Positions 1 to 64,000 of a stretch of 64,000 nt of DNA are shown here, one piece after another. A model generated the notes under the pieces. The model was not told the origin of the DNA and did not search any database. It saw only the letters and a program-made list of their open reading frames with translations. Position numbers and translations under genes: made by a program. Origin of the DNA: Dorea sp. GTDB lineage: Bacteria > Bacillota > Clostridia > Lachnospirales > Lachnospiraceae. Where the stretch lies: positions 62,001-126,000 of the forward strand of contig JALEKG010000090.1 of the NCBI GenBank assembly GCA_022769185.1. The letters are read 5' to 3'. Every line of letters starts with the position of its first letter. Position 1 is the first letter of the stretch.

Positions 1-600
1 AATATTATCATTCAGACGGCGGTCAATGGACTGGGAACGGATACAACGGCTGCGTGGGCCGCATTTGGGAAAATGGATCTGATCTTCTGGGCGGTAAGTG
101 GTGCGTTTGGAACTGCAGTAACGACATTTTCTGGACAAAATTATGGAGCAGGGAAATTAGAACGTGTTTATAGAAGCGTGAGAGTCTCATTGGGGATGAG
201 TCTTAGTATGTGTGGAGGAATTCTGATCATTCTTATGGCCTTTGCGAAACCATTGTTCGGAATGTTTACATCGGATGAAAATGTAATCAGCATCGGCGTC
301 TACATTCTGCTCCGCATTACACCGAGTTATATTATCTATGTATTCGTAGAGATATTTACTGGTGCGCTTCGTGGAATCGGAGATGTATTAATACCGATGC
401 TGATCACAACGGGTGGTGTAATTGGTGTAAGACTGCCTTGGATTCTGATCATGACTCCGATCCATAAGGATATCACGACGATCATCATCAGCTATCCGCT
501 TGCATGGGCAGCAACTGCTTTATTTTTGATTCCGTATTATCTTTACAGGAAAAAACGGATGAACAGGGATAAGATGACATCTATACCCGGTCGTGATTGA
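1..600 (+). CDS. MATE family efflux transporter, C-terminal part (gene starts before the window)
   Basis: Frame is open from base 1; hydrophobic protein with the MATE-like 'FSGQNYGAGK' motif and 'GALRGIGD'. Confidence 0.85.
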   Translation, partial: NIIIQTAVNGLGTDTTAAWAAFGKMDLIFWAVSGAFGTAVTTFSGQNYGAGKLERVYRSVRVSLGMSLSMCGGILIILMAFAKPLFGMFTSDENVISIGVYILLRITPSYIIYVFVEIFTGALRGIGDVLIPMLITTGGVIGVRLPWILIMTPIHKDITTIIISYPLAWAATALFLIPYYLYRKKRMNRDKMTSIPGRD

Positions 601-1573
601 TTTCCTGATAGAAGAGACGGGCAATCTCATCCTGTTGATCTGTTTGACCAAGTACCCACATGAGTTTTGCAACAATAGACTCTGTAGTCATATCACCGGC
701 CTGCAGGATTCCGGGATGGTCACTGTATTTTTTCCCGACCTGGTAAACCGCCAGGTCGCATCCTTCTTCTGGAACCTGTGTGGTAACAGCGATGGTTTTT
801 CCAGAATCCACCCAGGAGAAGATTGCTTTTTCAAAAGAATCATCATATTCTGGGATTCCACCGATTCCGAAGGTTTCCAGAATGATTGCATCATAGTGTC
901 CGTTCAGCAGTTCAAAAATGTCTGCTTTGACTTCCGGAGTCAGTTTCAGAACAAAAACACGGTCATTCAGCCGGTCGTAAGTTTTTAACGCCTCAGGAGC
1001 GGGCGGTGTCTCAGTATAGTAGCGAATGATCCTACTGTCCCGTATCACTGCAAGCTCCGGGAAATTCATACTTTCAAAGGCGTCAAAGCTTCTGGTACGT
1101 TGCTTCCGGCCTCTGGTTCCGGCGACGGCTTTCCCATTAAAGACAATGCAGACATTACAGGATGCGTTATCAGCTGCATAGAGAATGCTCTGATAAAGAT
1201 TGATCTTAGCATCTGTATACGGATTAGCCATTGGTTTTTGAGAACCTGTCAGTACGATTGGTTTTACACTGTCTTGAATCAGATAAGAAAGTGCTGCAGC
1301 AGTATAAGCCATTGTGTCCGTACCATGCAAAATCACAAAGCCATCATATGTTTCATAATGATCCATTATTGCATTACGGATCTGAAGCCATTGCCTGGGC
1401 CGCATATTCGTACTGTCAATATTCATCAGCTGAAGTACATCCAGTTTGCAGATCTCACTAAGTCCTGGTACACTGGCTGCCAGTTCTTCCCCAGTTACAA
1501 CTGGAGTCAGGCCCAGGGATCCTTCTTTGGAGGCGATGGTGCCTCCGGTTGCTATCATTAGTATTTTCTTCAT
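581..1573 (-). CDS. ansA: L-asparaginase
   Basis: N-terminal MKKILMIATGGTIAS (TGGTIAS) and 'VILHGTDTMAYTAAAL' motifs; preferred start at 1573 with an AGGTGG-like RBS. Confidence 0.9.
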   Translation of the reverse strand: MKKILMIATGGTIASKEGSLGLTPVVTGEELAASVPGLSEICKLDVLQLMNIDSTNMRPRQWLQIRNAIMDHYETYDGFVILHGTDTMAYTAAALSYLIQDSVKPIVLTGSQKPMANPYTDAKINLYQSILYAADNASCNVCIVFNGKAVAGTRGRKQRTRSFDAFESMNFPELAVIRDSRIIRYYTETPPAPEALKTYDRLNDRVFVLKLTPEVKADIFELLNGHYDAIILETFGIGGIPEYDDSFEKAIFSWVDSGKTIAVTTQVPEEGCDLAVYQVGKKYSDHPGILQAGDMTTESIVAKLMWVLGQTDQQDEIARLFYQEINHDRV

Positions 1574-1669
1574 GAATACCACCTCTTTAACATACAAAAT
1601 TGCCATCTGTATATCGGCGCTATTATAAGAGTATCCATGAAATAGGAAGATGTCAAGAAAAATATCAGG

Positions 1670-1891
1670 TTACGTTTCTTGCGAGGACTTGTTTCTTGAG
1701 GAAATACTGCCGGGGCTGATGTTTACTGCGCGGCTGTCTGGGGGGAGAAAGTGATAGAGATCTTCATAAGATTCGAGTTCTGCTTCGGAGACTGGTTCAG
1801 ACGGAATCAGTCCAGTACAATCCTGGGAAGAAGCTGCATTAGAAAGATAATCGTATTCGTCGATAATCTTCGGGTTGTCTTTTCCTTTCAT
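1670..1891 (-). CDS. small hypothetical protein (73 aa)
   Basis: ORF preceded by a GGAGGTG RBS on the minus strand; no recognisable domain. Confidence 0.5.
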   Translation of the reverse strand: MKGKDNPKIIDEYDYLSNAASSQDCTGLIPSEPVSEAELESYEDLYHFLPPDSRAVNISPGSISSRNKSSQET

Positions 1892-2075
1892 TTAAACACC
1901 TCCGTGAAATGATTGTTATAATTCTTTTACGTTTCTGGGGTAGAATGTGTAGAAAAAGGGAAAGCTATACTGTATAATAATTCCATAGGTATCATAGGAG
2001 AAAATGGATATGCATGTTGTCTTAAAAAGCAGCATGCATAAATCATGATTTTCATAAAAGAAAGAGGGATATGGT

Positions 2076-2801
2076 ATGAATATTGAGATTGACACACATA
2101 CGCATACGCTGGTCAGTGGCCACGCTTACAATACCATTTGTGAAATGGCATCTGCAGCGCATGAGAAAGGAGTAAAAGGGCTGGCAATTACAGAACATGC
2201 TCCGGAGATGCCTGGAAGCTGTCATCTGTTTTATTTTCAGAATCTGAAGGTCGTGCCAAGAGAACGATATGGTGTTGAGCTTCTGCTGGGGGTTGAATTG
2301 AATATTATGGATGAGCAGGGAAGAGTAGATCTTCCTGAAAATGTGATCAAAGAGTTGGATATAGCAATTGCAAGTATGCATATTCCCTGTTATAAAGGAG
2401 AAAAAACAGAAGCTGCGATCACGCATGCATATATGAATGTAATGGACAATGGGGCAGTCGATATCATAGGACATCCCGATGACGGAAGATTTCCTGTGGA
2501 TATGAAAACATTTGTGAAAAAGGCAAAAGAGACGGGGACTCTTCTGGAAGTAAATAATTCTTCACTCCGTCCGGAAGGTTTTCGTCAGAATACATGGGAA
2601 AACTGCAGGAATATGTTAAATGAATGTAAGAAACGGAGAGCAATGATCGTGCTTGGAAGTGATGCTCATGTAGATGCAGATATTGCGGAATTTCCTTATT
2701 CCTATAAGCTTCTGGAAGAAGTGGATTTTCCAGAAGAGCTGATTGCAAATGTAACATTTGAAAAATTGAAGGCATGTTTAAAACGAAACAAAAAACTATA
2801 G
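2076..2801 (+). CDS. PHP-domain phosphatase (YcdX-like)
   Basis: MNIEIDTHTHTLVSGHAY, 'ITEHAPEMPG', 'IIGHPDDGRFP', 'GSDAHV' metal-binding motifs. Confidence 0.85.
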   Translation: MNIEIDTHTHTLVSGHAYNTICEMASAAHEKGVKGLAITEHAPEMPGSCHLFYFQNLKVVPRERYGVELLLGVELNIMDEQGRVDLPENVIKELDIAIASMHIPCYKGEKTEAAITHAYMNVMDNGAVDIIGHPDDGRFPVDMKTFVKKAKETGTLLEVNNSSLRPEGFRQNTWENCRNMLNECKKRRAMIVLGSDAHVDADIAEFPYSYKLLEEVDFPEELIANVTFEKLKACLKRNKKL

Positions 2802-2865
2802 ATTTTATGAATTTAATGTGTTAAAATGTAGCAGTAATGAATTTTGTTACGAAGGAGATAATGAT

Positions 2866-3174
2866 ATGAGTAAAAAAATCAGGACAGATGCAGTAGACTA
2901 TTTGTTTAGTGCAATACTGAGTTTAAAAGATAAAGAGGAGTGTTACACTTTTTTTGAAGATATCTGTACGATCAATGAATTGCTTTCACTGTCACAGAGA
3001 TTTGAAGTAGCAAAGATGCTGAGAGAACATAAGACATATCTTGAAATTGCAGATAAGACGGGAGCCTCCACAGCTACGATCAGCAGAGTGAACCGTTCGC
3101 TGAATTATGGAAATGATGGTTATGACATGGTATTTGCAAGAATTGGTAAACAGGACAAGGATACAGAAGAATAA
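2866..3174 (+). CDS. TrpR-like YerC/YecD family DNA-binding protein
   Basis: 'INELLSLSQRFEVAKML...YLEIADKTGASTATISRVNRSLNYG' HTH; start moved to the ATG after a GGAG RBS. Confidence 0.85.
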   Translation: MSKKIRTDAVDYLFSAILSLKDKEECYTFFEDICTINELLSLSQRFEVAKMLREHKTYLEIADKTGASTATISRVNRSLNYGNDGYDMVFARIGKQDKDTEE

Positions 3175-3229
3175 AAAAGAGAAAAAGAAATAAGGCGAAA
3201 TGGCCTTATTTCTTTTTCTCTTTTTTATT
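3170..3229. terminator. bidirectional intrinsic terminator, 27-bp perfect stem, 6-nt loop
   Basis: AATAAAAAAGAGAAAAAGAAATAAGGC / GAAATG / GCCTTATTTCTTTTTCTCTTTTTTATT between convergent genes. Confidence 0.9.
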
Positions 3230-3823
3230 GTTGACAGGTGGAATCTGGGTATCCAGAAGTTTTTCTACAATCTGTTTCTTGACGTAAATATCAAAACTTA
3301 AATTACAAATAAATGCAAATAGCTGCAGGTCTTCCCGGTCTTCTTCCGGAGCATTTTCAAAACATCTCTGTGCAGAATTGTAAGAACGGATCAGCTCTTT
3401 TTCAAATTCTGTAATTCTGGACTTTTCCAATTCACAGACTTCCTCATAGATGGATGTGATGTTAAAGTCCTGTCCATTGTTAAAATACTTCTCTGTCAAA
3501 GGAGCCAGCATCGTCTCGATATCCTTAATAGAAAGAAAATTTTTAAAATAGTAGATAAATATCATGATCAGCACGTGCTCTTTGGAATACTTTTTCTTTA
3601 CCGGCGGGGGAAGAAGATTGTTCTTTGCGTAGTTGTTGATCATTGTTTTCGTAAGAATCTTGTCCTCTTCATATCGCTTGGTAGATTGAAGTTCCCTTTC
3701 CATAAATGTGGTTACCTGATCCATGTATAATTCAATATTAGGAATATCTTTCGGTCTAATGTAATCGATCCGGGAAATGCTGGATAGAATGCTGTTCAGC
3801 AAGTCTTTTGTGTCAATTGTCAT
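3206..3823 (-). CDS. DUF1836-type protein
   Basis: 205 aa; MerR-like N-terminal region 'ILTKTMINNYAKNNLLPPPVKKKYSKEHVLIMIFIYYFKNFLSI'. Confidence 0.75.
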   Translation of the reverse strand: MTIDTKDLLNSILSSISRIDYIRPKDIPNIELYMDQVTTFMERELQSTKRYEEDKILTKTMINNYAKNNLLPPPVKKKYSKEHVLIMIFIYYFKNFLSIKDIETMLAPLTEKYFNNGQDFNITSIYEEVCELEKSRITEFEKELIRSYNSAQRCFENAPEEDREDLQLFAFICNLSFDIYVKKQIVEKLLDTQIPPVNNKKEKKK

Positions 3824-3909
3824 AATATCACCTCAGTACTTTTTATTATATAGTTTTTAAAACTATATGACAAGTGATTTTTTGAGAGTAATTCTTAAGA
3901 AATGTGTAC

Positions 3910-3937
3910 TTGACAATAAAAGTATATATGCTAAAAT
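3910..3937 (+). promoter_or_regulatory. sigma70-type promoter TTGACA-N16-TAAAAT upstream of marR-ABC operon
   Basis: Hexamers read directly, followed by direct repeats up to the gene start. Confidence 0.7.
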
Positions 3938-3948
3938 AAGTTCGAAAA

Positions 3949-4007
3949 CTAACAATTCGATATAGAAACAATATGATAACTAACAATTCGAAAAGCTAAC
4001 AATTTGG
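3949..4007 (+). repeat. three direct repeats CTAACAATTYGR (candidate MarR operator)
   Basis: CTAACAATTCGA at 3949 and 3980, CTAACAATTTGG at 3996. Confidence 0.6.
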
Positions 4008-4036
4008 AAAAAGAAGTTATAAAAAGGAGGCGTATC

Positions 4037-4531
4037 ATGAAACGGGAAGAGAAAAGAATCGGTCCTGAGATACACAGGCTGGACCGAAGACTTTCCAGAA
4101 ATCTGTCTGCACATGTGCGGGAAGAAGGTCTGGATGAGATCACTATGATGCATGGATGGATCATCAGATATTTGTATCATAACAGGGACAAAGACATCTT
4201 TCAGAAAGATATCGAGCAGGCGTTTTCCGTAGGAAGGTCGACTGTGACAAATATCCTCCAGCTGATGGAGAAAAAGGGATTTGTCCGCCGGGAATCTGTG
4301 GAATCAGATGCAAGACTTAAGAAAGTGCTGTTGACAGAAAAAGGAGCTGAAGCTCAGGAGACGATAGAAAAAATAGTGGATCATATTGAAGAAGAACTGT
4401 CGGATGGAATTACAGAAGAAGAACTTAAATTTTTCTATAAGATCATTCATAAGATTTCTGAAAATGTAGAAAAATATGCGATCAATGGAAGTAGAGAGGA
4501 GGTAACAGATGATCCGGACAATATTAAGTGA
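4037..4531 (+). CDS. MarR family transcriptional regulator
   Basis: wHTH 'DIFQKDIEQAFSVGRSTVTNILQLMEKKGFVRRESVESDARLKKVLLTEKG'; AAGGAGG RBS before ATG 4037. Confidence 0.9.
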   Translation: MKREEKRIGPEIHRLDRRLSRNLSAHVREEGLDEITMMHGWIIRYLYHNRDKDIFQKDIEQAFSVGRSTVTNILQLMEKKGFVRRESVESDARLKKVLLTEKGAEAQETIEKIVDHIEEELSDGITEEELKFFYKIIHKISENVEKYAINGSREEVTDDPDNIK

Positions 4532-6257
4532 AGTAAAAGAATATAAAAAAGTGTCAATTATAACACCGCTTTTTATGATTATGGAAGTAATCATGGAGAT
4601 GATCATTCCATATTTGATGGCGTCAATCATCGATAATGGTGTCAATGCAGGAAATCTCCAGCATATCTATAAAGTGGGCGTTGTAATGATCGTTGCGGCA
4701 GCATTTGGATTATTTGCAGGTATAATGGGGGGAAGGTTTGGTGCGAAAGCTTCGACCGGTCTTGCGAAAAATTTGAGAGAGGCAATGTTTAATCATATTC
4801 AGACCTTTTCCTTTTCTAACATTGATAAATTCAGTACGGCCGGATTGGTCACACGTCTGACTACAGATGTAACGAATGTGCAGAATGCGTATCAGATGGT
4901 ACTTCGTATGTTTACCAGAGCTCCTGCCAGTCTGATCTGTGCGATGTTTATGGCATTTACGATTAATTCAAGACTTGCAATGATCTATCTTGCAGCCGTT
5001 CTGATTCTGGGAACAATTTTGTTTGCTATCATGTGGCATGCATCCAGGTATTTCCAGCAGGCATTTCCAAAGTATGACGATCTGAACGCATCTGTTCAGG
5101 AGAATGTGTCTGCGATCCGTGTGGTAAAGGCTTATGTAAGAGAAGAGCAGGAGACAAGTAAATTTAAAAAAGCCAGCGAAAATATTTACCGTATCTTCGT
5201 GAAGGCTGAGACAAATCTGGTGTACAATGCACCTTTGATGCAGTTTACTGTTTACAGCTGTATTCTTCTGATCAGCTGGATCGGTGCAAAGATGATTGCA
5301 TCTTCTCAGCTGACGACCGGAGAATTGATGAGCCTGCTTACATATTGTATGAATATCCTGATGAGTCTGATGATGATGTCTATGGTATTTGTTATGATCA
5401 CCATGAGTGTAGCAAGTATGCGCCGAATCTCAGAGGTTCTGAATGAAACCTGTGATCTTCAGAACCCAGAACATCCAGTAATGGAAGTACCGGATGGAAG
5501 CATCGAATTTAAGAATGTAGACTTTGCATATCGTAAGGACAGCCAGGAGCCAGTCCTGAAAAATATTAATCTGTCTATTCTTTCCGGAGAGACGATCGGA
5601 ATCATCGGGGGGACTGGAAGTGCCAAGACCAGTCTGGTCAATCTGATCAGTCGTCTGTATGATGTATCCGCAGGAGAAGTACTGGTTGGTGGAAAAAATG
5701 TAAAGGACTATGATATGGAAGCTCTTAGAAATCAGGTTTCCGTTGTACTTCAGAATAATGTATTGTTCTCTGGAAGTATTCTGGATAATCTTCGCTGGGG
5801 AGATAAGAATGCGACGGATGAGGAGTGCCAGAGGGCCTGTCGTCTCGCCTGTGCGGATGAATTTATCCAGAAATTTCCGGATGGATATCAGACACATATT
5901 GAGCAGGGTGGAAATAATGTATCCGGTGGACAGAAGCAGAGACTCTGCATTGCGAGAGCGTTGCTAAAGAAACCAAAGATCCTGATCCTGGATGACAGTA
6001 CGAGTGCAGTGGATACTGCAACGGATGCAAAGATCCGGCAGGCATTCCGTGAAGAGATCCCGGATACGACCAAACTGATTATTGCACAGAGAATTTCCAG
6101 TGTGCAGTTTGCGGACCGGATTATCGTAATGGATGAAGGAAGAATTCATGGATTTGGAACTCATGAACAACTTCTTAAGACCAATGAAATATACCGAGAG
6201 GTCTATGAATCACAGACCAAAGGCGGCGGAGATTTTGATGAGAAGGAGGGTGAGTAA
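4509..6257 (+). CDS. ABC exporter, fused permease/ATP-binding protein
   Basis: Walker A region 'GGTGSAKTSLV', 'VSGGQKQRLCIARALLKKPKILILDDSTSAVD'. Confidence 0.93.
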   Translation: MIRTILSEVKEYKKVSIITPLFMIMEVIMEMIIPYLMASIIDNGVNAGNLQHIYKVGVVMIVAAAFGLFAGIMGGRFGAKASTGLAKNLREAMFNHIQTFSFSNIDKFSTAGLVTRLTTDVTNVQNAYQMVLRMFTRAPASLICAMFMAFTINSRLAMIYLAAVLILGTILFAIMWHASRYFQQAFPKYDDLNASVQENVSAIRVVKAYVREEQETSKFKKASENIYRIFVKAETNLVYNAPLMQFTVYSCILLISWIGAKMIASSQLTTGELMSLLTYCMNILMSLMMMSMVFVMITMSVASMRRISEVLNETCDLQNPEHPVMEVPDGSIEFKNVDFAYRKDSQEPVLKNINLSILSGETIGIIGGTGSAKTSLVNLISRLYDVSAGEVLVGGKNVKDYDMEALRNQVSVVLQNNVLFSGSILDNLRWGDKNATDEECQRACRLACADEFIQKFPDGYQTHIEQGGNNVSGGQKQRLCIARALLKKPKILILDDSTSAVDTATDAKIRQAFREEIPDTTKLIIAQRISSVQFADRIIVMDEGRIHGFGTHEQLLKTNEIYREVYESQTKGGGDFDEKEGE

Positions 6258-6259
6258 GA

Positions 6260-8164
6260 ATGGCAGGACCGATGAATCATGGACCAAGAGGAGTGAAGCC
6301 GGGTGTGGATCATCCGGGGAAACTATTTACGAGATTGATGAAATACGTGCTGGGAAAATATAAATTTCACTGTTTGGCAGTATTAATCCTGATCTTTGTC
6401 AGTGTAATTGCAAATGTGCAGGGGACTATGTTTACCAAAAATCTGATAGATGATTACATTACTCCATTTTTGCTGACAGACAATCCGAATTTTACGCCGT
6501 TAGCGCATGCAATCGCAAGAGTGGCAGGATTTTATGCAATTGGCGTTGTGGCAACTTATTCTTATAATAGAATCATGGTAAATGTGACACAGGGGACTTT
6601 GAGAAATTTAAGAAATGAACTGTTTGAACATATGGAAAAGCTCCCGATCAAGTATTTTGATACACATGCCCATGGAGATATCATGTCGGTTTATACGAAT
6701 GATATTGATACAATCCGTCAGATGATCAGCCAGAGTATCCCACAGCTGATTAATAGTGGAATCACGATTGTCAGTGTATTTGTCAGTATGCTGATCTTGA
6801 ATATTCCGCTTACGATTGTAACACTTGCAATGGTAGGTGTGATGATTTTCTGTTCTAAGAAAGCGGCAGGAATGAGTGGAAAGTATTTCCTGAAGCAGCA
6901 GAAGAATCTTGGAGCTGTCAATGGATATATTGAAGAGATGATGAATGGACAGAAGGTTGTGAAGGTATTTTGTCATGAGGAAGAAAATATCAAAAATTTT
7001 AAAGAATTGAACGACCAGCTCTATATCAGTGCAGATAAGGCAAATACGTATGCCAATATCCTGGGACCAATCAATGCACAGCTTGGAAACTTAAGCTATG
7101 TAATCTGTGCGATCATCGGAGGAACTTTGGCACTGAATAAAGTCGGTGGCTTTACACTTGGAGGGCTGGCAAGTTTCCTGACATTTAACAAGAGCTTCAG
7201 TATGCCGATCAATCAAGTCAGCAATCAGTTAAATGCGATTGTTATGGCAATGGCAGGAGCAGACAGAATCTTCCATCTGATGGATGAAAAACCAGAAACA
7301 GATGATGGATATGTGACACTGGTCAATGCAAAAGAAGTGGATGGACAATTGACGGAGTGTGCGGAAAGGACCGGAAGATGGGCATGGAAACACACACATC
7401 AGGCAGATGGAAGTACCGACTATGTAGAAGTAAAAGGTGACGTAGTATTTAACGGAGTAGATTTTGGATATAATGATGATAAGATCGTACTTCATAATGT
7501 GAAATTGTACGCAGAACCGGGTCAGAAAATAGCGTTTGTTGGTTCTACCGGGGCTGGAAAGACAACGATTACAAATCTGATCAATCGCTTTTATGATATC
7601 CAGGATGGAAAGATCCGATACGATGGAATTAACATCAACAAAATCAAAAAGTCAGATCTTCGCAGGTCTCTTGGAATTGTACTTCAGGATACCCACCTGT
7701 TTACAGGAACAGTGAAGGAGAATATCCGGTTTGGGAAATTGGATGCGACGGATGAGGAAGTCGTGGAGGCAGCAAAGCTTGCAAATGCAGACGGATTCAT
7801 CCGAAGACTCCCGAATGGTTATGATACCATGCTGACCGGTGACGGGGCAAACTTAAGCCAGGGACAGAGACAGTTACTTGCAATTGCACGTGCGGCGATC
7901 GCAGATCCGCCGGTACTGATTCTGGATGAGGCGACAAGCTCCATTGATACTCGTACAGAAAGGATCGTACAGGATGGTATGGATAAGCTGATGCATGGAA
8001 GAACAACATTCGTGATTGCTCATCGATTGTCCACCGTACGAAATTCTGACTGTATTATGGTATTGGAACAGGGAAGAATCATTGAACGAGGAACTCACGA
8101 TCAGCTGATTGAAGAAAAAGGAAGATATTATCAGTTATATACCGGTAATTCTATTGGTGCATAA
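6260..8164 (+). CDS. ABC exporter, fused permease/ATP-binding protein (heterodimer partner)
   Basis: Walker A 'GSTGAGKTTI', 'LSQGQRQLLAIARAAIADPPVLILDEATSSID'. Confidence 0.94.
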   Translation: MAGPMNHGPRGVKPGVDHPGKLFTRLMKYVLGKYKFHCLAVLILIFVSVIANVQGTMFTKNLIDDYITPFLLTDNPNFTPLAHAIARVAGFYAIGVVATYSYNRIMVNVTQGTLRNLRNELFEHMEKLPIKYFDTHAHGDIMSVYTNDIDTIRQMISQSIPQLINSGITIVSVFVSMLILNIPLTIVTLAMVGVMIFCSKKAAGMSGKYFLKQQKNLGAVNGYIEEMMNGQKVVKVFCHEEENIKNFKELNDQLYISADKANTYANILGPINAQLGNLSYVICAIIGGTLALNKVGGFTLGGLASFLTFNKSFSMPINQVSNQLNAIVMAMAGADRIFHLMDEKPETDDGYVTLVNAKEVDGQLTECAERTGRWAWKHTHQADGSTDYVEVKGDVVFNGVDFGYNDDKIVLHNVKLYAEPGQKIAFVGSTGAGKTTITNLINRFYDIQDGKIRYDGININKIKKSDLRRSLGIVLQDTHLFTGTVKENIRFGKLDATDEEVVEAAKLANADGFIRRLPNGYDTMLTGDGANLSQGQRQLLAIARAAIADPPVLILDEATSSIDTRTERIVQDGMDKLMHGRTTFVIAHRLSTVRNSDCIMVLEQGRIIERGTHDQLIEEKGRYYQLYTGNSIGA

Positions 8165-8183
8165 TAATAGATCCAAAGGGTTC

Positions 8184-8244
8184 AGGGATTGTTATTAAAG
8201 ACAGCATAAGAAAAGGCTTCTTTATAACAATCCCTCTTTTTTAC
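8184..8244 (+). terminator. intrinsic terminator
   Basis: AGGGATTGTTATtAAAG ... CTTTATAACAATCCCT followed by CTTTTTT. Confidence 0.8.
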
Positions 8245-8320
8245 ATAAAAATGTTTATTGCGTAACAGGGGAAAAGCATCTATAATGGAAACAGACATTC
8301 GAAAAAGGGGATGATCGGAT

Positions 8321-8731
8321 ATGAAATCAGTGGTATTATGTTATAATCTGAAAGGCACAAAAAAAGGAAAAAAGATTGCAATGATCTTTGGATATCTGGG
8401 ATATAGAGTACGCCAGGTGGAAAAAAGCGAGTATTTAAAACCTATCGGAGTACTGGCAGGAATCGAAGAAGAAAAAGAAGAATCAGATGCTTATGAAGGC
8501 GAGGGATTTGATTCTGAGATGCTTGTAATGCACGCTGCGACAGAGGACATGCTGGATAAGGCGTTGTTTTTGATGAGAAAGGAAAATGTGCGTGTGGACT
8601 TGAAGGCAATGGTCACACAGAATAACAAAGATTGGACTTCCATTGCGCTTCATGAGGAAATTGAAAAGGAACATTTATACATGACTGAAAAGAACATAGC
8701 AAAAAAGGAAGAAAGGAAACAGGAAGATTGA
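8321..8731 (+). CDS. DUF3783-like protein
   Basis: ORF directly upstream of and overlapping pcrA by 4 nt; 'MLDKALFLMRKENVRVDLKAMVTQNNKDWT'. Confidence 0.65.
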   Translation: MKSVVLCYNLKGTKKGKKIAMIFGYLGYRVRQVEKSEYLKPIGVLAGIEEEKEESDAYEGEGFDSEMLVMHAATEDMLDKALFLMRKENVRVDLKAMVTQNNKDWTSIALHEEIEKEHLYMTEKNIAKKEERKQED

Positions 8732-10962
8732 GCATATATGATACATTGAACGAACAGCAGAAAGAAGCGGTGCTTCATACAGAAGGGCCGCTTCTTATAC
8801 TTGCAGGAGCCGGATCAGGAAAGACAAGGGTACTGACTCACAGAATCGCTTATCTGATCGAGGAGATGGGCGTCAATCCATGGAATATTCTTGCAATTAC
8901 ATTTACAAATAAAGCTGCGGGAGAAATGCGGGAGCGTGTCGACAGACTGGTAGGATATGGATCGGAGAGCATCTGGGTAAGTACCTTCCATTCCATGTGT
9001 GTCAGAATCTTAAGAAGACATATAAGTCTTCTGGGATATGATACCAATTTTACAATCTATGATACCGATGATCAGAAGACACTGATGAAAGATGTATGTA
9101 AACTTCTGCAGGTGGATACGAAGATCTATAAAGAACGTGCGCTTTTATCGGCAATCTCTCATGCAAAGGATGAACTGATCACACCGGAAGAATTCCGAAT
9201 CCAGGCAGAAGGAGACTATAGCAGACGTAAGATTGCGGAAGTGTATGAAGAATATGAAAAGCAGCTGAAGGCAAATAATGCATTGGATTTTGACGATCTT
9301 CTGGTAAAGACGGTCCAATTGTTCCAGACACAGAAGGATGTACTGGAGTATTACCAGGAAAGATTTCGCTATATTATGGTGGATGAATATCAGGATACGA
9401 ATACCGTGCAGTTTGAACTGATCCACCTGCTGGCATCGAAATATCGGAATCTGTGTGTGGTTGGTGATGATGATCAGTCTATCTACAAGTTCCGTGGAGC
9501 AAATATTAAAAATATCCTGAATTTTGAACAGGTATTTGAAGATGCAAAAGTCATTAAGCTGGAGCAGAATTACCGGTCTACCGGAAATATTTTAAATGCA
9601 GCCAATGCGGTGATCCGTAATAATCGGGGAAGAAAAGACAAGACACTGTGGACGGACAACGGGGAAGGAGATAAAATCCAGTTCCGCCAGTTCGACACTG
9701 CATTTGATGAGGCAGAATACATTGTCGGTGATATCCGGGAACATGTGGAGAAAGGCGATGCTACATATCATGATCATGCGATTCTCTATCGTACCAATGC
9801 ACAGTCCCGTATGTTTGAGGAAAAATTTGTGACTGCGAATATTCCGTATAAGATTGTCGGGGGGATTAACTTCTATGCAAGGCGTGAGATCAAAGACCTT
9901 TTAGCTTATCTGAAAACCATAGATAACGGAAAAGATGACCTTGCTGTACGAAGGATCATTAATGTTCCGAAGCGCGGAATCGGTCTGACCAGTATCAATC
10001 GGGTGCAGGAATATGCAGCAGGGCATGAGATCGGATTTTACGAAGCACTACAGGCGGCAGATCTGATTCCGGGAGTAGGAAGAGGTCTTGCGAAGCTGGA
10101 ATCTTTTGTAGCATTCATAGAGCACTTCAAAGCAGATGCAAAAGATATGAGCATTTCAGATCTGATGCAGGAGATTATCGAAGAAACCGGATACATTGAG
10201 GCACTGCAGGCAGAGGCTGACCCCGAAGAAGCTGAAAGCCGTATTGAGAACATCGATGAACTTCGAAGTAAAATTGCAGCTTACGAAGAAGCTTGTGAAG
10301 ATCAGAATGAGCCGGCAACTTTAAGTGGATTTCTGGAAGAAGTGGCACTGGTCGCAGACATTGACAGCCTCGATGAAGAGACAGATTATGTCGTCCTTAT
10401 GACCCTTCACAGTGCAAAGGGGCTGGAATTTCCGCATGTCTATCTTGCAGGAATGGAAGATGGCCTGTTCCCAAGCTATATGACGATTACGGCAGATGAT
10501 CCAGATGAACTGGAAGAGGAGAGACGGCTTTGTTATGTTGGAATTACCAGAGCAGAAAAGGAACTGACACTTACCTGTGCCAAACGGCGTATGATACGAG
10601 GAGAAACTCAGTATAATAAGATGTCAAGGTTTTTAAAAGAAGTGCCAATGGAATTATTATCAACCGGTGCAGTATTCCAGCCGGAAAAGGAAGAAATATT
10701 GAAAAAGCCAGCATATATGCAGGCGAAAGAAGCTTTTAAGACCAAAGCATTTACTTCAGCAAGACAGGTTCAGACGTTTGGAAATCCCAAAGGTGGTAAA
10801 CTGGATTATGAAGTAGGCGACCGCGTCCGTCATATCAAATTCGGGGAAGGAACAGTTACCGCCATCAATGCCGGAGGCCGTGACTATGAGGTGACGGTTG
10901 ATTTTGATGGACTGGGAACGAAGAAAATGTTCGCGGCATTTGCCAGATTACAGAGGATCTAG
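8728..10962 (+). CDS. pcrA: ATP-dependent DNA helicase PcrA/UvrD
   Basis: 'LAGAGSGKTRVLTHRIAYL', 'VDEYQDTN', 'GDDDQSIYKFRGA', 'LMTLHSAKGLEFPHVYLAGMEDGLFPS'; TTG start. Confidence 0.95.
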   Translation: MSIYDTLNEQQKEAVLHTEGPLLILAGAGSGKTRVLTHRIAYLIEEMGVNPWNILAITFTNKAAGEMRERVDRLVGYGSESIWVSTFHSMCVRILRRHISLLGYDTNFTIYDTDDQKTLMKDVCKLLQVDTKIYKERALLSAISHAKDELITPEEFRIQAEGDYSRRKIAEVYEEYEKQLKANNALDFDDLLVKTVQLFQTQKDVLEYYQERFRYIMVDEYQDTNTVQFELIHLLASKYRNLCVVGDDDQSIYKFRGANIKNILNFEQVFEDAKVIKLEQNYRSTGNILNAANAVIRNNRGRKDKTLWTDNGEGDKIQFRQFDTAFDEAEYIVGDIREHVEKGDATYHDHAILYRTNAQSRMFEEKFVTANIPYKIVGGINFYARREIKDLLAYLKTIDNGKDDLAVRRIINVPKRGIGLTSINRVQEYAAGHEIGFYEALQAADLIPGVGRGLAKLESFVAFIEHFKADAKDMSISDLMQEIIEETGYIEALQAEADPEEAESRIENIDELRSKIAAYEEACEDQNEPATLSGFLEEVALVADIDSLDEETDYVVLMTLHSAKGLEFPHVYLAGMEDGLFPSYMTITADDPDELEEERRLCYVGITRAEKELTLTCAKRRMIRGETQYNKMSRFLKEVPMELLSTGAVFQPEKEEILKKPAYMQAKEAFKTKAFTSARQVQTFGNPKGGKLDYEVGDRVRHIKFGEGTVTAINAGGRDYEVTVDFDGLGTKKMFAAFARLQRI

Positions 10963-11073
10963 GCGGATAAAAAACATATAATTTGAAATAAATATGTAGT
11001 AATCCAGAGGGGATAATGTTATAATAAAACCAATAATTGAATTGCCAGAGAGCATAAGAAAGGATGTGGAAGC

Positions 11074-11319
11074 ATGAGTAAGGTAGAGGATATTATTGCA
11101 GCATCAAAACTGAGTGAATTGATGAGTAAGAAAGAGGAAGAAGACAAGCATGGAAAAACTGTTCTTTGGATTCTTGCTATCGTAGGTGCAGTTGCAGCAG
11201 TTGCCGGAATTGCCTATGCCGTATATTGTTTCTTGACACCGGATTACCTGGAAGATTTCGAAGACGATTTTGATGATGATTTCGATGATGATTTCTTCAA
11301 TGATGAAGATCAGGTTTAA
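11074..11319 (+). CDS. small single-TM protein with acidic C-terminal tail
   Basis: One TM segment and 'EDFEDDFDDDFDDDFFNDEDQV' tail. Confidence 0.65.
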   Translation: MSKVEDIIAASKLSELMSKKEEEDKHGKTVLWILAIVGAVAAVAGIAYAVYCFLTPDYLEDFEDDFDDDFDDDFFNDEDQV

Positions 11320-11378
11320 TTGGTTGAGTTGGTATGCAATTGCAGACTGACGTTAAAAAGAATTAGATATGCAATGGA

Positions 11379-11432
11379 AGAAGCAGGTTGGAAACCTATC
11401 TGATGTAGGAAAGGTCATCTGGCCTGCTTTTG
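11379..11432 (+). terminator. probable intrinsic terminator
   Basis: GAAGCAGG ... CCTGCTTTTGTCTT. Confidence 0.5.
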
Positions 11433-11501
11433 TCTTGATTATATCAGGTGGAAGAGGACTTTCGCCTCTTTTGGCAAAGAGACTTGAAAGAAGTGAGGAA
11501 A

Positions 11502-12440
11502 ATGAACATGGAGGAGCAGTGCTTTGCACTATTGATTGATGCAGACAATGTGTCTGCAAAATATATCAAGCCGATACTGACAGAATTGTCGAAGTATGGA
11601 ATTATCACATATAAAAGAATCTATGGCGACTGGACCAGTACCCAGCATTCCAGCTGGAAGGATGAACTGCTTACGAATTCCATTACTCCGATCCAGCAGT
11701 TCAGCTATACGCAGGGAAAGAATTCTACAGATTCTGCAATGATCATTGACGCAATGGATATTCTGTATACCAATGACGTGGATGGCTTCTGTATCGTATC
11801 CAGCGACAGTGATTTCACCAGACTGGTGAGCAGGCTGCGTGAAAGTGGTAAGATGGTAATTGGAATGGGAGAAAATAAAACACCGGAACCATTCCGTAAG
11901 GCATGTGATAAATTTACGATTCTGGAAAATCTGTTAAATGAGCAGAACCCTGGAAGCTCTAAAGGAGAAGAATCGCATGATAAGCTGAGCAAAGAAAAGA
12001 TTGAGGATGCCATTATCAAGATGATCATTGAAAATCAAGACAGCAACAAGGTAACCGGCCTGGGTGAAGTCGGAAGCCGTCTGGTCAGCTTGTATCCGGA
12101 CTTTGATGTCCGAAGCTATGGCTACAATATGCTGTCAAAATTCCTGGAAGAATTCTCAAGGATACAGCTGGTGAAAAATGGAAATATTGTATCCGTGGCA
12201 CTGAAGGAAGACCGCGGAATGAAAGAAAACATCGACGGATATGTTCTGTTCCTGGTGAAAAAAGCAGGAAAGTCCGGAATGGAACTCAGTACGCTTGGTA
12301 ATAAAGTGTATGAAAAATATAAAGAGTTCAAGATCAGTGACTATGGATATTCTCAATTTAACCAGTATGTGAAGAGCTTAGAGCATATTAAAGTGGAGCA
12401 GGATGGAACGATCCTGAAAGCGTTCTATCATAAACAGTAA
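11502..12440 (+). CDS. NYN (PIN-like) domain protein with two C-terminal OST-HTH/LOTUS repeats
   Basis: 'CFALLIDADNVSAKYI', 'STDSAMIIDAMDILY', 'FCIVSSDSDFTRLVSRLRESGKMVIGMG', then two LOTUS-like segments. Confidence 0.85.
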   Translation: MNMEEQCFALLIDADNVSAKYIKPILTELSKYGIITYKRIYGDWTSTQHSSWKDELLTNSITPIQQFSYTQGKNSTDSAMIIDAMDILYTNDVDGFCIVSSDSDFTRLVSRLRESGKMVIGMGENKTPEPFRKACDKFTILENLLNEQNPGSSKGEESHDKLSKEKIEDAIIKMIIENQDSNKVTGLGEVGSRLVSLYPDFDVRSYGYNMLSKFLEEFSRIQLVKNGNIVSVALKEDRGMKENIDGYVLFLVKKAGKSGMELSTLGNKVYEKYKEFKISDYGYSQFNQYVKSLEHIKVEQDGTILKAFYHKQ

Positions 12441-12459
12441 AAGGAGAAGAGACAGCAAT

Positions 12460-13842
12460 ATGAAAAAAGGACAGGTATATGAGGGAATCATTGAATCCGT
12501 AGAATTTCCAAATAAAGGGAAGGTATTCCTGCCGGAAGAAGATAGATATGTGATTGTAAAAATTGGCGTTCCGGGACAAAAGGTCCGGTTTTCTGTCAAT
12601 AAGATCCGAAAAGGAAAGGCAGAAGGAAGGCTCCTGGAAGTGCTGGAAAAGTCACCGTTGGAAGTAGAATCTGCATGCCCGCATTTCGGACAGTGCGGGG
12701 GATGTATGTATCAAAATCTGCCATATGAAGAGCAGCTCAAGATGAAGGAAGCTCAGGTGAAAGCCATGATGGATGAGGCGGTAGAAGGTCCTTATCTCTG
12801 GGAAGGTGTAAAGCCAAGTCCGGTAAAACAGGCTTATCGCAACAAGATGGAATTTTCCTTTGGGGATGAATATAAAGGCGGACCGATGGCACTTGGAATG
12901 CATAAGAGAGGAAGCTTTCATGATATCGTAAATGTGACCGACTGCCAGATCGTAGATGAAGATTACCGGAAGATCCTGGCATGTACACTGGAATGTGCGA
13001 AAAAATCAGGATATCCATATTATCATAGGATGCGCCATTCCGGATATTTCCGTCATCTGCTGGTTCGGAAAGCGGTGAAGACCGGAGAGATTCTGATCGA
13101 TCTGGTGACGACGACAGAACATGCGGTGGATGGCAGCAGTACCTTTGAACAGAACTGGAAAGAAAGCTTGCTTTCCCTGGAGCTTAATGGAACCATTGCC
13201 GGAATCCTGCATACACAGAATGACAGTGTAGCAGATGTAGTAAAAGATGAAGGAACAACAATACTTTATGGACAGAGTTATTTTTACGAAGAGTTACTGG
13301 GCTTAAAATTCAAGATCACACCATTCTCTTTCTTCCAGACCAATTCCCTGGGGGCAGAAGTCTTGTATGAGACTGCCAGAGAATACATCGGAGAGACAAA
13401 AGATAAAGTTATCTTCGACCTCTACAGTGGAACCGGAACGATCGCACAGATTCTGGCACCAGTCGCTAAAAAGGTTGTAGGAGTTGAAATCGTGGAAGAA
13501 GCGGTAGAAGCAGCAAAAGAAAATGCAAAGCTTAACGGCCTTGATAACTGTACCTTCTGGGCAGGAGATGTTCTGAAAGTCATTGACGAACTGGGAGAAG
13601 TACCAGATCTGATCATGTTGGATCCGCCAAGAGATGGCGTGCATCCAAAAGCCCTGGAGAAGATCACCAACTTTGGCGTGGATAAGATGGTATATATCGC
13701 ATGCAAGCCGACCAGCCTGGCAAGAGACCTGGAGATGCTGCAGGGAAGAGGATATCAGGTGGAGAGGATCGCGTGCGTAGATCTATTCCCGAATACTGTG
13801 CATGTGGAAACAGTCTGCCTTCTGTCGAGAAAACCACAATAA
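12460..13842 (+). CDS. rlmD: 23S rRNA (uracil-5-)-methyltransferase, RlmD/RlmCD type with TRAM domain
   Basis: N-terminal TRAM-like region, 'CPHFGQCGGCMYQ' Fe-S motif, 'DLYSGTGTIAQIL', 'LDPPRDG', 'YIACKPTSLARDL'. Confidence 0.92.
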   Translation: MKKGQVYEGIIESVEFPNKGKVFLPEEDRYVIVKIGVPGQKVRFSVNKIRKGKAEGRLLEVLEKSPLEVESACPHFGQCGGCMYQNLPYEEQLKMKEAQVKAMMDEAVEGPYLWEGVKPSPVKQAYRNKMEFSFGDEYKGGPMALGMHKRGSFHDIVNVTDCQIVDEDYRKILACTLECAKKSGYPYYHRMRHSGYFRHLLVRKAVKTGEILIDLVTTTEHAVDGSSTFEQNWKESLLSLELNGTIAGILHTQNDSVADVVKDEGTTILYGQSYFYEELLGLKFKITPFSFFQTNSLGAEVLYETAREYIGETKDKVIFDLYSGTGTIAQILAPVAKKVVGVEIVEEAVEAAKENAKLNGLDNCTFWAGDVLKVIDELGEVPDLIMLDPPRDGVHPKALEKITNFGVDKMVYIACKPTSLARDLEMLQGRGYQVERIACVDLFPNTVHVETVCLLSRKPQ

Positions 13843-13867
13843 ATCAACAATGACATTGACTGAATAA

Positions 13868-13935
13868 TAGGCTTTTGCTAAAAGGTATCACTTATGAGAA
13901 AATGTATGATACCTTCTGGTAGGAGCCTTTTTATA
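13868..13935 (+). terminator. probable intrinsic terminator
   Basis: AAGGTATCA ... TGATACCTT within AGGCT...AGGAGCCTTTTT. Confidence 0.6.
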
Positions 13936-13945
13936 TAAAGATAAC

Positions 13946-13974
13946 TTGACTTCTAAATCTTACTGATGTAATAT
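13946..13974 (+). promoter_or_regulatory. promoter TTGACT-N17-TAATAT with embedded BlaI-like box TTACTGATGTAA (13960-13971)
   Basis: Hexamers read directly; imperfect operator overlaps the -10. Confidence 0.75.
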
Positions 13975-14023
13975 TTACACAAGTACAGCAGGATTCTGGA
14001 TAAAATTTTTTTGTTCTGAAATC

Positions 14024-14035
14024 TTACATATGTAA
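14024..14035. promoter_or_regulatory. BlaI/MecI/CopY-type operator TTACATATGTAA
   Basis: Perfect 12-bp palindrome of the TACAnnTGTA class. Confidence 0.75.
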
Positions 14036-14104
14036 TAAAAAAGAAAGGAGGAATGCTGACAAAGGAAAATACGAAGAAGACACTGAAGAACTATATGGAG
14101 GCGA

Positions 14105-14566
14105 ATGATGAAAGATATAAAATGGCTGTTGAAGAAATGGGGATTCCCGATTTTGATATTGCTAATTGTGGTAATAGTAGGAGTGATTTGTTGGAGCAAG
14201 CTATATACGGAGGAAAAGAAGGTGTCAGAGGATGTATGGGAGCCTTCGGTAGAGACCCCGAACAGTGAAGCGATAACGGAAGAAGAAACCAACACGGAAA
14301 CGTCTACGGAGTCAGCATATTGGTTTATTCCTCAATCCAGTGGTGATCTCCTGTCAGAAGAGGAAAAGGAGCAGTTGCAGAGTATGGTTTTGTCAGCAGC
14401 AGAATCGGTCAGAGAAATTTATAAGGATTCAATAATTACAAATGCTCCGAGTTATTCTTCCGGTGTTAGTGAATTTACAGATGAACAACGGAAAAAGGTT
14501 GTGGAGCAATATAGAGAAAATGGAATTGGAACTGCCGTAGGTAGCGAGAATGAAAGAATGATTTGA
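14105..14566 (+). CDS. membrane-anchored hypothetical protein, possibly C-terminally truncated
   Basis: N-terminal TM segment, then an acidic/Thr-rich linker and 'LLSEEEKEQLQSMVLSAAESVREIYKD'; GGAGG RBS. Confidence 0.65.
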   Translation: MMKDIKWLLKKWGFPILILLIVVIVGVICWSKLYTEEKKVSEDVWEPSVETPNSEAITEEETNTETSTESAYWFIPQSSGDLLSEEEKEQLQSMVLSAAESVREIYKDSIITNAPSYSSGVSEFTDEQRKKVVEQYRENGIGTAVGSENERMI

Positions 14567-14590
14567 TAATATCGGAGTTTTATGGTAATC

Positions 14591-14602
14591 TTACAGGTGT
14601 AA
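14591..14602. promoter_or_regulatory. BlaI/MecI/CopY-type operator TTACAGGTGTAA
   Basis: Sits in AATCTTACAGGTGTAA, identical over 16 nt to the copy upstream of blaI. Confidence 0.75.
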
Positions 14603-14618
14603 GAGAAAAGGCGGAAAA

Positions 14619-15023
14619 ATGAAGAAATTTTTGAAATTTATGCTATGTATTATGAGTTCGCTTATTGCACTGATTGTAGTGTTTTGGTCTTGCATTTCGT
14701 ATACGGTAAATTACAAGAAGACAATTTGTGATACATCTGTTTCGCCGGATGAAAAATACGAATTGACACTTCAGGCAATCGGAGAACCGGAGTGGCCTTT
14801 TGGTTCAGCAAGTGGACGATTAGTCCTTATGGAAGGCAAAGATAAGATATCTCAAACAGATTTTGAATTGTACAATGACGGTGGGATCATCAGCAGCAGG
14901 TGTTGGGAGGTTACATGGTATGAAGATTATGCAGAGGTAATTCTGTCAGGCGAAGAACAATTTGATGAACGAGTTACTCTGTATTTTGATGGTTCGGTAG
15001 ATATGCAACAGATTATCGAGTGA
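14619..15023 (+). CDS. membrane-anchored hypothetical protein
   Basis: N-terminal TM segment, globular C-terminal part; GGCGG RBS just after a BlaI-type box. Confidence 0.65.
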   Translation: MKKFLKFMLCIMSSLIALIVVFWSCISYTVNYKKTICDTSVSPDEKYELTLQAIGEPEWPFGSASGRLVLMEGKDKISQTDFELYNDGGIISSRCWEVTWYEDYAEVILSGEEQFDERVTLYFDGSVDMQQIIE

Positions 15024-15138
15024 GAATTTATAGTAATAAAGTAAATATTTATAAGTTTGATAAGAAAGTGGGAGATGAACAGATGAGTATTGTAGGAGAT
15101 GTGAGAAATCGAATTTTACTTAAAAGGAGAATGACGTA

Positions 15139-15960
15139 ATGGATAGATTTAAGAATATTAAGGAGAAACTGCTTGCCTTGGCTAAGGAAGATGAAGATAT
15201 TAAGGCAATTGTTTTGATAGGTTCTTCAACCAGAGATACGGTAAAAGCAGATGAATATTCTGATTTGGACGTTGTGATTGCAACGGAAAAACCGGAAGGA
15301 TGGTTATATGGGGATTGTCCGGAAAAACTTGGGGGTGTGAAAATATCTTTTGTTGAACCAACACTTGGTGGTGGAAAAGAAAGAAGAATGTTATATGAAG
15401 GTTCGCTTGACGTTGACATGATTGTATTTACACCGGATCAGTTTGAAAAAGCAATAAGGGAAGGTGTCGCAAGCTGTGTTATGAACCGAGGCTATGAGAT
15501 AATGTATGATGCAGAAGAATATTCAGCACTGTTAAAAGAGTATATTTCTCATGAGCTTAAGCCCACAGATTTATCGGAACCGGAATTTATTAATATGGTA
15601 AACGATTTCTTCTTCCATACCATATGGGCATCCAAAAAGATTCTTCGTGGTGAATTGTGGACTGCGAAAATGTGTATTGACGCTTATTTAAAAAAATACC
15701 TGCTGAAGATAATTGAGATGTATTCGGTGTCAAAATACCATGTTGATGTATGGCATGACGGAAGATTTTTGGATCAATGGGCTGAGATGGAAATTCTTTC
15801 GGATTTGGAAAAGTGCTTTGCCCACTATGACAGGGAGGATATGGTGTCTTCTTTGTTGGCTACTTTAGATCTTTTTTGTAGATTGGCAAGTCAGACAGCA
15901 GAAATGAAGGAATACAAATATCCCAAAGAGGCTGAAAATTATACGAAGTTTTTGATATAG
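15139..15960 (+). CDS. aminoglycoside 6-adenylyltransferase-like (ANT(6)/AadE family)
   Basis: 'VLIGSSTRDTVKADEYSDLDVVIATEK' nucleotidyltransferase motif, 'MCIDAYLKKYLLKIIEMYS', 'WHDGRFLDQWAE'. Confidence 0.8.
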   Translation: MDRFKNIKEKLLALAKEDEDIKAIVLIGSSTRDTVKADEYSDLDVVIATEKPEGWLYGDCPEKLGGVKISFVEPTLGGGKERRMLYEGSLDVDMIVFTPDQFEKAIREGVASCVMNRGYEIMYDAEEYSALLKEYISHELKPTDLSEPEFINMVNDFFFHTIWASKKILRGELWTAKMCIDAYLKKYLLKIIEMYSVSKYHVDVWHDGRFLDQWAEMEILSDLEKCFAHYDREDMVSSLLATLDLFCRLASQTAEMKEYKYPKEAENYTKFLI

Positions 15961-16099
15961 AGAAAAAATTATGAAAGCAATGGAAAAAGATTGGTTATCG
16001 TTATGGAGAGATGATATTTAAGCCTGAAATGACAGAGGGAAATCCGATCAGTTTATATTCACTTGATTCAGATAATGGTTTGGCCTTTACCCGATTTTT

Positions 16100-17896
16100 C
16101 TATTTCCAGATATTCATGTCAGATAAGATAGACATGGTAATTTCGGTAGCGTTGCCTCCGGTAGCGTTGCTATCTGCTCCAATGTTGGTAGCAAAAAAGT
16201 ATGTATTATCTGCAGTTTCAATATAGCCTATAAACCAACCATTCACATCTTGTCCGTTTACACGTCCAGTTCCGGTTTTTCCGTAGAATGTTCCGGTATC
16301 GGAAGAAGAAATGTATATGGAATCTTTTACTGCATTGATGTTTTCAGGAGTGAAGCCGAAGCTGTTATTTTGCAGCTTCGTTAAAAGTTCGACCTGTTCT
16401 AGTGGAGAAATCTCCAAGGATGATTCCATCCAATAAGTAGAAAAATCACCACTCATGTTCTCGTTCCCATACCCGATTTCTTGAATATAGCTGTAAACGT
16501 TAGAGAATCCAAGCTGTTCATCCATTGCCTGGAAATACCAGTTCACAGAAGAGTCCATAGCGGACTGTAAGGTCTGATCGGCATTCCATGATTCAAAAGG
16601 ATAGGTTTCTCCATTCCACGCTATAAAGGAGTTATCTGGTGTAATGACACCTTCTTCCAAGCCAAACAGGGCATCATATATCTTGTAGGTGGAGTTTGGT
16701 GCAACTCGCAGGGTGGCATGTTCCATGTCGTGTATGCGCCAAACATCATTTCCCAAATCATATAAAACAAAGCTTCCTTCATATTTTCCAAAGTATGTAG
16801 AAAGGTCTACATAGGAAATATTTTCTGAGGAGGAGTTCCATTGATAGTGATTTCCATCTGCTGCGTATATAGAAATAAAAGGTGCAAGTCCTAGAAGGAG
16901 AACAGCAGTCAGCATAAATGCTGCCATGCCTTTTAGCCTTTTCATAGATGTTGGCTTCTCATAAGAAGCAATATTGATAATCCTGCGCTTCATCTGCTTC
17001 ATATTTCCACCAAGGCCGGCAGCAAACGGAAAAGGAGTGAGTGAAACCTTTTCAGCAAAGTTAATCAGTGTATTGCCATAATCTTCGTAAGCATCCTCTT
17101 CAAGCATCTTTAGAACAGAGGTGTCACAGGCAACCTCTCTGTCATTACGCATTTCCCTCAAGGCATACCATACAAGAGGATTGAACCAATATACCACTCC
17201 GGCAAGGTTCATCAGATGACTGGCAATGGCATCATGGTGCTTGTAATGTTGCAGTTCATGTAACAGCATATACCGCATATCGGATTCATTATAATCTGAA
17301 ATCAGATGGATGGGCAGATAAATACACGGTTTTAAAAGTCCTACAATAATCGGAGATTTCAAAAATGCGGTGCTGTAAACTGGAATATCTCTGTGAATTT
17401 CCATTTCTTCTAAGCAGTGATGATATAGTCTACGGACTTCCTGATTTTGAAGTGGAAGAGCAGATTCCTTCAAAGTGCGTAAACGGAGAGAGGATTTGAT
17501 TACCAATATAATCATTACAAGGATGCCTATAAGCCATATCCCTAATAATATGTATCCGGCAATCAATGTAGTCTCGCTATTTACTGAAAGAGTAAAGTCA
17601 TTTAACCAATTTTCATTTCCGGTCGGATTGATTTTCACAGTTTCATCTATAGCTGTTCCGGTGTTGAAAGCAGAAGACCTTCTCAGACTGATGAGCCAGG
17701 AGAAGATTTGTGGAAACCCGATTAGACGGAACGGTATAAAAGGAACTGCCAATAACCCAAGCAGTAGGAACCACAGATTATATTGCATCTGGCTGGACAG
17801 GGTATTTTTGAATATCCGCTTGGCTACTAAAAGAATTCCGATGATACCGCTGATAAACACATTGCATATTAAAAAGCGTATCATAAAATTAGCCAC
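16100..17896 (-). CDS. blaR1: BlaR1/MecR1-type sensor: M56 metallopeptidase plus penicillin-binding domain
   Basis: 'HELQHYKHHDAI' HExxH, 'REMRNDREVACD'; C-terminal 'NSTYKIYDALFGLEEG' (STYK), 'YWMESSLEISPLEQV', 'GKTGTG'. Confidence 0.92.
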   Translation of the reverse strand: MANFMIRFLICNVFISGIIGILLVAKRIFKNTLSSQMQYNLWFLLLGLLAVPFIPFRLIGFPQIFSWLISLRRSSAFNTGTAIDETVKINPTGNENWLNDFTLSVNSETTLIAGYILLGIWLIGILVMIILVIKSSLRLRTLKESALPLQNQEVRRLYHHCLEEMEIHRDIPVYSTAFLKSPIIVGLLKPCIYLPIHLISDYNESDMRYMLLHELQHYKHHDAIASHLMNLAGVVYWFNPLVWYALREMRNDREVACDTSVLKMLEEDAYEDYGNTLINFAEKVSLTPFPFAAGLGGNMKQMKRRIINIASYEKPTSMKRLKGMAAFMLTAVLLLGLAPFISIYAADGNHYQWNSSSENISYVDLSTYFGKYEGSFVLYDLGNDVWRIHDMEHATLRVAPNSTYKIYDALFGLEEGVITPDNSFIAWNGETYPFESWNADQTLQSAMDSSVNWYFQAMDEQLGFSNVYSYIQEIGYGNENMSGDFSTYWMESSLEISPLEQVELLTKLQNNSFGFTPENINAVKDSIYISSSDTGTFYGKTGTGRVNGQDVNGWFIGYIETADNTYFFATNIGADSNATGGNATEITMSILSDMNIWK

Positions 17897-17897
17897 A

Positions 17898-18284
17898 TTA
17901 ATTGCCTCCTTTTTTTGAACTCTTGGAAAGAAGGGTACGCAGAGTATCTATTTCTGTTTCAGATAGTTTGTCATTTTCTATATACGCAGATAACATGGCA
18001 GTAATATCTCCGTTATAATAGCGTTCCAGAAAAGAGTTGCTTTTCTGACCGATATATTCGCTTTCTTTCACTACTGGGGTATATACAAATACGCGGCTCT
18101 GCCTTTCATAAGTAAGAGCGCCTTTGGTTACAAGACGTTTAATTAGTGTTTGTATTGTTTTGGGACTCCAGCTGGTAGTCTGTAATAATTTTTCAGTTAT
18201 TTCATTGGTACTGATCGGCGCATGTTTCCATACGATTTTCATAACTTCGAATTCAGCTTCGGAAATCTGTGGTAGATTACTCAT
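17898..18284 (-). CDS. blaI: BlaI/MecI/CopY family repressor
   Basis: 'LPQISEAEFEVMKIVWKHAPISTNEITEKLLQTTSWSPKTIQTLIKRLVTKGALTYER'. Confidence 0.95.
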   Translation of the reverse strand: MSNLPQISEAEFEVMKIVWKHAPISTNEITEKLLQTTSWSPKTIQTLIKRLVTKGALTYERQSRVFVYTPVVKESEYIGQKSNSFLERYYNGDITAMLSAYIENDKLSETEIDTLRTLLSKSSKKGGN

Positions 18285-18304
18285 CTCAAATTCCTCCTAA
18301 AATC

Positions 18305-18349
18305 TTACAGGTGTAATAATATCATATATGATATTTGCGCAATTGTCAA
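18305..18349 (-). promoter_or_regulatory. blaI promoter (TTGACA-N17-TATGAT on minus strand) with BlaI-type box TTACAGGTGTAA at 18305-18316
   Basis: -35 complement 18344-18349, -10 complement 18321-18326, operator immediately downstream. Confidence 0.8.
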
Positions 18350-18905
18350 TTTCTGAAAAAAGATCTGGATTCAAAGATATTTAACCTAGGGGCTAATAAA
18401 GAAAGCCTGCGGACTATATTAAGTGGATTTTTTGAAAGGGAAGGAACAGATGCAGAGTGAGAATCTGCTGGAAGATTACTAGACAGAGAAGCGAGATTGA
18501 ATGCCAAAATTCAGAAGAGTGAGAAAAGAGGCTGATTGGGAGTTTTGCGATTTCTGATCGGCTTTTTCATGCTCTTTTTCAGATAGTAAAAGATGAAGTG
18601 GTGTGGTAGAATAAATCTGAATAAAATACAAGGTCAAGGTAAAAATGACAGAAGAAGAAAATAAAATTTGCAGGAAGATTCACTTATATTTGGTAGATAT
18701 TCTTGGGAAAAATGTTGAACCTGATATTTTTGTGCAGACATCACTAATACATTTGGGTAAATATTATTTTGATAAATTGTTAGATGTAGATAATGCAGGA
18801 GATACTCTAATCTAATAAGTAAGCGGGTTCATTTTTGAACTATCGTTACATGGAAATATTTTGGGATGATTTAATGCAAAATACGAAAGAAGGGAGTTCA
18901 AGAAG

Positions 18906-19238
18906 ATGAAGAGTACGCGTGATATAATACTGGAATTTTCACAACAAGTTAAGCAACTCCTTCGGAAGAAGATGACAAAAATTATTCTTTATGGGTCTTA
19001 TGCTCGTGGAGATAATAGAGAAAATTCGGATATTGACATTATGGTATTAACTACCCTTACAGATGATGAAATAGATAAGATAGAGACATCCATTTTTGAC
19101 TTAGCTTTTGATTTTCAAATGGAATATGATATTGATATTAGTGTGATTGTAAAAAATGAGGATCATTTTAATTATTGGCTCGGAGCAATACCATTTTATG
19201 ATAATGTACAGAACGAGGGAATTGTTCTGAATGGATGA
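18906..19238 (+). CDS. MNT-type nucleotidyltransferase domain protein (antitoxin of HEPN/MNT pair)
   Basis: 'IILYGSYARGDNRENSDIDIMVL' GSxxRG..SDID motif. Confidence 0.85.
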   Translation: MKSTRDIILEFSQQVKQLLRKKMTKIILYGSYARGDNRENSDIDIMVLTTLTDDEIDKIETSIFDLAFDFQMEYDIDISVIVKNEDHFNYWLGAIPFYDNVQNEGIVLNG

Positions 19239-19332
19239 TAGAGTGAAAGAGTTAAGGAGCTATGATCATATGGGATTTGTAATGGTAAATGATTATGTAC
19301 AAAAATGCAATTTTTCTGTTTTCCAATTGTGA
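19231..19332 (+). pseudogene. probable truncated HEPN partner (33-codon remnant)
   Basis: ATG overlaps the MNT stop; MDDRVKELRSYDHMGFVMVNDYVQKCNFSVFQL* begins like HEPN partners but stops at 33 aa. Confidence 0.45.
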
Positions 19333-19390
19333 TAAGGAAAGGCAATAAAAAAGAATTGTTTGTTTAACGGAAGATTTCCCGGAGGAATGT

Positions 19391-19681
19391 ATGATTGGAA
19401 AGAGTGTAACGGTGATTGTTGATAGACCATTGGGCAGTTATCATCCTGAACATACGGATATGTACTACCCGATAAATTATGGCTATGTAGAAGGTATTAT
19501 GGCAGCAGATGGGGAAGAACAGGATGCATACATACTGGGTGTGGATAAAGCAGTAAATGAATTTACAGGAAAAATAATTGCTATTGTTCAAAGAAAAGAA
19601 GATGTTGAGGAAAAATGGGTTGTTGCGCCTGAAGATAAGATTTATACCAAACAAGAAATATGGGAACAGATTTATTTTTAA
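19391..19681 (+). CDS. short inorganic pyrophosphatase-like protein
   Basis: 'GSYHPEHTDMYYPINYGYVEGIMAADGEEQDAYILG' resembles the family I PPase core; only 96 aa. Confidence 0.7.
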   Translation: MIGKSVTVIVDRPLGSYHPEHTDMYYPINYGYVEGIMAADGEEQDAYILGVDKAVNEFTGKIIAIVQRKEDVEEKWVVAPEDKIYTKQEIWEQIYF

Positions 19682-19755
19682 GAGAAGTATTTTGAGTGTG
19701 AGATTGTGATGTAAAAATTTTAAAAATATATTTAATGAAAAAGGAGACTATCGGA

Positions 19756-20276
19756 ATGGCGTTAGAAACGAAACGGCTTTTTTTGCGTCCGTGGAAAGAA
19801 AGTGATTATGAGAGTTTATATCAATATGCAAAAAATCCAGATGTAGGACCGATTGCAGGCTGGCCTCCGCATCAAAGCTTAGAGGAAAGTAGGGATGTAA
19901 TAAAAATGTTTTTTGCGGACAAGAATGTTATGCAGTTTGTCTAAAAGCAGATAACATTGCAATCGGCTGCATTGAACGGAAGCTCAATGGACATACCGAT
20001 ATGACAGAAAGAGATGATGAATGTGAGTTGGGCTATTGGATTGGAAAAAAGTTTTGGGGACAGGGAAAGATTCCAGAAGCTTCGGCAGAGTTGATTCGTC
20101 ATGGGTTTGAAGACTTGAATATGAAAATCATCTGGTGTGGGTATTATGATGGCAATGAGAAATCCAGAAGAGTTCGGTAAAAACTTGGATTTCTCTATCA
20201 TCATACCTGTAATGATGTTCCAGTGCCTCTTATGAATGAAACAAGAATCAGCCATACCAATTATTTGACAAATTAG
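19756..20276 (+). pseudogene. GNAT acetyltransferase pseudogene
   Basis: '[39 protein letters not shown]' continues after a frameshift near 19940 as 'KADNIAIGCIERK...ECELGYWIGKKFWGQG', with a further stop in 'NEKSRRVR*KLGF'. Confidence 0.8.
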
Positions 20277-20286
20277 GGGTCTGTTA

Positions 20287-20315
20287 TTGACGCTATTGTA
20301 TAAAATTAGTATAAT
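20287..20315 (+). promoter_or_regulatory. promoter TTGACG-N17-TATAAT for toxin-antitoxin operon
   Basis: Hexamers read directly 41 nt upstream of the antitoxin ATG. Confidence 0.7.
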
Positions 20316-20355
20316 ATGATTAGAATATTACTATCAAAAACAAGGAGGTGCTGTT

Positions 20356-20622
20356 ATGAATATACGTCCATCGGCAGCAATCCGTCAGAATTATAATGAG
20401 ATTGCTGATTTGTGTAGAAAAACTGAAGAACCAATTTTCCTGACGAAAAACGGTGAGGGAGATTTGGTGGTTATGGATATTGAAACCTTTAACAGACGGG
20501 AGAAGATGTTGAGGCTTAGAGAAGAACTTTTATCCGTCGAGGAAGACAGACTTGCGGGAAGAACAGGATGTACGCTTGATGAACTGGATTCTTATCTGGA
20601 TGATATGATTGACGAGGTATAG
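20356..20622 (+). CDS. Phd/YefM family antitoxin
   Basis: 'IRPSAAIRQNYNEIADLCRKTEEPIFLTKNGEGDLVVMDIETF'. Confidence 0.9.
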   Translation: MNIRPSAAIRQNYNEIADLCRKTEEPIFLTKNGEGDLVVMDIETFNRREKMLRLREELLSVEEDRLAGRTGCTLDELDSYLDDMIDEV

Positions 20623-20625
20623 TAT

Positions 20626-20943
20626 ATGGAAGGCAATATAAAGTACAAAGTCATTGTTTCGGACAGAGCGAAAAGAATGTTGGGGACTCATATTCGGTTC
20701 ATGGCACAGGTTAGCAAAGATGCAGCAAAAGAGAAGAAAAAAGAAATTATGAAGGCATTGCGTTCACTTTCCCATATGCCACAACGTTTCCCATTTTTTG
20801 AGGAAATGTATATACCACCCAATAAATATCACAAAATGTTTGTGGAAAAATGGTATCTTGTCCTTTACCAGATTAAAGATGATACAGTGTATGTAGATTA
20901 CATTCTGGATTGTCGCAAGGACTATAATTGGCTTATTCAATAA
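20626..20943 (+). CDS. RelE/ParE family toxin
   Basis: 'YKVIVSDRAKRMLGTHIRFMAQVSKDAAKEKKKEIMKALRSL...VYVDYILDCRKDYNWLI'; adjacent to the antitoxin. Confidence 0.88.
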   Translation: MEGNIKYKVIVSDRAKRMLGTHIRFMAQVSKDAAKEKKKEIMKALRSLSHMPQRFPFFEEMYIPPNKYHKMFVEKWYLVLYQIKDDTVYVDYILDCRKDYNWLIQ

Positions 20944-20971
20944 ATCAGGGAATATACGGAATCATTTTTTT

Positions 20972-21000
20972 GGACTGTCGATGTGACAGTTCTTTTTTTA
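20972..21000 (+). terminator. intrinsic terminator
   Basis: GGACTGTC gatgt GACAGTTC TTTTTTT. Confidence 0.85.
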
Positions 21001-21020
21001 TGGATATGTGAGCATACAGG

Positions 21021-21065
21021 TTGACATTATAAATAGCATACACTATAATGGCTAATGAGATTAGC
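21021..21065 (+). promoter_or_regulatory. promoter TTGACA-N17-TATAAT plus operator GCTAATgagATTAGC (21051-21065)
   Basis: Consensus promoter; inverted repeat directly after the -10 and upstream of tetR. Confidence 0.85.
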
Positions 21066-21089
21066 TAACAAAGAGAAAGGGATAGCTGA

Positions 21090-21668
21090 ATGAAAGTTGG
21101 ATTAGATAAAGAGAAAATTATTGAAGCTGCGGCTAATATGGTAGATGAAAAAGGGATTGCGAATGTAACCATGAAAGTGTTAGCAACAGAATTGGGGATA
21201 AAATCTCCGTCGTTGTATAAGCATTTTAATGGTGGGCTTGACGAATTGAACAAGGAACTGATGTTGTATGGCTGGCGTTCTTTGGAAAGTGAAATAATAA
21301 GAGCCGCCATAGGTAAAGCAAAGGACGACGCGATTATAGCAATCTGCTATGCCTATCGGAATTTTGTTTCCGAACACAAAGGATTGTTTGAAGCTATGCA
21401 ATGGTATAATATGTATCAATTGGAGGAACATCTGCAAGCGACCAAAGGAACGGTGTCAGTACTGTTCCAAGTGCTGGAAGCCTATGGATTGACTGAGGAA
21501 GAAAAAGTACATATTGTCCGTATGCTCCGAGGGTTTTTACAAGGATTTGCTTCTATTGAGAGCCACGGAGGATATGGAAATCCCATATCTCAAGATGAAA
21601 GTTTTGATTTTGCATTGAACACGATACTGAACGGTATTCGTGATTTGCAAGGAGGAACAGAACAATGA
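21090..21668 (+). CDS. TetR/AcrR family regulator
   Basis: 'DKEKIIEAAANMVDEKGIANVTMKVLATELGIKSPSLYKHF' HTH. Confidence 0.93.
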   Translation: MKVGLDKEKIIEAAANMVDEKGIANVTMKVLATELGIKSPSLYKHFNGGLDELNKELMLYGWRSLESEIIRAAIGKAKDDAIIAICYAYRNFVSEHKGLFEAMQWYNMYQLEEHLQATKGTVSVLFQVLEAYGLTEEEKVHIVRMLRGFLQGFASIESHGGYGNPISQDESFDFALNTILNGIRDLQGGTEQ

Positions 21669-22437
21669 AACAATTATTGAAAAATATAAGCCCATTTAAC
21701 AACCGAACGGAAATGCCAACGGCATTATTTATTATAAAGAAAATTCTTGCTTTTTGGGTATGTTGCATTGCGGGACTGTTTATTACCGAGGGCGTTGTTA
21801 TACTCTTACATTTTGCGCTCGGTAAGAATATGCTTGTTATTTTATCGGTGCTATTGTAGGCGTTATTCTGCTTGCTGTTTCTGTCTTAGCTATTGTTTTG
21901 ACGGGAAACATTGAATATCACGGATTTTTTGAAAATGCCGATATTCTTATGATTATGCTCTTAATCGGCGGATTTATCGTTCAAGAAGCAACAGAAGAAA
22001 TCCTTTGCCGGGGAATTGTGTTGCACGCGCTCAAAGATAAAACTTCGGTTTGGATTGCAATAGCAGTCAGCACGATTATGTTTATTATGCCGCACTGGGC
22101 ATCTTTATTTGCGGGCGGCACAATTTATGGTGTCATTGGCGTAGCCAACCTTGTACTGATTTCGATCATTTTTTCACTCCTGACTATTCGCTTTAAGAGT
22201 ATTTGGGCAGCTTGCGGCTTACACTCTTTTTGGAACGCTGTACTGTATTGTATTCTCGGATTGAATTTAAGCGGAAATGATGAAACGGTTACGGCTATCT
22301 TCAATATGCAATCCGTAGGTAAGAATATATGGAACGGTGGCGAATACGGTATTGAAGCAAGTATGGTTACCACTGTTGTATTAATATTTTCAGCCGCATT
22401 GATTTGGTATATAGGGAGTAGAGCTGTTAGCGCTTGA
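21665..22437 (+). pseudogene. CPBP family intramembrane protease, frameshifted
   Basis: Two ORFs (21665-21859, 21898-22437); reading 'FIGAIVGVILLAV' in another frame bridges them. 'QEATEEILCRGIVLHAL' and 'IMFIMPHW' motifs retained. Confidence 0.8.
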
Positions 22438-22508
22438 AAGAGAATTTGTGTTCCGAAGATAGGATATCAGGGCAATCAGATTTTGGAAGATGGATAATAA
22501 TTAAAATT

Positions 22509-22540
22509 ACCGGCTGTTTTTTAACACAGCCGGTGATTTT
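22509..22540. terminator. bidirectional intrinsic terminator
   Basis: ACCGGCTG ttttttaaca CAGCCGGT gATTTTT. Confidence 0.85.
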
Positions 22541-22543
22541 TGT

Positions 22544-23656
22544 CTACAGGTTATTTATAAATTTATTGATAAAATAGATTCCGGCTCCTACAGCGGAGGC
22601 AGCGGTTTTATAATAGCAGCATCGTATATAATCTGCATTTTTTTCAAAAGGGTTCAATTCAATTGCTTTTTGACGAAATTCTTCGATGTAATCGTTCAGA
22701 TGAGAACCAACCGTTCCGCCAAGAATGATGTCACAGTCATAGCACATGCGGATAGTGTTTACTGCAAGTGCAAGGTAAGACAGATATTCATCAAATACGC
22801 GGGCATATCCTTTATTTCCAGATTCGAGTTCAGCAAAAAAGTTTTCCAGATTGCCATCTGTAAAATCAGACAATACTTTTGCGGAGCAGTATGCATCCAG
22901 ACATCCATAACGTCCGCAATAACATTTCTTTCCATTTGGGACTATGCAGATGTGCCCGAACTCAGACGCTTTATAATTGTCACCTGGAAAAAGCTCTGTT
23001 GCGTTCATCAAGGCTCCTCCGACACTGCTGCTCAAAGATATATAGGCTGATGTCCGGCTAGATCGATATTTCCAGCTCTCTGCCAGTCCTGCAGAACTGG
23101 CATCGTTGAAGAGCAGAAATGGATACTGAAGTCTGGACTTAATATGCAGGTAAACATTTCGAGAAATGTTGATGACAGCTGTGTACCATATGGTTTTATG
23201 GTCGGATTCAACGATGACAGGAAGTGATATTCCGACACCTAGAAGTTTGTTCCTGTCTAAATTATGAGAATCTAACAAAAGCTCTAATTCATTACACATA
23301 TTTTCATAGTAAATAGTGCTGTCCTCGAATGGACAGCGCATTCTTTTCTGCGCAATAATATCTAGATTTAAATTAATGAGAACTATAGACAGATGATTTC
23401 TTGTAATATCAATGCCAACAGCATATCTGGCATCTGGGATGCATTCAAATACATTGGCTTTTCTGCCGCCGGACGACTGATAAGAGCCCGCAATGTGTAC
23501 TAAATTCATTTCAATTAATGTATTGAGATTTTGTGTAATAGTCGGAAGGCTGAGTCCGAGATGATTGGAAATTTGCTGTCTGGAACATTGCCTCTCCTTA
23601 AATATAAATCGATAGATATTCCCCAAATTTTTTGTTTTATGTTTTCCCTCTTCCAT
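22544..23656 (-). CDS. ROK family transcriptional regulator (XylR/NagC-like)
   Basis: N-terminal wHTH 'CSRQQISNHLGLSLPTITQNLNTLIEMNLV'; ROK zinc motif 'CYCGRYGCLDAYCS'. Confidence 0.92.
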   Translation of the reverse strand: MEEGKHKTKNLGNIYRFIFKERQCSRQQISNHLGLSLPTITQNLNTLIEMNLVHIAGSYQSSGGRKANVFECIPDARYAVGIDITRNHLSIVLINLNLDIIAQKRMRCPFEDSTIYYENMCNELELLLDSHNLDRNKLLGVGISLPVIVESDHKTIWYTAVINISRNVYLHIKSRLQYPFLLFNDASSAGLAESWKYRSSRTSAYISLSSSVGGALMNATELFPGDNYKASEFGHICIVPNGKKCYCGRYGCLDAYCSAKVLSDFTDGNLENFFAELESGNKGYARVFDEYLSYLALAVNTIRMCYDCDIILGGTVGSHLNDYIEEFRQKAIELNPFEKNADYIRCCYYKTAASAVGAGIYFINKFINNL

Positions 23657-23933
23657 GATTTTCCTCCTATAGTTTCATTATAAACGAAAAATAAAAAATA
23701 TAAAGTATTTATCTGAAAATACCCGTAAACATATGGAAATGTACGGATGCATAATGACAATTAAGTAATTGAATTTGTGAAACAGGGCGTGAAAAAGAAT
23801 ACTTTTAAAAATAATTTATAAAAGGTGTGTTAAAAAATAAACAAATTAACGAATTAAAATAAATAAAATTAGTAGTTTTGTATAAAAAATAAGAAAATAA
23901 AGTGTTGAAAATGAACAAACTTAAATAAAATAA

Positions 23934-23962
23934 TTGACAAAAGTATTTTCCGGATGTACTAT
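23934..23962 (+). promoter_or_regulatory. promoter TTGACA-N17-TACTAT in the long AT-rich intergenic region
   Basis: Hexamers read directly. Confidence 0.6.
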
Positions 23963-24207
23963 GGTTTTGAGATGTGAAATAGTTGAAAATTTTAATAAAA
24001 TGGAAAGCAAATTATATTGATGGGAAAGTGTTATGATTCTTGTATCAAGAAGGATTCTTTGTAAAATGAAGCAAAAAATGTGAAGTAAGATGTTAAAAAC
24101 TACTTCAAAATGAAATGAAAATTAATGAAATTTATAAATAATGCACAAAAAACAAAGAGATGAGTTACCTGAAAATGTTTAAAAACTATGTAAAAAAAAT
24201 GCAGTAT

Positions 24208-24236
24208 TTACTTCATTTTTGCTTTGTAGATATAAT
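24208..24236 (+). promoter_or_regulatory. promoter TTACTT-N17-TATAAT upstream of the RpiR gene
   Basis: Hexamers read directly; 42 nt upstream of ATG 24278. Confidence 0.65.
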
Positions 24237-24277
24237 TGTTATTAGAAAAGAGATTGCGGAAAGTTGGGTAGGAACGA

Positions 24278-25114
24278 ATGCATGAAATATTGGAAAAAAT
24301 CTCGAAAATAGCGCCTTCGTTACCTCGTGCTCAGAAGACGATCGCAGAGGCTTTAATGGAGAATCCGGAAGCAATAGAACGTATGACTTTGGCAGAAATT
24401 TCAAGGGAATCCGGAACAAGTGAAGCATCGATTATCCGCTTTTGCAGGGAATTGGGCTTTAGTGGATATACAGCACTAAAAGAAGCTTTTGTTCTGGCAA
24501 ATCAGAATGAATCATCTTCAGAAATCAATATTGATAAACATGACAGCATGATGGATATTCTGAATAAATTGTATAAAAACAATATGGAAGTTCTGAGTGA
24601 GACTTTGGCAATCAGTGAGAATCAGTATGAGAAAGCTCTTACAGCTTTGCTAAAAGCAAAATCAATCCATTTTTTTGCGGTGGGTGATGCCTATATGGCA
24701 GCGAATCTGTCATATATGAAGTTTAAACGTATCGGCGTCAGCTGTTCTGCAGAACAGGATATTATGCTTCAGATGATTACCGCCAGTAATTTGACCAAGA
24801 ATGATGTTGCGATTGCTGTATCTTATGAAGGACGGAGCAAGAATGTTGTGGATGCGATCAGAATTGCGAAAGAAAGAGGAGCTACAACGATCAGTGTTAC
24901 AAGACGGCACAAATCCCCTCTTTTGGACTATACGGATATTAGACTTCTGGTTTCGGCGAAGGATCTGACGTTCGGAAGAGATAAGATTACAAGAAGAATT
25001 GCAGATCAGTTTATTCTGGAAGCTCTTTATCTTGGTTATGAGTCAAGGATGGATAGTAAAGCGAAAGAGAGAATCAAATATACGCAGCTTGCTATTAATA
25101 ATAACAAGATATAA
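24278..25114 (+). CDS. MurR/RpiR family transcriptional regulator (HTH + SIS)
   Basis: 'PRAQKTIAEALMENPEAIERMTLAEISRESGTSEASIIRFCRELGFSGYTALKEAF' and a C-terminal SIS domain. Confidence 0.93.
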   Translation: MHEILEKISKIAPSLPRAQKTIAEALMENPEAIERMTLAEISRESGTSEASIIRFCRELGFSGYTALKEAFVLANQNESSSEINIDKHDSMMDILNKLYKNNMEVLSETLAISENQYEKALTALLKAKSIHFFAVGDAYMAANLSYMKFKRIGVSCSAEQDIMLQMITASNLTKNDVAIAVSYEGRSKNVVDAIRIAKERGATTISVTRRHKSPLLDYTDIRLLVSAKDLTFGRDKITRRIADQFILEALYLGYESRMDSKAKERIKYTQLAINNNKI

Positions 25115-25127
25115 AGGGGAATATCTT

Positions 25128-25787
25128 ATGCCAAAACTTGCACCATCACTACTTGAAGCGGATTATTGTTTTCTATACGACCAGTTAAAGATTATGGAAA
25201 AGGCTGGTGCCGATTATGTACATATTGATGTCATGGATGGAGCTTTTGTCCCGAATCTTGCACTGGGAATGAAAGAGATTCAGAGTATACGACCGGTGAC
25301 AGAACTTGTTTTTGATGTACATATGATGGTGAATGAGCCGATACGTTATGTCAGACAGATGAAAGAAGCCGGGGCTGATATTATTACCGTTCATCTGGAA
25401 GCATGTGAAGATCCGCAAGAGACAATCCTGGCAATAAAAGAGACTGGAGTCAAAGCCGGAATCGTATTGAAGCCTGACACAAAGCTAAGTGAATTGAGTG
25501 AAGCGATCATTTCGATGGTGGATGTAGTCCAGCTTATGACTGTACAGCCCGGGCTTGCGGGACAGAAATTTATTCCAGAATCATTGAATAGGATAAAGGA
25601 GCTTCGAGATAGGATCGATCGGGAAAATCCAGGGTGTGAGATTGAAGTAGATGGTAATATAGGAGTACATAATGTGCAGGATGTCGTGGCAGCAGGTGCG
25701 ACTGTGATTGTTTCTGGGAAAGCACTTTTTGATGGTGATCTTGGGAAAAATATTTCAGAAATGAAAAGATTAATAGAGTCAATTTGA
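25128..25787 (+). CDS. rpe: ribulose-phosphate 3-epimerase
   Basis: 'LAPSLLEADYCFL', 'VHIDVMDGAFVPNLALG', 'DVHMMV', 'MTVQPGLAGQKFI', 'VDGNIG'. Confidence 0.93.
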   Translation: MPKLAPSLLEADYCFLYDQLKIMEKAGADYVHIDVMDGAFVPNLALGMKEIQSIRPVTELVFDVHMMVNEPIRYVRQMKEAGADIITVHLEACEDPQETILAIKETGVKAGIVLKPDTKLSELSEAIISMVDVVQLMTVQPGLAGQKFIPESLNRIKELRDRIDRENPGCEIEVDGNIGVHNVQDVVAAGATVIVSGKALFDGDLGKNISEMKRLIESI

Positions 25788-25804
25788 TACAAAGGAGGTA
25801 TAGC

Positions 25805-27331
25805 ATGAAGCATTTGATTGGAGTGGATTTGGGAACAAGCGCAACCAAGACGATCATGATGAATGAAAAAGGTGAAATTGTTGCTTCAGCAAGTTATGCA
25901 TATCCATTGTATGAGCCGGCGAACGGCTGGGCCGAGCAGGATCCACATGACTGGAAAGAGGCTGTACTTACCACAATCAGGGAAGTGGTGGACAAGTCGA
26001 AAGTCGCAAAAGAAGATGTGGCGGGAATCGGACTTTCCGGACAGATGCACGGGCTTGTGATGTTGGATGAAAATAATGAAGTAATCACACGTTCAATCAT
26101 CTGGTGTGATGCAAGATCTGACAAGCAGGTGGATGAGCTCCTGGAGGCTATGCCAATGGAAAAATGGCTGGAGATTACCAATAACCCGCCATTGGCGAAC
26201 TGGACGGCGGGAAAGATCTTGTGGATGAGAAAGAATCGTCCGGAATTATATACAAAATGCAGACATATTCTTCTGCCGAAAGATTATGTCCGTTATGAGA
26301 TGACGGGAGTATTCGCAACGGATGTGTCGGATGCAACAGGAATGCAGCTTTTGGATGTAAAGAACAGATGCTGGTCTGATGAAGTGCTTGAAAAATTAGG
26401 AATTGATAAGTCCATGCTGGCAGATGTATATGAAAGCCCAGAGGTTACCGGACATTTACTTCCTGAAATAGCGGAAAAGATGGGACTTACAACGGATACG
26501 GTGGTCGTGGCAGGTGGAAGTGACAATGCCTGTGCAGCTCTCGGTACAGGAGTCGTACATGAAGGACAGGCATTTACGACAATAGGTACTTCGGCAGTTG
26601 TATATACACATCTGGAACATTATACGACAGTGCCGGGTGGAGGATTACATATGTGCTGTTGTGCAGTACCCGGGTGCTGGCATACGATGGGAGGCCCACA
26701 GTCAGCAGGATTATCTGTTGAATGGTTTAAAAATCAATTCTGCAAAGACTTGATGGAACAGGCGAAAGCAGAAAATAAAGGATTTTATGATTTGATGAAT
26801 GAACTTGCAGAACAGGTCCCGATCGGAAGTGATAAACTAATCTATCTTCCGTTTTTAATGGGAGAAAGAACTCCACATATGGAACCAAAGTACAGAGGTG
26901 CTTTCCTTGGTCTCAATACAGTACATACACAGGCGCATATGCTGAGAGCAATTATGGAAGGTATTGTATACTGTCTAGCCGATTGTAACCAGATGCTGAA
27001 GGATCAGGGAATCCATGTAAATGTAATGAGAGCCTGCGGAGGTGGAAGTAAAAGCCTTCTCTGGAGAAAAATGATGGCTGCGCTTTTCGAGTGTGATGTA
27101 AGAACACTTGAGCAGGAAGAAGGTCCTGCATATGGGGGCGCAATTCTTGCAGGAGTTGGTGCAGGAGTATTTTCGAGTGTTCAGGATGCATGTGATGCAT
27201 TTATTAAGGAGAAAGACAGTATCTCCATGGACGAACAAGCCGCAGCAGCTTATAAAAAATATCATAAGATCTATAACCAGATGTATGAAGCATTGCTGAA
27301 TCCATATCTGGAACTTGCTGAGGTCGAGTAG
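25805..27331 (+). CDS. xylB: FGGY kinase, xylulokinase-type
   Basis: 'GVDLGTSATKTIM', 'GLSGQMHGLVMLD', 'GGGSKSLLWRKMMA'. Confidence 0.88.
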   Translation: MKHLIGVDLGTSATKTIMMNEKGEIVASASYAYPLYEPANGWAEQDPHDWKEAVLTTIREVVDKSKVAKEDVAGIGLSGQMHGLVMLDENNEVITRSIIWCDARSDKQVDELLEAMPMEKWLEITNNPPLANWTAGKILWMRKNRPELYTKCRHILLPKDYVRYEMTGVFATDVSDATGMQLLDVKNRCWSDEVLEKLGIDKSMLADVYESPEVTGHLLPEIAEKMGLTTDTVVVAGGSDNACAALGTGVVHEGQAFTTIGTSAVVYTHLEHYTTVPGGGLHMCCCAVPGCWHTMGGPQSAGLSVEWFKNQFCKDLMEQAKAENKGFYDLMNELAEQVPIGSDKLIYLPFLMGERTPHMEPKYRGAFLGLNTVHTQAHMLRAIMEGIVYCLADCNQMLKDQGIHVNVMRACGGGSKSLLWRKMMAALFECDVRTLEQEEGPAYGGAILAGVGAGVFSSVQDACDAFIKEKDSISMDEQAAAAYKKYHKIYNQMYEALLNPYLELAEVE

Positions 27332-27366
27332 CTATAAAACTTAAAAATAGATGAGAAACACGTATA

Positions 27367-27388
27367 TAAACAACGTTTAAGTTGTTTA
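27367..27388. promoter_or_regulatory. perfect inverted repeat TAAACAAC GTTTAA GTTGTTTA, candidate operator
   Basis: 8-bp arms, 6-bp spacer, in the gap before the ABC transporter genes. Confidence 0.5.
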
Positions 27389-27454
27389 AAGACTATGATT
27401 GCGTTTGGGAAAAATGTGAGATTAGTTTTATTAAAAAGAAAGAGAGGGATGAGA

Positions 27455-28987
27455 ATGGAAGAAATCAAAATGCGAGTCGAGCACGTTTCGAAGTCATTCC
27501 CAGGTGTCAAGGCTCTGACAGACATTGATTTCGCCGTACGGAAAGGTACAGTTCATGCGCTGTGCGGAGAGAACGGTGCGGGCAAATCTACACTTATGAA
27601 GATCATCAATGGTATCTACAAGGCTGATACAGGCCAGATCTATATTGATGAGAAGCCGGTAGAGATTAAAAATCCAATTCAGGCAATGGAGCAAGGTATT
27701 TCCATGATTGCCCAGGAGCTTAATTACGCTCCGGACCTTACAGTAGAAGAGAATCTCTTCATGGGACGTCTTCCTGTTAATAAGTTTGGAAAAGTCAACT
27801 GGAAAAAAGTACGTGAAGAAGCAAAGAAATTCCTGAAAGAGCAGCAGCTTTCCTATTCACCTACACAGACATTGAGATCGCTGACTGTTTCTGATATTCA
27901 GATGCTGGAGATCATTAAAGCAATTACAAATAATGCGCAGATCATCATCATGGATGAGCCTACATCTTCCATTTCACAGAAAGAAGTAGATCTTCTGTTT
28001 GAAAAGGTGAATGAGTTGAGGGCAAAAGGTGTAAGTATTATTTACATATCTCATAAGATGGATGAGTTATTTACAATTGCAGATGATATCACTGTTATTC
28101 GAGATGGTTCTGTAATTAATACGCACCGGGTAACAGATCTTCTTCCGGAAAATCCAACAGCGGAGGACATTGATGCTGCAACCAACGTCATTATTGGAGA
28201 AATGGTAGGACGTAAGTTGGATAATGTATATCCAAAGGAAGAAGTGCCACTTGGGGATCTGGCATTAGAGGTGGAAGATTTTAACTGTAAGAATATGTTT
28301 GAGAACATTAACTTTAATGTTCGTAAAGGTGAGATTGTAGGATTTGCCGGACTGGTAGGTGCAGGACGTACAGAGGTTATGCGTGCAGTTTATGGTTTGG
28401 ATCCACATGATTCAGGTAAAGTAAAACTGAATGGAAAAGAGGTACCGGTGAAAAATGCAAGAACCAGTATCGATAATGGTCTGATCATGCTGTCAGAGGA
28501 CCGTCGTGAGTATGGTCTGATTCCGGTAAGAAGTGTAAAAGAAAATGCAAGTCTTGCAAACTTGAAAGAGTATATATATGGTGGATTTGCCCATGTGGCA
28601 AAAGAACGCCAGGATGTAGAAAAGTACTTTGAAAAGATGCAGGTAAAAACTCCTTCTTTGGAAACACCAATTTCTTCATTATCTGGTGGTAATGCACAGA
28701 AGGTATTGCTGGCCAGATGGATGCTTTGCCATCCGGACGTAATGATTCTGGATGAACCAACACGTGGTATCGATGTTGGTGCAAAATTTGAGATCTATAA
28801 ACTGATGACAGAAATTGTAAAAGAAGACAAAGCAATCGTTATGGTTTCATCAGAAATGGCAGAGCTGATCGGTATGTGTGACCGTATTTACGTAATGTGT
28901 CAGGGACGCATCACAGGATGTCTTACCAGAGATGAATTCTCACAAGAACGTATCATGATGAGTGCGACCGGTCTGATGGAAAGTTAG
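27455..28987 (+). CDS. sugar ABC transporter ATP-binding protein (RbsA/XylG-like, duplicated NBD)
   Basis: 'GENGAGKSTLMKIINGIY' and second-domain 'LSGGNAQKVLLARWMLCHPDVMILDEPTRGIDVGAK'. Confidence 0.94.
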   Translation: MEEIKMRVEHVSKSFPGVKALTDIDFAVRKGTVHALCGENGAGKSTLMKIINGIYKADTGQIYIDEKPVEIKNPIQAMEQGISMIAQELNYAPDLTVEENLFMGRLPVNKFGKVNWKKVREEAKKFLKEQQLSYSPTQTLRSLTVSDIQMLEIIKAITNNAQIIIMDEPTSSISQKEVDLLFEKVNELRAKGVSIIYISHKMDELFTIADDITVIRDGSVINTHRVTDLLPENPTAEDIDAATNVIIGEMVGRKLDNVYPKEEVPLGDLALEVEDFNCKNMFENINFNVRKGEIVGFAGLVGAGRTEVMRAVYGLDPHDSGKVKLNGKEVPVKNARTSIDNGLIMLSEDRREYGLIPVRSVKENASLANLKEYIYGGFAHVAKERQDVEKYFEKMQVKTPSLETPISSLSGGNAQKVLLARWMLCHPDVMILDEPTRGIDVGAKFEIYKLMTEIVKEDKAIVMVSSEMAELIGMCDRIYVMCQGRITGCLTRDEFSQERIMMSATGLMES

Positions 28988-29008
28988 GAAAAAAGGGAGG
29001 AGCAAAAA

Positions 29009-30001
29009 ATGAATAAAAAATCTAAGTTTCAGCAGAGCCTGCAAAAACATTATATTTATCTTATTCTTGTTGTAATGTTTGTTGCCTGTAGTTTGATCAG
29101 TCCATATTTCTTAAAATCAAATAACCTGATTAATATTTTAAGACAATCTTGTGTAGGACTTTTGATCGCATATGGTGAAATGATTCTGATCGTGGAAGGT
29201 TTCATTGACCTTTCCGCAGCATCAGTACTTGCATTAAGCGGTGTACTTTCTGTTGCGGCATATAAGAGTACACAGTCTTTAGCAGTAGCAATTTTGGTGG
29301 CTTTGGTAGTCGGTGTTCTTTGTAACTTGTTTAACGCATTCTTTGTTGCAAATATTAATGTTCCGGCATTCATTGCAACCTTAGGTATGCAGGAAATTGC
29401 ACGTGGTATTGCACTCTATTATTGTGGTGGTTCCAATATCCTTCAGCTGGGTAATTTTACAGTTATGGGACAGGGAATGGTTGGACCGATTCCGCTTCCG
29501 GTAATTATTCTTCTGTTTGTATCAGTGCTTATGTGGTATCTGGTGACCCAGACTCGCTGGGGACGCAGCATCTATGCAATCGGTGGTAACCGTAATGCAG
29601 CAGAGGCAAGTGGAATTAATGTAAAGAGCAGTATTTACCGTGCTTATATCATCAACGGTATGTTGATCGGTCTTGCAGGTGTTATCTTTATGGCACGTAA
29701 CAATGCAGGTCTTCCGAATGGTGCTGTTGGTTATGAAATGACAGGTCTTACAGCTGCAATCGTTGGTGGTACTTCCATGAATGGTGGTGTAGGTACGATC
29801 ACAGGTACTGTAGCCGGTGCGTTTATCATTGCATTCCTTGAAAATATCATGAACCTGATCGGTGTAGATTCCTACATCCAGGAAATCGTAAAAGGTCTTT
29901 TGATTGTTCTTGCAGTAGCAGCTGACGTTATGAGTAAAAAAGGTAAAGTCAGCAAAGTGATCATTGCTCCAAAGGACAAAGATGAGAAAAAAGAAAAATA
30001 G
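29009..30001 (+). CDS. sugar ABC transporter permease (RbsC-like)
   Basis: 'GEMILIVEGFIDLSAASVLALSGVL', 'GGNRNAAEASGINVKSSIYRAYIINGMLIGLAGVIFMAR'. Confidence 0.93.
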   Translation: MNKKSKFQQSLQKHYIYLILVVMFVACSLISPYFLKSNNLINILRQSCVGLLIAYGEMILIVEGFIDLSAASVLALSGVLSVAAYKSTQSLAVAILVALVVGVLCNLFNAFFVANINVPAFIATLGMQEIARGIALYYCGGSNILQLGNFTVMGQGMVGPIPLPVIILLFVSVLMWYLVTQTRWGRSIYAIGGNRNAAEASGINVKSSIYRAYIINGMLIGLAGVIFMARNNAGLPNGAVGYEMTGLTAAIVGGTSMNGGVGTITGTVAGAFIIAFLENIMNLIGVDSYIQEIVKGLLIVLAVAADVMSKKGKVSKVIIAPKDKDEKKEK

Positions 30002-30087
30002 AATGAGCATATTGCAGCAGTGAGGTATGACTGTTGCTTGCTATAGAAACTATGAACCAAGCATAAAAAGAGAAAGGAAGAAGTATT

Positions 30088-31170
30088 ATGAAAATGAAAA
30101 AATTAGTATCTATGTTGCTTATTTTAATTATGACATTGTCATTAGCAGCATGCGGAAGCAGCAGCGGAAGTAGTGACAGTTCAGATGATTCTTCAGATGA
30201 CTCTGCAGAAGGCGGAAAATATCGTGTAGCATTTGTAGCTCGTGCGAGTGCAGATACATTTGCAGCATGGTTAACGCGTGAAATGATCAGTGAAGCAGAA
30301 CAATATGATGAGATTGAACTGGATTATTTCAGTGGTGAAGCAGATGATAACAAATTAAATGGTATTCTTGAAGACTGTATTACAAAAGACTATGATCTTG
30401 TGATTGTACAGGTTAATGATAACGTAGCTTCTGCTCCGTATATCAAACAGGTTGTTGATGCAGGTATCCCTGTTATCACAACGAATCCTGCCGTTCATCA
30501 GGGCGACCTTGACGGAACAGATGATGATTCTCTCTTAGAGGGAACAGGAACAGTTGACGCTGATCCAATCGAACAGGCAGCAGTAAGTGCAAGATATGCA
30601 GTGGAAGAAGTTCCAGAAAATGCAAACGTAGTAGTTCTTATGGGACCATCTAACAACTTCCACTCTGATGGACGTCGTGAAGGATGGCAGACAGAGTTCT
30701 TTGATAAGAGACCTGACGTAAATATTCTTTATGAAGATTATGCAAACTGGAACAGTGATGAAGCTCTTGCTCTCATGGAAACATGGGTACAGGGCGGAAC
30801 AAAGATTGATGCTATCATTTCTATGAATGATAATATGGCAGCTGGTGCAATCGAAGCAATCCGTAGTAACAGCGATTACTTTGATGCTGATGGCAATCCA
30901 ACATTCCTCGCTTATGGTGTAGATGGAAATGCACAGGGATGTCTGCTTGTTCAGGAAGGTCTCCTTACAAGAACATCTCTTCAGGATGCATCTCTCCTTG
31001 CAGAACAGTGTATTGCAAACGCAGTTAAGGTTCTGAATGGTGAAATGGATGTAACAGAAGTTGAGTACTATGTAGACGCTCCGGAAATCAACATCGATAC
31101 AGTTCAGCAGTATATTGATCTGTATAAAGAAAACGGAGAGATCAGTGATGATGGTTCTCTTGTAGAATAA
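30088..31170 (+). CDS. sugar ABC transporter substrate-binding lipoprotein (RbsB-like)
   Basis: Lipobox 'LSLAACGSSS', periplasmic-binding fold sequence. Confidence 0.93.
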   Translation: MKMKKLVSMLLILIMTLSLAACGSSSGSSDSSDDSSDDSAEGGKYRVAFVARASADTFAAWLTREMISEAEQYDEIELDYFSGEADDNKLNGILEDCITKDYDLVIVQVNDNVASAPYIKQVVDAGIPVITTNPAVHQGDLDGTDDDSLLEGTGTVDADPIEQAAVSARYAVEEVPENANVVVLMGPSNNFHSDGRREGWQTEFFDKRPDVNILYEDYANWNSDEALALMETWVQGGTKIDAIISMNDNMAAGAIEAIRSNSDYFDADGNPTFLAYGVDGNAQGCLLVQEGLLTRTSLQDASLLAEQCIANAVKVLNGEMDVTEVEYYVDAPEINIDTVQQYIDLYKENGEISDDGSLVE

Positions 31171-31233
31171 TTCCGAAATCAGTAGTAAAAACTGAATAAT
31201 ATTTTAAGCTTGGAGATAGTTTCATGTGAATGG

Positions 31234-31268
31234 CGCCTGGCGGTTCGGTGCCGCCAGGTGTTCTTTTT
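31234..31268 (+). terminator. intrinsic terminator/processing hairpin between binding protein and dehydrogenase
   Basis: CGCCTGGCGG ttcggtg CCGCCAGGTG TTCTTTTT. Confidence 0.8.
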
Positions 31269-31302
31269 AAAAGAATAAAATGAAGAAGGAGGATTCTTTC
31301 AA

Positions 31303-32430
31303 ATGGCAGAAAAAAAATATATTAATAAAGGCGCGTTTATGACAGAGATTGATAAGATGATCGTAGTAGATGAAGATCATCTTGATATCGTTGAAGATCC
31401 GATTGCAAGAGAGAAAATTCAGGCACAGTTGGAAGTGCAGTTACCGGTTGATCCGGATAAAGTTTTAATTAAGGTGGAATATGTAGGTGTATGTGGCTCA
31501 GATGTTCATTATTTCCATGACGGATGCTGCGGAACCTTTAAAGTAGACAAGGAAAGAGATATCCCTTACATGCTTGGACATGAGTGTGCAGGTACTGTAG
31601 TAGAAGTTGGTGCTAATGTAACACATCTTAAAGTTGGTGACAGAGTATGCTGCGAACCAGGAATCACTTGTGGAAAATGTGAGCATTGTAAATCCGGACA
31701 TTACAATCTTTGTGAAGATGTCATTTTCTGGGCAACTCCACCGGTACAGGGATGTTATATGAGATATGTTCCGTTCCAGGCTGATCTCTGCTTCAAACTT
31801 CCGGAAGGAATGGATACCAAAGCAGGTGCGATGGTTGAGCCATTTGCAACCGGTATGTATGCAGCTGAAAAAGGAGAAATCACAGTTGGTGATTCCGTTG
31901 TTATCCTTGGAAGTGGATGTATCGGTCTTATGACAATGATGGCATGTAGAGCTCGTGGTGCAAGTCAGATCATCGTATGTGACCTTGAAGATATCCGTCT
32001 TGAGAAAGCAAAAGAAAATGGTGCTGATTTCGTAATCAACAGTGGAAAGGAAGATCCGATTGCTAAGATCAGAGAACTGACAAATGGCCGTGGACCTGAT
32101 GTTGTATTTGAAACAGCAGGAAGTAAATTTACAATCGCACAGACAGCACACATTGCACGTCGTGGCGGACTCATTGTATTAGTTGGTATGTCTGCACAGG
32201 AAGAAATAACATTTAACTTTGGACAGGTAATGGCAAAAGAGCTTCGCATTAAATCTTTATTCCGTTACGTAAACATGTTCCCGAAGAGTGTAGCTACAGT
32301 AGGAAGAGGACTTGCTAAAATTGATAATATTGCTACACATGAATATGTTCTGGATGATATTCAGCAGGCATTTGAAGATTCTATTACAAAGAAGAATGAA
32401 GTTGTAAAAGCTGTCATTAAAATTGATTAA
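31303..32430 (+). CDS. Zn-dependent medium-chain (polyol/xylitol-type) dehydrogenase
   Basis: 'VGVCGSDVHYFHDG', 'LGHECAGTVVEVG', 'GITCGKCEHCKSGHYNLC'. Confidence 0.92.
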   Translation: MAEKKYINKGAFMTEIDKMIVVDEDHLDIVEDPIAREKIQAQLEVQLPVDPDKVLIKVEYVGVCGSDVHYFHDGCCGTFKVDKERDIPYMLGHECAGTVVEVGANVTHLKVGDRVCCEPGITCGKCEHCKSGHYNLCEDVIFWATPPVQGCYMRYVPFQADLCFKLPEGMDTKAGAMVEPFATGMYAAEKGEITVGDSVVILGSGCIGLMTMMACRARGASQIIVCDLEDIRLEKAKENGADFVINSGKEDPIAKIRELTNGRGPDVVFETAGSKFTIAQTAHIARRGGLIVLVGMSAQEEITFNFGQVMAKELRIKSLFRYVNMFPKSVATVGRGLAKIDNIATHEYVLDDIQQAFEDSITKKNEVVKAVIKID

Positions 32431-32444
32431 TTTCTGAGTGGTTT

Positions 32445-32488
32445 AAATGGTCAGTGGAGCATATGGCGGTCCACTGGCCATTTTTACT
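32445..32488 (+). terminator. intrinsic terminator hairpin
   Basis: AAATGGTCAGTGGA ... TCCACTGGCCATTTTTA. Confidence 0.7.
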
Positions 32489-32504
32489 TTATGAGGAGGG
32501 TAAA

Positions 32505-33041
32505 ATGAGCGTAAATAAAATTGCACTTGGATGTGACAATGTCGGATTCGACTTAAAGGAGCAGATAAAAAAATATCTGATAGAAGAAAAAAATTATGAA
32601 GTAGTGATTGATCCCGTCCAAAAACAGGAGGAAGGATATCTTGCCGGTATTCGAGTAGCAGAAGAAATGTGCGTCGGGATTCAAAAAGATGTATGCAGAC
32701 TGGGATTATATATATGCGGAACTGGGCTTGGATTTAGTACAATGGCGAATAAATACTGGGGGATCCGGGCAGCACATGCTTCAGATTGTTATACAGCGCA
32801 AAGAGCCCGTCAGAGTCTGAATGCTCAGATTTTATGTATCGGAAGCAGAGTTCTGCCGTTTGAATATGCGAAAATGGTGATAGATGCATTTTTAGATAAA
32901 CCGTTTGACTTCGCCCGCCAGTCTTCTGTTGAAAATCTTCAGATGTTTAAAGAGCATGAAGAAAAGATACTGGGAAGAGAAAAACCAGACTATGTAGCCT
33001 GGAGCATGGGATATTATGAGGATGGAAAAGAAGATGAATAA
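32505..33041 (+). CDS. RpiB/LacA/LacB family sugar-phosphate isomerase
   Basis: 'IALGCDNVGFDLKEQIKKYL', 'ICGTGLGFSTMANKYWGIRAAHASD'; the longer ORF start lies inside the terminator hairpin. Confidence 0.88.
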   Translation: MSVNKIALGCDNVGFDLKEQIKKYLIEEKNYEVVIDPVQKQEEGYLAGIRVAEEMCVGIQKDVCRLGLYICGTGLGFSTMANKYWGIRAAHASDCYTAQRARQSLNAQILCIGSRVLPFEYAKMVIDAFLDKPFDFARQSSVENLQMFKEHEEKILGREKPDYVAWSMGYYEDGKEDE

Positions 33042-33684
33042 TATGACAAAACTACAACTAGCAATAGATACACTTTCCCTGGAGGAAGCATTGGAGCTTC
33101 TAAAAAAAGTATCGCCCTATATTGATATTGCAGAAGTGGGAACGCCGCTTTTGTATCGCTCGGGCCTTGAAGCAGTGAGAAAAATCAGAGAGGCTTTTCC
33201 TGAGCTTTATATTCTCTGTGATGGAAAGATCATGGATGCAGGGGCTTATGAAAGTGGAGAACAGTATGAGGCAGGGGCAAATTGTGCCAGTGTGCTGGGA
33301 GTTACGGATGATGCGACAATTCAGGCATGTGTGGAAGAAGCAAAAAAATATGGTACAGAGGTATCTGTAGATACTATCTGTATTTCGAATCTGCCTAAAA
33401 GAATTGCAGAAATTGAAGAGATGGGTATTGATTATATTTCGGTACATACTGGTGTGGATCAGCAGGCAAAGGGAAGAACTCCTCTGGATGATTTAAGAGA
33501 AATTAAAGCCTGTGCAAAGAAAAGCAAAATATCAGTTGCCGGAGGAATTCATGTAGATACTGTGGAGGAATATCTTGCGTATGATCCGGATGTGGTGATC
33601 GTGGGAGGCGGAATTATCGGGAGAGAGGATCCGGTAGCTGCAGCCAAAGCAATAAAGGAAAAAATCGATCAGCACAATAGATAG
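33034..33684 (+). CDS. hxlA: 3-hexulose-6-phosphate synthase-like (OMPDC superfamily)
   Basis: 'LQLAIDTLSLEEALELL', DxKxxD motif 'CDGKIMDAGAYE', 'ISVHTGVDQQAKGRTPLDDL', 'VAGGIHVDT'. Confidence 0.8.
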   Translation: MNNMTKLQLAIDTLSLEEALELLKKVSPYIDIAEVGTPLLYRSGLEAVRKIREAFPELYILCDGKIMDAGAYESGEQYEAGANCASVLGVTDDATIQACVEEAKKYGTEVSVDTICISNLPKRIAEIEEMGIDYISVHTGVDQQAKGRTPLDDLREIKACAKKSKISVAGGIHVDTVEEYLAYDPDVVIVGGGIIGREDPVAAAKAIKEKIDQHNR

Positions 33685-33695
33685 GAGAGAATACG

Positions 33696-35192
33696 ATGGC
33701 TTATTTTATGGGGATTGATGTGGGGACATCCAGTGTAAAATCATTGATTATGGATGAAAACGGAATGGAGATAGGTTCCGCATCAAAAAAATATGATGTT
33801 TTGCAGCCGAAAATGAATTATGCAGAACAGAATCCAGAAGAAATATGGGAAGCGACAAAATTCACACTTCGTGAGCTTTCTTCACGTTTTCCGGAAGCGA
33901 TACGAGAATTGAAAGGAATCAGTTATTCCGGGCAGATGCATGGACTTCTCCTGGTAGATGAAAAAGTGATACCGACCTGCAATATGATCATCTGGCAGGA
34001 TCATCGATCCGTTGATCAAAGGGATAAGATCTATTCTCTGGTTCCATTTGAAGAGTTTAACCGTACAACATTGAATCAGCTGAGTCCTGGATATCTGATC
34101 ATGTCATTGATGTGGGTGAAAGAGCATGAACCGGAAATATACAACCGGTCTGCTCAGTTCATGCTGCCCAAGGATTATGTCCGTTACAAAATGTGTGGCG
34201 GACTAGGTACGGATATGTCAGATGCCTCCGCTTCGGTGATATTTGATACAGCAGGAAGATGTTGGCCATGGCAGGTGATCGAGCGTCTGGGACTCCGCAA
34301 AGATTTGTTCCCGGAATGTCATGAGTCACGGGAGATTGCAGGAGCTGTCACAAGAGAGTGTGCAGAAGCAACTGGACTAAGAGAAGGAACTCCGATCACT
34401 TATGGTGGTGGAGATACACTGATGCATGAGATCGGTACAGGCCTGATCCAGGAAGACAGACCATGGGTATCCAATATTGGGACTGCATGTCAGGTTACCT
34501 GTGTGATGGATCACCCGGTATATGATAAACAGTTCCGCACGAATACTTTCTGCTGTGTGAAAGAAGATATGTGGATGCTGATGGCTGTTGGTATGTGTGG
34601 CGGTTCTGCAATGAAATGGATGCAGGGAATTCTTAAGGTAGACGACTTTGAACAATTGAACAGGATGGCGGAACAGGTCCGGCCCGGAAGCGACGGAGTT
34701 ATTTTCCTTCCGTATCTAAGTGGAACCAGATGTCCGGAAAATGATCCTCTTTCGAAAGGTATTTATTTAGGGCTAAGCCTGGAACACGGAAGAAATCATC
34801 TGGTACGAAGTACGATGGAAGGTGTTGTTTATAGTCTGAAGAGTGATCTTGAATTGTTAAAAGTACTGACGAAAAAAGATCCGGATGTGATGATCGCATC
34901 TGGAGGTGGGGCAAGAGGAAAACTTTTCTTGCAGATGCAGGCAGATATTTTTCAAAAACCATTGTATACGACAGAAAGTGCGGAACAGGCATGCATCGGC
35001 GCGGCAATTACAGCGGCCGTCGGGGTGGGATACTATCATTCTTTTGAGGAGGCTTGTGAAAGAACTGTACGATTAAAGAAAGAAGTGATAGAACCGATTC
35101 CGGAAAACTGCAGAAGATATGAAGAATATTATGAAGTATATAAAGAAATATATAACCACAATAAGGAATTATTCTGGAGGATGCCTTCGTAA
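33696..35192 (+). CDS. FGGY family carbohydrate kinase, divergent
   Basis: 'GIDVGTSSVKSLIMDENG', 'YSGQMHGLLLVDEK', 'ASGGGARGKLFLQMQADIF'. Confidence 0.9.
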   Translation: MAYFMGIDVGTSSVKSLIMDENGMEIGSASKKYDVLQPKMNYAEQNPEEIWEATKFTLRELSSRFPEAIRELKGISYSGQMHGLLLVDEKVIPTCNMIIWQDHRSVDQRDKIYSLVPFEEFNRTTLNQLSPGYLIMSLMWVKEHEPEIYNRSAQFMLPKDYVRYKMCGGLGTDMSDASASVIFDTAGRCWPWQVIERLGLRKDLFPECHESREIAGAVTRECAEATGLREGTPITYGGGDTLMHEIGTGLIQEDRPWVSNIGTACQVTCVMDHPVYDKQFRTNTFCCVKEDMWMLMAVGMCGGSAMKWMQGILKVDDFEQLNRMAEQVRPGSDGVIFLPYLSGTRCPENDPLSKGIYLGLSLEHGRNHLVRSTMEGVVYSLKSDLELLKVLTKKDPDVMIASGGGARGKLFLQMQADIFQKPLYTTESAEQACIGAAITAAVGVGYYHSFEEACERTVRLKKEVIEPIPENCRRYEEYYEVYKEIYNHNKELFWRMPS

Positions 35193-35743
35193 TGGAAAAA
35201 TATAGAGAGAGGATTATAAAAGAGATAGAGACTTCTCTGCGGGCAATTGATCTTGGGCAGATGCAGGAAATGGTACAAATAATCCTGGATGCAAAAAGAG
35301 TATTTTGTGATGGACTGGGGAGAAGTGGGCTGGCTATGAGAGGATTTGCTATGCGGCTTGGACAGTTAGGGAAAAGTAGTGCGCTTGTTGGTGAAGCGAC
35401 AGCACCTGCTTTTGGTGCTGGGGATATGCTTTTCATCTGCACGGCATCCGGATCATCCCCAACGTTACTCTATCATGCGAAAAAAGCAAAAGAATATGGT
35501 GGGAAAGTAATGCTGATCACAGGAAAATCAGACTCCGAGCTTGCAAAACTTGCAGATGGAATGATTATTGTGCAGGCACCGGATAAAGATCAGAAGGGAG
35601 CCGAGAAAGGCTCGATTCAGCCAATGGGATCTCTGTTTGAACAGACGTCACAGCTGGTCTGTGATATTATTGCACTGGAACTTATGGAACGGCTTGAAAT
35701 GTCCTCGGAAGAGATGAGAAAATATCATGCCAATATAGAATAA
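35192..35743 (+). CDS. hxlB: 6-phospho-3-hexuloisomerase-like (SIS domain)
   Basis: 'FCDGLGRSGLAMRGFAMRLGQLG', 'VGEATAPAFGAGDMLFICTASGSSPT', 'IQPMGSLFEQ'. Confidence 0.85.
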   Translation: MEKYRERIIKEIETSLRAIDLGQMQEMVQIILDAKRVFCDGLGRSGLAMRGFAMRLGQLGKSSALVGEATAPAFGAGDMLFICTASGSSPTLLYHAKKAKEYGGKVMLITGKSDSELAKLADGMIIVQAPDKDQKGAEKGSIQPMGSLFEQTSQLVCDIIALELMERLEMSSEEMRKYHANIE

Positions 35744-35767
35744 AAAGAATAGAAGGAGGAGAACACG

Positions 35768-37237
35768 ATGTTATATATAGGAGTAGATCTTGGAACATCC
35801 GCAGTGAAACTGCTTTTGATGGATGGGGAAGGTAATATCCAGAATATTGTATCGAAAGAGTATGATCTGTATTTCCCCAATCCGGGATGGTCTGAACAGA
35901 ATCCAGAAGACTGGTATACACAGACGATGGAAGGGCTAAAGGAACTGTTGGCAGAATGTGACAAGAGTCAGGTGGCAGGTATCAGTTTTGGAGGACAGAT
36001 GCACGGTCTGGTCATTCTGGATGATGAGGATCAGGTTATCCGTCCTGCAATTCTGTGGAATGACGGACGTACTTTTGAAGAATGCGATTATTTGAATCAT
36101 GTCATTGGCAAAGAAAAATTATCCGAGTATACAGCCAATATCTCATTTACCGGATTTACAGCACCAAAAGTACTCTGGGTGAAAAACAAAGAACCGGAAA
36201 ATTTTGCAAAGATTAGAAAGATTATGCTTCCGAAAGATTACATAGCATATAAATTATCTGGTGTACATTGTACAGATGTATCAGATGCATCGGGGATGTT
36301 GCTCTTCGATGTAAAAAACCGCTGCTGGTCGAAAGAAATGTTGGAAATCTGTGGGATCTGTGAAGATCAGATGGCAAATATCTATGAATCATATGAAGTG
36401 GTTGGAAATGTGCTTCCTGAGATTGCAGAAGAACTGGGAATTCCGGAAACAGTAAAAGTTGTGGCAGGTGCCGGAGATAATGCAGCAGCTGCAGTAGGAA
36501 CGGGAACCGTAGGAGACGGCATGTGTAATATATCTCTGGGAACCAGTGGAACCATCTTTATCTCTTCTGAAAAATTCGGAGTAGATAAGAACAATGCGCT
36601 TCATGCGTTTGCACATGCGGACGGACACTATCATCTGATGGGATGTATGCTGAGTGCAGCTTCCTGCAATAAATGGTGGATGGATGAAATCATCGGAACA
36701 AAAGATTATGCTGCAGAGCAGAAATCAATTCAGGTATTAGGCGAGAATCATGTATTCTTTCTCCCATATCTGATGGGAGAGAGATCCCCGCATAACAATC
36801 CGAATGCGAGAGGAACATTTATTGGAATGACAATGGACACGACACGTGCTGATATGACACAGGCAGTATTAGAAGGCGTTGCATTTGCACTCCGTGATTC
36901 CTTTGAAGTTGCCAAATCTCTGGGAATCAAGATTGAGAGAACAAAGATCTGCGGCGGCGGTGCAAAGAGTCCGCTGTGGAAGAAAATTATTGCAAATGTA
37001 ATGAATCTGAAAGTAGATGTCATTGAGAGCGAAGAAGGACCGGCACTCGGTGGGGCAATGCTGGCAGCGGTAGGCTGTGGCGAATTTGAAAATGTAGAAA
37101 CTGCAGCCGCTAGAATAGTAAAAGTGATTGATACTGTAGATCCAGAACCGGAGCTTGTAGAAAAATATGAAGCACGGTATCAGCAGTTCAAGGAAATTTA
37201 TCCGGTTTGTAAACCTTTATTCGAGATCATTCATTAA
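35768..37237 (+). CDS. xylB: xylulokinase (FGGY)
   Basis: 'GVDLGTSAVKLLLMDGEG', 'FGGQMHGLVILDDEDQVIRPAILWNDGRT', 'GGGAKSPLWKKIIANV'. Confidence 0.92.
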   Translation: MLYIGVDLGTSAVKLLLMDGEGNIQNIVSKEYDLYFPNPGWSEQNPEDWYTQTMEGLKELLAECDKSQVAGISFGGQMHGLVILDDEDQVIRPAILWNDGRTFEECDYLNHVIGKEKLSEYTANISFTGFTAPKVLWVKNKEPENFAKIRKIMLPKDYIAYKLSGVHCTDVSDASGMLLFDVKNRCWSKEMLEICGICEDQMANIYESYEVVGNVLPEIAEELGIPETVKVVAGAGDNAAAAVGTGTVGDGMCNISLGTSGTIFISSEKFGVDKNNALHAFAHADGHYHLMGCMLSAASCNKWWMDEIIGTKDYAAEQKSIQVLGENHVFFLPYLMGERSPHNNPNARGTFIGMTMDTTRADMTQAVLEGVAFALRDSFEVAKSLGIKIERTKICGGGAKSPLWKKIIANVMNLKVDVIESEEGPALGGAMLAAVGCGEFENVETAAARIVKVIDTVDPEPELVEKYEARYQQFKEIYPVCKPLFEIIH

Positions 37238-37353
37238 AATACAGTCAGCCGTACGTAGAAGGTATTGATACCTTCCTGGCTTTCTGCCCATATTTTTCCG
37301 TGATGTTCATCAATGATACTTTTGGCAATTGACAATCCAAGGCCATGGCAGAC
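37234..37353 (-). pseudogene. C-terminal remnant of a sensor histidine kinase
   Basis: Minus-strand frame reads HGLGLSIAKSIIDEHHGKIWAESQEGINTFYVRLTVF*, the G2 box and end of a HATPase_c domain, with no upstream remainder. Confidence 0.85.
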
Positions 37354-37563
37354 AGCTTTACGGACAAAGAACCAGAAGGCAAAGAAGAAATCAGCCTGAC
37401 CGTTCATCTGGATAATGAAAACTATCCAGAAGTCAGCATAGAGCTTTACCGTTATGACGGAAGCTATTGTCAGGCAGTTGTGGATGGCGAGCCAGTATCA
37501 CTGGTAGAAAGAACAAGTGTGGTGGATCTAATAGAAGCAGTCAATGCAATTGTTTTGAATTAA
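37345..37563 (+). pseudogene. C-terminal fragment of a larger (possibly DUF4340-like) protein
   Basis: 'DKEPEGKEEISLTVHLDNENYPEVSIELYRYDGSYCQAVVDGEPVSLVERTSVVDLIEAVNAIVLN'; apparent start lies in kinase-remnant sequence and there is no RBS. Confidence 0.6.
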
Positions 37564-37566
37564 AAT

Positions 37567-37598
37567 GAAAACCCTGGGCGCAAGTCCAGGGTTTTTAA
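37567..37598. terminator. intrinsic terminator
   Basis: AAAACCCTGG gcgcaagt CCAGGGTTTTT. Confidence 0.85.
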
Positions 37599-38479
37599 TC
37601 ATATTTTATAAATTGCATATCACGGTAATCTTTGGGCGAGATTCCGTATTCTTTCTTAAAAGCCCGGTAGAAACTGGAGTAATCACCGAATCCATAGGTC
37701 TGATATATTTCTGTAATACTGGCTTTCCCTAAAATGGCTTCCTTGCAAAGGGCAAGCCTTTTTTTGGTGATGTATTGATGGATCGACATTCCCAGACGGT
37801 CTTTAAAGACATGGGCAATATGGTATTTGCTCACATAGAATTCCTCGGCAAGTGAATCCAGAGACAGGTTCTCGTCCAGATGCTCTTCAATATATTCAGT
37901 GATCTGCTGGTAGAGGTCAAGTTCCTCATTTTTCTTACGTGGAACATTTCTTGTATAGATTGTGCGGTTCAGGCAGAGAATGAGATCGTTGACACACAGA
38001 GAAATCTGTGCGCTTCGCCCAAAGCGATCAGACTGCATTTCCTCGATCAGCCGCAGGATCTTTGATTGTATCGCATTAAAAGAAACTCTGTCATTGTGAA
38101 ATACATATTTTTTTGTAGTCTGCACATACTGCATCAGATAGACATAATCCTGGGACTGATGCATCAGAACATTGCAATATTCCTGGCTGATCCAGAATAC
38201 AAAACGGCGGTAAGGAATGTCTTGATTATGTATGAATGGACGATGTGGAATTCCAGGAGGAACGAGAAGAAGATCTCCAGGAAGAATTGGGAAGATCTCC
38301 TTATCCAGCTGTATGCTGATATCTCCTTCGAGGAAAAAATAGAATTCATAATAATCATGAGAATGTAGAGATACTTTCGGTAGCTTGTAGTCACTATAGT
38401 AATAAATCTCAAAATCCTGTGATACCATGTACTGACGTGTATGGAAAGGGGTCTGTAGGTTCTTCCTCATGATTGCCAA
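37595..38479 (-). CDS. AraC family transcriptional regulator (cupin + AraC HTH)
   Basis: 'ITEYIEEHLDENLSLDSLAEEFYVSKYHIAHVFKDRLGMSIHQYITKKRLALCKE...YGFGDYSSFYRAFKKEYGISPKDYR'. Confidence 0.94.
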   Translation of the reverse strand: MAIMRKNLQTPFHTRQYMVSQDFEIYYYSDYKLPKVSLHSHDYYEFYFFLEGDISIQLDKEIFPILPGDLLLVPPGIPHRPFIHNQDIPYRRFVFWISQEYCNVLMHQSQDYVYLMQYVQTTKKYVFHNDRVSFNAIQSKILRLIEEMQSDRFGRSAQISLCVNDLILCLNRTIYTRNVPRKKNEELDLYQQITEYIEEHLDENLSLDSLAEEFYVSKYHIAHVFKDRLGMSIHQYITKKRLALCKEAILGKASITEIYQTYGFGDYSSFYRAFKKEYGISPKDYRDMQFIKYD

Positions 38480-38652
38480 CCTCCGTAAAAAGCTGAATTA
38501 TGGTATATTGAATGTCTTAATATATCATTATGGTAACATGGAAGTGCAATTTTTGCAATGTATACAACAATTGTGTCAATTGCTTTTTAAATGGCAGAAA
38601 AGATATAATAAAACCAACAAGAAACAATCGGAGAAAGGAGTAAACAAAAATA

Positions 38653-40260
38653 ATGAAATTAAATTTACAGGGAATCGCTGACAGAGAGCAGTGGGAATCA
38701 AAAGGTTACAATCTTCCCAAATATGATGTAGAGAAGATGATCGAAGCAACGAAGGAAGTTCCGTTCTGGATTCACTTTGGCGCAGGTAATTTGTTCCGTG
38801 CATTTCATGCAAATGTAGTACAGAACATGCTCAACGAAGGAACATTGGATCGAGGACTTGTAGTTGCAGAAGGATTCGATTATGAGATTGTTGAGAAAAT
38901 GTATGCACCTCACGATAATCTTGGAATTGTTGCGACACTCAAAGCAGACGGTAATATTGATAAGACGATCGTTGCCAGCGTTGCGGAATCTCTTCCGCTG
39001 GATTCTGAGAATGAGGCTGCTTATGGAAGATTAAAAGAGATTTTCACAAAAGATTCTTTGCAGATGGCTACATTTACCATTACAGAGAAGGGCTATAGTC
39101 TGGTCAATGGAAGAGGCGAGCAACTCCAGGATGTAGCGGCAGATTTTATTGCCGGACCGGAGAAACCAGCAAGCTACATGGGAAAAGTGACTTCTCTTCT
39201 GTATGCGAGATACAAAGCAGGAGAGAAACCAATCGCAATGGTAAGTACAGACAATTGCTCTCACAATGGAGATAAACTGTATGCTGCAATCAGCACATTT
39301 GCTGAAAAGTGGGTGGAAAACGAAAAGGCTGAAGCTGGATTTACTGCTTATATTAATTCCGAAAAAGTTTCCTTTACCTGGAGTATGATCGATAAGATCA
39401 CACCAAGACCAGATGCTTCTGTGGAAGCAATCTTAATGGAAGATGGTGTGGAAGAGCTGGAGCCTGTGATTACTTCTAAGAATACGTATGTTGCACCGTT
39501 TGTTAATGCAGAAGAGACAGAATATCTGGTCATAGAGAATGATTTCCCGAATGGAAGACCGGAACTGGAAAAGGGCGGTTTGATGTTTACGGATCGTGAG
39601 ACCGTAGATAAAGTAGAAAAGATGAAGGTATGTACCTGTCTGAACCCGCTTCATACCTGTCTGGCAATCTATGGATGTCTGCTTGGATACAAGAAGATCT
39701 CCGACGAGATGAAAGATACAGAACTTAAGAAGCTGGTTGAAACTGTAGGATACAAAGAAGGCCTTCCTGTTGTTGTAAATCCTGGCATTCTGGATCCAAA
39801 GGAATTTATCGATACGGTACTCAATGTGCGTGTTCCGAATCCATTCATGCCGGATACTCCGCAGAGAATTGCTACAGATACATCCCAGAAGCTGGCAATC
39901 CGTTTCGGTGAGACTATCAAGGCATATCAGGAAGATCCTGAGCTGGACGTAAGATCTTTAAAGCTGATTCCGCTGGTATTTGCAGGATGGCTTCGTTATC
40001 TGATGGCAATTGACGATGAAGGAAATGCATTTGAGCCAAGTTCCGATCCTCTTCTTGATACGGTTCGTCCTTATGTTGCTGGACTGGAGCTGAAAGAAGG
40101 GCAGGATGTAGAGGCAGCAGTTGCACCGGTTCTTAAGATGAAACAGATCTTTGGAGTAGATCTTTATGAAGCAGGTCTTGCAGATATGGTAATCGGATAT
40201 CTGAAGGAACTGACTGCAGGTGTCGGAGCAGTACGCGCAACTCTTAAGAAATATGTATAA
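38653..40260 (+). CDS. uxuB: mannitol dehydrogenase family protein (fructuronate reductase-like)
   Basis: 'IHFGAGNLFRAFHANV', 'CLNPLHTCLAIYGCLLGY'; genomic context with uxaC/uxuA. Confidence 0.82.
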   Translation: MKLNLQGIADREQWESKGYNLPKYDVEKMIEATKEVPFWIHFGAGNLFRAFHANVVQNMLNEGTLDRGLVVAEGFDYEIVEKMYAPHDNLGIVATLKADGNIDKTIVASVAESLPLDSENEAAYGRLKEIFTKDSLQMATFTITEKGYSLVNGRGEQLQDVAADFIAGPEKPASYMGKVTSLLYARYKAGEKPIAMVSTDNCSHNGDKLYAAISTFAEKWVENEKAEAGFTAYINSEKVSFTWSMIDKITPRPDASVEAILMEDGVEELEPVITSKNTYVAPFVNAEETEYLVIENDFPNGRPELEKGGLMFTDRETVDKVEKMKVCTCLNPLHTCLAIYGCLLGYKKISDEMKDTELKKLVETVGYKEGLPVVVNPGILDPKEFIDTVLNVRVPNPFMPDTPQRIATDTSQKLAIRFGETIKAYQEDPELDVRSLKLIPLVFAGWLRYLMAIDDEGNAFEPSSDPLLDTVRPYVAGLELKEGQDVEAAVAPVLKMKQIFGVDLYEAGLADMVIGYLKELTAGVGAVRATLKKYV

Positions 40261-40299
40261 AAAGGATAAAATTGGTAGGAAAGGATAGGTGAAAATACA

Positions 40300-41706
40300 A
40301 TGAAAGCATTTATGGATCAGGATTTCTTGTTGGAAACAGAAACAGCACGGAAATTGTATCATGACTATGCAGCTAAGATGCCGGTTCTGGATTATCACTG
40401 CCATATCAGTCCGAAGGAGATCGCTGAGGACAGAAAGTTTGAGAATATTACACAGGTATGGCTGGGCGGCGACCATTATAAATGGCGTCAGATGCGATCC
40501 AATGGGGTAGAAGAAAAGTATATTACTGGAGATGCTTCTGATCGTGAAAAATTTCAGAAATGGGCAGAGACCCTGGAAAAGGCAATCGGCAATCCGCTCT
40601 ATCATTGGAGCCACCTGGAGCTTCAGAGATATTTCGGATATTATGGTGCTTTAAACGGTGAGACAGCGGAAGAAGTATGGAATCTCTGTAACGCAAAACT
40701 TCAGGAAGATGGAATGAGTGCAAGGAATCTGATCCGTCAGTCCAATGTTACGCTGATCTGTACAACGGATGATCCGGTGGATACTCTGGAATGGCATGAT
40801 CAGATCGCGGTAGATGAGAGCTTTGAGGTACAGGTCCTTCCGACCTGGAGACCAGAAAAGGCAATGAGTCTGTCAAGACAAGATTATCTGGAATATATGG
40901 ACAAGCTGAGTGAAGTAAGTGGTGTGAAAGTAGAGAGCTTTGCAACGTTGATGGACGCACTTCGCGTAAGATTGGATAATTTTGCAAAAAGAGGCTGCCG
41001 TATCTCTGACCACAGCCTGGAATACGTGATGTATGTTCCGGCATCTGACGAAGAAATTGAAGCAATTTTCGCAAAGAGACTTGCGGGGAAAGCGATAAGT
41101 CATGAGGAAGAGTTCCAGTTTAAGACAGCAATGATGGTTGCACTTGGAAAAGAGTATCACAAGAAAGATATGGCAATGCAGATCCACTTTGGTGTAAAAC
41201 GGGATAATAATGGAATGATCTTTCGGAATCTCGGACCGGATGCGGGAATTGACTGCATTGATAATTATGCTCCGTCTGCTCAGATGGCAGATTATCTGAA
41301 TGCTCTGGCTGTAACAGACGAGCTCCCAAAGACAATTCTGTACTCTTTGAATCCGACAGATAATGCTGCAATCGGAACAATCATCGGATGCTTCCAGGAT
41401 TCCAGTGCAGTTGGAAAGATTCAGCAGGGAAGTGCATGGTGGTTTAATGATCACAAAAAAGGCATGATCGATCAGATGACATCACTGGCAAGCCTTGGCC
41501 TTTTGGGCAATTTTATCGGTATGCTTACCGATTCCAGAAGTTTCCTGTCTTACACAAGACATGAATATTTCCGGAGAATTATGTGTAACCTGATCGGAGG
41601 ATGGGTAGAAAATGGTGAATATCCAAATGACGAGAAGGTACTTGGACGCATGGTACAGGATATTTCCTATAACAATGCAGTCAGATATTTTGGATTTCAT
41701 TTATAA
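40300..41706 (+). CDS. uxaC: glucuronate isomerase
   Basis: 'MPVLDYHCHISPKEIAEDRKFENITQVWLGGDHYKWRQMRSNGV', 'FLSYTRHEYFRRIMCNLIGGWVENGEYP'. Confidence 0.95.
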   Translation: MKAFMDQDFLLETETARKLYHDYAAKMPVLDYHCHISPKEIAEDRKFENITQVWLGGDHYKWRQMRSNGVEEKYITGDASDREKFQKWAETLEKAIGNPLYHWSHLELQRYFGYYGALNGETAEEVWNLCNAKLQEDGMSARNLIRQSNVTLICTTDDPVDTLEWHDQIAVDESFEVQVLPTWRPEKAMSLSRQDYLEYMDKLSEVSGVKVESFATLMDALRVRLDNFAKRGCRISDHSLEYVMYVPASDEEIEAIFAKRLAGKAISHEEEFQFKTAMMVALGKEYHKKDMAMQIHFGVKRDNNGMIFRNLGPDAGIDCIDNYAPSAQMADYLNALAVTDELPKTILYSLNPTDNAAIGTIIGCFQDSSAVGKIQQGSAWWFNDHKKGMIDQMTSLASLGLLGNFIGMLTDSRSFLSYTRHEYFRRIMCNLIGGWVENGEYPNDEKVLGRMVQDISYNNAVRYFGFHL

Positions 41707-41736
41707 AAATAAATAAAAAACAGGAGGAGATTTTAT

Positions 41737-42786
41737 ATGAAGAGTTCATTTCGTTGGTATGGTGACAGTGATCCGGTAACATTGGATGAGATTCGTCAGA
41801 TTCCTGGAATGCGTTCCATCGTTTCTGCAGTTTATGATGTAAAGCCGGGAGAAGTATGGCCAGAAGAAAGCATTAAACATCTGGTAGATGAGTGCGCAGA
41901 AAAAGGACTGGTATTTGATGTGGTTGAATCCATTCCGGTAACAGAAGAGATCAAACTTGGAAGGCCGGAAAGGGACCGTCACATCGATAATTACTGTGAG
42001 TCTATCCGCAGATGCGCTAAATACGGAATTAAATGTGTCACATATAACTTCATGCCAGTATTTGACTGGACACGTACACAGCTTGATAAAGCAGCAGAAG
42101 ATGGATCTACCAGTCTGGTTATGTACTGGGATCAGATGAAGGGACTGGATCCGTTAAAGGATGATATTCATCTTCCAGGATGGGATTCCAGCTATTCACA
42201 GGATGAAGTACGTGAGCTGATCCGTGCGTATGGTGAGCTTGGAGAAGAAGGTCTGTGGGCAAATATCGAATATTTCCTGAAACGTGTAATTCCGGTAGCA
42301 GAGGAATGTGGCGTAGTGATGGCACTTCATCCGGATGATCCGCCGTATCCGATCTTTGGTCTTCCAAGAGTAATTACCTGTGAAGAAAACCTTGACCGTT
42401 ACCTGTCAATCGTGGACAGCCCATCTAATACGCTGTGCCTTTGCACAGGTTCTCTGGGATGTTCTCCGAAGAATGATATCCCGGCTATGGTACGTAAGTA
42501 TTCAGCGATGAACCGTATTGGATTCATGCACATTCGTAATGTTAAGATTCTGCCGGATACCTCCTTTGAAGAGGCAGCACATCTGAGTCAGTGTGGTTCT
42601 CTTGATATGAATGCAATTGTAAAAGCGTTGGTAGATACCGGATTTACAGGATATTTCCGTCCGGATCATGGACGTATGATCTGGGGAGAGACTGGAAAAC
42701 CAGGTTACGGACTTTATGACCGTGCGCTTGGAAGTGCTTATATCAATGGCCTGATCGAAGCCAATGGTGGAGTGATCGAAGAATAA
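41737..42786 (+). CDS. uxuA: mannonate dehydratase
   Basis: '[22 protein letters not shown]', '[19 protein letters not shown]', '[16 protein letters not shown]'. Confidence 0.95.
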
Positions 42787-42792
42787 AAATGA

Positions 42793-42834
42793 GGGGACTA
42801 TCGGAACACCATAGAGTATGTTCCGATAGTCCCC
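42793..42834. terminator. 16-bp perfect hairpin between convergent genes
   Basis: GGGGACTATCGGAACA ccatagagta TGTTCCGATAGTCCCC; U-tract is best in the minus direction. Confidence 0.8.
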
Positions 42835-42862
42835 TGTGCATTTTATGCGCGGTCTGGTTCTT

Positions 42863-43627
42863 TTATAATTGTCCCATTTCCGACAGGATTTTTTGCTTGG
42901 TGCCCAGAATGATATCTTCGAAAGAAGCAATCCGCTCATCAGTCATACGATCCTTCGGAGCAGAGACGCTGATAGCATATTTGGGATTACCATGAAAGCT
43001 TTTCAAAGAAGCGGCAATACAGCGTACGCCGAGTTCATTTTCTTCATTATCAAACGCGAAGCCGTCTCTGCGAATCGTCTGGATCAGCTGCATAAATTCA
43101 TCAAAATTCGTTATCGTATATTCGGTGTGCTTTTGAATATCACTCTGTTCCCAGATAGCTGCGATTTTCTGGTCGGACATGTCAGCGAGCAGTGCCTTGC
43201 CGACTCCGGAACAGTAAAGAGGAATACTCTTTCCAACCATGGAGACGAGACGCACAGAGCTTGGAGAACCCTCTACCTTATCAATGTATACGGCATTCAG
43301 TCCGTCAATCTGTACGAGATGAACGGTTTCTCCGGTCAGTTCAGACAGCTCCTTAAGATAAGGGCGGGCCAAATCAATGATATTATTCTGTGCGAGTATC
43401 TGATTGGCAATTCCGCAGAATTTAAAACTTAAACTATATTTTAATGTATCAGGATCCTGTTTGACATAGTCCATACAGATCAACGAATTCAGGATCCGGT
43501 GAACAGTGGTCTTGTTCAGGCCAAGAGTCGTGCTCAGATCCACAAGCCCCATAGGGCCATACTGTGCAAGGCATTCGATTGTATGAAAAATTCGTTCAGA
43601 TACCTGAATCGGATTCTTTTCTTCCAT
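42863..43627 (-). CDS. IclR family transcriptional regulator
   Basis: 'GPMGLVDLSTTLGLNKTTVHRILNSLICMDYV' HTH plus IclR effector domain; start at 43627 (MEEKNPIQVSERI). Confidence 0.93.
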   Translation of the reverse strand: MEEKNPIQVSERIFHTIECLAQYGPMGLVDLSTTLGLNKTTVHRILNSLICMDYVKQDPDTLKYSLSFKFCGIANQILAQNNIIDLARPYLKELSELTGETVHLVQIDGLNAVYIDKVEGSPSSVRLVSMVGKSIPLYCSGVGKALLADMSDQKIAAIWEQSDIQKHTEYTITNFDEFMQLIQTIRRDGFAFDNEENELGVRCIAASLKSFHGNPKYAISVSAPKDRMTDERIASFEDIILGTKQKILSEMGQL

Positions 43628-43773
43628 TCTAGAGTCACTCCGTTTCGTTTCAGTAATGCTTTGGCCATCGATACCGGAAGCAGTAGATGACACTAGTGGA
43701 ATTGTAGCACGATTGGATGAGAGAGTAAATAAAAAACAAAATAAAAAAAGTATGAAAAACATGATGGAATTAC

Positions 43774-43801
43774 TTGACATTAGCAATAAAACGAGTATAA
43801 T
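43774..43801 (+). promoter_or_regulatory. promoter TTGACA-N16-TATAAT upstream of eda
   Basis: Hexamers read directly. Confidence 0.75.
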
Positions 43802-43832
43802 CAGAATCAAGAAGTTCATATTATGAAAATGA

Positions 43833-43849
43833 GTTTCACAATGTGAAAC
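43833..43849. promoter_or_regulatory. palindromic operator GTTTCACA-A-TGTGAAAC
   Basis: Perfect 8-bp arms around one central base, between the iclR and eda starts. Confidence 0.7.
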
Positions 43850-43881
43850 AAAAATAATAATAAAAAGGCAGGAGAAAAGAA

Positions 43882-44523
43882 ATGAATGAAGTGTTAGAAA
43901 GAATCCAGGAAATCGGTATCGTACCAGTTGTTGTTCTGAATGATGCAAAAGATGCTGAACCACTTGCACAGGCATTATGTAATGGCGGGCTTCCATGTGC
44001 AGAAGTGACATTCCGTACGGATGCAGCTGAGGAATCTATCCGTATCATGTCAGAGAAGTTTCCAAATATGCTGATCGGAGCAGGTACTGTTCTTACAACA
44101 GATCAGGTTGACCGTGCAGTTGCAGCAGGTGCTAAGTTTATTGTAAGCCCGGGACTGAATCCGAGAATCGTAAAATACTGTGTAGAAAAAGGGATCCTGA
44201 TCACACCGGGATGTACTAATCCGAGTGATATCGAACAGGCACTTGAGAATGGACTTGAGGTGGTGAAGTTCTTCCCGGCAGAACCGGCAGGCGGACTTAA
44301 GATGATCAAAGCTATGGCAGCACCTTATGTTGGTGTTAAATTTATGCCGACTGGCGGAATCAACGCAACAAACGTAAGAGAGTATCTTGCATATGATAGA
44401 ATTCTTGCATGCGGCGGAAGCTGGATGGTAAAAGGAAGCCTTGTAGATGCAGGGGAATTTGATAAGATCGAGGAACTCACAAGAGAAGCAGTTGAAATTG
44501 TAAAAGAGAGCAGAGGTAAATAG
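43882..44523 (+). CDS. eda: KDPG/KHG aldolase
   Basis: 'GIVPVVVLNDAKDAEPLAQALCNGGLPCAEVTFRTDAAEESI', 'VKFFPAEPAGGLKMIKAM', 'KFMPTGGIN'. Confidence 0.95.
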   Translation: MNEVLERIQEIGIVPVVVLNDAKDAEPLAQALCNGGLPCAEVTFRTDAAEESIRIMSEKFPNMLIGAGTVLTTDQVDRAVAAGAKFIVSPGLNPRIVKYCVEKGILITPGCTNPSDIEQALENGLEVVKFFPAEPAGGLKMIKAMAAPYVGVKFMPTGGINATNVREYLAYDRILACGGSWMVKGSLVDAGEFDKIEELTREAVEIVKESRGK

Positions 44524-44525
44524 AG

Positions 44526-45551
44526 ATGGCAAAGAAAGTAATTACATTTGGAGAATTAATGTTAAGACTGGCACCGGAAGGATATTATCGTTTCGTACAG
44601 GCCGATAAATTAGGCGCAACATTTGGCGGAGGAGAAGCGAATGTTGCAGTATCTCTTGCAAATTATGGATTTGATGCAGCATTTGTTTCCAAGCTTCCAA
44701 CTCACGAGATTGGACAGGCTGCAGTAAATTCCCTGAGAAGATACGGAGTAGATACTTCTTATATTGCCCGCGGCGGCGACCGTGTAGGAATCTATTATTT
44801 GGAAAAGGGCGCTTCTCAGAGACCTTCCAAAGTAATCTATGACCGCGCAGGTTCTTCAATTTATACTGCTTCCAGAGAAGATTTTGATTGGAAGAAGATC
44901 TTTGAAGGCGCAGAATGGTTCCATTTTACAGGAATCACTCCTGCACTGAACGATGGTGTTGCAGCAATCTGCATGGATGCTTGTAAAGCAGCAAAAGAGC
45001 TGGGCGTAAAGATCTCCTGTGATCTGAATTATAGAAATAAACTGTGGAGCAAGGCAAAAGCCGGTGAAGTAATGGGTGAGCTTTGCAAATATGTTGATGT
45101 ATGTATCGCAAATGAAGAAGATGCAGCAGATGTATTCGGAATTAAAGCGGCAGATACAGACGTAACTGCAGGTACTGTAAACCATGAAGGATATAAAGAT
45201 GTAGCAAAGCAGCTTGCTGACCGCTTTGGATTTGAAAAGGTAGCGATCACACTTCGTGAGTCTATCTCTGCAAATGATAATAACTGGTCCGCAATGTTAT
45301 ATGACGGAACAGACTACTATTTCAGCAAAAAATACAAGATGCACATCGTTGACCGTGTTGGAGGAGGCGACAGCTTTGGAGGCGGCCTGATTGCAGCATG
45401 TTTAAGCGGTTACGATGCACAGGCAACAATAGAATTCGCCGTTGCAGCATCTTGCCTGAAGCACTCCATCGAGGGTGATTATAACATGGTATCAATGGAC
45501 GAAGTTACCAAATTAGCCGGAGGAGATGCTTCCGGTCGTGTCCAGAGATAA
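44526..45551 (+). CDS. kdgK: PfkB family kinase, probable 2-dehydro-3-deoxygluconokinase
   Basis: 'ITFGELMLRLAPEGYYRF', 'GGGEANVAVSLANYG', 'DRVGGGDSFGGGLI'; follows eda. Confidence 0.88.
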   Translation: MAKKVITFGELMLRLAPEGYYRFVQADKLGATFGGGEANVAVSLANYGFDAAFVSKLPTHEIGQAAVNSLRRYGVDTSYIARGGDRVGIYYLEKGASQRPSKVIYDRAGSSIYTASREDFDWKKIFEGAEWFHFTGITPALNDGVAAICMDACKAAKELGVKISCDLNYRNKLWSKAKAGEVMGELCKYVDVCIANEEDAADVFGIKAADTDVTAGTVNHEGYKDVAKQLADRFGFEKVAITLRESISANDNNWSAMLYDGTDYYFSKKYKMHIVDRVGGGDSFGGGLIAACLSGYDAQATIEFAVAASCLKHSIEGDYNMVSMDEVTKLAGGDASGRVQR

Positions 45552-45579
45552 TATATATTATAGTTTGTCATGATCTGGA

Positions 45580-45616
45580 AAGGGGCGTATTCTGAAAATG
45601 GATGCGCCCTTTTTCC
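45580..45616 (+). terminator. probable intrinsic terminator
   Basis: AAAGGGGCG ... GCGCCCTTTTT; lies within the 5' extension of the next ORF. Confidence 0.6.
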
Positions 45617-45656
45617 CCAAAAAGAAGCACAGTCAATTTGTGAGAGGAGAAAAACA

Positions 45657-46682
45657 GTGGAAAAAAAGGAATTTGATTTGCTATCACTCGGAGAAATATT
45701 ACTCAGATTATCCCCGCCGAATAATGAAAGAATCGTACGCGGAGAGACATTTGAAAAGCAGGTAGGAGGCGCAGAACTCAATGTGGCTTCCGGGGTCTCC
45801 CTTCTGGGACTTCGTTCCGGAATTATCTCCAGAATCCCGGACAGCAGCATCGGAGTGTTTGCAAAAAATAAGATCCGTTTCTGTGGAGTCAGTGACGATT
45901 ATCTTGTATATGATGACAGCCGCAATGCAAGACTCGGAATCTATTATTATGAAAACGGCGCATATCCGAGAAAACCGGGAGTTGTGTATGACAGACAGAA
46001 TTCATCTATGACAAGAATGGACATTAATGAATTTGACGAAAAGATCTATCATTCAACCAGATGTTTCCATACTTCAGGAATTACACTTGCTCTCAGTGAT
46101 GCATGCCGCAGGACAGGCGTAGAGATGATTCGGCGTTTTAAAGAAGCAGGGGCATTGATTTCTTTTGATGTAAACTTCCGTCTGAATCTCTGGTCCGGTG
46201 AAGAGGCAAGAAAATGTATTGAAGAAATTCTTCCATATGTAGATATTTTCTTCTGTTCTGAGGATACAGCAAAACTTACCTTTGGAAAAGAAGGAACCAT
46301 CAGGGAAATCATGGAAAGCTTTGCGAAAGAGTATCCGATCTCTGTAATGGCTTCTACACAGCGTACCGTTCACAGCCCGAAGGTGCATAGCTTCACATCC
46401 GTGGTTTATGATGCGAAAACAGGAACTTTCTATGAAGAACGTCCGTACGAAAATATTGAAGTCGTAGACCGAATCGGAAGTGGTGATGCATATTGCTCCG
46501 GCGCACTTTTCGGGCTTCTGAAACAGGGTGGAAGCTGTGAGAATGCATTAAGATATGGAAATGCATACAGTGCGGCAAAGAATACCATTCCAGGTGATAT
46601 GCCTTCACTGAACCTGGAAGAAGTAGAGAATATTATGAAAGATCATAATACAACAGGCTATCACAGTGAGATGAACCGATAG
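45657..46682 (+). CDS. second PfkB family sugar kinase
   Basis: 'FDLLSLGEILLRLSPP', 'GGAELNVASGVSLLGLRSG', 'DRIGSGDAYCSGALFGLL'; GTG start preferred. Confidence 0.88.
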   Translation: MEKKEFDLLSLGEILLRLSPPNNERIVRGETFEKQVGGAELNVASGVSLLGLRSGIISRIPDSSIGVFAKNKIRFCGVSDDYLVYDDSRNARLGIYYYENGAYPRKPGVVYDRQNSSMTRMDINEFDEKIYHSTRCFHTSGITLALSDACRRTGVEMIRRFKEAGALISFDVNFRLNLWSGEEARKCIEEILPYVDIFFCSEDTAKLTFGKEGTIREIMESFAKEYPISVMASTQRTVHSPKVHSFTSVVYDAKTGTFYEERPYENIEVVDRIGSGDAYCSGALFGLLKQGGSCENALRYGNAYSAAKNTIPGDMPSLNLEEVENIMKDHNTTGYHSEMNR

Positions 46683-46711
46683 AAATCATTCTTTACATAA
46701 GCAGTAATTGC

Positions 46712-46755
46712 AAAAGAAGATCTTTTGGAAAAAGATTCGAAGGATCTTCTTTTTA
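46712..46755 (+). terminator. intrinsic terminator
   Basis: AAAAGAAGATCTT ... AAGGATCTTCTTTTT. Confidence 0.75.
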
Positions 46756-46851
46756 TTTACTTGTTTTTACAGAGCTATCTATTATAATAGAAGAGAATGA
46801 TAATTCAATGAATTTTTTACTTAATATGTTATAATATATCCAAAAAGGAAA

Positions 46852-47454
46852 ATGCAGAGAATGGAAGAGAAAAACAAAAAGTCGCCGAAACCGATACCTA
46901 CGGTTTCAGAACTGGAAAGTGAACTGAAACGGGAAAAATATCGTATTACATATGGAAGAACAGTACGAAGTACGATCTATGCACTGGTGATTGTAGCGGC
47001 TGCAGCTGTGCTGGTGGCCGTACTTTTGCTTCCGGTACTTCAGATTTATGGCGGTTCGATGTCGCCGTGTCTGGAAGAAGGCAACATCGTTATGTCGGTG
47101 AAAACTTCTAATCTGAAGCAGGGAGATGTTATAGCATTTTATTATAATAATAAGATTCTGATCAAGCGTGTGATCGCAGGTCCCGGAGAATGGGTGGATA
47201 TTGACGAAGACGGAAATGTATATGTGAATCAGGAAAAGCTGGATGAGTCGTATGTCAAGGATCCGTCATTAGGGGATTGTAATATAGAATTGCCATATCA
47301 GGTCCCCGATGAACGGTATTTTGTAATGGGGGATCATCGAAGTGTGTCTGTAGACTCCAGAAATAGTTCGGTAGGATGTGTGACGAAGGATCAGATTGTT
47401 GGAAAGATTGTGTTCCGCATCTGGCCGCTGAATGAATTAGGAAGATTGAAATAA
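46852..47454 (+). CDS. lepB: signal peptidase I
   Basis: 'VLQIYGGSMSPCLEEGNIV', 'KRVIAGPGEWVDI', 'MGDHRSVSVDSRNS'. Confidence 0.93.
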   Translation: MQRMEEKNKKSPKPIPTVSELESELKREKYRITYGRTVRSTIYALVIVAAAAVLVAVLLLPVLQIYGGSMSPCLEEGNIVMSVKTSNLKQGDVIAFYYNNKILIKRVIAGPGEWVDIDEDGNVYVNQEKLDESYVKDPSLGDCNIELPYQVPDERYFVMGDHRSVSVDSRNSSVGCVTKDQIVGKIVFRIWPLNELGRLK

Positions 47455-47519
47455 TAAGCAGGTGCATAAGAATAGTATTACAGCCGTATGGCTGAAAAAA
47501 GACAGGTGAGGTTTGAAAA

Positions 47520-48062
47520 ATGACAGAAAAAGAATTAAAAAAGTTAAGCCGTATAGATCTGCTGGAAATGCTTTTGGAACAGAGTAAGGAAGTGGAGCGT
47601 CTGAATACTGAACTGGAAGAAGCACAGAACAAATTAAAAGACCGTAAGATTGAGCTGGAAGAAGCAGGATCCATTGCTGAGGCTGCATTACGTCTGAATG
47701 GAATCTTTGATATGGCACAGGTTGCTGCAGGGCAGTATCTGGAAAATATAGAATCACTCAGCCAAAGGACGGATGAGATCTGTGACAGAAAGAGACAGGA
47801 GTGTGAGCTTGAGATTCAAAAGAAACGAGAAGAGACAGAAAAAGAATGTGCTGAGCTGAGTCGGAAAACAATCAGTGAATGTGAAGATATGAAGAAACAG
47901 ACAAAAGAACTCTGTGAGAAGCGGATCAAATCTGTAGACACACAGGTGGAAGAAAAATGGAAAGTATTATCAGAGCGTCTGGAACAGTTCTGTCAGGCTC
48001 ACCAGGATGTGAAAGAGCTGCTTTCTTTTGTAGAGAAAGAGGACAAAGCTGATGAAGCGTAA
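47520..48062 (+). CDS. coiled-coil hypothetical protein
   Basis: Long heptad-like Lys/Glu-rich region, 180 aa. Confidence 0.7.
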   Translation: MTEKELKKLSRIDLLEMLLEQSKEVERLNTELEEAQNKLKDRKIELEEAGSIAEAALRLNGIFDMAQVAAGQYLENIESLSQRTDEICDRKRQECELEIQKKREETEKECAELSRKTISECEDMKKQTKELCEKRIKSVDTQVEEKWKVLSERLEQFCQAHQDVKELLSFVEKEDKADEA

Positions 48063-48663
48063 ATTAGGAAAATTATTGATGGGAACCGGAATGCTGCTTA
48101 TTCTGGCAGCATTTTTGTTAACAGCATATAATATATGGGAAGCGAAAAAGGCAGATGAAGCATCTGGACAGATCCTTGGACATCTGGAAGATGTAATTGA
48201 CAGGCAAAATGATCTGGAGGATGAACAGAAGAATCCATTATATCAATTGTATCCGGATATGGAGATGCCGGTAGTCGAAATTGATGGGATCAGTTATATC
48301 GGGATCCTGGAAATCCCTTCGCTGAATCTAAAACTTCCAGTTGCAGCGGAATGGAGTTATCCGAATCTTAGAAGTTCTCCGTGCCGATACAAGGGTTCTG
48401 TGTATCAGGATAATATGATCATTGCCGGACACAATTATAACAGGCATTTTGGCAGATTAAAAGATCTGAATCCGGGAGACGGAGTGTGCTTTACTGATGT
48501 GGATGGAAACCGCTTGGGATACGAGGTTGTGGACATGGAGGCCATTCCGGGAACGGCGGTAGAAGATATGGAAGCCGGAGAATGGGATATGACATTATTT
48601 ACATGTACTTACGGCGGCAAGAGTCGTGTAACAATAAGATGCAGGAGATCCGAATCATTTTGA
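48052..48663 (+). CDS. sortase family protein
   Basis: N-terminal TM, 'IAGHNYNRHFGRLKDL', catalytic 'LFTCTYGGKSRVTIRC'; overlaps previous gene by 11 nt. Confidence 0.88.
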   Translation: MKRKLGKLLMGTGMLLILAAFLLTAYNIWEAKKADEASGQILGHLEDVIDRQNDLEDEQKNPLYQLYPDMEMPVVEIDGISYIGILEIPSLNLKLPVAAEWSYPNLRSSPCRYKGSVYQDNMIIAGHNYNRHFGRLKDLNPGDGVCFTDVDGNRLGYEVVDMEAIPGTAVEDMEAGEWDMTLFTCTYGGKSRVTIRCRRSESF

Positions 48664-48681
48664 TGGGGTCTCCTGCATCTT
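48636..48681. terminator. bidirectional hairpin terminator
   Basis: AAGATGCAGGAGA ... TCTCCTGCATCTT between convergent genes. Confidence 0.65.
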
Positions 48682-48691
48682 ACTTATATGG

Positions 48692-50140
48692 TTATTTACA
48701 TGCTTTCAAAATTGCTTTTAAGTATTCCCAGGAACGTTCAGTGGATGCAATGTCAACTCGTTCTTTTACAGAGTGAACATCCAGAAGATTTGGGCCGAAG
48801 GATACAATATCCAAATCTGGTTTCTTGTCAAACAGAATACCGCATTCCAGACCGCCGTGTGTGGTTTCAACCGTTGGTTCTGTACCGAACATTTCTTTGT
48901 AGAGCTCAATCATCATTGGACGAAGCTTCGAGTTCTCATCGAATCCCCATGCCGGATATTCACCGGATAATTCATAGGAAGCGCCAACCAGTTCACACCA
49001 CATACTCATCTGATTCTTCATGTCTTCCAGTTTGCTCTTCATAGAACTTCTTACCTGGAATCTGGCTCTTACTGCATTTTCTGTAGTTTCTACAATTCCG
49101 ATATTCAGTGAGGTTTCTACAGCACCTGGGAAAGAACGGTCATAGCACTGTACTCCGTTTGGAACTCCGTACAGGTAGGCAATTACACGAGATGTGGAAT
49201 CAGCGTCAAATGCTTTCATAGTTCCTTTTTCTACTGCCCTGGCAGTCAGAACGAAATCAGGTTCAGAACCGATAAATTCGGCAGAGATCTCTTCTTTTAG
49301 TTCTGTAATAGCGCCTAAGATAGCTTCTGTCTGTTCGGAATCAGCAACAATTATAGTTTCATTAAACTGTGCAATAACATTTGCAGCAGAACCGCCGTTA
49401 ATACTAATTAAATTGAAGTCATAATCTTTGGCAAGAGTATTAAGTACACGACCCATAATCTTGTGAGCATTGCCGCGCTGTTTCTGAATTTCGGCACCAG
49501 AGTGGCCACCCTGTAATCCACTGAGTGAAATGGTGATTTTGGTTCCTTCTTCTTCACTCCATTCGAATGGAATGTATGTATCATAGATGAATCCACCTGC
49601 ACAGCCAACTGTCAGTACACCCTCAAATTCAGAATCCAGATTCAGGCATTTCTTTCCCTTTAGATCAGACAGGTCAATTGCTTTTGCACCGCCCATGCCG
49701 ATCTCTTCATCAATGGTGAAGAGGGCTTCGATCGGCGGATGTGGAATATCGTCACTAGCCAGAACAGCCATTGCATACGCAATTGCAATTCCGTCATCGC
49801 CGCCAAGAGACGTATTTCTTGCTCCAACTAGCCCATCCTCTATGAAAAGATCCAGCGGATCATTCTCAAAATCATGGTCACTGTCTGCAGTCTTAACGTT
49901 GACCATATCCAGATGTCCCTGTAGAATCACGGGTTCACTGTCTTCATATCCAGGGGTCCCTGGCTTTTTGATAATTACGTTGTTTACTTCATCCTGAACG
50001 TACTCCAGGTTATGAGCCTTTGCGAATTCTACGCAGAAGTCACTTGCTTTTTTTGTGTAAAATGTTCCCCTTGGCACTTTACTCAATTCTTCGAAGTAGT
50101 AAAAGACTTCTTTTGGCTCAATGTTTGATAAAACTCCCAT
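48692..50140 (-). CDS. pepD: aminoacyl-histidine dipeptidase
   Basis: 'VILQGHLDMVN', 'LGGDDGIAIAYAMAVL', 'ALFTIDEEIGMGGAKAIDL', 'GLQGGHSGAEI'. Confidence 0.95.
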   Translation of the reverse strand: MGVLSNIEPKEVFYYFEELSKVPRGTFYTKKASDFCVEFAKAHNLEYVQDEVNNVIIKKPGTPGYEDSEPVILQGHLDMVNVKTADSDHDFENDPLDLFIEDGLVGARNTSLGGDDGIAIAYAMAVLASDDIPHPPIEALFTIDEEIGMGGAKAIDLSDLKGKKCLNLDSEFEGVLTVGCAGGFIYDTYIPFEWSEEEGTKITISLSGLQGGHSGAEIQKQRGNAHKIMGRVLNTLAKDYDFNLISINGGSAANVIAQFNETIIVADSEQTEAILGAITELKEEISAEFIGSEPDFVLTARAVEKGTMKAFDADSTSRVIAYLYGVPNGVQCYDRSFPGAVETSLNIGIVETTENAVRARFQVRSSMKSKLEDMKNQMSMWCELVGASYELSGEYPAWGFDENSKLRPMMIELYKEMFGTEPTVETTHGGLECGILFDKKPDLDIVSFGPNLLDVHSVKERVDIASTERSWEYLKAILKACK

Positions 50141-50280
50141 TTTTTTATCCTCCGTTTATAGTTCTGTAATATATTTCCATTGTAACACGTCAGAAGAATT
50201 TTTGCCATGTTATCTGTAAGATATCTATGTTATAATGAAACAGATTAAATCAAAGTTGAAGTAAGGAAGGTAGAATATAG

Positions 50281-51348
50281 ATGCAGCAACAATCAGAAAA
50301 TACAGAAAAGAAGCATAAGCGGAGAATTCATTATTCCGGAACGCATCCGAAGAGCTATCAAGAGAAATATAAGGAGCATCAGCCGGAAAAATATGCGGAT
50401 ACTATTTCAAAAGTTATCAGCAAAGGAAGTACACCGGCGGGGATGCATATTTCAATCTGCGTGAAGGAGATTCTGGATTTCCTTCAGATTCAGCCTGGGC
50501 AGAAAGGACTGGATGCAACGCTAGGATATGGCGGTCATACGCTGGAAATGCTGAAGTGTTTAAATGGACAGGGGCATATCTATGCGCTGGATGTGGATCC
50601 GATTGAGTCTGCAAAGACGAAAAAGAGATTGGAAGAAAAGGGATACGGATCGGAGATTCTGACGATAAAGCTTGAGAATTTTGCGAACATAGATAAGGTG
50701 GCGGAAGAGGCAGGAAAGTTTGATTTTATTCTGGCGGATCTGGGAGTATCATCGATGCAGATTGATAATCCGGAACGTGGATTTACCTATAAAGCAGAAG
50801 GACCTCTGGACCTTCGGATGAATCCGGAAAAGGGGATTAGTGCGGCAGAAAGATTAAAAGACATTTCTCAGGAAGAACTGATGGGAATGCTGATTGAAAA
50901 TTCAGATGAGCCGTATGCGGAAGAAATCTCAGAAGAAATTGTGACAAGACTTCGAAGAGGAGAGAAGATTGAGACAACAACCAGACTGCATCAGGTGATC
51001 GAAGAAGCATTAGAATTTCTGCCGGCATCCGAACGAAAAGAAGCGGTAAAGAAGTCGAGTGCAAGAACCTTTCAGGCGCTTCGGATTGATGTAAATAATG
51101 AATTTGAGGTCCTGTATGAATTCCTGAATAAGCTGCCGGATGTACTGGCACCGGGCGGACGTGTGGCGATCCTTACGTTCCATTCCGGAGAAGACCGGCT
51201 GGTAAAAAAGTCCTTTAAGCAGTTTAAGAAAGAACATTTGTATTCAGAGATCGCTGAAGAAGTGATTCGTCCGTCGAAAGAAGAATGTATCCGAAACAGC
51301 CGAGCCAAATCCACGAAGATGCGGTGGGCAATCCGTTCGGATATTTGA
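50281..51348 (+). CDS. RsmH-type SAM methyltransferase with N-terminal extension
   Basis: 'DATLGYGGHTLEML', 'DFILADLGVSSMQIDNPERGFTYKAEGPLDLRMNP', 'FQALRIDVNNEFEVL', 'ILTFHSGEDRLVK'; about 60 aa basic N-terminal extension. Confidence 0.92.
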   Translation: MQQQSENTEKKHKRRIHYSGTHPKSYQEKYKEHQPEKYADTISKVISKGSTPAGMHISICVKEILDFLQIQPGQKGLDATLGYGGHTLEMLKCLNGQGHIYALDVDPIESAKTKKRLEEKGYGSEILTIKLENFANIDKVAEEAGKFDFILADLGVSSMQIDNPERGFTYKAEGPLDLRMNPEKGISAAERLKDISQEELMGMLIENSDEPYAEEISEEIVTRLRRGEKIETTTRLHQVIEEALEFLPASERKEAVKKSSARTFQALRIDVNNEFEVLYEFLNKLPDVLAPGGRVAILTFHSGEDRLVKKSFKQFKKEHLYSEIAEEVIRPSKEECIRNSRAKSTKMRWAIRSDI

Positions 51349-51400
51349 AAAAGGCTGGATGACAGCAAATACGTAAGAATATAGCGGAAGAGGTTGAAAA

Positions 51401-52558
51401 ATGACAGATGCAATAGAAAAATGTAAGATCACAAAAAAATGTGGCGGATGTCAGTTCCAGGGAATGGCCTATCAAGAGCAATTAAAGCGTAAGCAAAAAC
51501 AGGAAGAGAAGCTTTTGGGCAGATTTTGCAAAGTCAATCCAATCATAGGGATGGATCAGCCATATTATTATCGGAATAAAGTGCATGCAGTCTTTGACAG
51601 GGACCGGAAAGGGAATATCATATCTGGAACGTACCGGGAAGGGACGCATCAGGTGGTGGCAGTGGAAGACTGTCTGATTGAAGATGAAAAAAGCCAGGAG
51701 ATCATCCGCACGATTCGGGGAATGTTGAAGTCTTTTAAGATGAAAACTTATGATGAAGATACCGGATACGGACTCCTACGGCATGTGCTGGTCCGCAGAG
51801 GCTTTACAACAGGAGAGATCATGGTAGTTCTTGTACTGGGCTCTCCAATCCTTCCGTCGAAAAATAATTTTGTAAAAGCACTCAGAAAAGAACATCCGGA
51901 AATCACAACGGTAGTATTGAATGTCAATGATAAGAAGACCAGCATGGTACTGGGTGAGAAAGAAAAGACAATCTATGGACCGGGATATATCAGAGATGTT
52001 TTGTGCGGGTGTACCTTCCGTATCTCACCGAAATCCTTTTATCAGGTCAATCCGGTCCAGACAGAGGTGTTATATCAGACAGCGATCCGATTTGCAGATC
52101 TGAGTGGGAAAGAGACGGTAATCGATGCTTATTGTGGAATCGGGACGATTGGCCTGATTGCGGCAAAGCATGCCAAGAAAGTAATCGGCGTGGAATTGAA
52201 CCAGGACGCTGTACGGGATGCGAGGATGAATGCAAAAGAAAACAGTATCACAAATGTCAGAATCTATCAGGGAGACGCAGGAAGATTCATGGTAGAGATG
52301 GCAGAAGAAAAGCAAAAGGCAGATGTGGTATTCATGGATCCTCCGCGTGCCGGGAGCGATGAAAGATTTCTGTCATCCGTGGTCAGACTGGCACCGAAAA
52401 AGGTAGTGTATGTGTCCTGCAATCCACAGACACTGGCAAGAGATCTGAAATACCTGGTAAAACAGGGATATGAAGTAAGAAAGATACAGCCGGTAGACAT
52501 GTTCCCTTTCTGCGATCACTGTGAGACGGTGTGTTTTTTGACGCGGAAATATAAGTGA
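51401..52558 (+). CDS. RlmD-family 23S rRNA uracil-5 methyltransferase, without TRAM domain
   Basis: 'CKITKKCGGCQFQ', 'DAYCGIGTIGLIAA', 'MDPPRAGSDERFL', 'YVSCNPQTLARDL'. Confidence 0.9.
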   Translation: MTDAIEKCKITKKCGGCQFQGMAYQEQLKRKQKQEEKLLGRFCKVNPIIGMDQPYYYRNKVHAVFDRDRKGNIISGTYREGTHQVVAVEDCLIEDEKSQEIIRTIRGMLKSFKMKTYDEDTGYGLLRHVLVRRGFTTGEIMVVLVLGSPILPSKNNFVKALRKEHPEITTVVLNVNDKKTSMVLGEKEKTIYGPGYIRDVLCGCTFRISPKSFYQVNPVQTEVLYQTAIRFADLSGKETVIDAYCGIGTIGLIAAKHAKKVIGVELNQDAVRDARMNAKENSITNVRIYQGDAGRFMVEMAEEKQKADVVFMDPPRAGSDERFLSSVVRLAPKKVVYVSCNPQTLARDLKYLVKQGYEVRKIQPVDMFPFCDHCETVCFLTRKYK

Positions 52559-52640
52559 TTTATATTATTAAGATAATATTTGCGGAACTCAGGAAAATTT
52601 GTTACAATACATACGAAATATGTGAAAATATGAATGGACG

Positions 52641-53156
52641 CGACCGTTTCAGAATTTTCTGTTCATGCCGATGAATGGGTTGGGACAGGCGGCAATTCCA
52701 ATCGTAGGCTTCAATTATGGTGCGGGAAAGCAAGAACGCGTGCAGGCAGCGTTCCGAACGGCAGTTCCGATAGCAGCAGGGATTGCGCTTCTGGCATCGG
52801 TAATATTCTGTGCAATTCCCAGACAGCTTTTGGGTCTGTTTGACGCAGAAGCGGATATGTTGTTACTGGGAGTTCCGGCTCTCAGGATTATTTCAGTGAC
52901 TTTTGTATTTGCAGCTGTGACGATGATTCTTGGGTATGCTGCTTCCGGGCTTGGAAATGGACTGATCAACATGATCGGTACCGGGCTGCGTCAGGTCATT
53001 ATTCTTGTTCCATTGGCACGGATTCTGGGAAAGACGGCAGGAATCCATGCGGTGTGGTATGCATTCTGGGTGGCAGAGCCCTTAGCAATGATCTATGCAC
53101 TGATCAGTTGTGTACATCTGCTTCATAAGAAAGGAATCAAGAAAGCAAAAGCTTAG
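52641..53156 (+). pseudogene. MATE transporter, 5'-truncated remnant
   Basis: 'FQNFLFMPMNGLGQAAIPIVGFNYGAGKQERVQAAF' starts mid-protein; about 165 aa instead of a full MATE length. Confidence 0.8.
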
Positions 53157-53277
53157 AACTTGAACTATATATAATATCTATAAAAACTATGCGAATTATG
53201 CATAACCACCCGCATTGACATTCCCCGGAAAATCAATTATCCTTTATTTTGTTGAGCAAAAGATGGAGGACACGAAT

Positions 53278-54528
53278 ATGAACATTGTAAATGAAGTAAT
53301 GGATTATGTCCATGACTTCGATGCGGAAGTCGGAGATGCACTCTCTTTGGAGATGAAACGCCAGAGGCGGAATCTTGAGCTGATCGCATCGGAGAATATT
53401 ATCAGTCCGGCAGTTATGATGGCTATGGCAACTGTGCCGGCGAATAAATATGCAGAAGGTTATCCGGGAAAACGTTATTATGGTGGTTGTGAGGATGTGG
53501 ATATTCTTGAGAATCTGGCCATTGAACGTGCAAAGAAGCTATTCGGATGTGAGCATGTATGTGTTCAGCCACATTCCGGAGCAAATGCTAATACGGCTGT
53601 ATACCAGGCCCTTCTGAAGCCAGGCGATACGGTTATGGGACTGAATCTGGCACACGGAGGACATCTGACACATGGTTCACCGGTGAATCTGTCCGGTATT
53701 CTGTATCACTTTGTCCCTTATAATGTTAATGACGAGGGATTCCTGGATTATGATGAGATCCGAAAGATTGCGAAGGAGTGTAAGCCGAAGATGATCGTTG
53801 CAGGAGCCTCTGCATATCCAAGAGAGATCCGCTTCGATCTGTTTGCTGATATTGCAAAAGAAGTGGGCGCCTATCTGTTTGTAGATATGGCACATATTGC
53901 AGGATTGGTAGCAGCAGGACTGCATCAGAGTCCAGTGCCGTATGCTGATGTGGTAACTACAACGACACATAAGACATTGCGTGGGCCAAGAGGCGGCATC
54001 ATTATGTGCAAAGAAGAGCTTGCAAAAGCGATTAATAAAGCTGTCTTTCCTGGAACACAGGGAGGTCCGTTGATGCACATTATTGCGGCCAAGGCAGTTT
54101 GTTTCGGAGAAGCATTGAAGCCGGAATTTAAAGAATATCAGATCCAGGTGCTTAATAATGCCAAAGCACTTGCGCATGCTTTGACAGAAGAAGGCTTCCA
54201 TCTTGTGAGCGGAGGTACTGATAACCACCTGATGCTGGTTGATCTTCAGAATATGAATATTACCGGTAAGGAGTTGCAGAACCGTCTGGATGAAGTCTAT
54301 ATTACAGTCAATAAAAATGCAGTTCCAAATGATCCGGCAAGTCCGTTTGTCACCAGTGGTATCCGTATTGGTACACCGGCAGTTACCACAAGAGGACTGA
54401 AAGAAGAAGACATGAAGATTATTGCAAAACTGATCAAAATGACGATTACCGATTTTGATACAAAAGCAGATGAGATTCGTCACGCTGTAAATCAGATCTG
54501 CCAGAAATATCCGTTATATGAATCTTAA
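53278..54528 (+). CDS. glyA: serine hydroxymethyltransferase
   Basis: '[18 protein letters not shown]', '[18 protein letters not shown]', '[16 protein letters not shown]'. Confidence 0.96.
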
Positions 54529-54544
54529 TGGAATCATTTATAAG

Positions 54545-54618
54545 AAAAGGCCATCCTTTGAAGAAAAAGCTGAGGTATGCGACTAGTGTCGAAGCGTTTT
54601 CTTGGAAGGATGGCCTTT
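54545..54618. terminator. long imperfect hairpin between convergent glyA and MFS pseudogene
   Basis: AAAAGGCCATCCTTtgAAGAAAAaGC ... GCgTTTTCTTggAAGGATGGCCTTT. Confidence 0.7.
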
Positions 54619-54634
54619 CTGCCAAAAGAAAAAA

Positions 54635-55818
54635 TTATTTTTCCACTTTTTTCTCGTGCCGTCTTCTTAATTCGGCCACATTTTCAGCTACTTTTTTTCC
54701 GATTCAGCGGATAGATGAACCACAAGATGAGTGCGCAGAGGATATAGCTGATTGCCGGGAATCCGGTTGCAATCCGGTAGATTCCGGTTTTTACGGCCTC
54801 TGTCTGGGCAACAGCCGCAGAATCATATCCGATAGCTGCAAGTGCCCATCCGCTCATTCCGCCTGCGATTGCCTGTCCAATCTTTCTCGAGAAGGAGTAC
54901 ACGCCGTAGATCATTCCATCATCACGTCTGCCGTATTTGACTTCACGGTCATCTATGACATCTGTAACCAGTGCGTAAGCCTGCATACTGAAACACTGTC
55001 TTGCAAGGATTGCAATGAAGGCAATTCCAATATATACCCATACATTTTTTATATTCAGGATAGAGATCAGAAAGTAGATAATACCTGCGGTTAAGTAGCA
55101 TACGGTTCAGCTTTCTTTCTTGCCGAATTTTGTGGTGATCGGTGTGGATACTCCAAGCAGGATCAGTGTTGCAGGAAGCGCAAGGATGGAAAATACGGAT
55201 AATGCTTTTGCATTTCCAAAGTAATCTAAAGTGTCCGGCATGTACGACCTGGTTACCGTCAGCGTCTGTGTAATAGACTACCAGAGGGGAGACTACGGTT
55301 ATGATGATCATAGCGAGCATACTTCCCAAAGAACGAAATACAGACAGAGAACTCCTGTGTTTGGGTTCATCGGAGATCACGGATGCCATAGAACCGTAAG
55401 GAATATTGATGGAGGTATAGAATACGGATCCCCAGAGAATATAGGTCACGAACATGTATGCAATTTTGACTGTCATGGACTGGTCCTGTAAAAAGGACTG
55501 ATACATTAGAAAAGAAGCAACTGCAACGGGGCCGCACATACGACGCAGCCAGCAGCGGAACTTTCCATCTTTTGACGGTTTTGAGATATCTACCAGTCTT
55601 CCCATTCCGATATCGGTGAATGCGTCCAGACATCTTGCAATCAGGAACATGGTCCCGATAACACCTGTGCTGATTCCCATTACTTTGGAATAGAATACCA
55701 TTACATAACTGCTGGCGAAGATGAAGGTAAAGTCATTTCCCAGATCCCCCATCATATAGCCAATCTTATCTTTCATACCAAAAGCTCTTACAGAAGAGCT
55801 TCCTGATTCTTTACTCAT
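54635..55818 (-). pseudogene. MFS (GPH-type) sugar:cation symporter pseudogene
   Basis: N-terminal 'MSKESGSSSVRAFGMKDKIGYMMGDLGNDFTF'; frameshift near 55230, TGA at 55107-55109, and a 7-T homopolymer shift at 54692-54698 break one coding sequence. Confidence 0.85.
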
Positions 55819-55820
55819 GA

Positions 55821-58088
55821 TCAATTCCTCCCTGCTTTTTTGATCCGATTTAACTTACGGTTTATCTTTAATACTTCCTCTTTGCTAAATTCCATTCCCG
55901 GGCCCGCCATGCCTGCCATAGAGATCAGTCGTTTGACAGACATGCCAAAGAGGAATTTCTTCATTTCCGGATTATTTAGATCCAGCTTTTGTGAACTCTC
56001 ATCTGTCTGCTTTTTACTGCGGGACTGAAGCTTCATTTTCATCAGAAGCTTCAGCATGGTAAATTTCATAAAGCGTGCGCCTTTTTTTGTCTCAAGGATA
56101 TCGCCCAGTTTATCATTGATGGAGAAATATCCTTCTGGCGCGGTGATGTCGAACCAGTTGATAACATCTCCTTTTTCCTTTAGACGGTAGTCTTCATTAA
56201 AGGTATCTACTTTATGAATGATACTTTGGTCAGTACATGTGCCTGCCTTTGCAAGAAGCTCGGTGGTTCCCTGGTTCGGAACCGTGAAATAGAAGAAGTG
56301 GTCTTCATTTTTCTGTGTTTCCAGAGTGACTCCGTTTGCCAGAAGTTCTACTTCCGGAAGATTGGAATAGACGGTTACGTTTGTAGTGTCTTCCACACGG
56401 TCAACGTATCGTTTGCCACAGATATGTACAAATGGCTCATCAGATAGCCATGCCTTATAGGCATAGAAAGCGTCTTTTTTATATTTGCGGTCGAAGGTCA
56501 TAAGACCTTTATGGTTGATTCCGTCTTCACCACCTTCCGAGCGGGCATCTGCGGCAAAATCGAACATATTCCATACATAGGTGGACCAGATATATGGTCT
56601 GGTATAAAGCTGCTTGATTAATTCTTCGTGGTAGTGTGCCTGATATTCTTCCGTATAATCGCCCTGGACAGGATCGGAACTGTGCCAGTTCAGTGCTTCA
56701 CATCCGTATTCGCTCATACTGATTGGCTTGTAGGGATATTTTTTGTGGAAGGTATCCATGAATTCCCCGTTCATCGAAGTGTCGCCGCCGTACCATCCAT
56801 AATAATGGTTGTAGGATACTACATCTGGAATATGCACATAATCTTCGTCCATACTACACATGGTAACCACAGCCTGGGTAGTGAAACGTTTCGGATCTAA
56901 CCGGTGAGCCAGATCGTTAAGGGCATGGTGGTTTTCAATCAAGGAATCGCTGATTCCGCTTCCCATAGTAATCTCATTTGACAGTCCCCACACTGCAATA
57001 CATGGATGATTGTAATTCTGGTAGATGAGCTCCTTCATCTGAAGCAAGGTGTTTTCCTGACCATTTGGAAGATGGTTGGAGATATAAGGAATCTCGGCCC
57101 AGATAATCATTCCGGCTTCATCGCAGAGATTGTAAAAATACTGGTCATGCTGATAATGAGCGAGTCGGATGGAAGTCGCGCCAAGTTCCAGAATCAGATC
57201 CAGGTCTTCTCTGTGATGCTCTGGAAGAAGTGCATTTCCGATTCCGGGACGGTCCTGATGTCTGGATACACCTCGCAGTGGGTAGCTCTCACCGTTCAGG
57301 AAGAATCCTTTGTCCGGATCAATGCGGAAAGTCCGGCATCCAAACCGTATACTTCGTTCATCCATCAGATTGCCTTCCTGGAATAATTTTACATTCAGGG
57401 TATAGAGGAAAGGGTCTTTTTTCCCGTTCCAGAGATGAACGTTTTCGATTTTAAGATCAACTGATTTTTCATCTGAAAATGCAGACTTTGAAGCAACAAT
57501 CGTGTTGCCGTCCAGGATCTGATATTCCAGAATTTCCTGGCCTGTCGATCCAGTTAAGGAGACATCTATGAAGATGAGAGCGTCTTTTCCGGTGATCTCG
57601 GGAGTGATTTTGACGCCCGGATCGCCGTAGTGGTCCAGATTAAAACGCGTTTTTTTTACACAGAGAAGATTGACATTTCGATAGATCCCGCCATAGAAGG
57701 TGAAGTCTGCTTTCTGCGGATACACGTAATCATTGGGGGAATTATCCACAGACACCAGGATGGTGTTCGTGTCTTCCAGATATTTTGTGATATTAACGCG
57801 CCAGGTTGAGTAGCCTCCGTCGTGTGATGTGATTTTCTTTTCATTGATATACAGGGATGCTGAAGAATTCGTGCCTTCGAATTCCAGATATACTTCTTCA
57901 GAATCGGGAAGAGAAGATCTGTTGAGAACTTTTTTGTAGTAACAGGTTCCACGGAAATAATCGTCCCCGCCATCCTGACCATCGATTCCGTTCCAGGTAT
58001 GGGGAAGATCAATCATTTCCCATGTGGCATCAGGATTGTTTTCCTTTGAAAATTCCCATGCCGAATTCCAGTGAATCTTTGTGTTCAT
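55821..58088 (-). CDS. glycoside hydrolase family 2 (beta-galactosidase-like)
   Basis: 'DLPHTWNGIDGQDGGDDYFRGTCYYKK', 'AVWGLSNEITMGS', 'SMSEYGCEAL', 'YVWNMFDFAADARSEGGEDGINHKGLMTFDRKYKKDAFYAYKAW'. Confidence 0.92.
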   Translation of the reverse strand: MNTKIHWNSAWEFSKENNPDATWEMIDLPHTWNGIDGQDGGDDYFRGTCYYKKVLNRSSLPDSEEVYLEFEGTNSSASLYINEKKITSHDGGYSTWRVNITKYLEDTNTILVSVDNSPNDYVYPQKADFTFYGGIYRNVNLLCVKKTRFNLDHYGDPGVKITPEITGKDALIFIDVSLTGSTGQEILEYQILDGNTIVASKSAFSDEKSVDLKIENVHLWNGKKDPFLYTLNVKLFQEGNLMDERSIRFGCRTFRIDPDKGFFLNGESYPLRGVSRHQDRPGIGNALLPEHHREDLDLILELGATSIRLAHYQHDQYFYNLCDEAGMIIWAEIPYISNHLPNGQENTLLQMKELIYQNYNHPCIAVWGLSNEITMGSGISDSLIENHHALNDLAHRLDPKRFTTQAVVTMCSMDEDYVHIPDVVSYNHYYGWYGGDTSMNGEFMDTFHKKYPYKPISMSEYGCEALNWHSSDPVQGDYTEEYQAHYHEELIKQLYTRPYIWSTYVWNMFDFAADARSEGGEDGINHKGLMTFDRKYKKDAFYAYKAWLSDEPFVHICGKRYVDRVEDTTNVTVYSNLPEVELLANGVTLETQKNEDHFFYFTVPNQGTTELLAKAGTCTDQSIIHKVDTFNEDYRLKEKGDVINWFDITAPEGYFSINDKLGDILETKKGARFMKFTMLKLLMKMKLQSRSKKQTDESSQKLDLNNPEMKKFLFGMSVKRLISMAGMAGPGMEFSKEEVLKINRKLNRIKKAGRN

Positions 58089-58321
58089 TATGATGCTCCT
58101 TTGCTTTTTGTATTTCTTATGTTTTCTGACGACATTTTAACAAAAAAGAAGAAGTGCTACTTGTATGATTTTTGGTGAATCTGTAAAATATTTGTGCGAT
58201 TATAGATTGATTATTATGTACGATGACTATCAACAAGAAAAAGAAAGAAATCACTTCTTGTGTCGGTCTGTATCTGGTTCTATACTATAGATAGGAGCAA
58301 TCAGAAAAGGAAGGTAACATT

Positions 58322-59500
58322 ATGTATAACTTTAATTATTATACACCGACGAAAGTAGTATTTGGAAAGGGGACACAGGCACAGGTCGGTGCGCTGGTGA
58401 AGACACAGAACTGCAGGAAGGTGCTGATTCATTATGGCAGCGGGAGCGTGAAGCGGACAGGCCTTCTGGATCAGGTGAAAGCATCTTTGGATCAGGAACA
58501 GATTTCTTATGTTGAACTGGGCGGTGCGGTACCGAACCCGAGGTTATCATTGGTATATAAGGGGATTGAGCTTGCGAAGAAGGAAGGAGTGGACTTCATT
58601 CTTGCTGTTGGTGGCGGAAGTGCGATTGACTCTGCAAAAGCCATTGGGTACGGAGTTGCGAATGAAGGGGATGTCTGGGAGTTTTATGACCGGAAGAGAC
58701 AGGCAGAGGGCTGTCTTCCAATCGGGGTGGTGCTGACGCTTGCGGCAACCGGTAGTGAGATGAGTAATTCTTCTGTGATTACCAATGAAGATGGATGGAT
58801 TAAGAGAGGTTATAGTAGTGATTACGGACGTCCTAGATTTGCAATTATGAATCCGGAACTTACAATGACGCTTCCGGATTATCAGACAGCATGTGGATGT
58901 ACGGATATCCTGATGCATACGATGGAGCGTTACTTTACCAGTGGTGGGAATATGGAGATTACTGACAGCATTGCGGAAGGCCTGATGCGTACGGTGATCG
59001 TGAATGCGAAGATTCTGAAGGAGGATCCGAAGAATTATGATGCCCGCGCGGAGGTGATGTGGGCAGGAAGTCTGTCCCACAACGGACTGACCGGGTGTGG
59101 AACGGATGGTGGTGACTTTGCTTCTCACGCTCTGGAGCATGAGATCGGAGGTCTTTATGATGTGGCACACGGAGCAGGCCTTGCTGCCATCTGGGGGAGC
59201 TGGGCAAGATATGTTTACATGGACTGCCTGCCGCGTTTCCGTAAGTTTGCGGTGAATGTCATGGGGATTTCAGAGGAAGGAAGCGATGAAGAAGTTGCTC
59301 TGAAAGGAATCGAAGCGATGGAAGCATTCTACCGGGAGATTCATATGCCTACTTCTTTAAAAGAGCTGGGAATAGAGCCGACAGAAGACGAGTTAAGGCT
59401 TCTGGCTCACAAGTGCAGCATCGCATGTAAAGGAATCAAAGGTTCTGCGAGAATATTACATGAAGAAGATATGTATCAGATTTATCGCTGCAGTTTATAA
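58322..59500 (+). CDS. iron-containing alcohol dehydrogenase (butanol dehydrogenase-like)
   Basis: 'YYTPTKVVFGKGTQAQVG', 'LAVGGGSAIDSAKAIG', 'GGLYDVAHGAGLAAIWGSW'. Confidence 0.94.
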   Translation: MYNFNYYTPTKVVFGKGTQAQVGALVKTQNCRKVLIHYGSGSVKRTGLLDQVKASLDQEQISYVELGGAVPNPRLSLVYKGIELAKKEGVDFILAVGGGSAIDSAKAIGYGVANEGDVWEFYDRKRQAEGCLPIGVVLTLAATGSEMSNSSVITNEDGWIKRGYSSDYGRPRFAIMNPELTMTLPDYQTACGCTDILMHTMERYFTSGGNMEITDSIAEGLMRTVIVNAKILKEDPKNYDARAEVMWAGSLSHNGLTGCGTDGGDFASHALEHEIGGLYDVAHGAGLAAIWGSWARYVYMDCLPRFRKFAVNVMGISEEGSDEEVALKGIEAMEAFYREIHMPTSLKELGIEPTEDELRLLAHKCSIACKGIKGSARILHEEDMYQIYRCSL

Positions 59501-59511
59501 AAGAAGATTTC

Positions 59512-59540
59512 TTGACAGAAAATGTCGGGAGTAGTAATAT
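59512..59540 (+). promoter_or_regulatory. promoter TTGACA-N17-TAATAT
   Basis: Hexamers read directly, between the ADH stop and the ATP-grasp operon. Confidence 0.7.
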
Positions 59541-59571
59541 ACAGGTATACATTTAATTGAAAAGGGAAAGC

Positions 59572-59607
59572 AAAGGCGCCAGAAACGTTGGTTTCGGGCG
59601 CCTTTTT
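59572..59607 (+). terminator. intrinsic terminator or attenuator
   Basis: AAAGGCGCC a GAAAC gttg GTTTC g GGCGCCTTTTT. Confidence 0.85.
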
Positions 59608-59634
59608 CGTTTACCCGGACAGGAGGTGGCGGAT

Positions 59635-60948
59635 ATGAGAGAATTGATTGACCATACGGAAGGAATCAATCGCCTGCTGGCGAGATATGGTGTCAAGTTT
59701 GGATTATACAAGAATGGGAATTTCCATGAGCAGTTATTTCCGTTTGATGCAATTCCACGAGTAATCTCACATGAAGATTTTCTATATCTGGAAAAAGGTT
59801 TGATTCAGAGAGTTGATGCATTGAATCTGTTTTTGAATGACGTATATGGTGACAAGAAGATTATAAAGGATGGTGTCATTCCAGAAGAGTTTGTATTTTC
59901 CTCATCCGGATATCTTCCGGAGTGTGAGGGTATGGTTCCACCGAAAGGAATCCACAGTCATATTTCCGGGATTGATCTTGTACTTGGAAAGGATAAAGAA
60001 TGGTACATACTGGAAGATAACTTAAGAATTCCATCCGGGGCCTCTTATCCAATGATTGCAAGAGAAATCTGCAGGCAGGCATCTCCGAGAACCTTCCACA
60101 ATCATCTGATTGTAGACAACCGCAATTATGCAGAGATGCTCAGAGAGATGATGGATTATGTGAATGTTGGCGGTATTCCGGTCATTATGACGCCGGGACG
60201 TTATAATGCGGCATATTTTGAGCATTCTTTTCTGGCAGAGCGAACAGGTTGTGAACTTGCAATGTGTTCGGATCTGTTTGTAGAGAAGAATTTCTTATAT
60301 TATAAGGATTATCGTGGAGAGAAGAAGAAGGTCGGTGTGATCTACCGCAGAATTTCCGATGAGTATCTGGATCCAATGACATTTCTGCCGGAATCCCTGA
60401 TCGGTGTTCCCAATATTATGGATGTGTATAGGAGTGGCAATGTTTCTATCGTAAATGCACCGGGAAACGGGGTAGCGGATGATAAGGGCATCTATTACTT
60501 TGTACCAAGGATGATCCGGTATTATCTGGATCAGGAGCCGGTTCTTAAAAATGCTCCTACTTATCTTCCGTTTTATGAGGAAGATAAGAAATATGTTCTG
60601 GACCATCTGGATAAGCTGGTGGTCAAGGATGTGGCGGAAGCCGGCGGTTATGGAGTCATCTTTGGAAATGAACTGAGCAAAGAAAAGCTTTCGGATCTGA
60701 AGGAACTCATTGAGAGAGAATCCCGAAGATTCATTGCGCAGGAAGTGATTGATTTCCAGGATCTGAATATCATGGAAGGTGAGGAGATGGTTCCAAGAAA
60801 AGCGGATCTTCGTGCATTCGTGCTTTCTGGAAAAGAGACGAAGGTGTGGGCAAGTGGCCTGACGCGTTTCTCAAGAAAGGCAGATTCTTTTGTAGTAAAT
60901 TCATCTCAGGGAGGAGGATTTAAAGACACATGGGTATTATCTCGGTAG
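59635..60948 (+). CDS. circularly permuted type 2 ATP-grasp protein
   Basis: 'QLFPFDAIPRVISHEDFLYLEKGLIQRVDALNLFLNDVYGDKKIIKDGVIPEEFV', 'HISGIDLVLGKDKEWYILEDNLRIPSGASYPMIAREICRQ', 'VVKDVAEAGGYGVIFG'; RBS AGGAGGTGG at 59621. Confidence 0.93.
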   Translation: MRELIDHTEGINRLLARYGVKFGLYKNGNFHEQLFPFDAIPRVISHEDFLYLEKGLIQRVDALNLFLNDVYGDKKIIKDGVIPEEFVFSSSGYLPECEGMVPPKGIHSHISGIDLVLGKDKEWYILEDNLRIPSGASYPMIAREICRQASPRTFHNHLIVDNRNYAEMLREMMDYVNVGGIPVIMTPGRYNAAYFEHSFLAERTGCELAMCSDLFVEKNFLYYKDYRGEKKKVGVIYRRISDEYLDPMTFLPESLIGVPNIMDVYRSGNVSIVNAPGNGVADDKGIYYFVPRMIRYYLDQEPVLKNAPTYLPFYEEDKKYVLDHLDKLVVKDVAEAGGYGVIFGNELSKEKLSDLKELIERESRRFIAQEVIDFQDLNIMEGEEMVPRKADLRAFVLSGKETKVWASGLTRFSRKADSFVVNSSQGGGFKDTWVLSR

Positions 60949-61601
60949 AAAAATTAGACCATTTATACTGGCTTGGAAGATATACAGAACGGGTATATAC
61001 GACTCTTCGTAAATTCTATGATATTTATGATCAGATGATTGAAAGTCCGGAAGGTGCATACAGAAAGTATTGCGAAAGACTGAATATCCCGGATATTTAT
61101 GAATCCAATAAAGACTTTACATATTCATATTTATTTGATATTAAGAATCCGGATTCCATCTTTGCCAACATGGGACGGGCATTTGACAATGCAATCGTGT
61201 TGAGAGATGAGCTCAGCAGCAATGTGTTGTCCTATGTACAGCTTGCATTAGATACGCTGGGCGCAAGTGCCCAGACTACTGCGCCCCTTCTGGAATTACA
61301 ACAGGTGATTGACTATCTTCTGGCTTTCTGGGGATGTGTTGATGATTATGTGGAAGAAGAGGAATGCAGAAACATCTTGAAATGCGGAAAGTATATAGAA
61401 CGTCTGGATCTTTATATCCGCCTGGATTATAACAGAAAAGATATAGAAAAAGAATATAGCAAGCTACAAAACCGTATACAAAAAACACATATGTGCTATA
61501 ATGAAAAAAATCTGGAATGTCTTGGAAGAATGATTGAAGAAAAGGCAGACTGGAAAACTGGATATCAGGAGGCACTTGGCTATCTGGGAGGAATTATCTA
61601 G
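60930..61601 (+). CDS. alpha-E domain protein
   Basis: 'MGIISVEKLDHLYWLGRYTERVYTTLRKFYDIYDQMIE', 'LDTLGASAQTTAPLLELQQVIDYLLAFWGCVDD'; overlaps the ATP-grasp gene by 19 nt. Confidence 0.85.
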   Translation: MGIISVEKLDHLYWLGRYTERVYTTLRKFYDIYDQMIESPEGAYRKYCERLNIPDIYESNKDFTYSYLFDIKNPDSIFANMGRAFDNAIVLRDELSSNVLSYVQLALDTLGASAQTTAPLLELQQVIDYLLAFWGCVDDYVEEEECRNILKCGKYIERLDLYIRLDYNRKDIEKEYSKLQNRIQKTHMCYNEKNLECLGRMIEEKADWKTGYQEALGYLGGII

Positions 61602-61662
61602 AAAGCAGAGAACAGAAAGCATCTGAATCTGTGATCCTCAGAGATGCAGCCGAATAAAAAAG

Positions 61663-62439
61663 ATGAAAACATTAAAATTTGTATACAGAATGTCACTGCG
61701 TTTTACGGAACCGGTATGGGATCATTACTTTGCACTTCGGTGTATACCGGGAAATGATGAAAATCAGAAAATTACGATTACCAGCCGTTATGTACAGCCG
61801 ACAGACAGTATGGATGAAGTGACAGATGGTTTTGGAAATCATAAATATGTGGGCCATTACGCAGATCTTCATAGAAAATTTGAGTATGAAGTGGAAGGAA
61901 TCGCGCAGGTTGAGGGGATGAGGATCCGGAAAGAGGAGCTTCATCCGATGTATCGATATCCTTCGGAGTTTACGCAGTGTGGTCCGCAGATTCAGGCATA
62001 TGCAGACCGGATGAGCAATCTTGAAGGAACGAATCTGGAAAGAGCGATTCAGGTGATGCATCAGTTGTATGAACATTTTCAATATAAAAGTGGTGTGACG
62101 GATATTCACACGACTGCGGAAGAGGCAATGAGACTGGGACAGGGTGTGTGTCAGGATTATGCGCATATTATGATTGCGGTCCTAAGACGGATGGGAATTC
62201 CGGCCCGTTACGTCAATGGGCTTATGATTGGAGAGGGCTATACACATGCCTGGGTTGAGATTTATACCGGCGAAGGCTGGTATGGTCTTGATCCTACCAA
62301 TAATCTTCATGTGGATGATTATTACATTAAGATTGCACATGGAAGGGATTATAAAGACTGTGTTCTGGATAAAGGAAGGTTCCTAGGCATGACGGAACAG
62401 ACACAGGAAATCTATGTGAATGTGGAGGAAATGAAATGA
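61663..62439 (+). CDS. transglutaminase-like cysteine protease
   Basis: 'TTAEEAMRLGQGVCQDYAHIMIAVLRRMGIPARYVNGLMIGEGYTHAWVEIYTGEGWYGLDPTNN' (Cys/His/Asp triad). Confidence 0.94.
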   Translation: MKTLKFVYRMSLRFTEPVWDHYFALRCIPGNDENQKITITSRYVQPTDSMDEVTDGFGNHKYVGHYADLHRKFEYEVEGIAQVEGMRIRKEELHPMYRYPSEFTQCGPQIQAYADRMSNLEGTNLERAIQVMHQLYEHFQYKSGVTDIHTTAEEAMRLGQGVCQDYAHIMIAVLRRMGIPARYVNGLMIGEGYTHAWVEIYTGEGWYGLDPTNNLHVDDYYIKIAHGRDYKDCVLDKGRFLGMTEQTQEIYVNVEEMK

Positions 62440-63374
62440 TAGAGACAGTGGTATCGATGGAGCTTCCCGTAGATGAACATCTGCGGATCCAGAAGAACCG
62501 GATTATGCCGGTCCATCCTACCGGGAAAGAAAAAAGATTTGCCGTGGTGACTGGAACGCACGGAGATGAACTGGAAGGACAGTTCGTATGCTATGAATTG
62601 CAGAGAAGGCTGAAATCAATGCCGGAACAGTTAAAAGGAATCGTAGATATTTACCCGGCTCTGAACCCGTTGGGAATTGATTCCATCACCAGAGGAATTC
62701 CCATGTTTGATCTGGATATGAACCGGATCTTTCCGGGAACAGAAGAAGGGCCAATGATGGAGACACTGGTCAAGCGTCTGATGGATGATTTTGAAGATGC
62801 GGATATGTGTGTGGATATCCATGCCAGTAATATCTTCCTGATGGAGCTTCCGCAGGTGAGGGTCAATGAAGAAACGGAGAATTTGCTGGTTCCGTATGCA
62901 AAGAAATTAAATGTAGATTTTGTATGGGTCCACAGTGCTGCTACGGTACTGGAGTCTACACTTGCTTATAGCCTGAACAAGATCGGAGTACCGACACTGG
63001 TCGTTGAGATGGGGGTTGGAATGAGAATCACCAAAACATATGGATATCAGCTGGTAGAAGGAATTCTAAATGTGATGAAAGAAATGGGAATCTGGGAAGG
63101 TCCGGTGGGAGAAGTCAGAGAACCGATCGTATCTTCCGACCGCGCGGTTGGTTATCTGAATGCGGATATGGCAGGGATTTTTGTGCCGAAGATTGAGATT
63201 GGCGATCAGGTGAAAAAAGGAGATATCCTTGGAGAAATTTTAAATCCATTGAGCGGAAATGTGGAGCAGGTGGTGGAAGCACCGATTGACGGAATGGTAT
63301 TTACCAGACGGGAGTATCCTGTCGTATATAGTGGTTCCCTTCTGGGACGGATACTGGGAGGCAGAGAAGAATGA
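62436..63374 (+). CDS. M14/succinylglutamate desuccinylase-aspartoacylase family protein (metal ligands present)
   Basis: 'VVTGTHGDELEGQFVCYEL', 'DMCVDIHASNIF', C-terminal barrel 'AGIFVPKIEIGDQVKKGDILGEI'. Confidence 0.9.
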   Translation: MIETVVSMELPVDEHLRIQKNRIMPVHPTGKEKRFAVVTGTHGDELEGQFVCYELQRRLKSMPEQLKGIVDIYPALNPLGIDSITRGIPMFDLDMNRIFPGTEEGPMMETLVKRLMDDFEDADMCVDIHASNIFLMELPQVRVNEETENLLVPYAKKLNVDFVWVHSAATVLESTLAYSLNKIGVPTLVVEMGVGMRITKTYGYQLVEGILNVMKEMGIWEGPVGEVREPIVSSDRAVGYLNADMAGIFVPKIEIGDQVKKGDILGEILNPLSGNVEQVVEAPIDGMVFTRREYPVVYSGSLLGRILGGREE

Positions 63375-64000
63375 GAAAAGAAGTATTATATTCTCTTGCA
63401 TCACCTTATCGTGAGGAGATGCAGATTACAGGATATCGGTTCGGACACGGAAGAAAAACAGCCTGCATCGTAGGGAGTATCCGGGGAAATGAAGTACAGC
63501 AGCTCTATACTTGTTCACAGCTGATCAAGAAGCTGTCGGAACTGGAAGCGGCAGGAAATATTGTATCCGGCAATGAGATTATGGTCGTGCCAAGTGTGAA
63601 CCATCACTCCATGAATATCGGCAAACGGTTCTGGGCGGTGGACAATACCGATATTAACCGGATGTTTCCTGGATATCATTTGGGTGAGACAACGCAGAGA
63701 ATTGCTGCAGGTGTATTCAATCAGGTAAAAGATTATGAATATGGAATTCAGTTTGCAAGTTTCTATATGCCGGGAGATTTTGTGCCACATGTGCGTATGA
63801 TGGATACCGGAAATCAGAGTCCAAGTCTTGCCAGTCTGTTTGGTCTTCCTTATGTTGTCATCAGAAAACCAAAGCCGATCGACACGACAACTCTCAATTA
63901 TAACTGGCAGGTGTGGGAGACCAATGCATTTTCCGTTTATACCAATGAAACGGATTGTATTGATGAAAAATCAGCCAGACAGGCAGTATCAGCCGTACTG
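63371..64000 (+). CDS. second M14/AstE-like protein, partial at window edge, zinc ligands apparently lost
   Basis: 'ACIVGSIRGNEVQQLYTCSQLIKKL', 'AVDNTDINRMFPGYHLGETTQRIAAGVFNQVKDYEYGIQFASFYMPGDF'; frame open to the window end. Confidence 0.85.
   Translation, partial: MRKEVLYSLASPYREEMQITGYRFGHGRKTACIVGSIRGNEVQQLYTCSQLIKKLSELEAAGNIVSGNEIMVVPSVNHHSMNIGKRFWAVDNTDINRMFPGYHLGETTQRIAAGVFNQVKDYEYGIQFASFYMPGDFVPHVRMMDTGNQSPSLASLFGLPYVVIRKPKPIDTTTLNYNWQVWETNAFSVYTNETDCIDEKSARQAVSAVL

Follow-up and report, generated by a model that had tools for sequence, protein, structure and literature searches.

The main new result of this analysis is an RNA leader. A five-gene block of Dorea sp., encoding a circularly permuted ATP-grasp protein, an alpha-E protein, a transglutaminase-like protein and two AstE-type proteins (AstE1 and AstE2), appears to share with the nitrogen genes of Lachnospiraceae a promoter-linked hairpin, and we judge from the sequences that the most fitting reading of the block is a module for nitrogen limitation. 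What ATP-grasp/alpha-E/transglutaminase operons do has been an open question since their first description, and a leader common to ammonium and glutamine genes makes the job of this block testable as a response to nitrogen shortage.

The window, the whole 64,000-nucleotide stretch of contig JALEKG010000090.1 that was analysed, carries the leader and all but the end of AstE2. A preliminary description of this DNA listed five same-strand genes with three overlapping junctions, and the ORF list of the window confirmed those coordinates exactly. The features are:

59512..59540, + strand: sigma-70-type promoter, TTGACA-17 nt-TAATAT (a comparable promoter is present in 29 of 32 block leaders)
59572..59607, + strand: leader hairpin with U-run, AAAGGCGCC...GGGCGCCTTTTT, a candidate attenuator 27 nt before the ATG (fold z-score -3.4)
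59635..60948, + strand: ATP-grasp protein (circularly permuted type 2), 437 aa (Pfam CP_ATPgrasp_2, PF14403, E=1e-135)
60930..61601, + strand: alpha-E protein, 223 aa (Pfam Alpha-E, PF04168, E=2e-19)
61663..62439, + strand: bacterial transglutaminase-like cysteine protease, 258 aa (Transglut_core, E=5e-23)
62436..63374, + strand: AstE1, predicted AstE/AspA-type M14 zinc hydrolase, 312 aa (AstE_AspA_cat, E=5e-24)
63371..64000 in the window, full end at 64306, + strand: AstE2, putative AstE/AspA pseudoenzyme, 311 aa in full (AstE_AspA_cat, E=2e-10)

Consecutive genes overlap by 19 nt (ATP-grasp/alpha-E), 4 nt (transglutaminase-like/AstE1) and 4 nt (AstE1/AstE2), and a 61-nt gap separates alpha-E from the transglutaminase-like gene. 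All five families were assigned by Pfam far above cut-offs; at E<=0.001, no NCBIfam model matched the ATP-grasp protein or alpha-E. The ATP-grasp start at 59635 is preceded by a good ribosome-binding site, and the resulting 437 residues agree with the length of most homologues. The same ORF is also readable from a TTG at 59557. To the right of the window, AstE2 is followed after 148 nt by lon (Lon protease) on the same strand and then by opposite-strand genes. Lon was considered as a sixth operon member and ruled out, as its adjacency to the block is not conserved: when the neighbourhoods of block loci were compared, lon adjoined the block at the present locus only, and the operon therefore gains no further conserved member. 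The earlier suggestion that the operon runs on past the window holds for AstE2, and the pathway-defining members it envisaged did not appear, the next gene being the non-conserved lon. The operon is five genes, with its last position at 64306.

The identical five genes in identical order recur in dozens of genera, which argues against a chance arrangement. A scan of 85,462 named species gave 567 loci, of which the best 80 were examined; more than half of these 80 had the order ATP-grasp, alpha-E, transglutaminase, AstE1, AstE2. Carriers of the block include Faecalicatena contorta, Mediterraneibacter catenae and Candidatus Blautia species. When 150 genomes of the family were searched with AstE2, 45 matched at E<=0.001, about 36 of them strongly, nearly always with AstE1 directly upstream. 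CP_ATPgrasp_2 was searched in the same 150 genomes, and by hand counts of strong matches only, the AstE pair was present in 16 of 17 ATP-grasp genomes versus 20 of 133 others (Fisher p=8e-11, a significance inflated by shared ancestry). Across the phylum, eight of 300 genomes had a full-length ATP-grasp protein, with the AstE pair beside it in five. Three Bacillota genomes (G169, G374 and G328) and a Paenibacillus plasmid contain ATP-grasp, alpha-E and transglutaminase genes, with neither AstE nor Anbu adjoining them. Many Lachnospiraceae, and some Bacillota outside the family, carry the five genes as a fixed block. The preliminary description had proposed that the M14 genes belong with the ligase genes, and these counts, together with the same order in far Bacillota, bear it out; its label of an under-described system was fair. 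A functional partnership with purL, the downstream neighbour at 25 loci, was rejected: loci with and without ATP-grasp share this site, so the linkage is positional.

The ATP-grasp motifs EDN, ADDK, GGY and NSSQGGG-KDTW are kept across phyla in the alignment, and Cys163, His195 and Asp210 of the transglutaminase-like protein are invariant. The ATP-grasp protein is homologous to 3n6x, a PDB entry named putative glutathionylspermidine synthase, and has no fused amidase domain by Pfam. The alpha-E protein is a short form, missing ~100 C-terminal residues and retaining the ER motif; its model is confident (pLDDT 91.3), yet a fold search returned no PDB match at E<=0.001.

Both promoter and hairpin lie in the 135-nt gap between an upstream alcohol dehydrogenase gene and the ATP-grasp gene. 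The 27 nt between the hairpin and the start codon leave too little space for a further promoter. A simple terminator scan did not detect the leader hairpin; folding and a search with relaxed criteria did. In block leaders the hairpin mostly starts ~10 nt past the -10 box and its loop is variable. The arrangement of promoter and hairpin is repeated before the block in distant genera, where the stems have changed yet remain paired. In an alignment of 28 leader sequences, 96% of cells were paired, eight of 13 pairs had double-sided changes, and covariation was 0.53 versus 0.24 in shuffled and at most 0.18 in slid versions. A search of Rfam matched the leader to no family at gathering score and to no known riboswitch.

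A covariance model, R1, was trained on leaders of the block, including some before remnants or AstE1 alone. Its best hit in the genome of the window was the block leader (59512-59613, E=6.3e-6). Across 1.6 Mb of loci R1 gave 47 hits at E<=0.01, 44 of them scored as lying before a block gene (19 of which had no part in the training), and hits were rare in the flanking DNA. Of the three remaining hits, two (L081 and L133) seem to be artefacts of ORF calling. At some loci that have just the AstE pair, the leader stands directly before AstE1 (L035, L107, L108, and more weakly L101, L122, L144), consistent with inheritance of the block control region.

When R1 was run on 150 whole genomes, 124 had hits, one to seven in each. 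The best 70 hits precede amtB (17), type III glutamine synthetase (GSIII, 16), asnB (6), PurF/GOGAT-type GATase (5), branched-chain amino-acid binding protein (3), type I glutamine synthetase (GSI, 2) and carA (2), with one each before pyrG, glutamate dehydrogenase (gdh), a class III aminotransferase, a polar amino-acid ABC ATPase and a polar amino-acid ABC binding protein; five precede the block or its remnants and about nine precede other genes. Nitrogen or amino-acid transport genes thus follow 56 of the best 70 hits; the families were confirmed for representatives, and some names come from sequence reading only. In the genome of the window the second hit is GSIII (E=0.015, weak alone), and in a sister genome the leader stands before the block, amtB, a class III aminotransferase and GSIII. 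The link to nitrogen is independent of how the model was made, because no nitrogen gene was in its training set. These results suggest that the block shares a nitrogen-gene leader element of Lachnospiraceae, which the preliminary description had missed along with the parallel to the Anbu operon discussed below.

The two AstE copies differ in their active sites. In AstE1, the zinc ligands H42, E45 and H129, the catalytic E191 and the substrate residues R86, N96 and R97 (assigned to the substrate carboxylate by homology with aspartoacylase) are intact in all 57 ATP-grasp loci, while a zinc ligand is lost in seven of 40 loci with no ATP-grasp nearby. AstE1 is thus predicted to be conserved as a zinc hydrolase. 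In AstE2, both zinc histidines and the catalytic glutamate are replaced in 55 of 57 ATP-grasp loci and in all 40 loci without ATP-grasp: the first histidine by arginine, the second by a small or other residue, and the glutamate by tyrosine. The zinc glutamate and the substrate Arg/Asn/Arg are retained, the substrate residues in all loci. AstE2 does not appear to be decaying, because an alignment of 38 sequences has many invariant columns (mean column identity 73%) and an AlphaFold model of a close homologue is a confident AstE fold (pLDDT 89.5); its best PDB matches are the AstE-type structures 3cdx, DoeB and CphZ (3cdx_B, TM-score 0.76, E=4.5e-22). We take AstE2 to be a probable conserved pseudoenzyme, an inactive twin of AstE1. 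The two exceptions, the distant loci L192 and L193, have a second copy that keeps the zinc site and has lost only the catalytic glutamate, apparently an intermediate towards the pseudoenzyme. An active/inactive AstE pair together with such an intermediate makes a clear case of stepwise pseudoenzyme evolution.

The AstE pair occurs without ATP-grasp in 44 of 114 loci. On a quick tree with L192 and L193 as the root, nearly all early branches carry the full block, and the presence of ATP-grasp changes at least six times, the direction of change depending on that root. The simplest reading is that the ligase part was apparently lost repeatedly while the AstE pair was retained, and remnants (a truncated alpha-E in L034 and a truncated ATP-grasp in L203) support such loss. 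Since several lineages keep the pair but not the ligase, the pair must have an independent role as well.

The association of the first three genes, noted in the preliminary description, is known from earlier work. The Anbu operon of Proteobacteria consists of ATP-grasp, alpha-E, transglutaminase and Anbu (Iyer et al. 2009, as cited in PMC5666114 and PMC6376114). In Burkholderia, the genes that depend on NtrC and sigma-54 include those for DUF404/407, DUF403 and transglutaminase (PMC5491218); in Pseudomonas putida, PP_2685 (proteasome-type) and PP_2688 (ATP-grasp) are up on nitrate versus ammonium (PMC8050072); and in marine metagenomes the same domains track urea metabolism (PMC3597751). The Yersinia ATP-grasp protein frees phosphate from ATP, and Anbu was found to have no peptidase activity and to form no stable complex (PMC6376114). 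In our Paracoccus control locus (L210), the genes for ATP-grasp, alpha-E and transglutaminase, in this order, are followed by one for a proteasome-family peptidase. A search of whole genomes for PF00227 (proteasome-family, Anbu-type) gave no match in G000 and 15 other Lachnospiraceae carriers, so an Anbu encoded elsewhere was rejected as the missing peptidase in these 16; seven other Bacillota have a single match each, remote from the block. In the 16 Lachnospiraceae carriers the AstE pair therefore takes the last place of the operon, and we infer that it may take over the role of Anbu. The block represents the ATP-grasp/alpha-E/transglutaminase operon as it occurs in Bacillota. The open literature that was searched contained nothing about the leader or about an AstE pair accompanying this operon.

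We consider it probable that the block, under control of its leader, acts when nitrogen is short by combining amide ligation with hydrolysis by AstE1; the limiting nutrient is probably glutamine. Under nitrogen shortage, RNA polymerase would read through the leader hairpin. The ATP-grasp protein, with alpha-E as a scaffold, would form an amide bond on the carboxyl of a peptide or metabolite, and the transglutaminase-like protein may cleave or transfer at Gln-type or peptide amides. AstE1, in complex with a ligand-binding AstE2, would then hydrolyse the N-acyl amino acid formed and recover its amino groups, with AstE2 serving in ligand sensing or scaffolding. No gene for a peptide substrate was identified. 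We give roughly even chances to the proposal that the leader is an undescribed nitrogen-responsive attenuator defining a nitrogen-assimilation regulon of Lachnospiraceae, with the block as its enzymatic arm for conjugation and deconjugation, where the place of Anbu is taken by a catalytic AstE together with a ligand-sensing pseudo-AstE. Such a leader would give a handle on nitrogen sensing in abundant gut Lachnospiraceae.

Other explanations account for parts of these data. The preliminary description envisaged a make/edit cycle in which ligation by the ATP-grasp protein is countered by removal through the protease and two M14 enzymes. As a constitutive or nutrient-neutral process this would fit the gene content, the tight coupling, and the catalytic residues present in the ATP-grasp protein, the transglutaminase and AstE1. 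We think it unlikely: the zinc and catalytic residues of AstE2 are missing from almost every homologue, which leaves one of the two supposed removing enzymes without a site, and the leader links the block to nitrogen genes. An obligate cycle is further weakened by how often the AstE pair persists after ligase loss. That persistence, with the leader still present at some of the 44 loci, would favour the pair as an independent amidohydrolase and functional unit whose linkage to the ligase is historical; we rate this reading as rather doubtful, given that full blocks occupy the base of the rooted tree and that AstE1 is intact throughout only where the ligase is present.

Two further alternatives turn on the leader. 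The hairpin resembles an intrinsic terminator, and ~9 of the best 70 R1 hits precede other genes, as might be expected of an unspecific strong terminator, or of a stem that stabilises the 5' end of mRNA, near many promoters, its nitrogen genes being coincidental. This we regard as unlikely, since a model trained without nitrogen genes places amtB 17 times and GSIII 16 times among its best 70 hits, numbers that far exceed chance for genes of few copies per genome, and since the element is rare in flanking DNA; the hairpin may nevertheless have some stabilising role. If nitrogen control is accepted, the block might instead serve a nitrogen store, its ligase building an amide-rich compound that AstE1 mobilises, much as CphZ does for cyanophycin dipeptides. 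The AstE/AspA fold common to CphZ and the apparent nitrogen-linked regulation would suit this idea, but we find it improbable: sharing control with amtB and glutamine synthetase, as the block appears to do, suggests a role in shortage, a condition in which stores are consumed, not built, and AstE1 is closer in sequence to 3cdx and DoeB than to CphZ.

The block can be compared with four known systems. ANTAR-protein antitermination also places a terminator-type leader before nitrogen genes. An ANTAR target has a pair of hairpins, each with a hexanucleotide loop, and the second of them overlaps the terminator, whereas the block leader is a single hairpin with a variable loop and has no room for two hexaloop hairpins; judged from the leader RNA alone, it does not have the features of an ANTAR target. 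The ATP-grasp homology to 3n6x and the logic of a ligase plus an amidase recall glutathionylspermidine synthetase/amidase, but the hydrolases of the block are separate, unrelated genes and its ATP-grasp protein has no fused amidase. Within the AstE/AspA M14 family (3cdx, DoeB, CphZ, aspartoacylase), AstE1 shares the fold and has all zinc, catalytic and substrate residues; what differs here is its constant pairing with a pseudoenzyme paralogue. The Anbu operon shares the first three genes, their order, a hydrolase in last place and, apparently, nitrogen-linked regulation. In contrast, the block has an active/inactive AstE pair instead of Anbu, a short alpha-E, and an RNA leader in place of NtrC/sigma-54 control. 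NtrC in Proteobacteria and the leader in Lachnospiraceae, two unrelated controls, appear to group the operon with nitrogen assimilation, which indicates when its substrate should be sought.

A hairpin leader lies close to the promoter ahead of the block, the five-gene operon that encodes the ATP-grasp, alpha-E and transglutaminase-like proteins and the AstE pair, and recurs in other genomes:

Window 59512-59613, also loci L213-L282: promoter-proximal hairpin leader, arms GCAAAGGCGC...GCGCCTTTTT

In most Lachnospiraceae sampled, this leader stands upstream of amtB, the type III glutamine synthetase gene, asnB and other nitrogen genes. No Rfam family matched the leader at window 59512-59613 or in loci L213-L282, and together with the genes behind it we consider it a candidate new attenuator regulon.

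Full blocks and AstE pairs lacking the ATP-grasp share one position in the genome, flanked on one side by a gene for an XPD/DinG-like helicase and on the other by purL (L038, L042, L046, L052, L100, L105, L118 and L125). In AstE-only lineages L057, L059, L067, L136 and L149, the first zinc histidine of AstE1 is replaced by tyrosine, so AstE1 and AstE2 may both be non-catalytic there. In the sister genome G107, from the same genus (L045:9888-11518), a 326-residue ATP-grasp is followed directly by AstE2 without its first 90 residues, and alpha-E, the transglutaminase and AstE1 are missing there; the locus has either undergone an internal deletion or been assembled chimerically. Elsewhere in the window, an apparently frameshift-split sugar transporter gene (54684-55824; GPH/MFS-type by eye) adjoins a beta-galactosidase-like gene (55821-58088).

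An Enterobacter roggenkampii plasmid bears a double version of the system:

L211: ATP-grasp, alpha-E, transglutaminase fused to DUF2126 amidoligase, ATP-grasp/alpha-E fusion, second transglutaminase

The confident alpha-E model had no fold match in the PDB. Comparison of C-terminal length (window 60930-61601; L062, L194, L195) showed that ~100 C-terminal residues of alpha-E are absent in this lineage but present in other Bacillota and in Proteobacteria.
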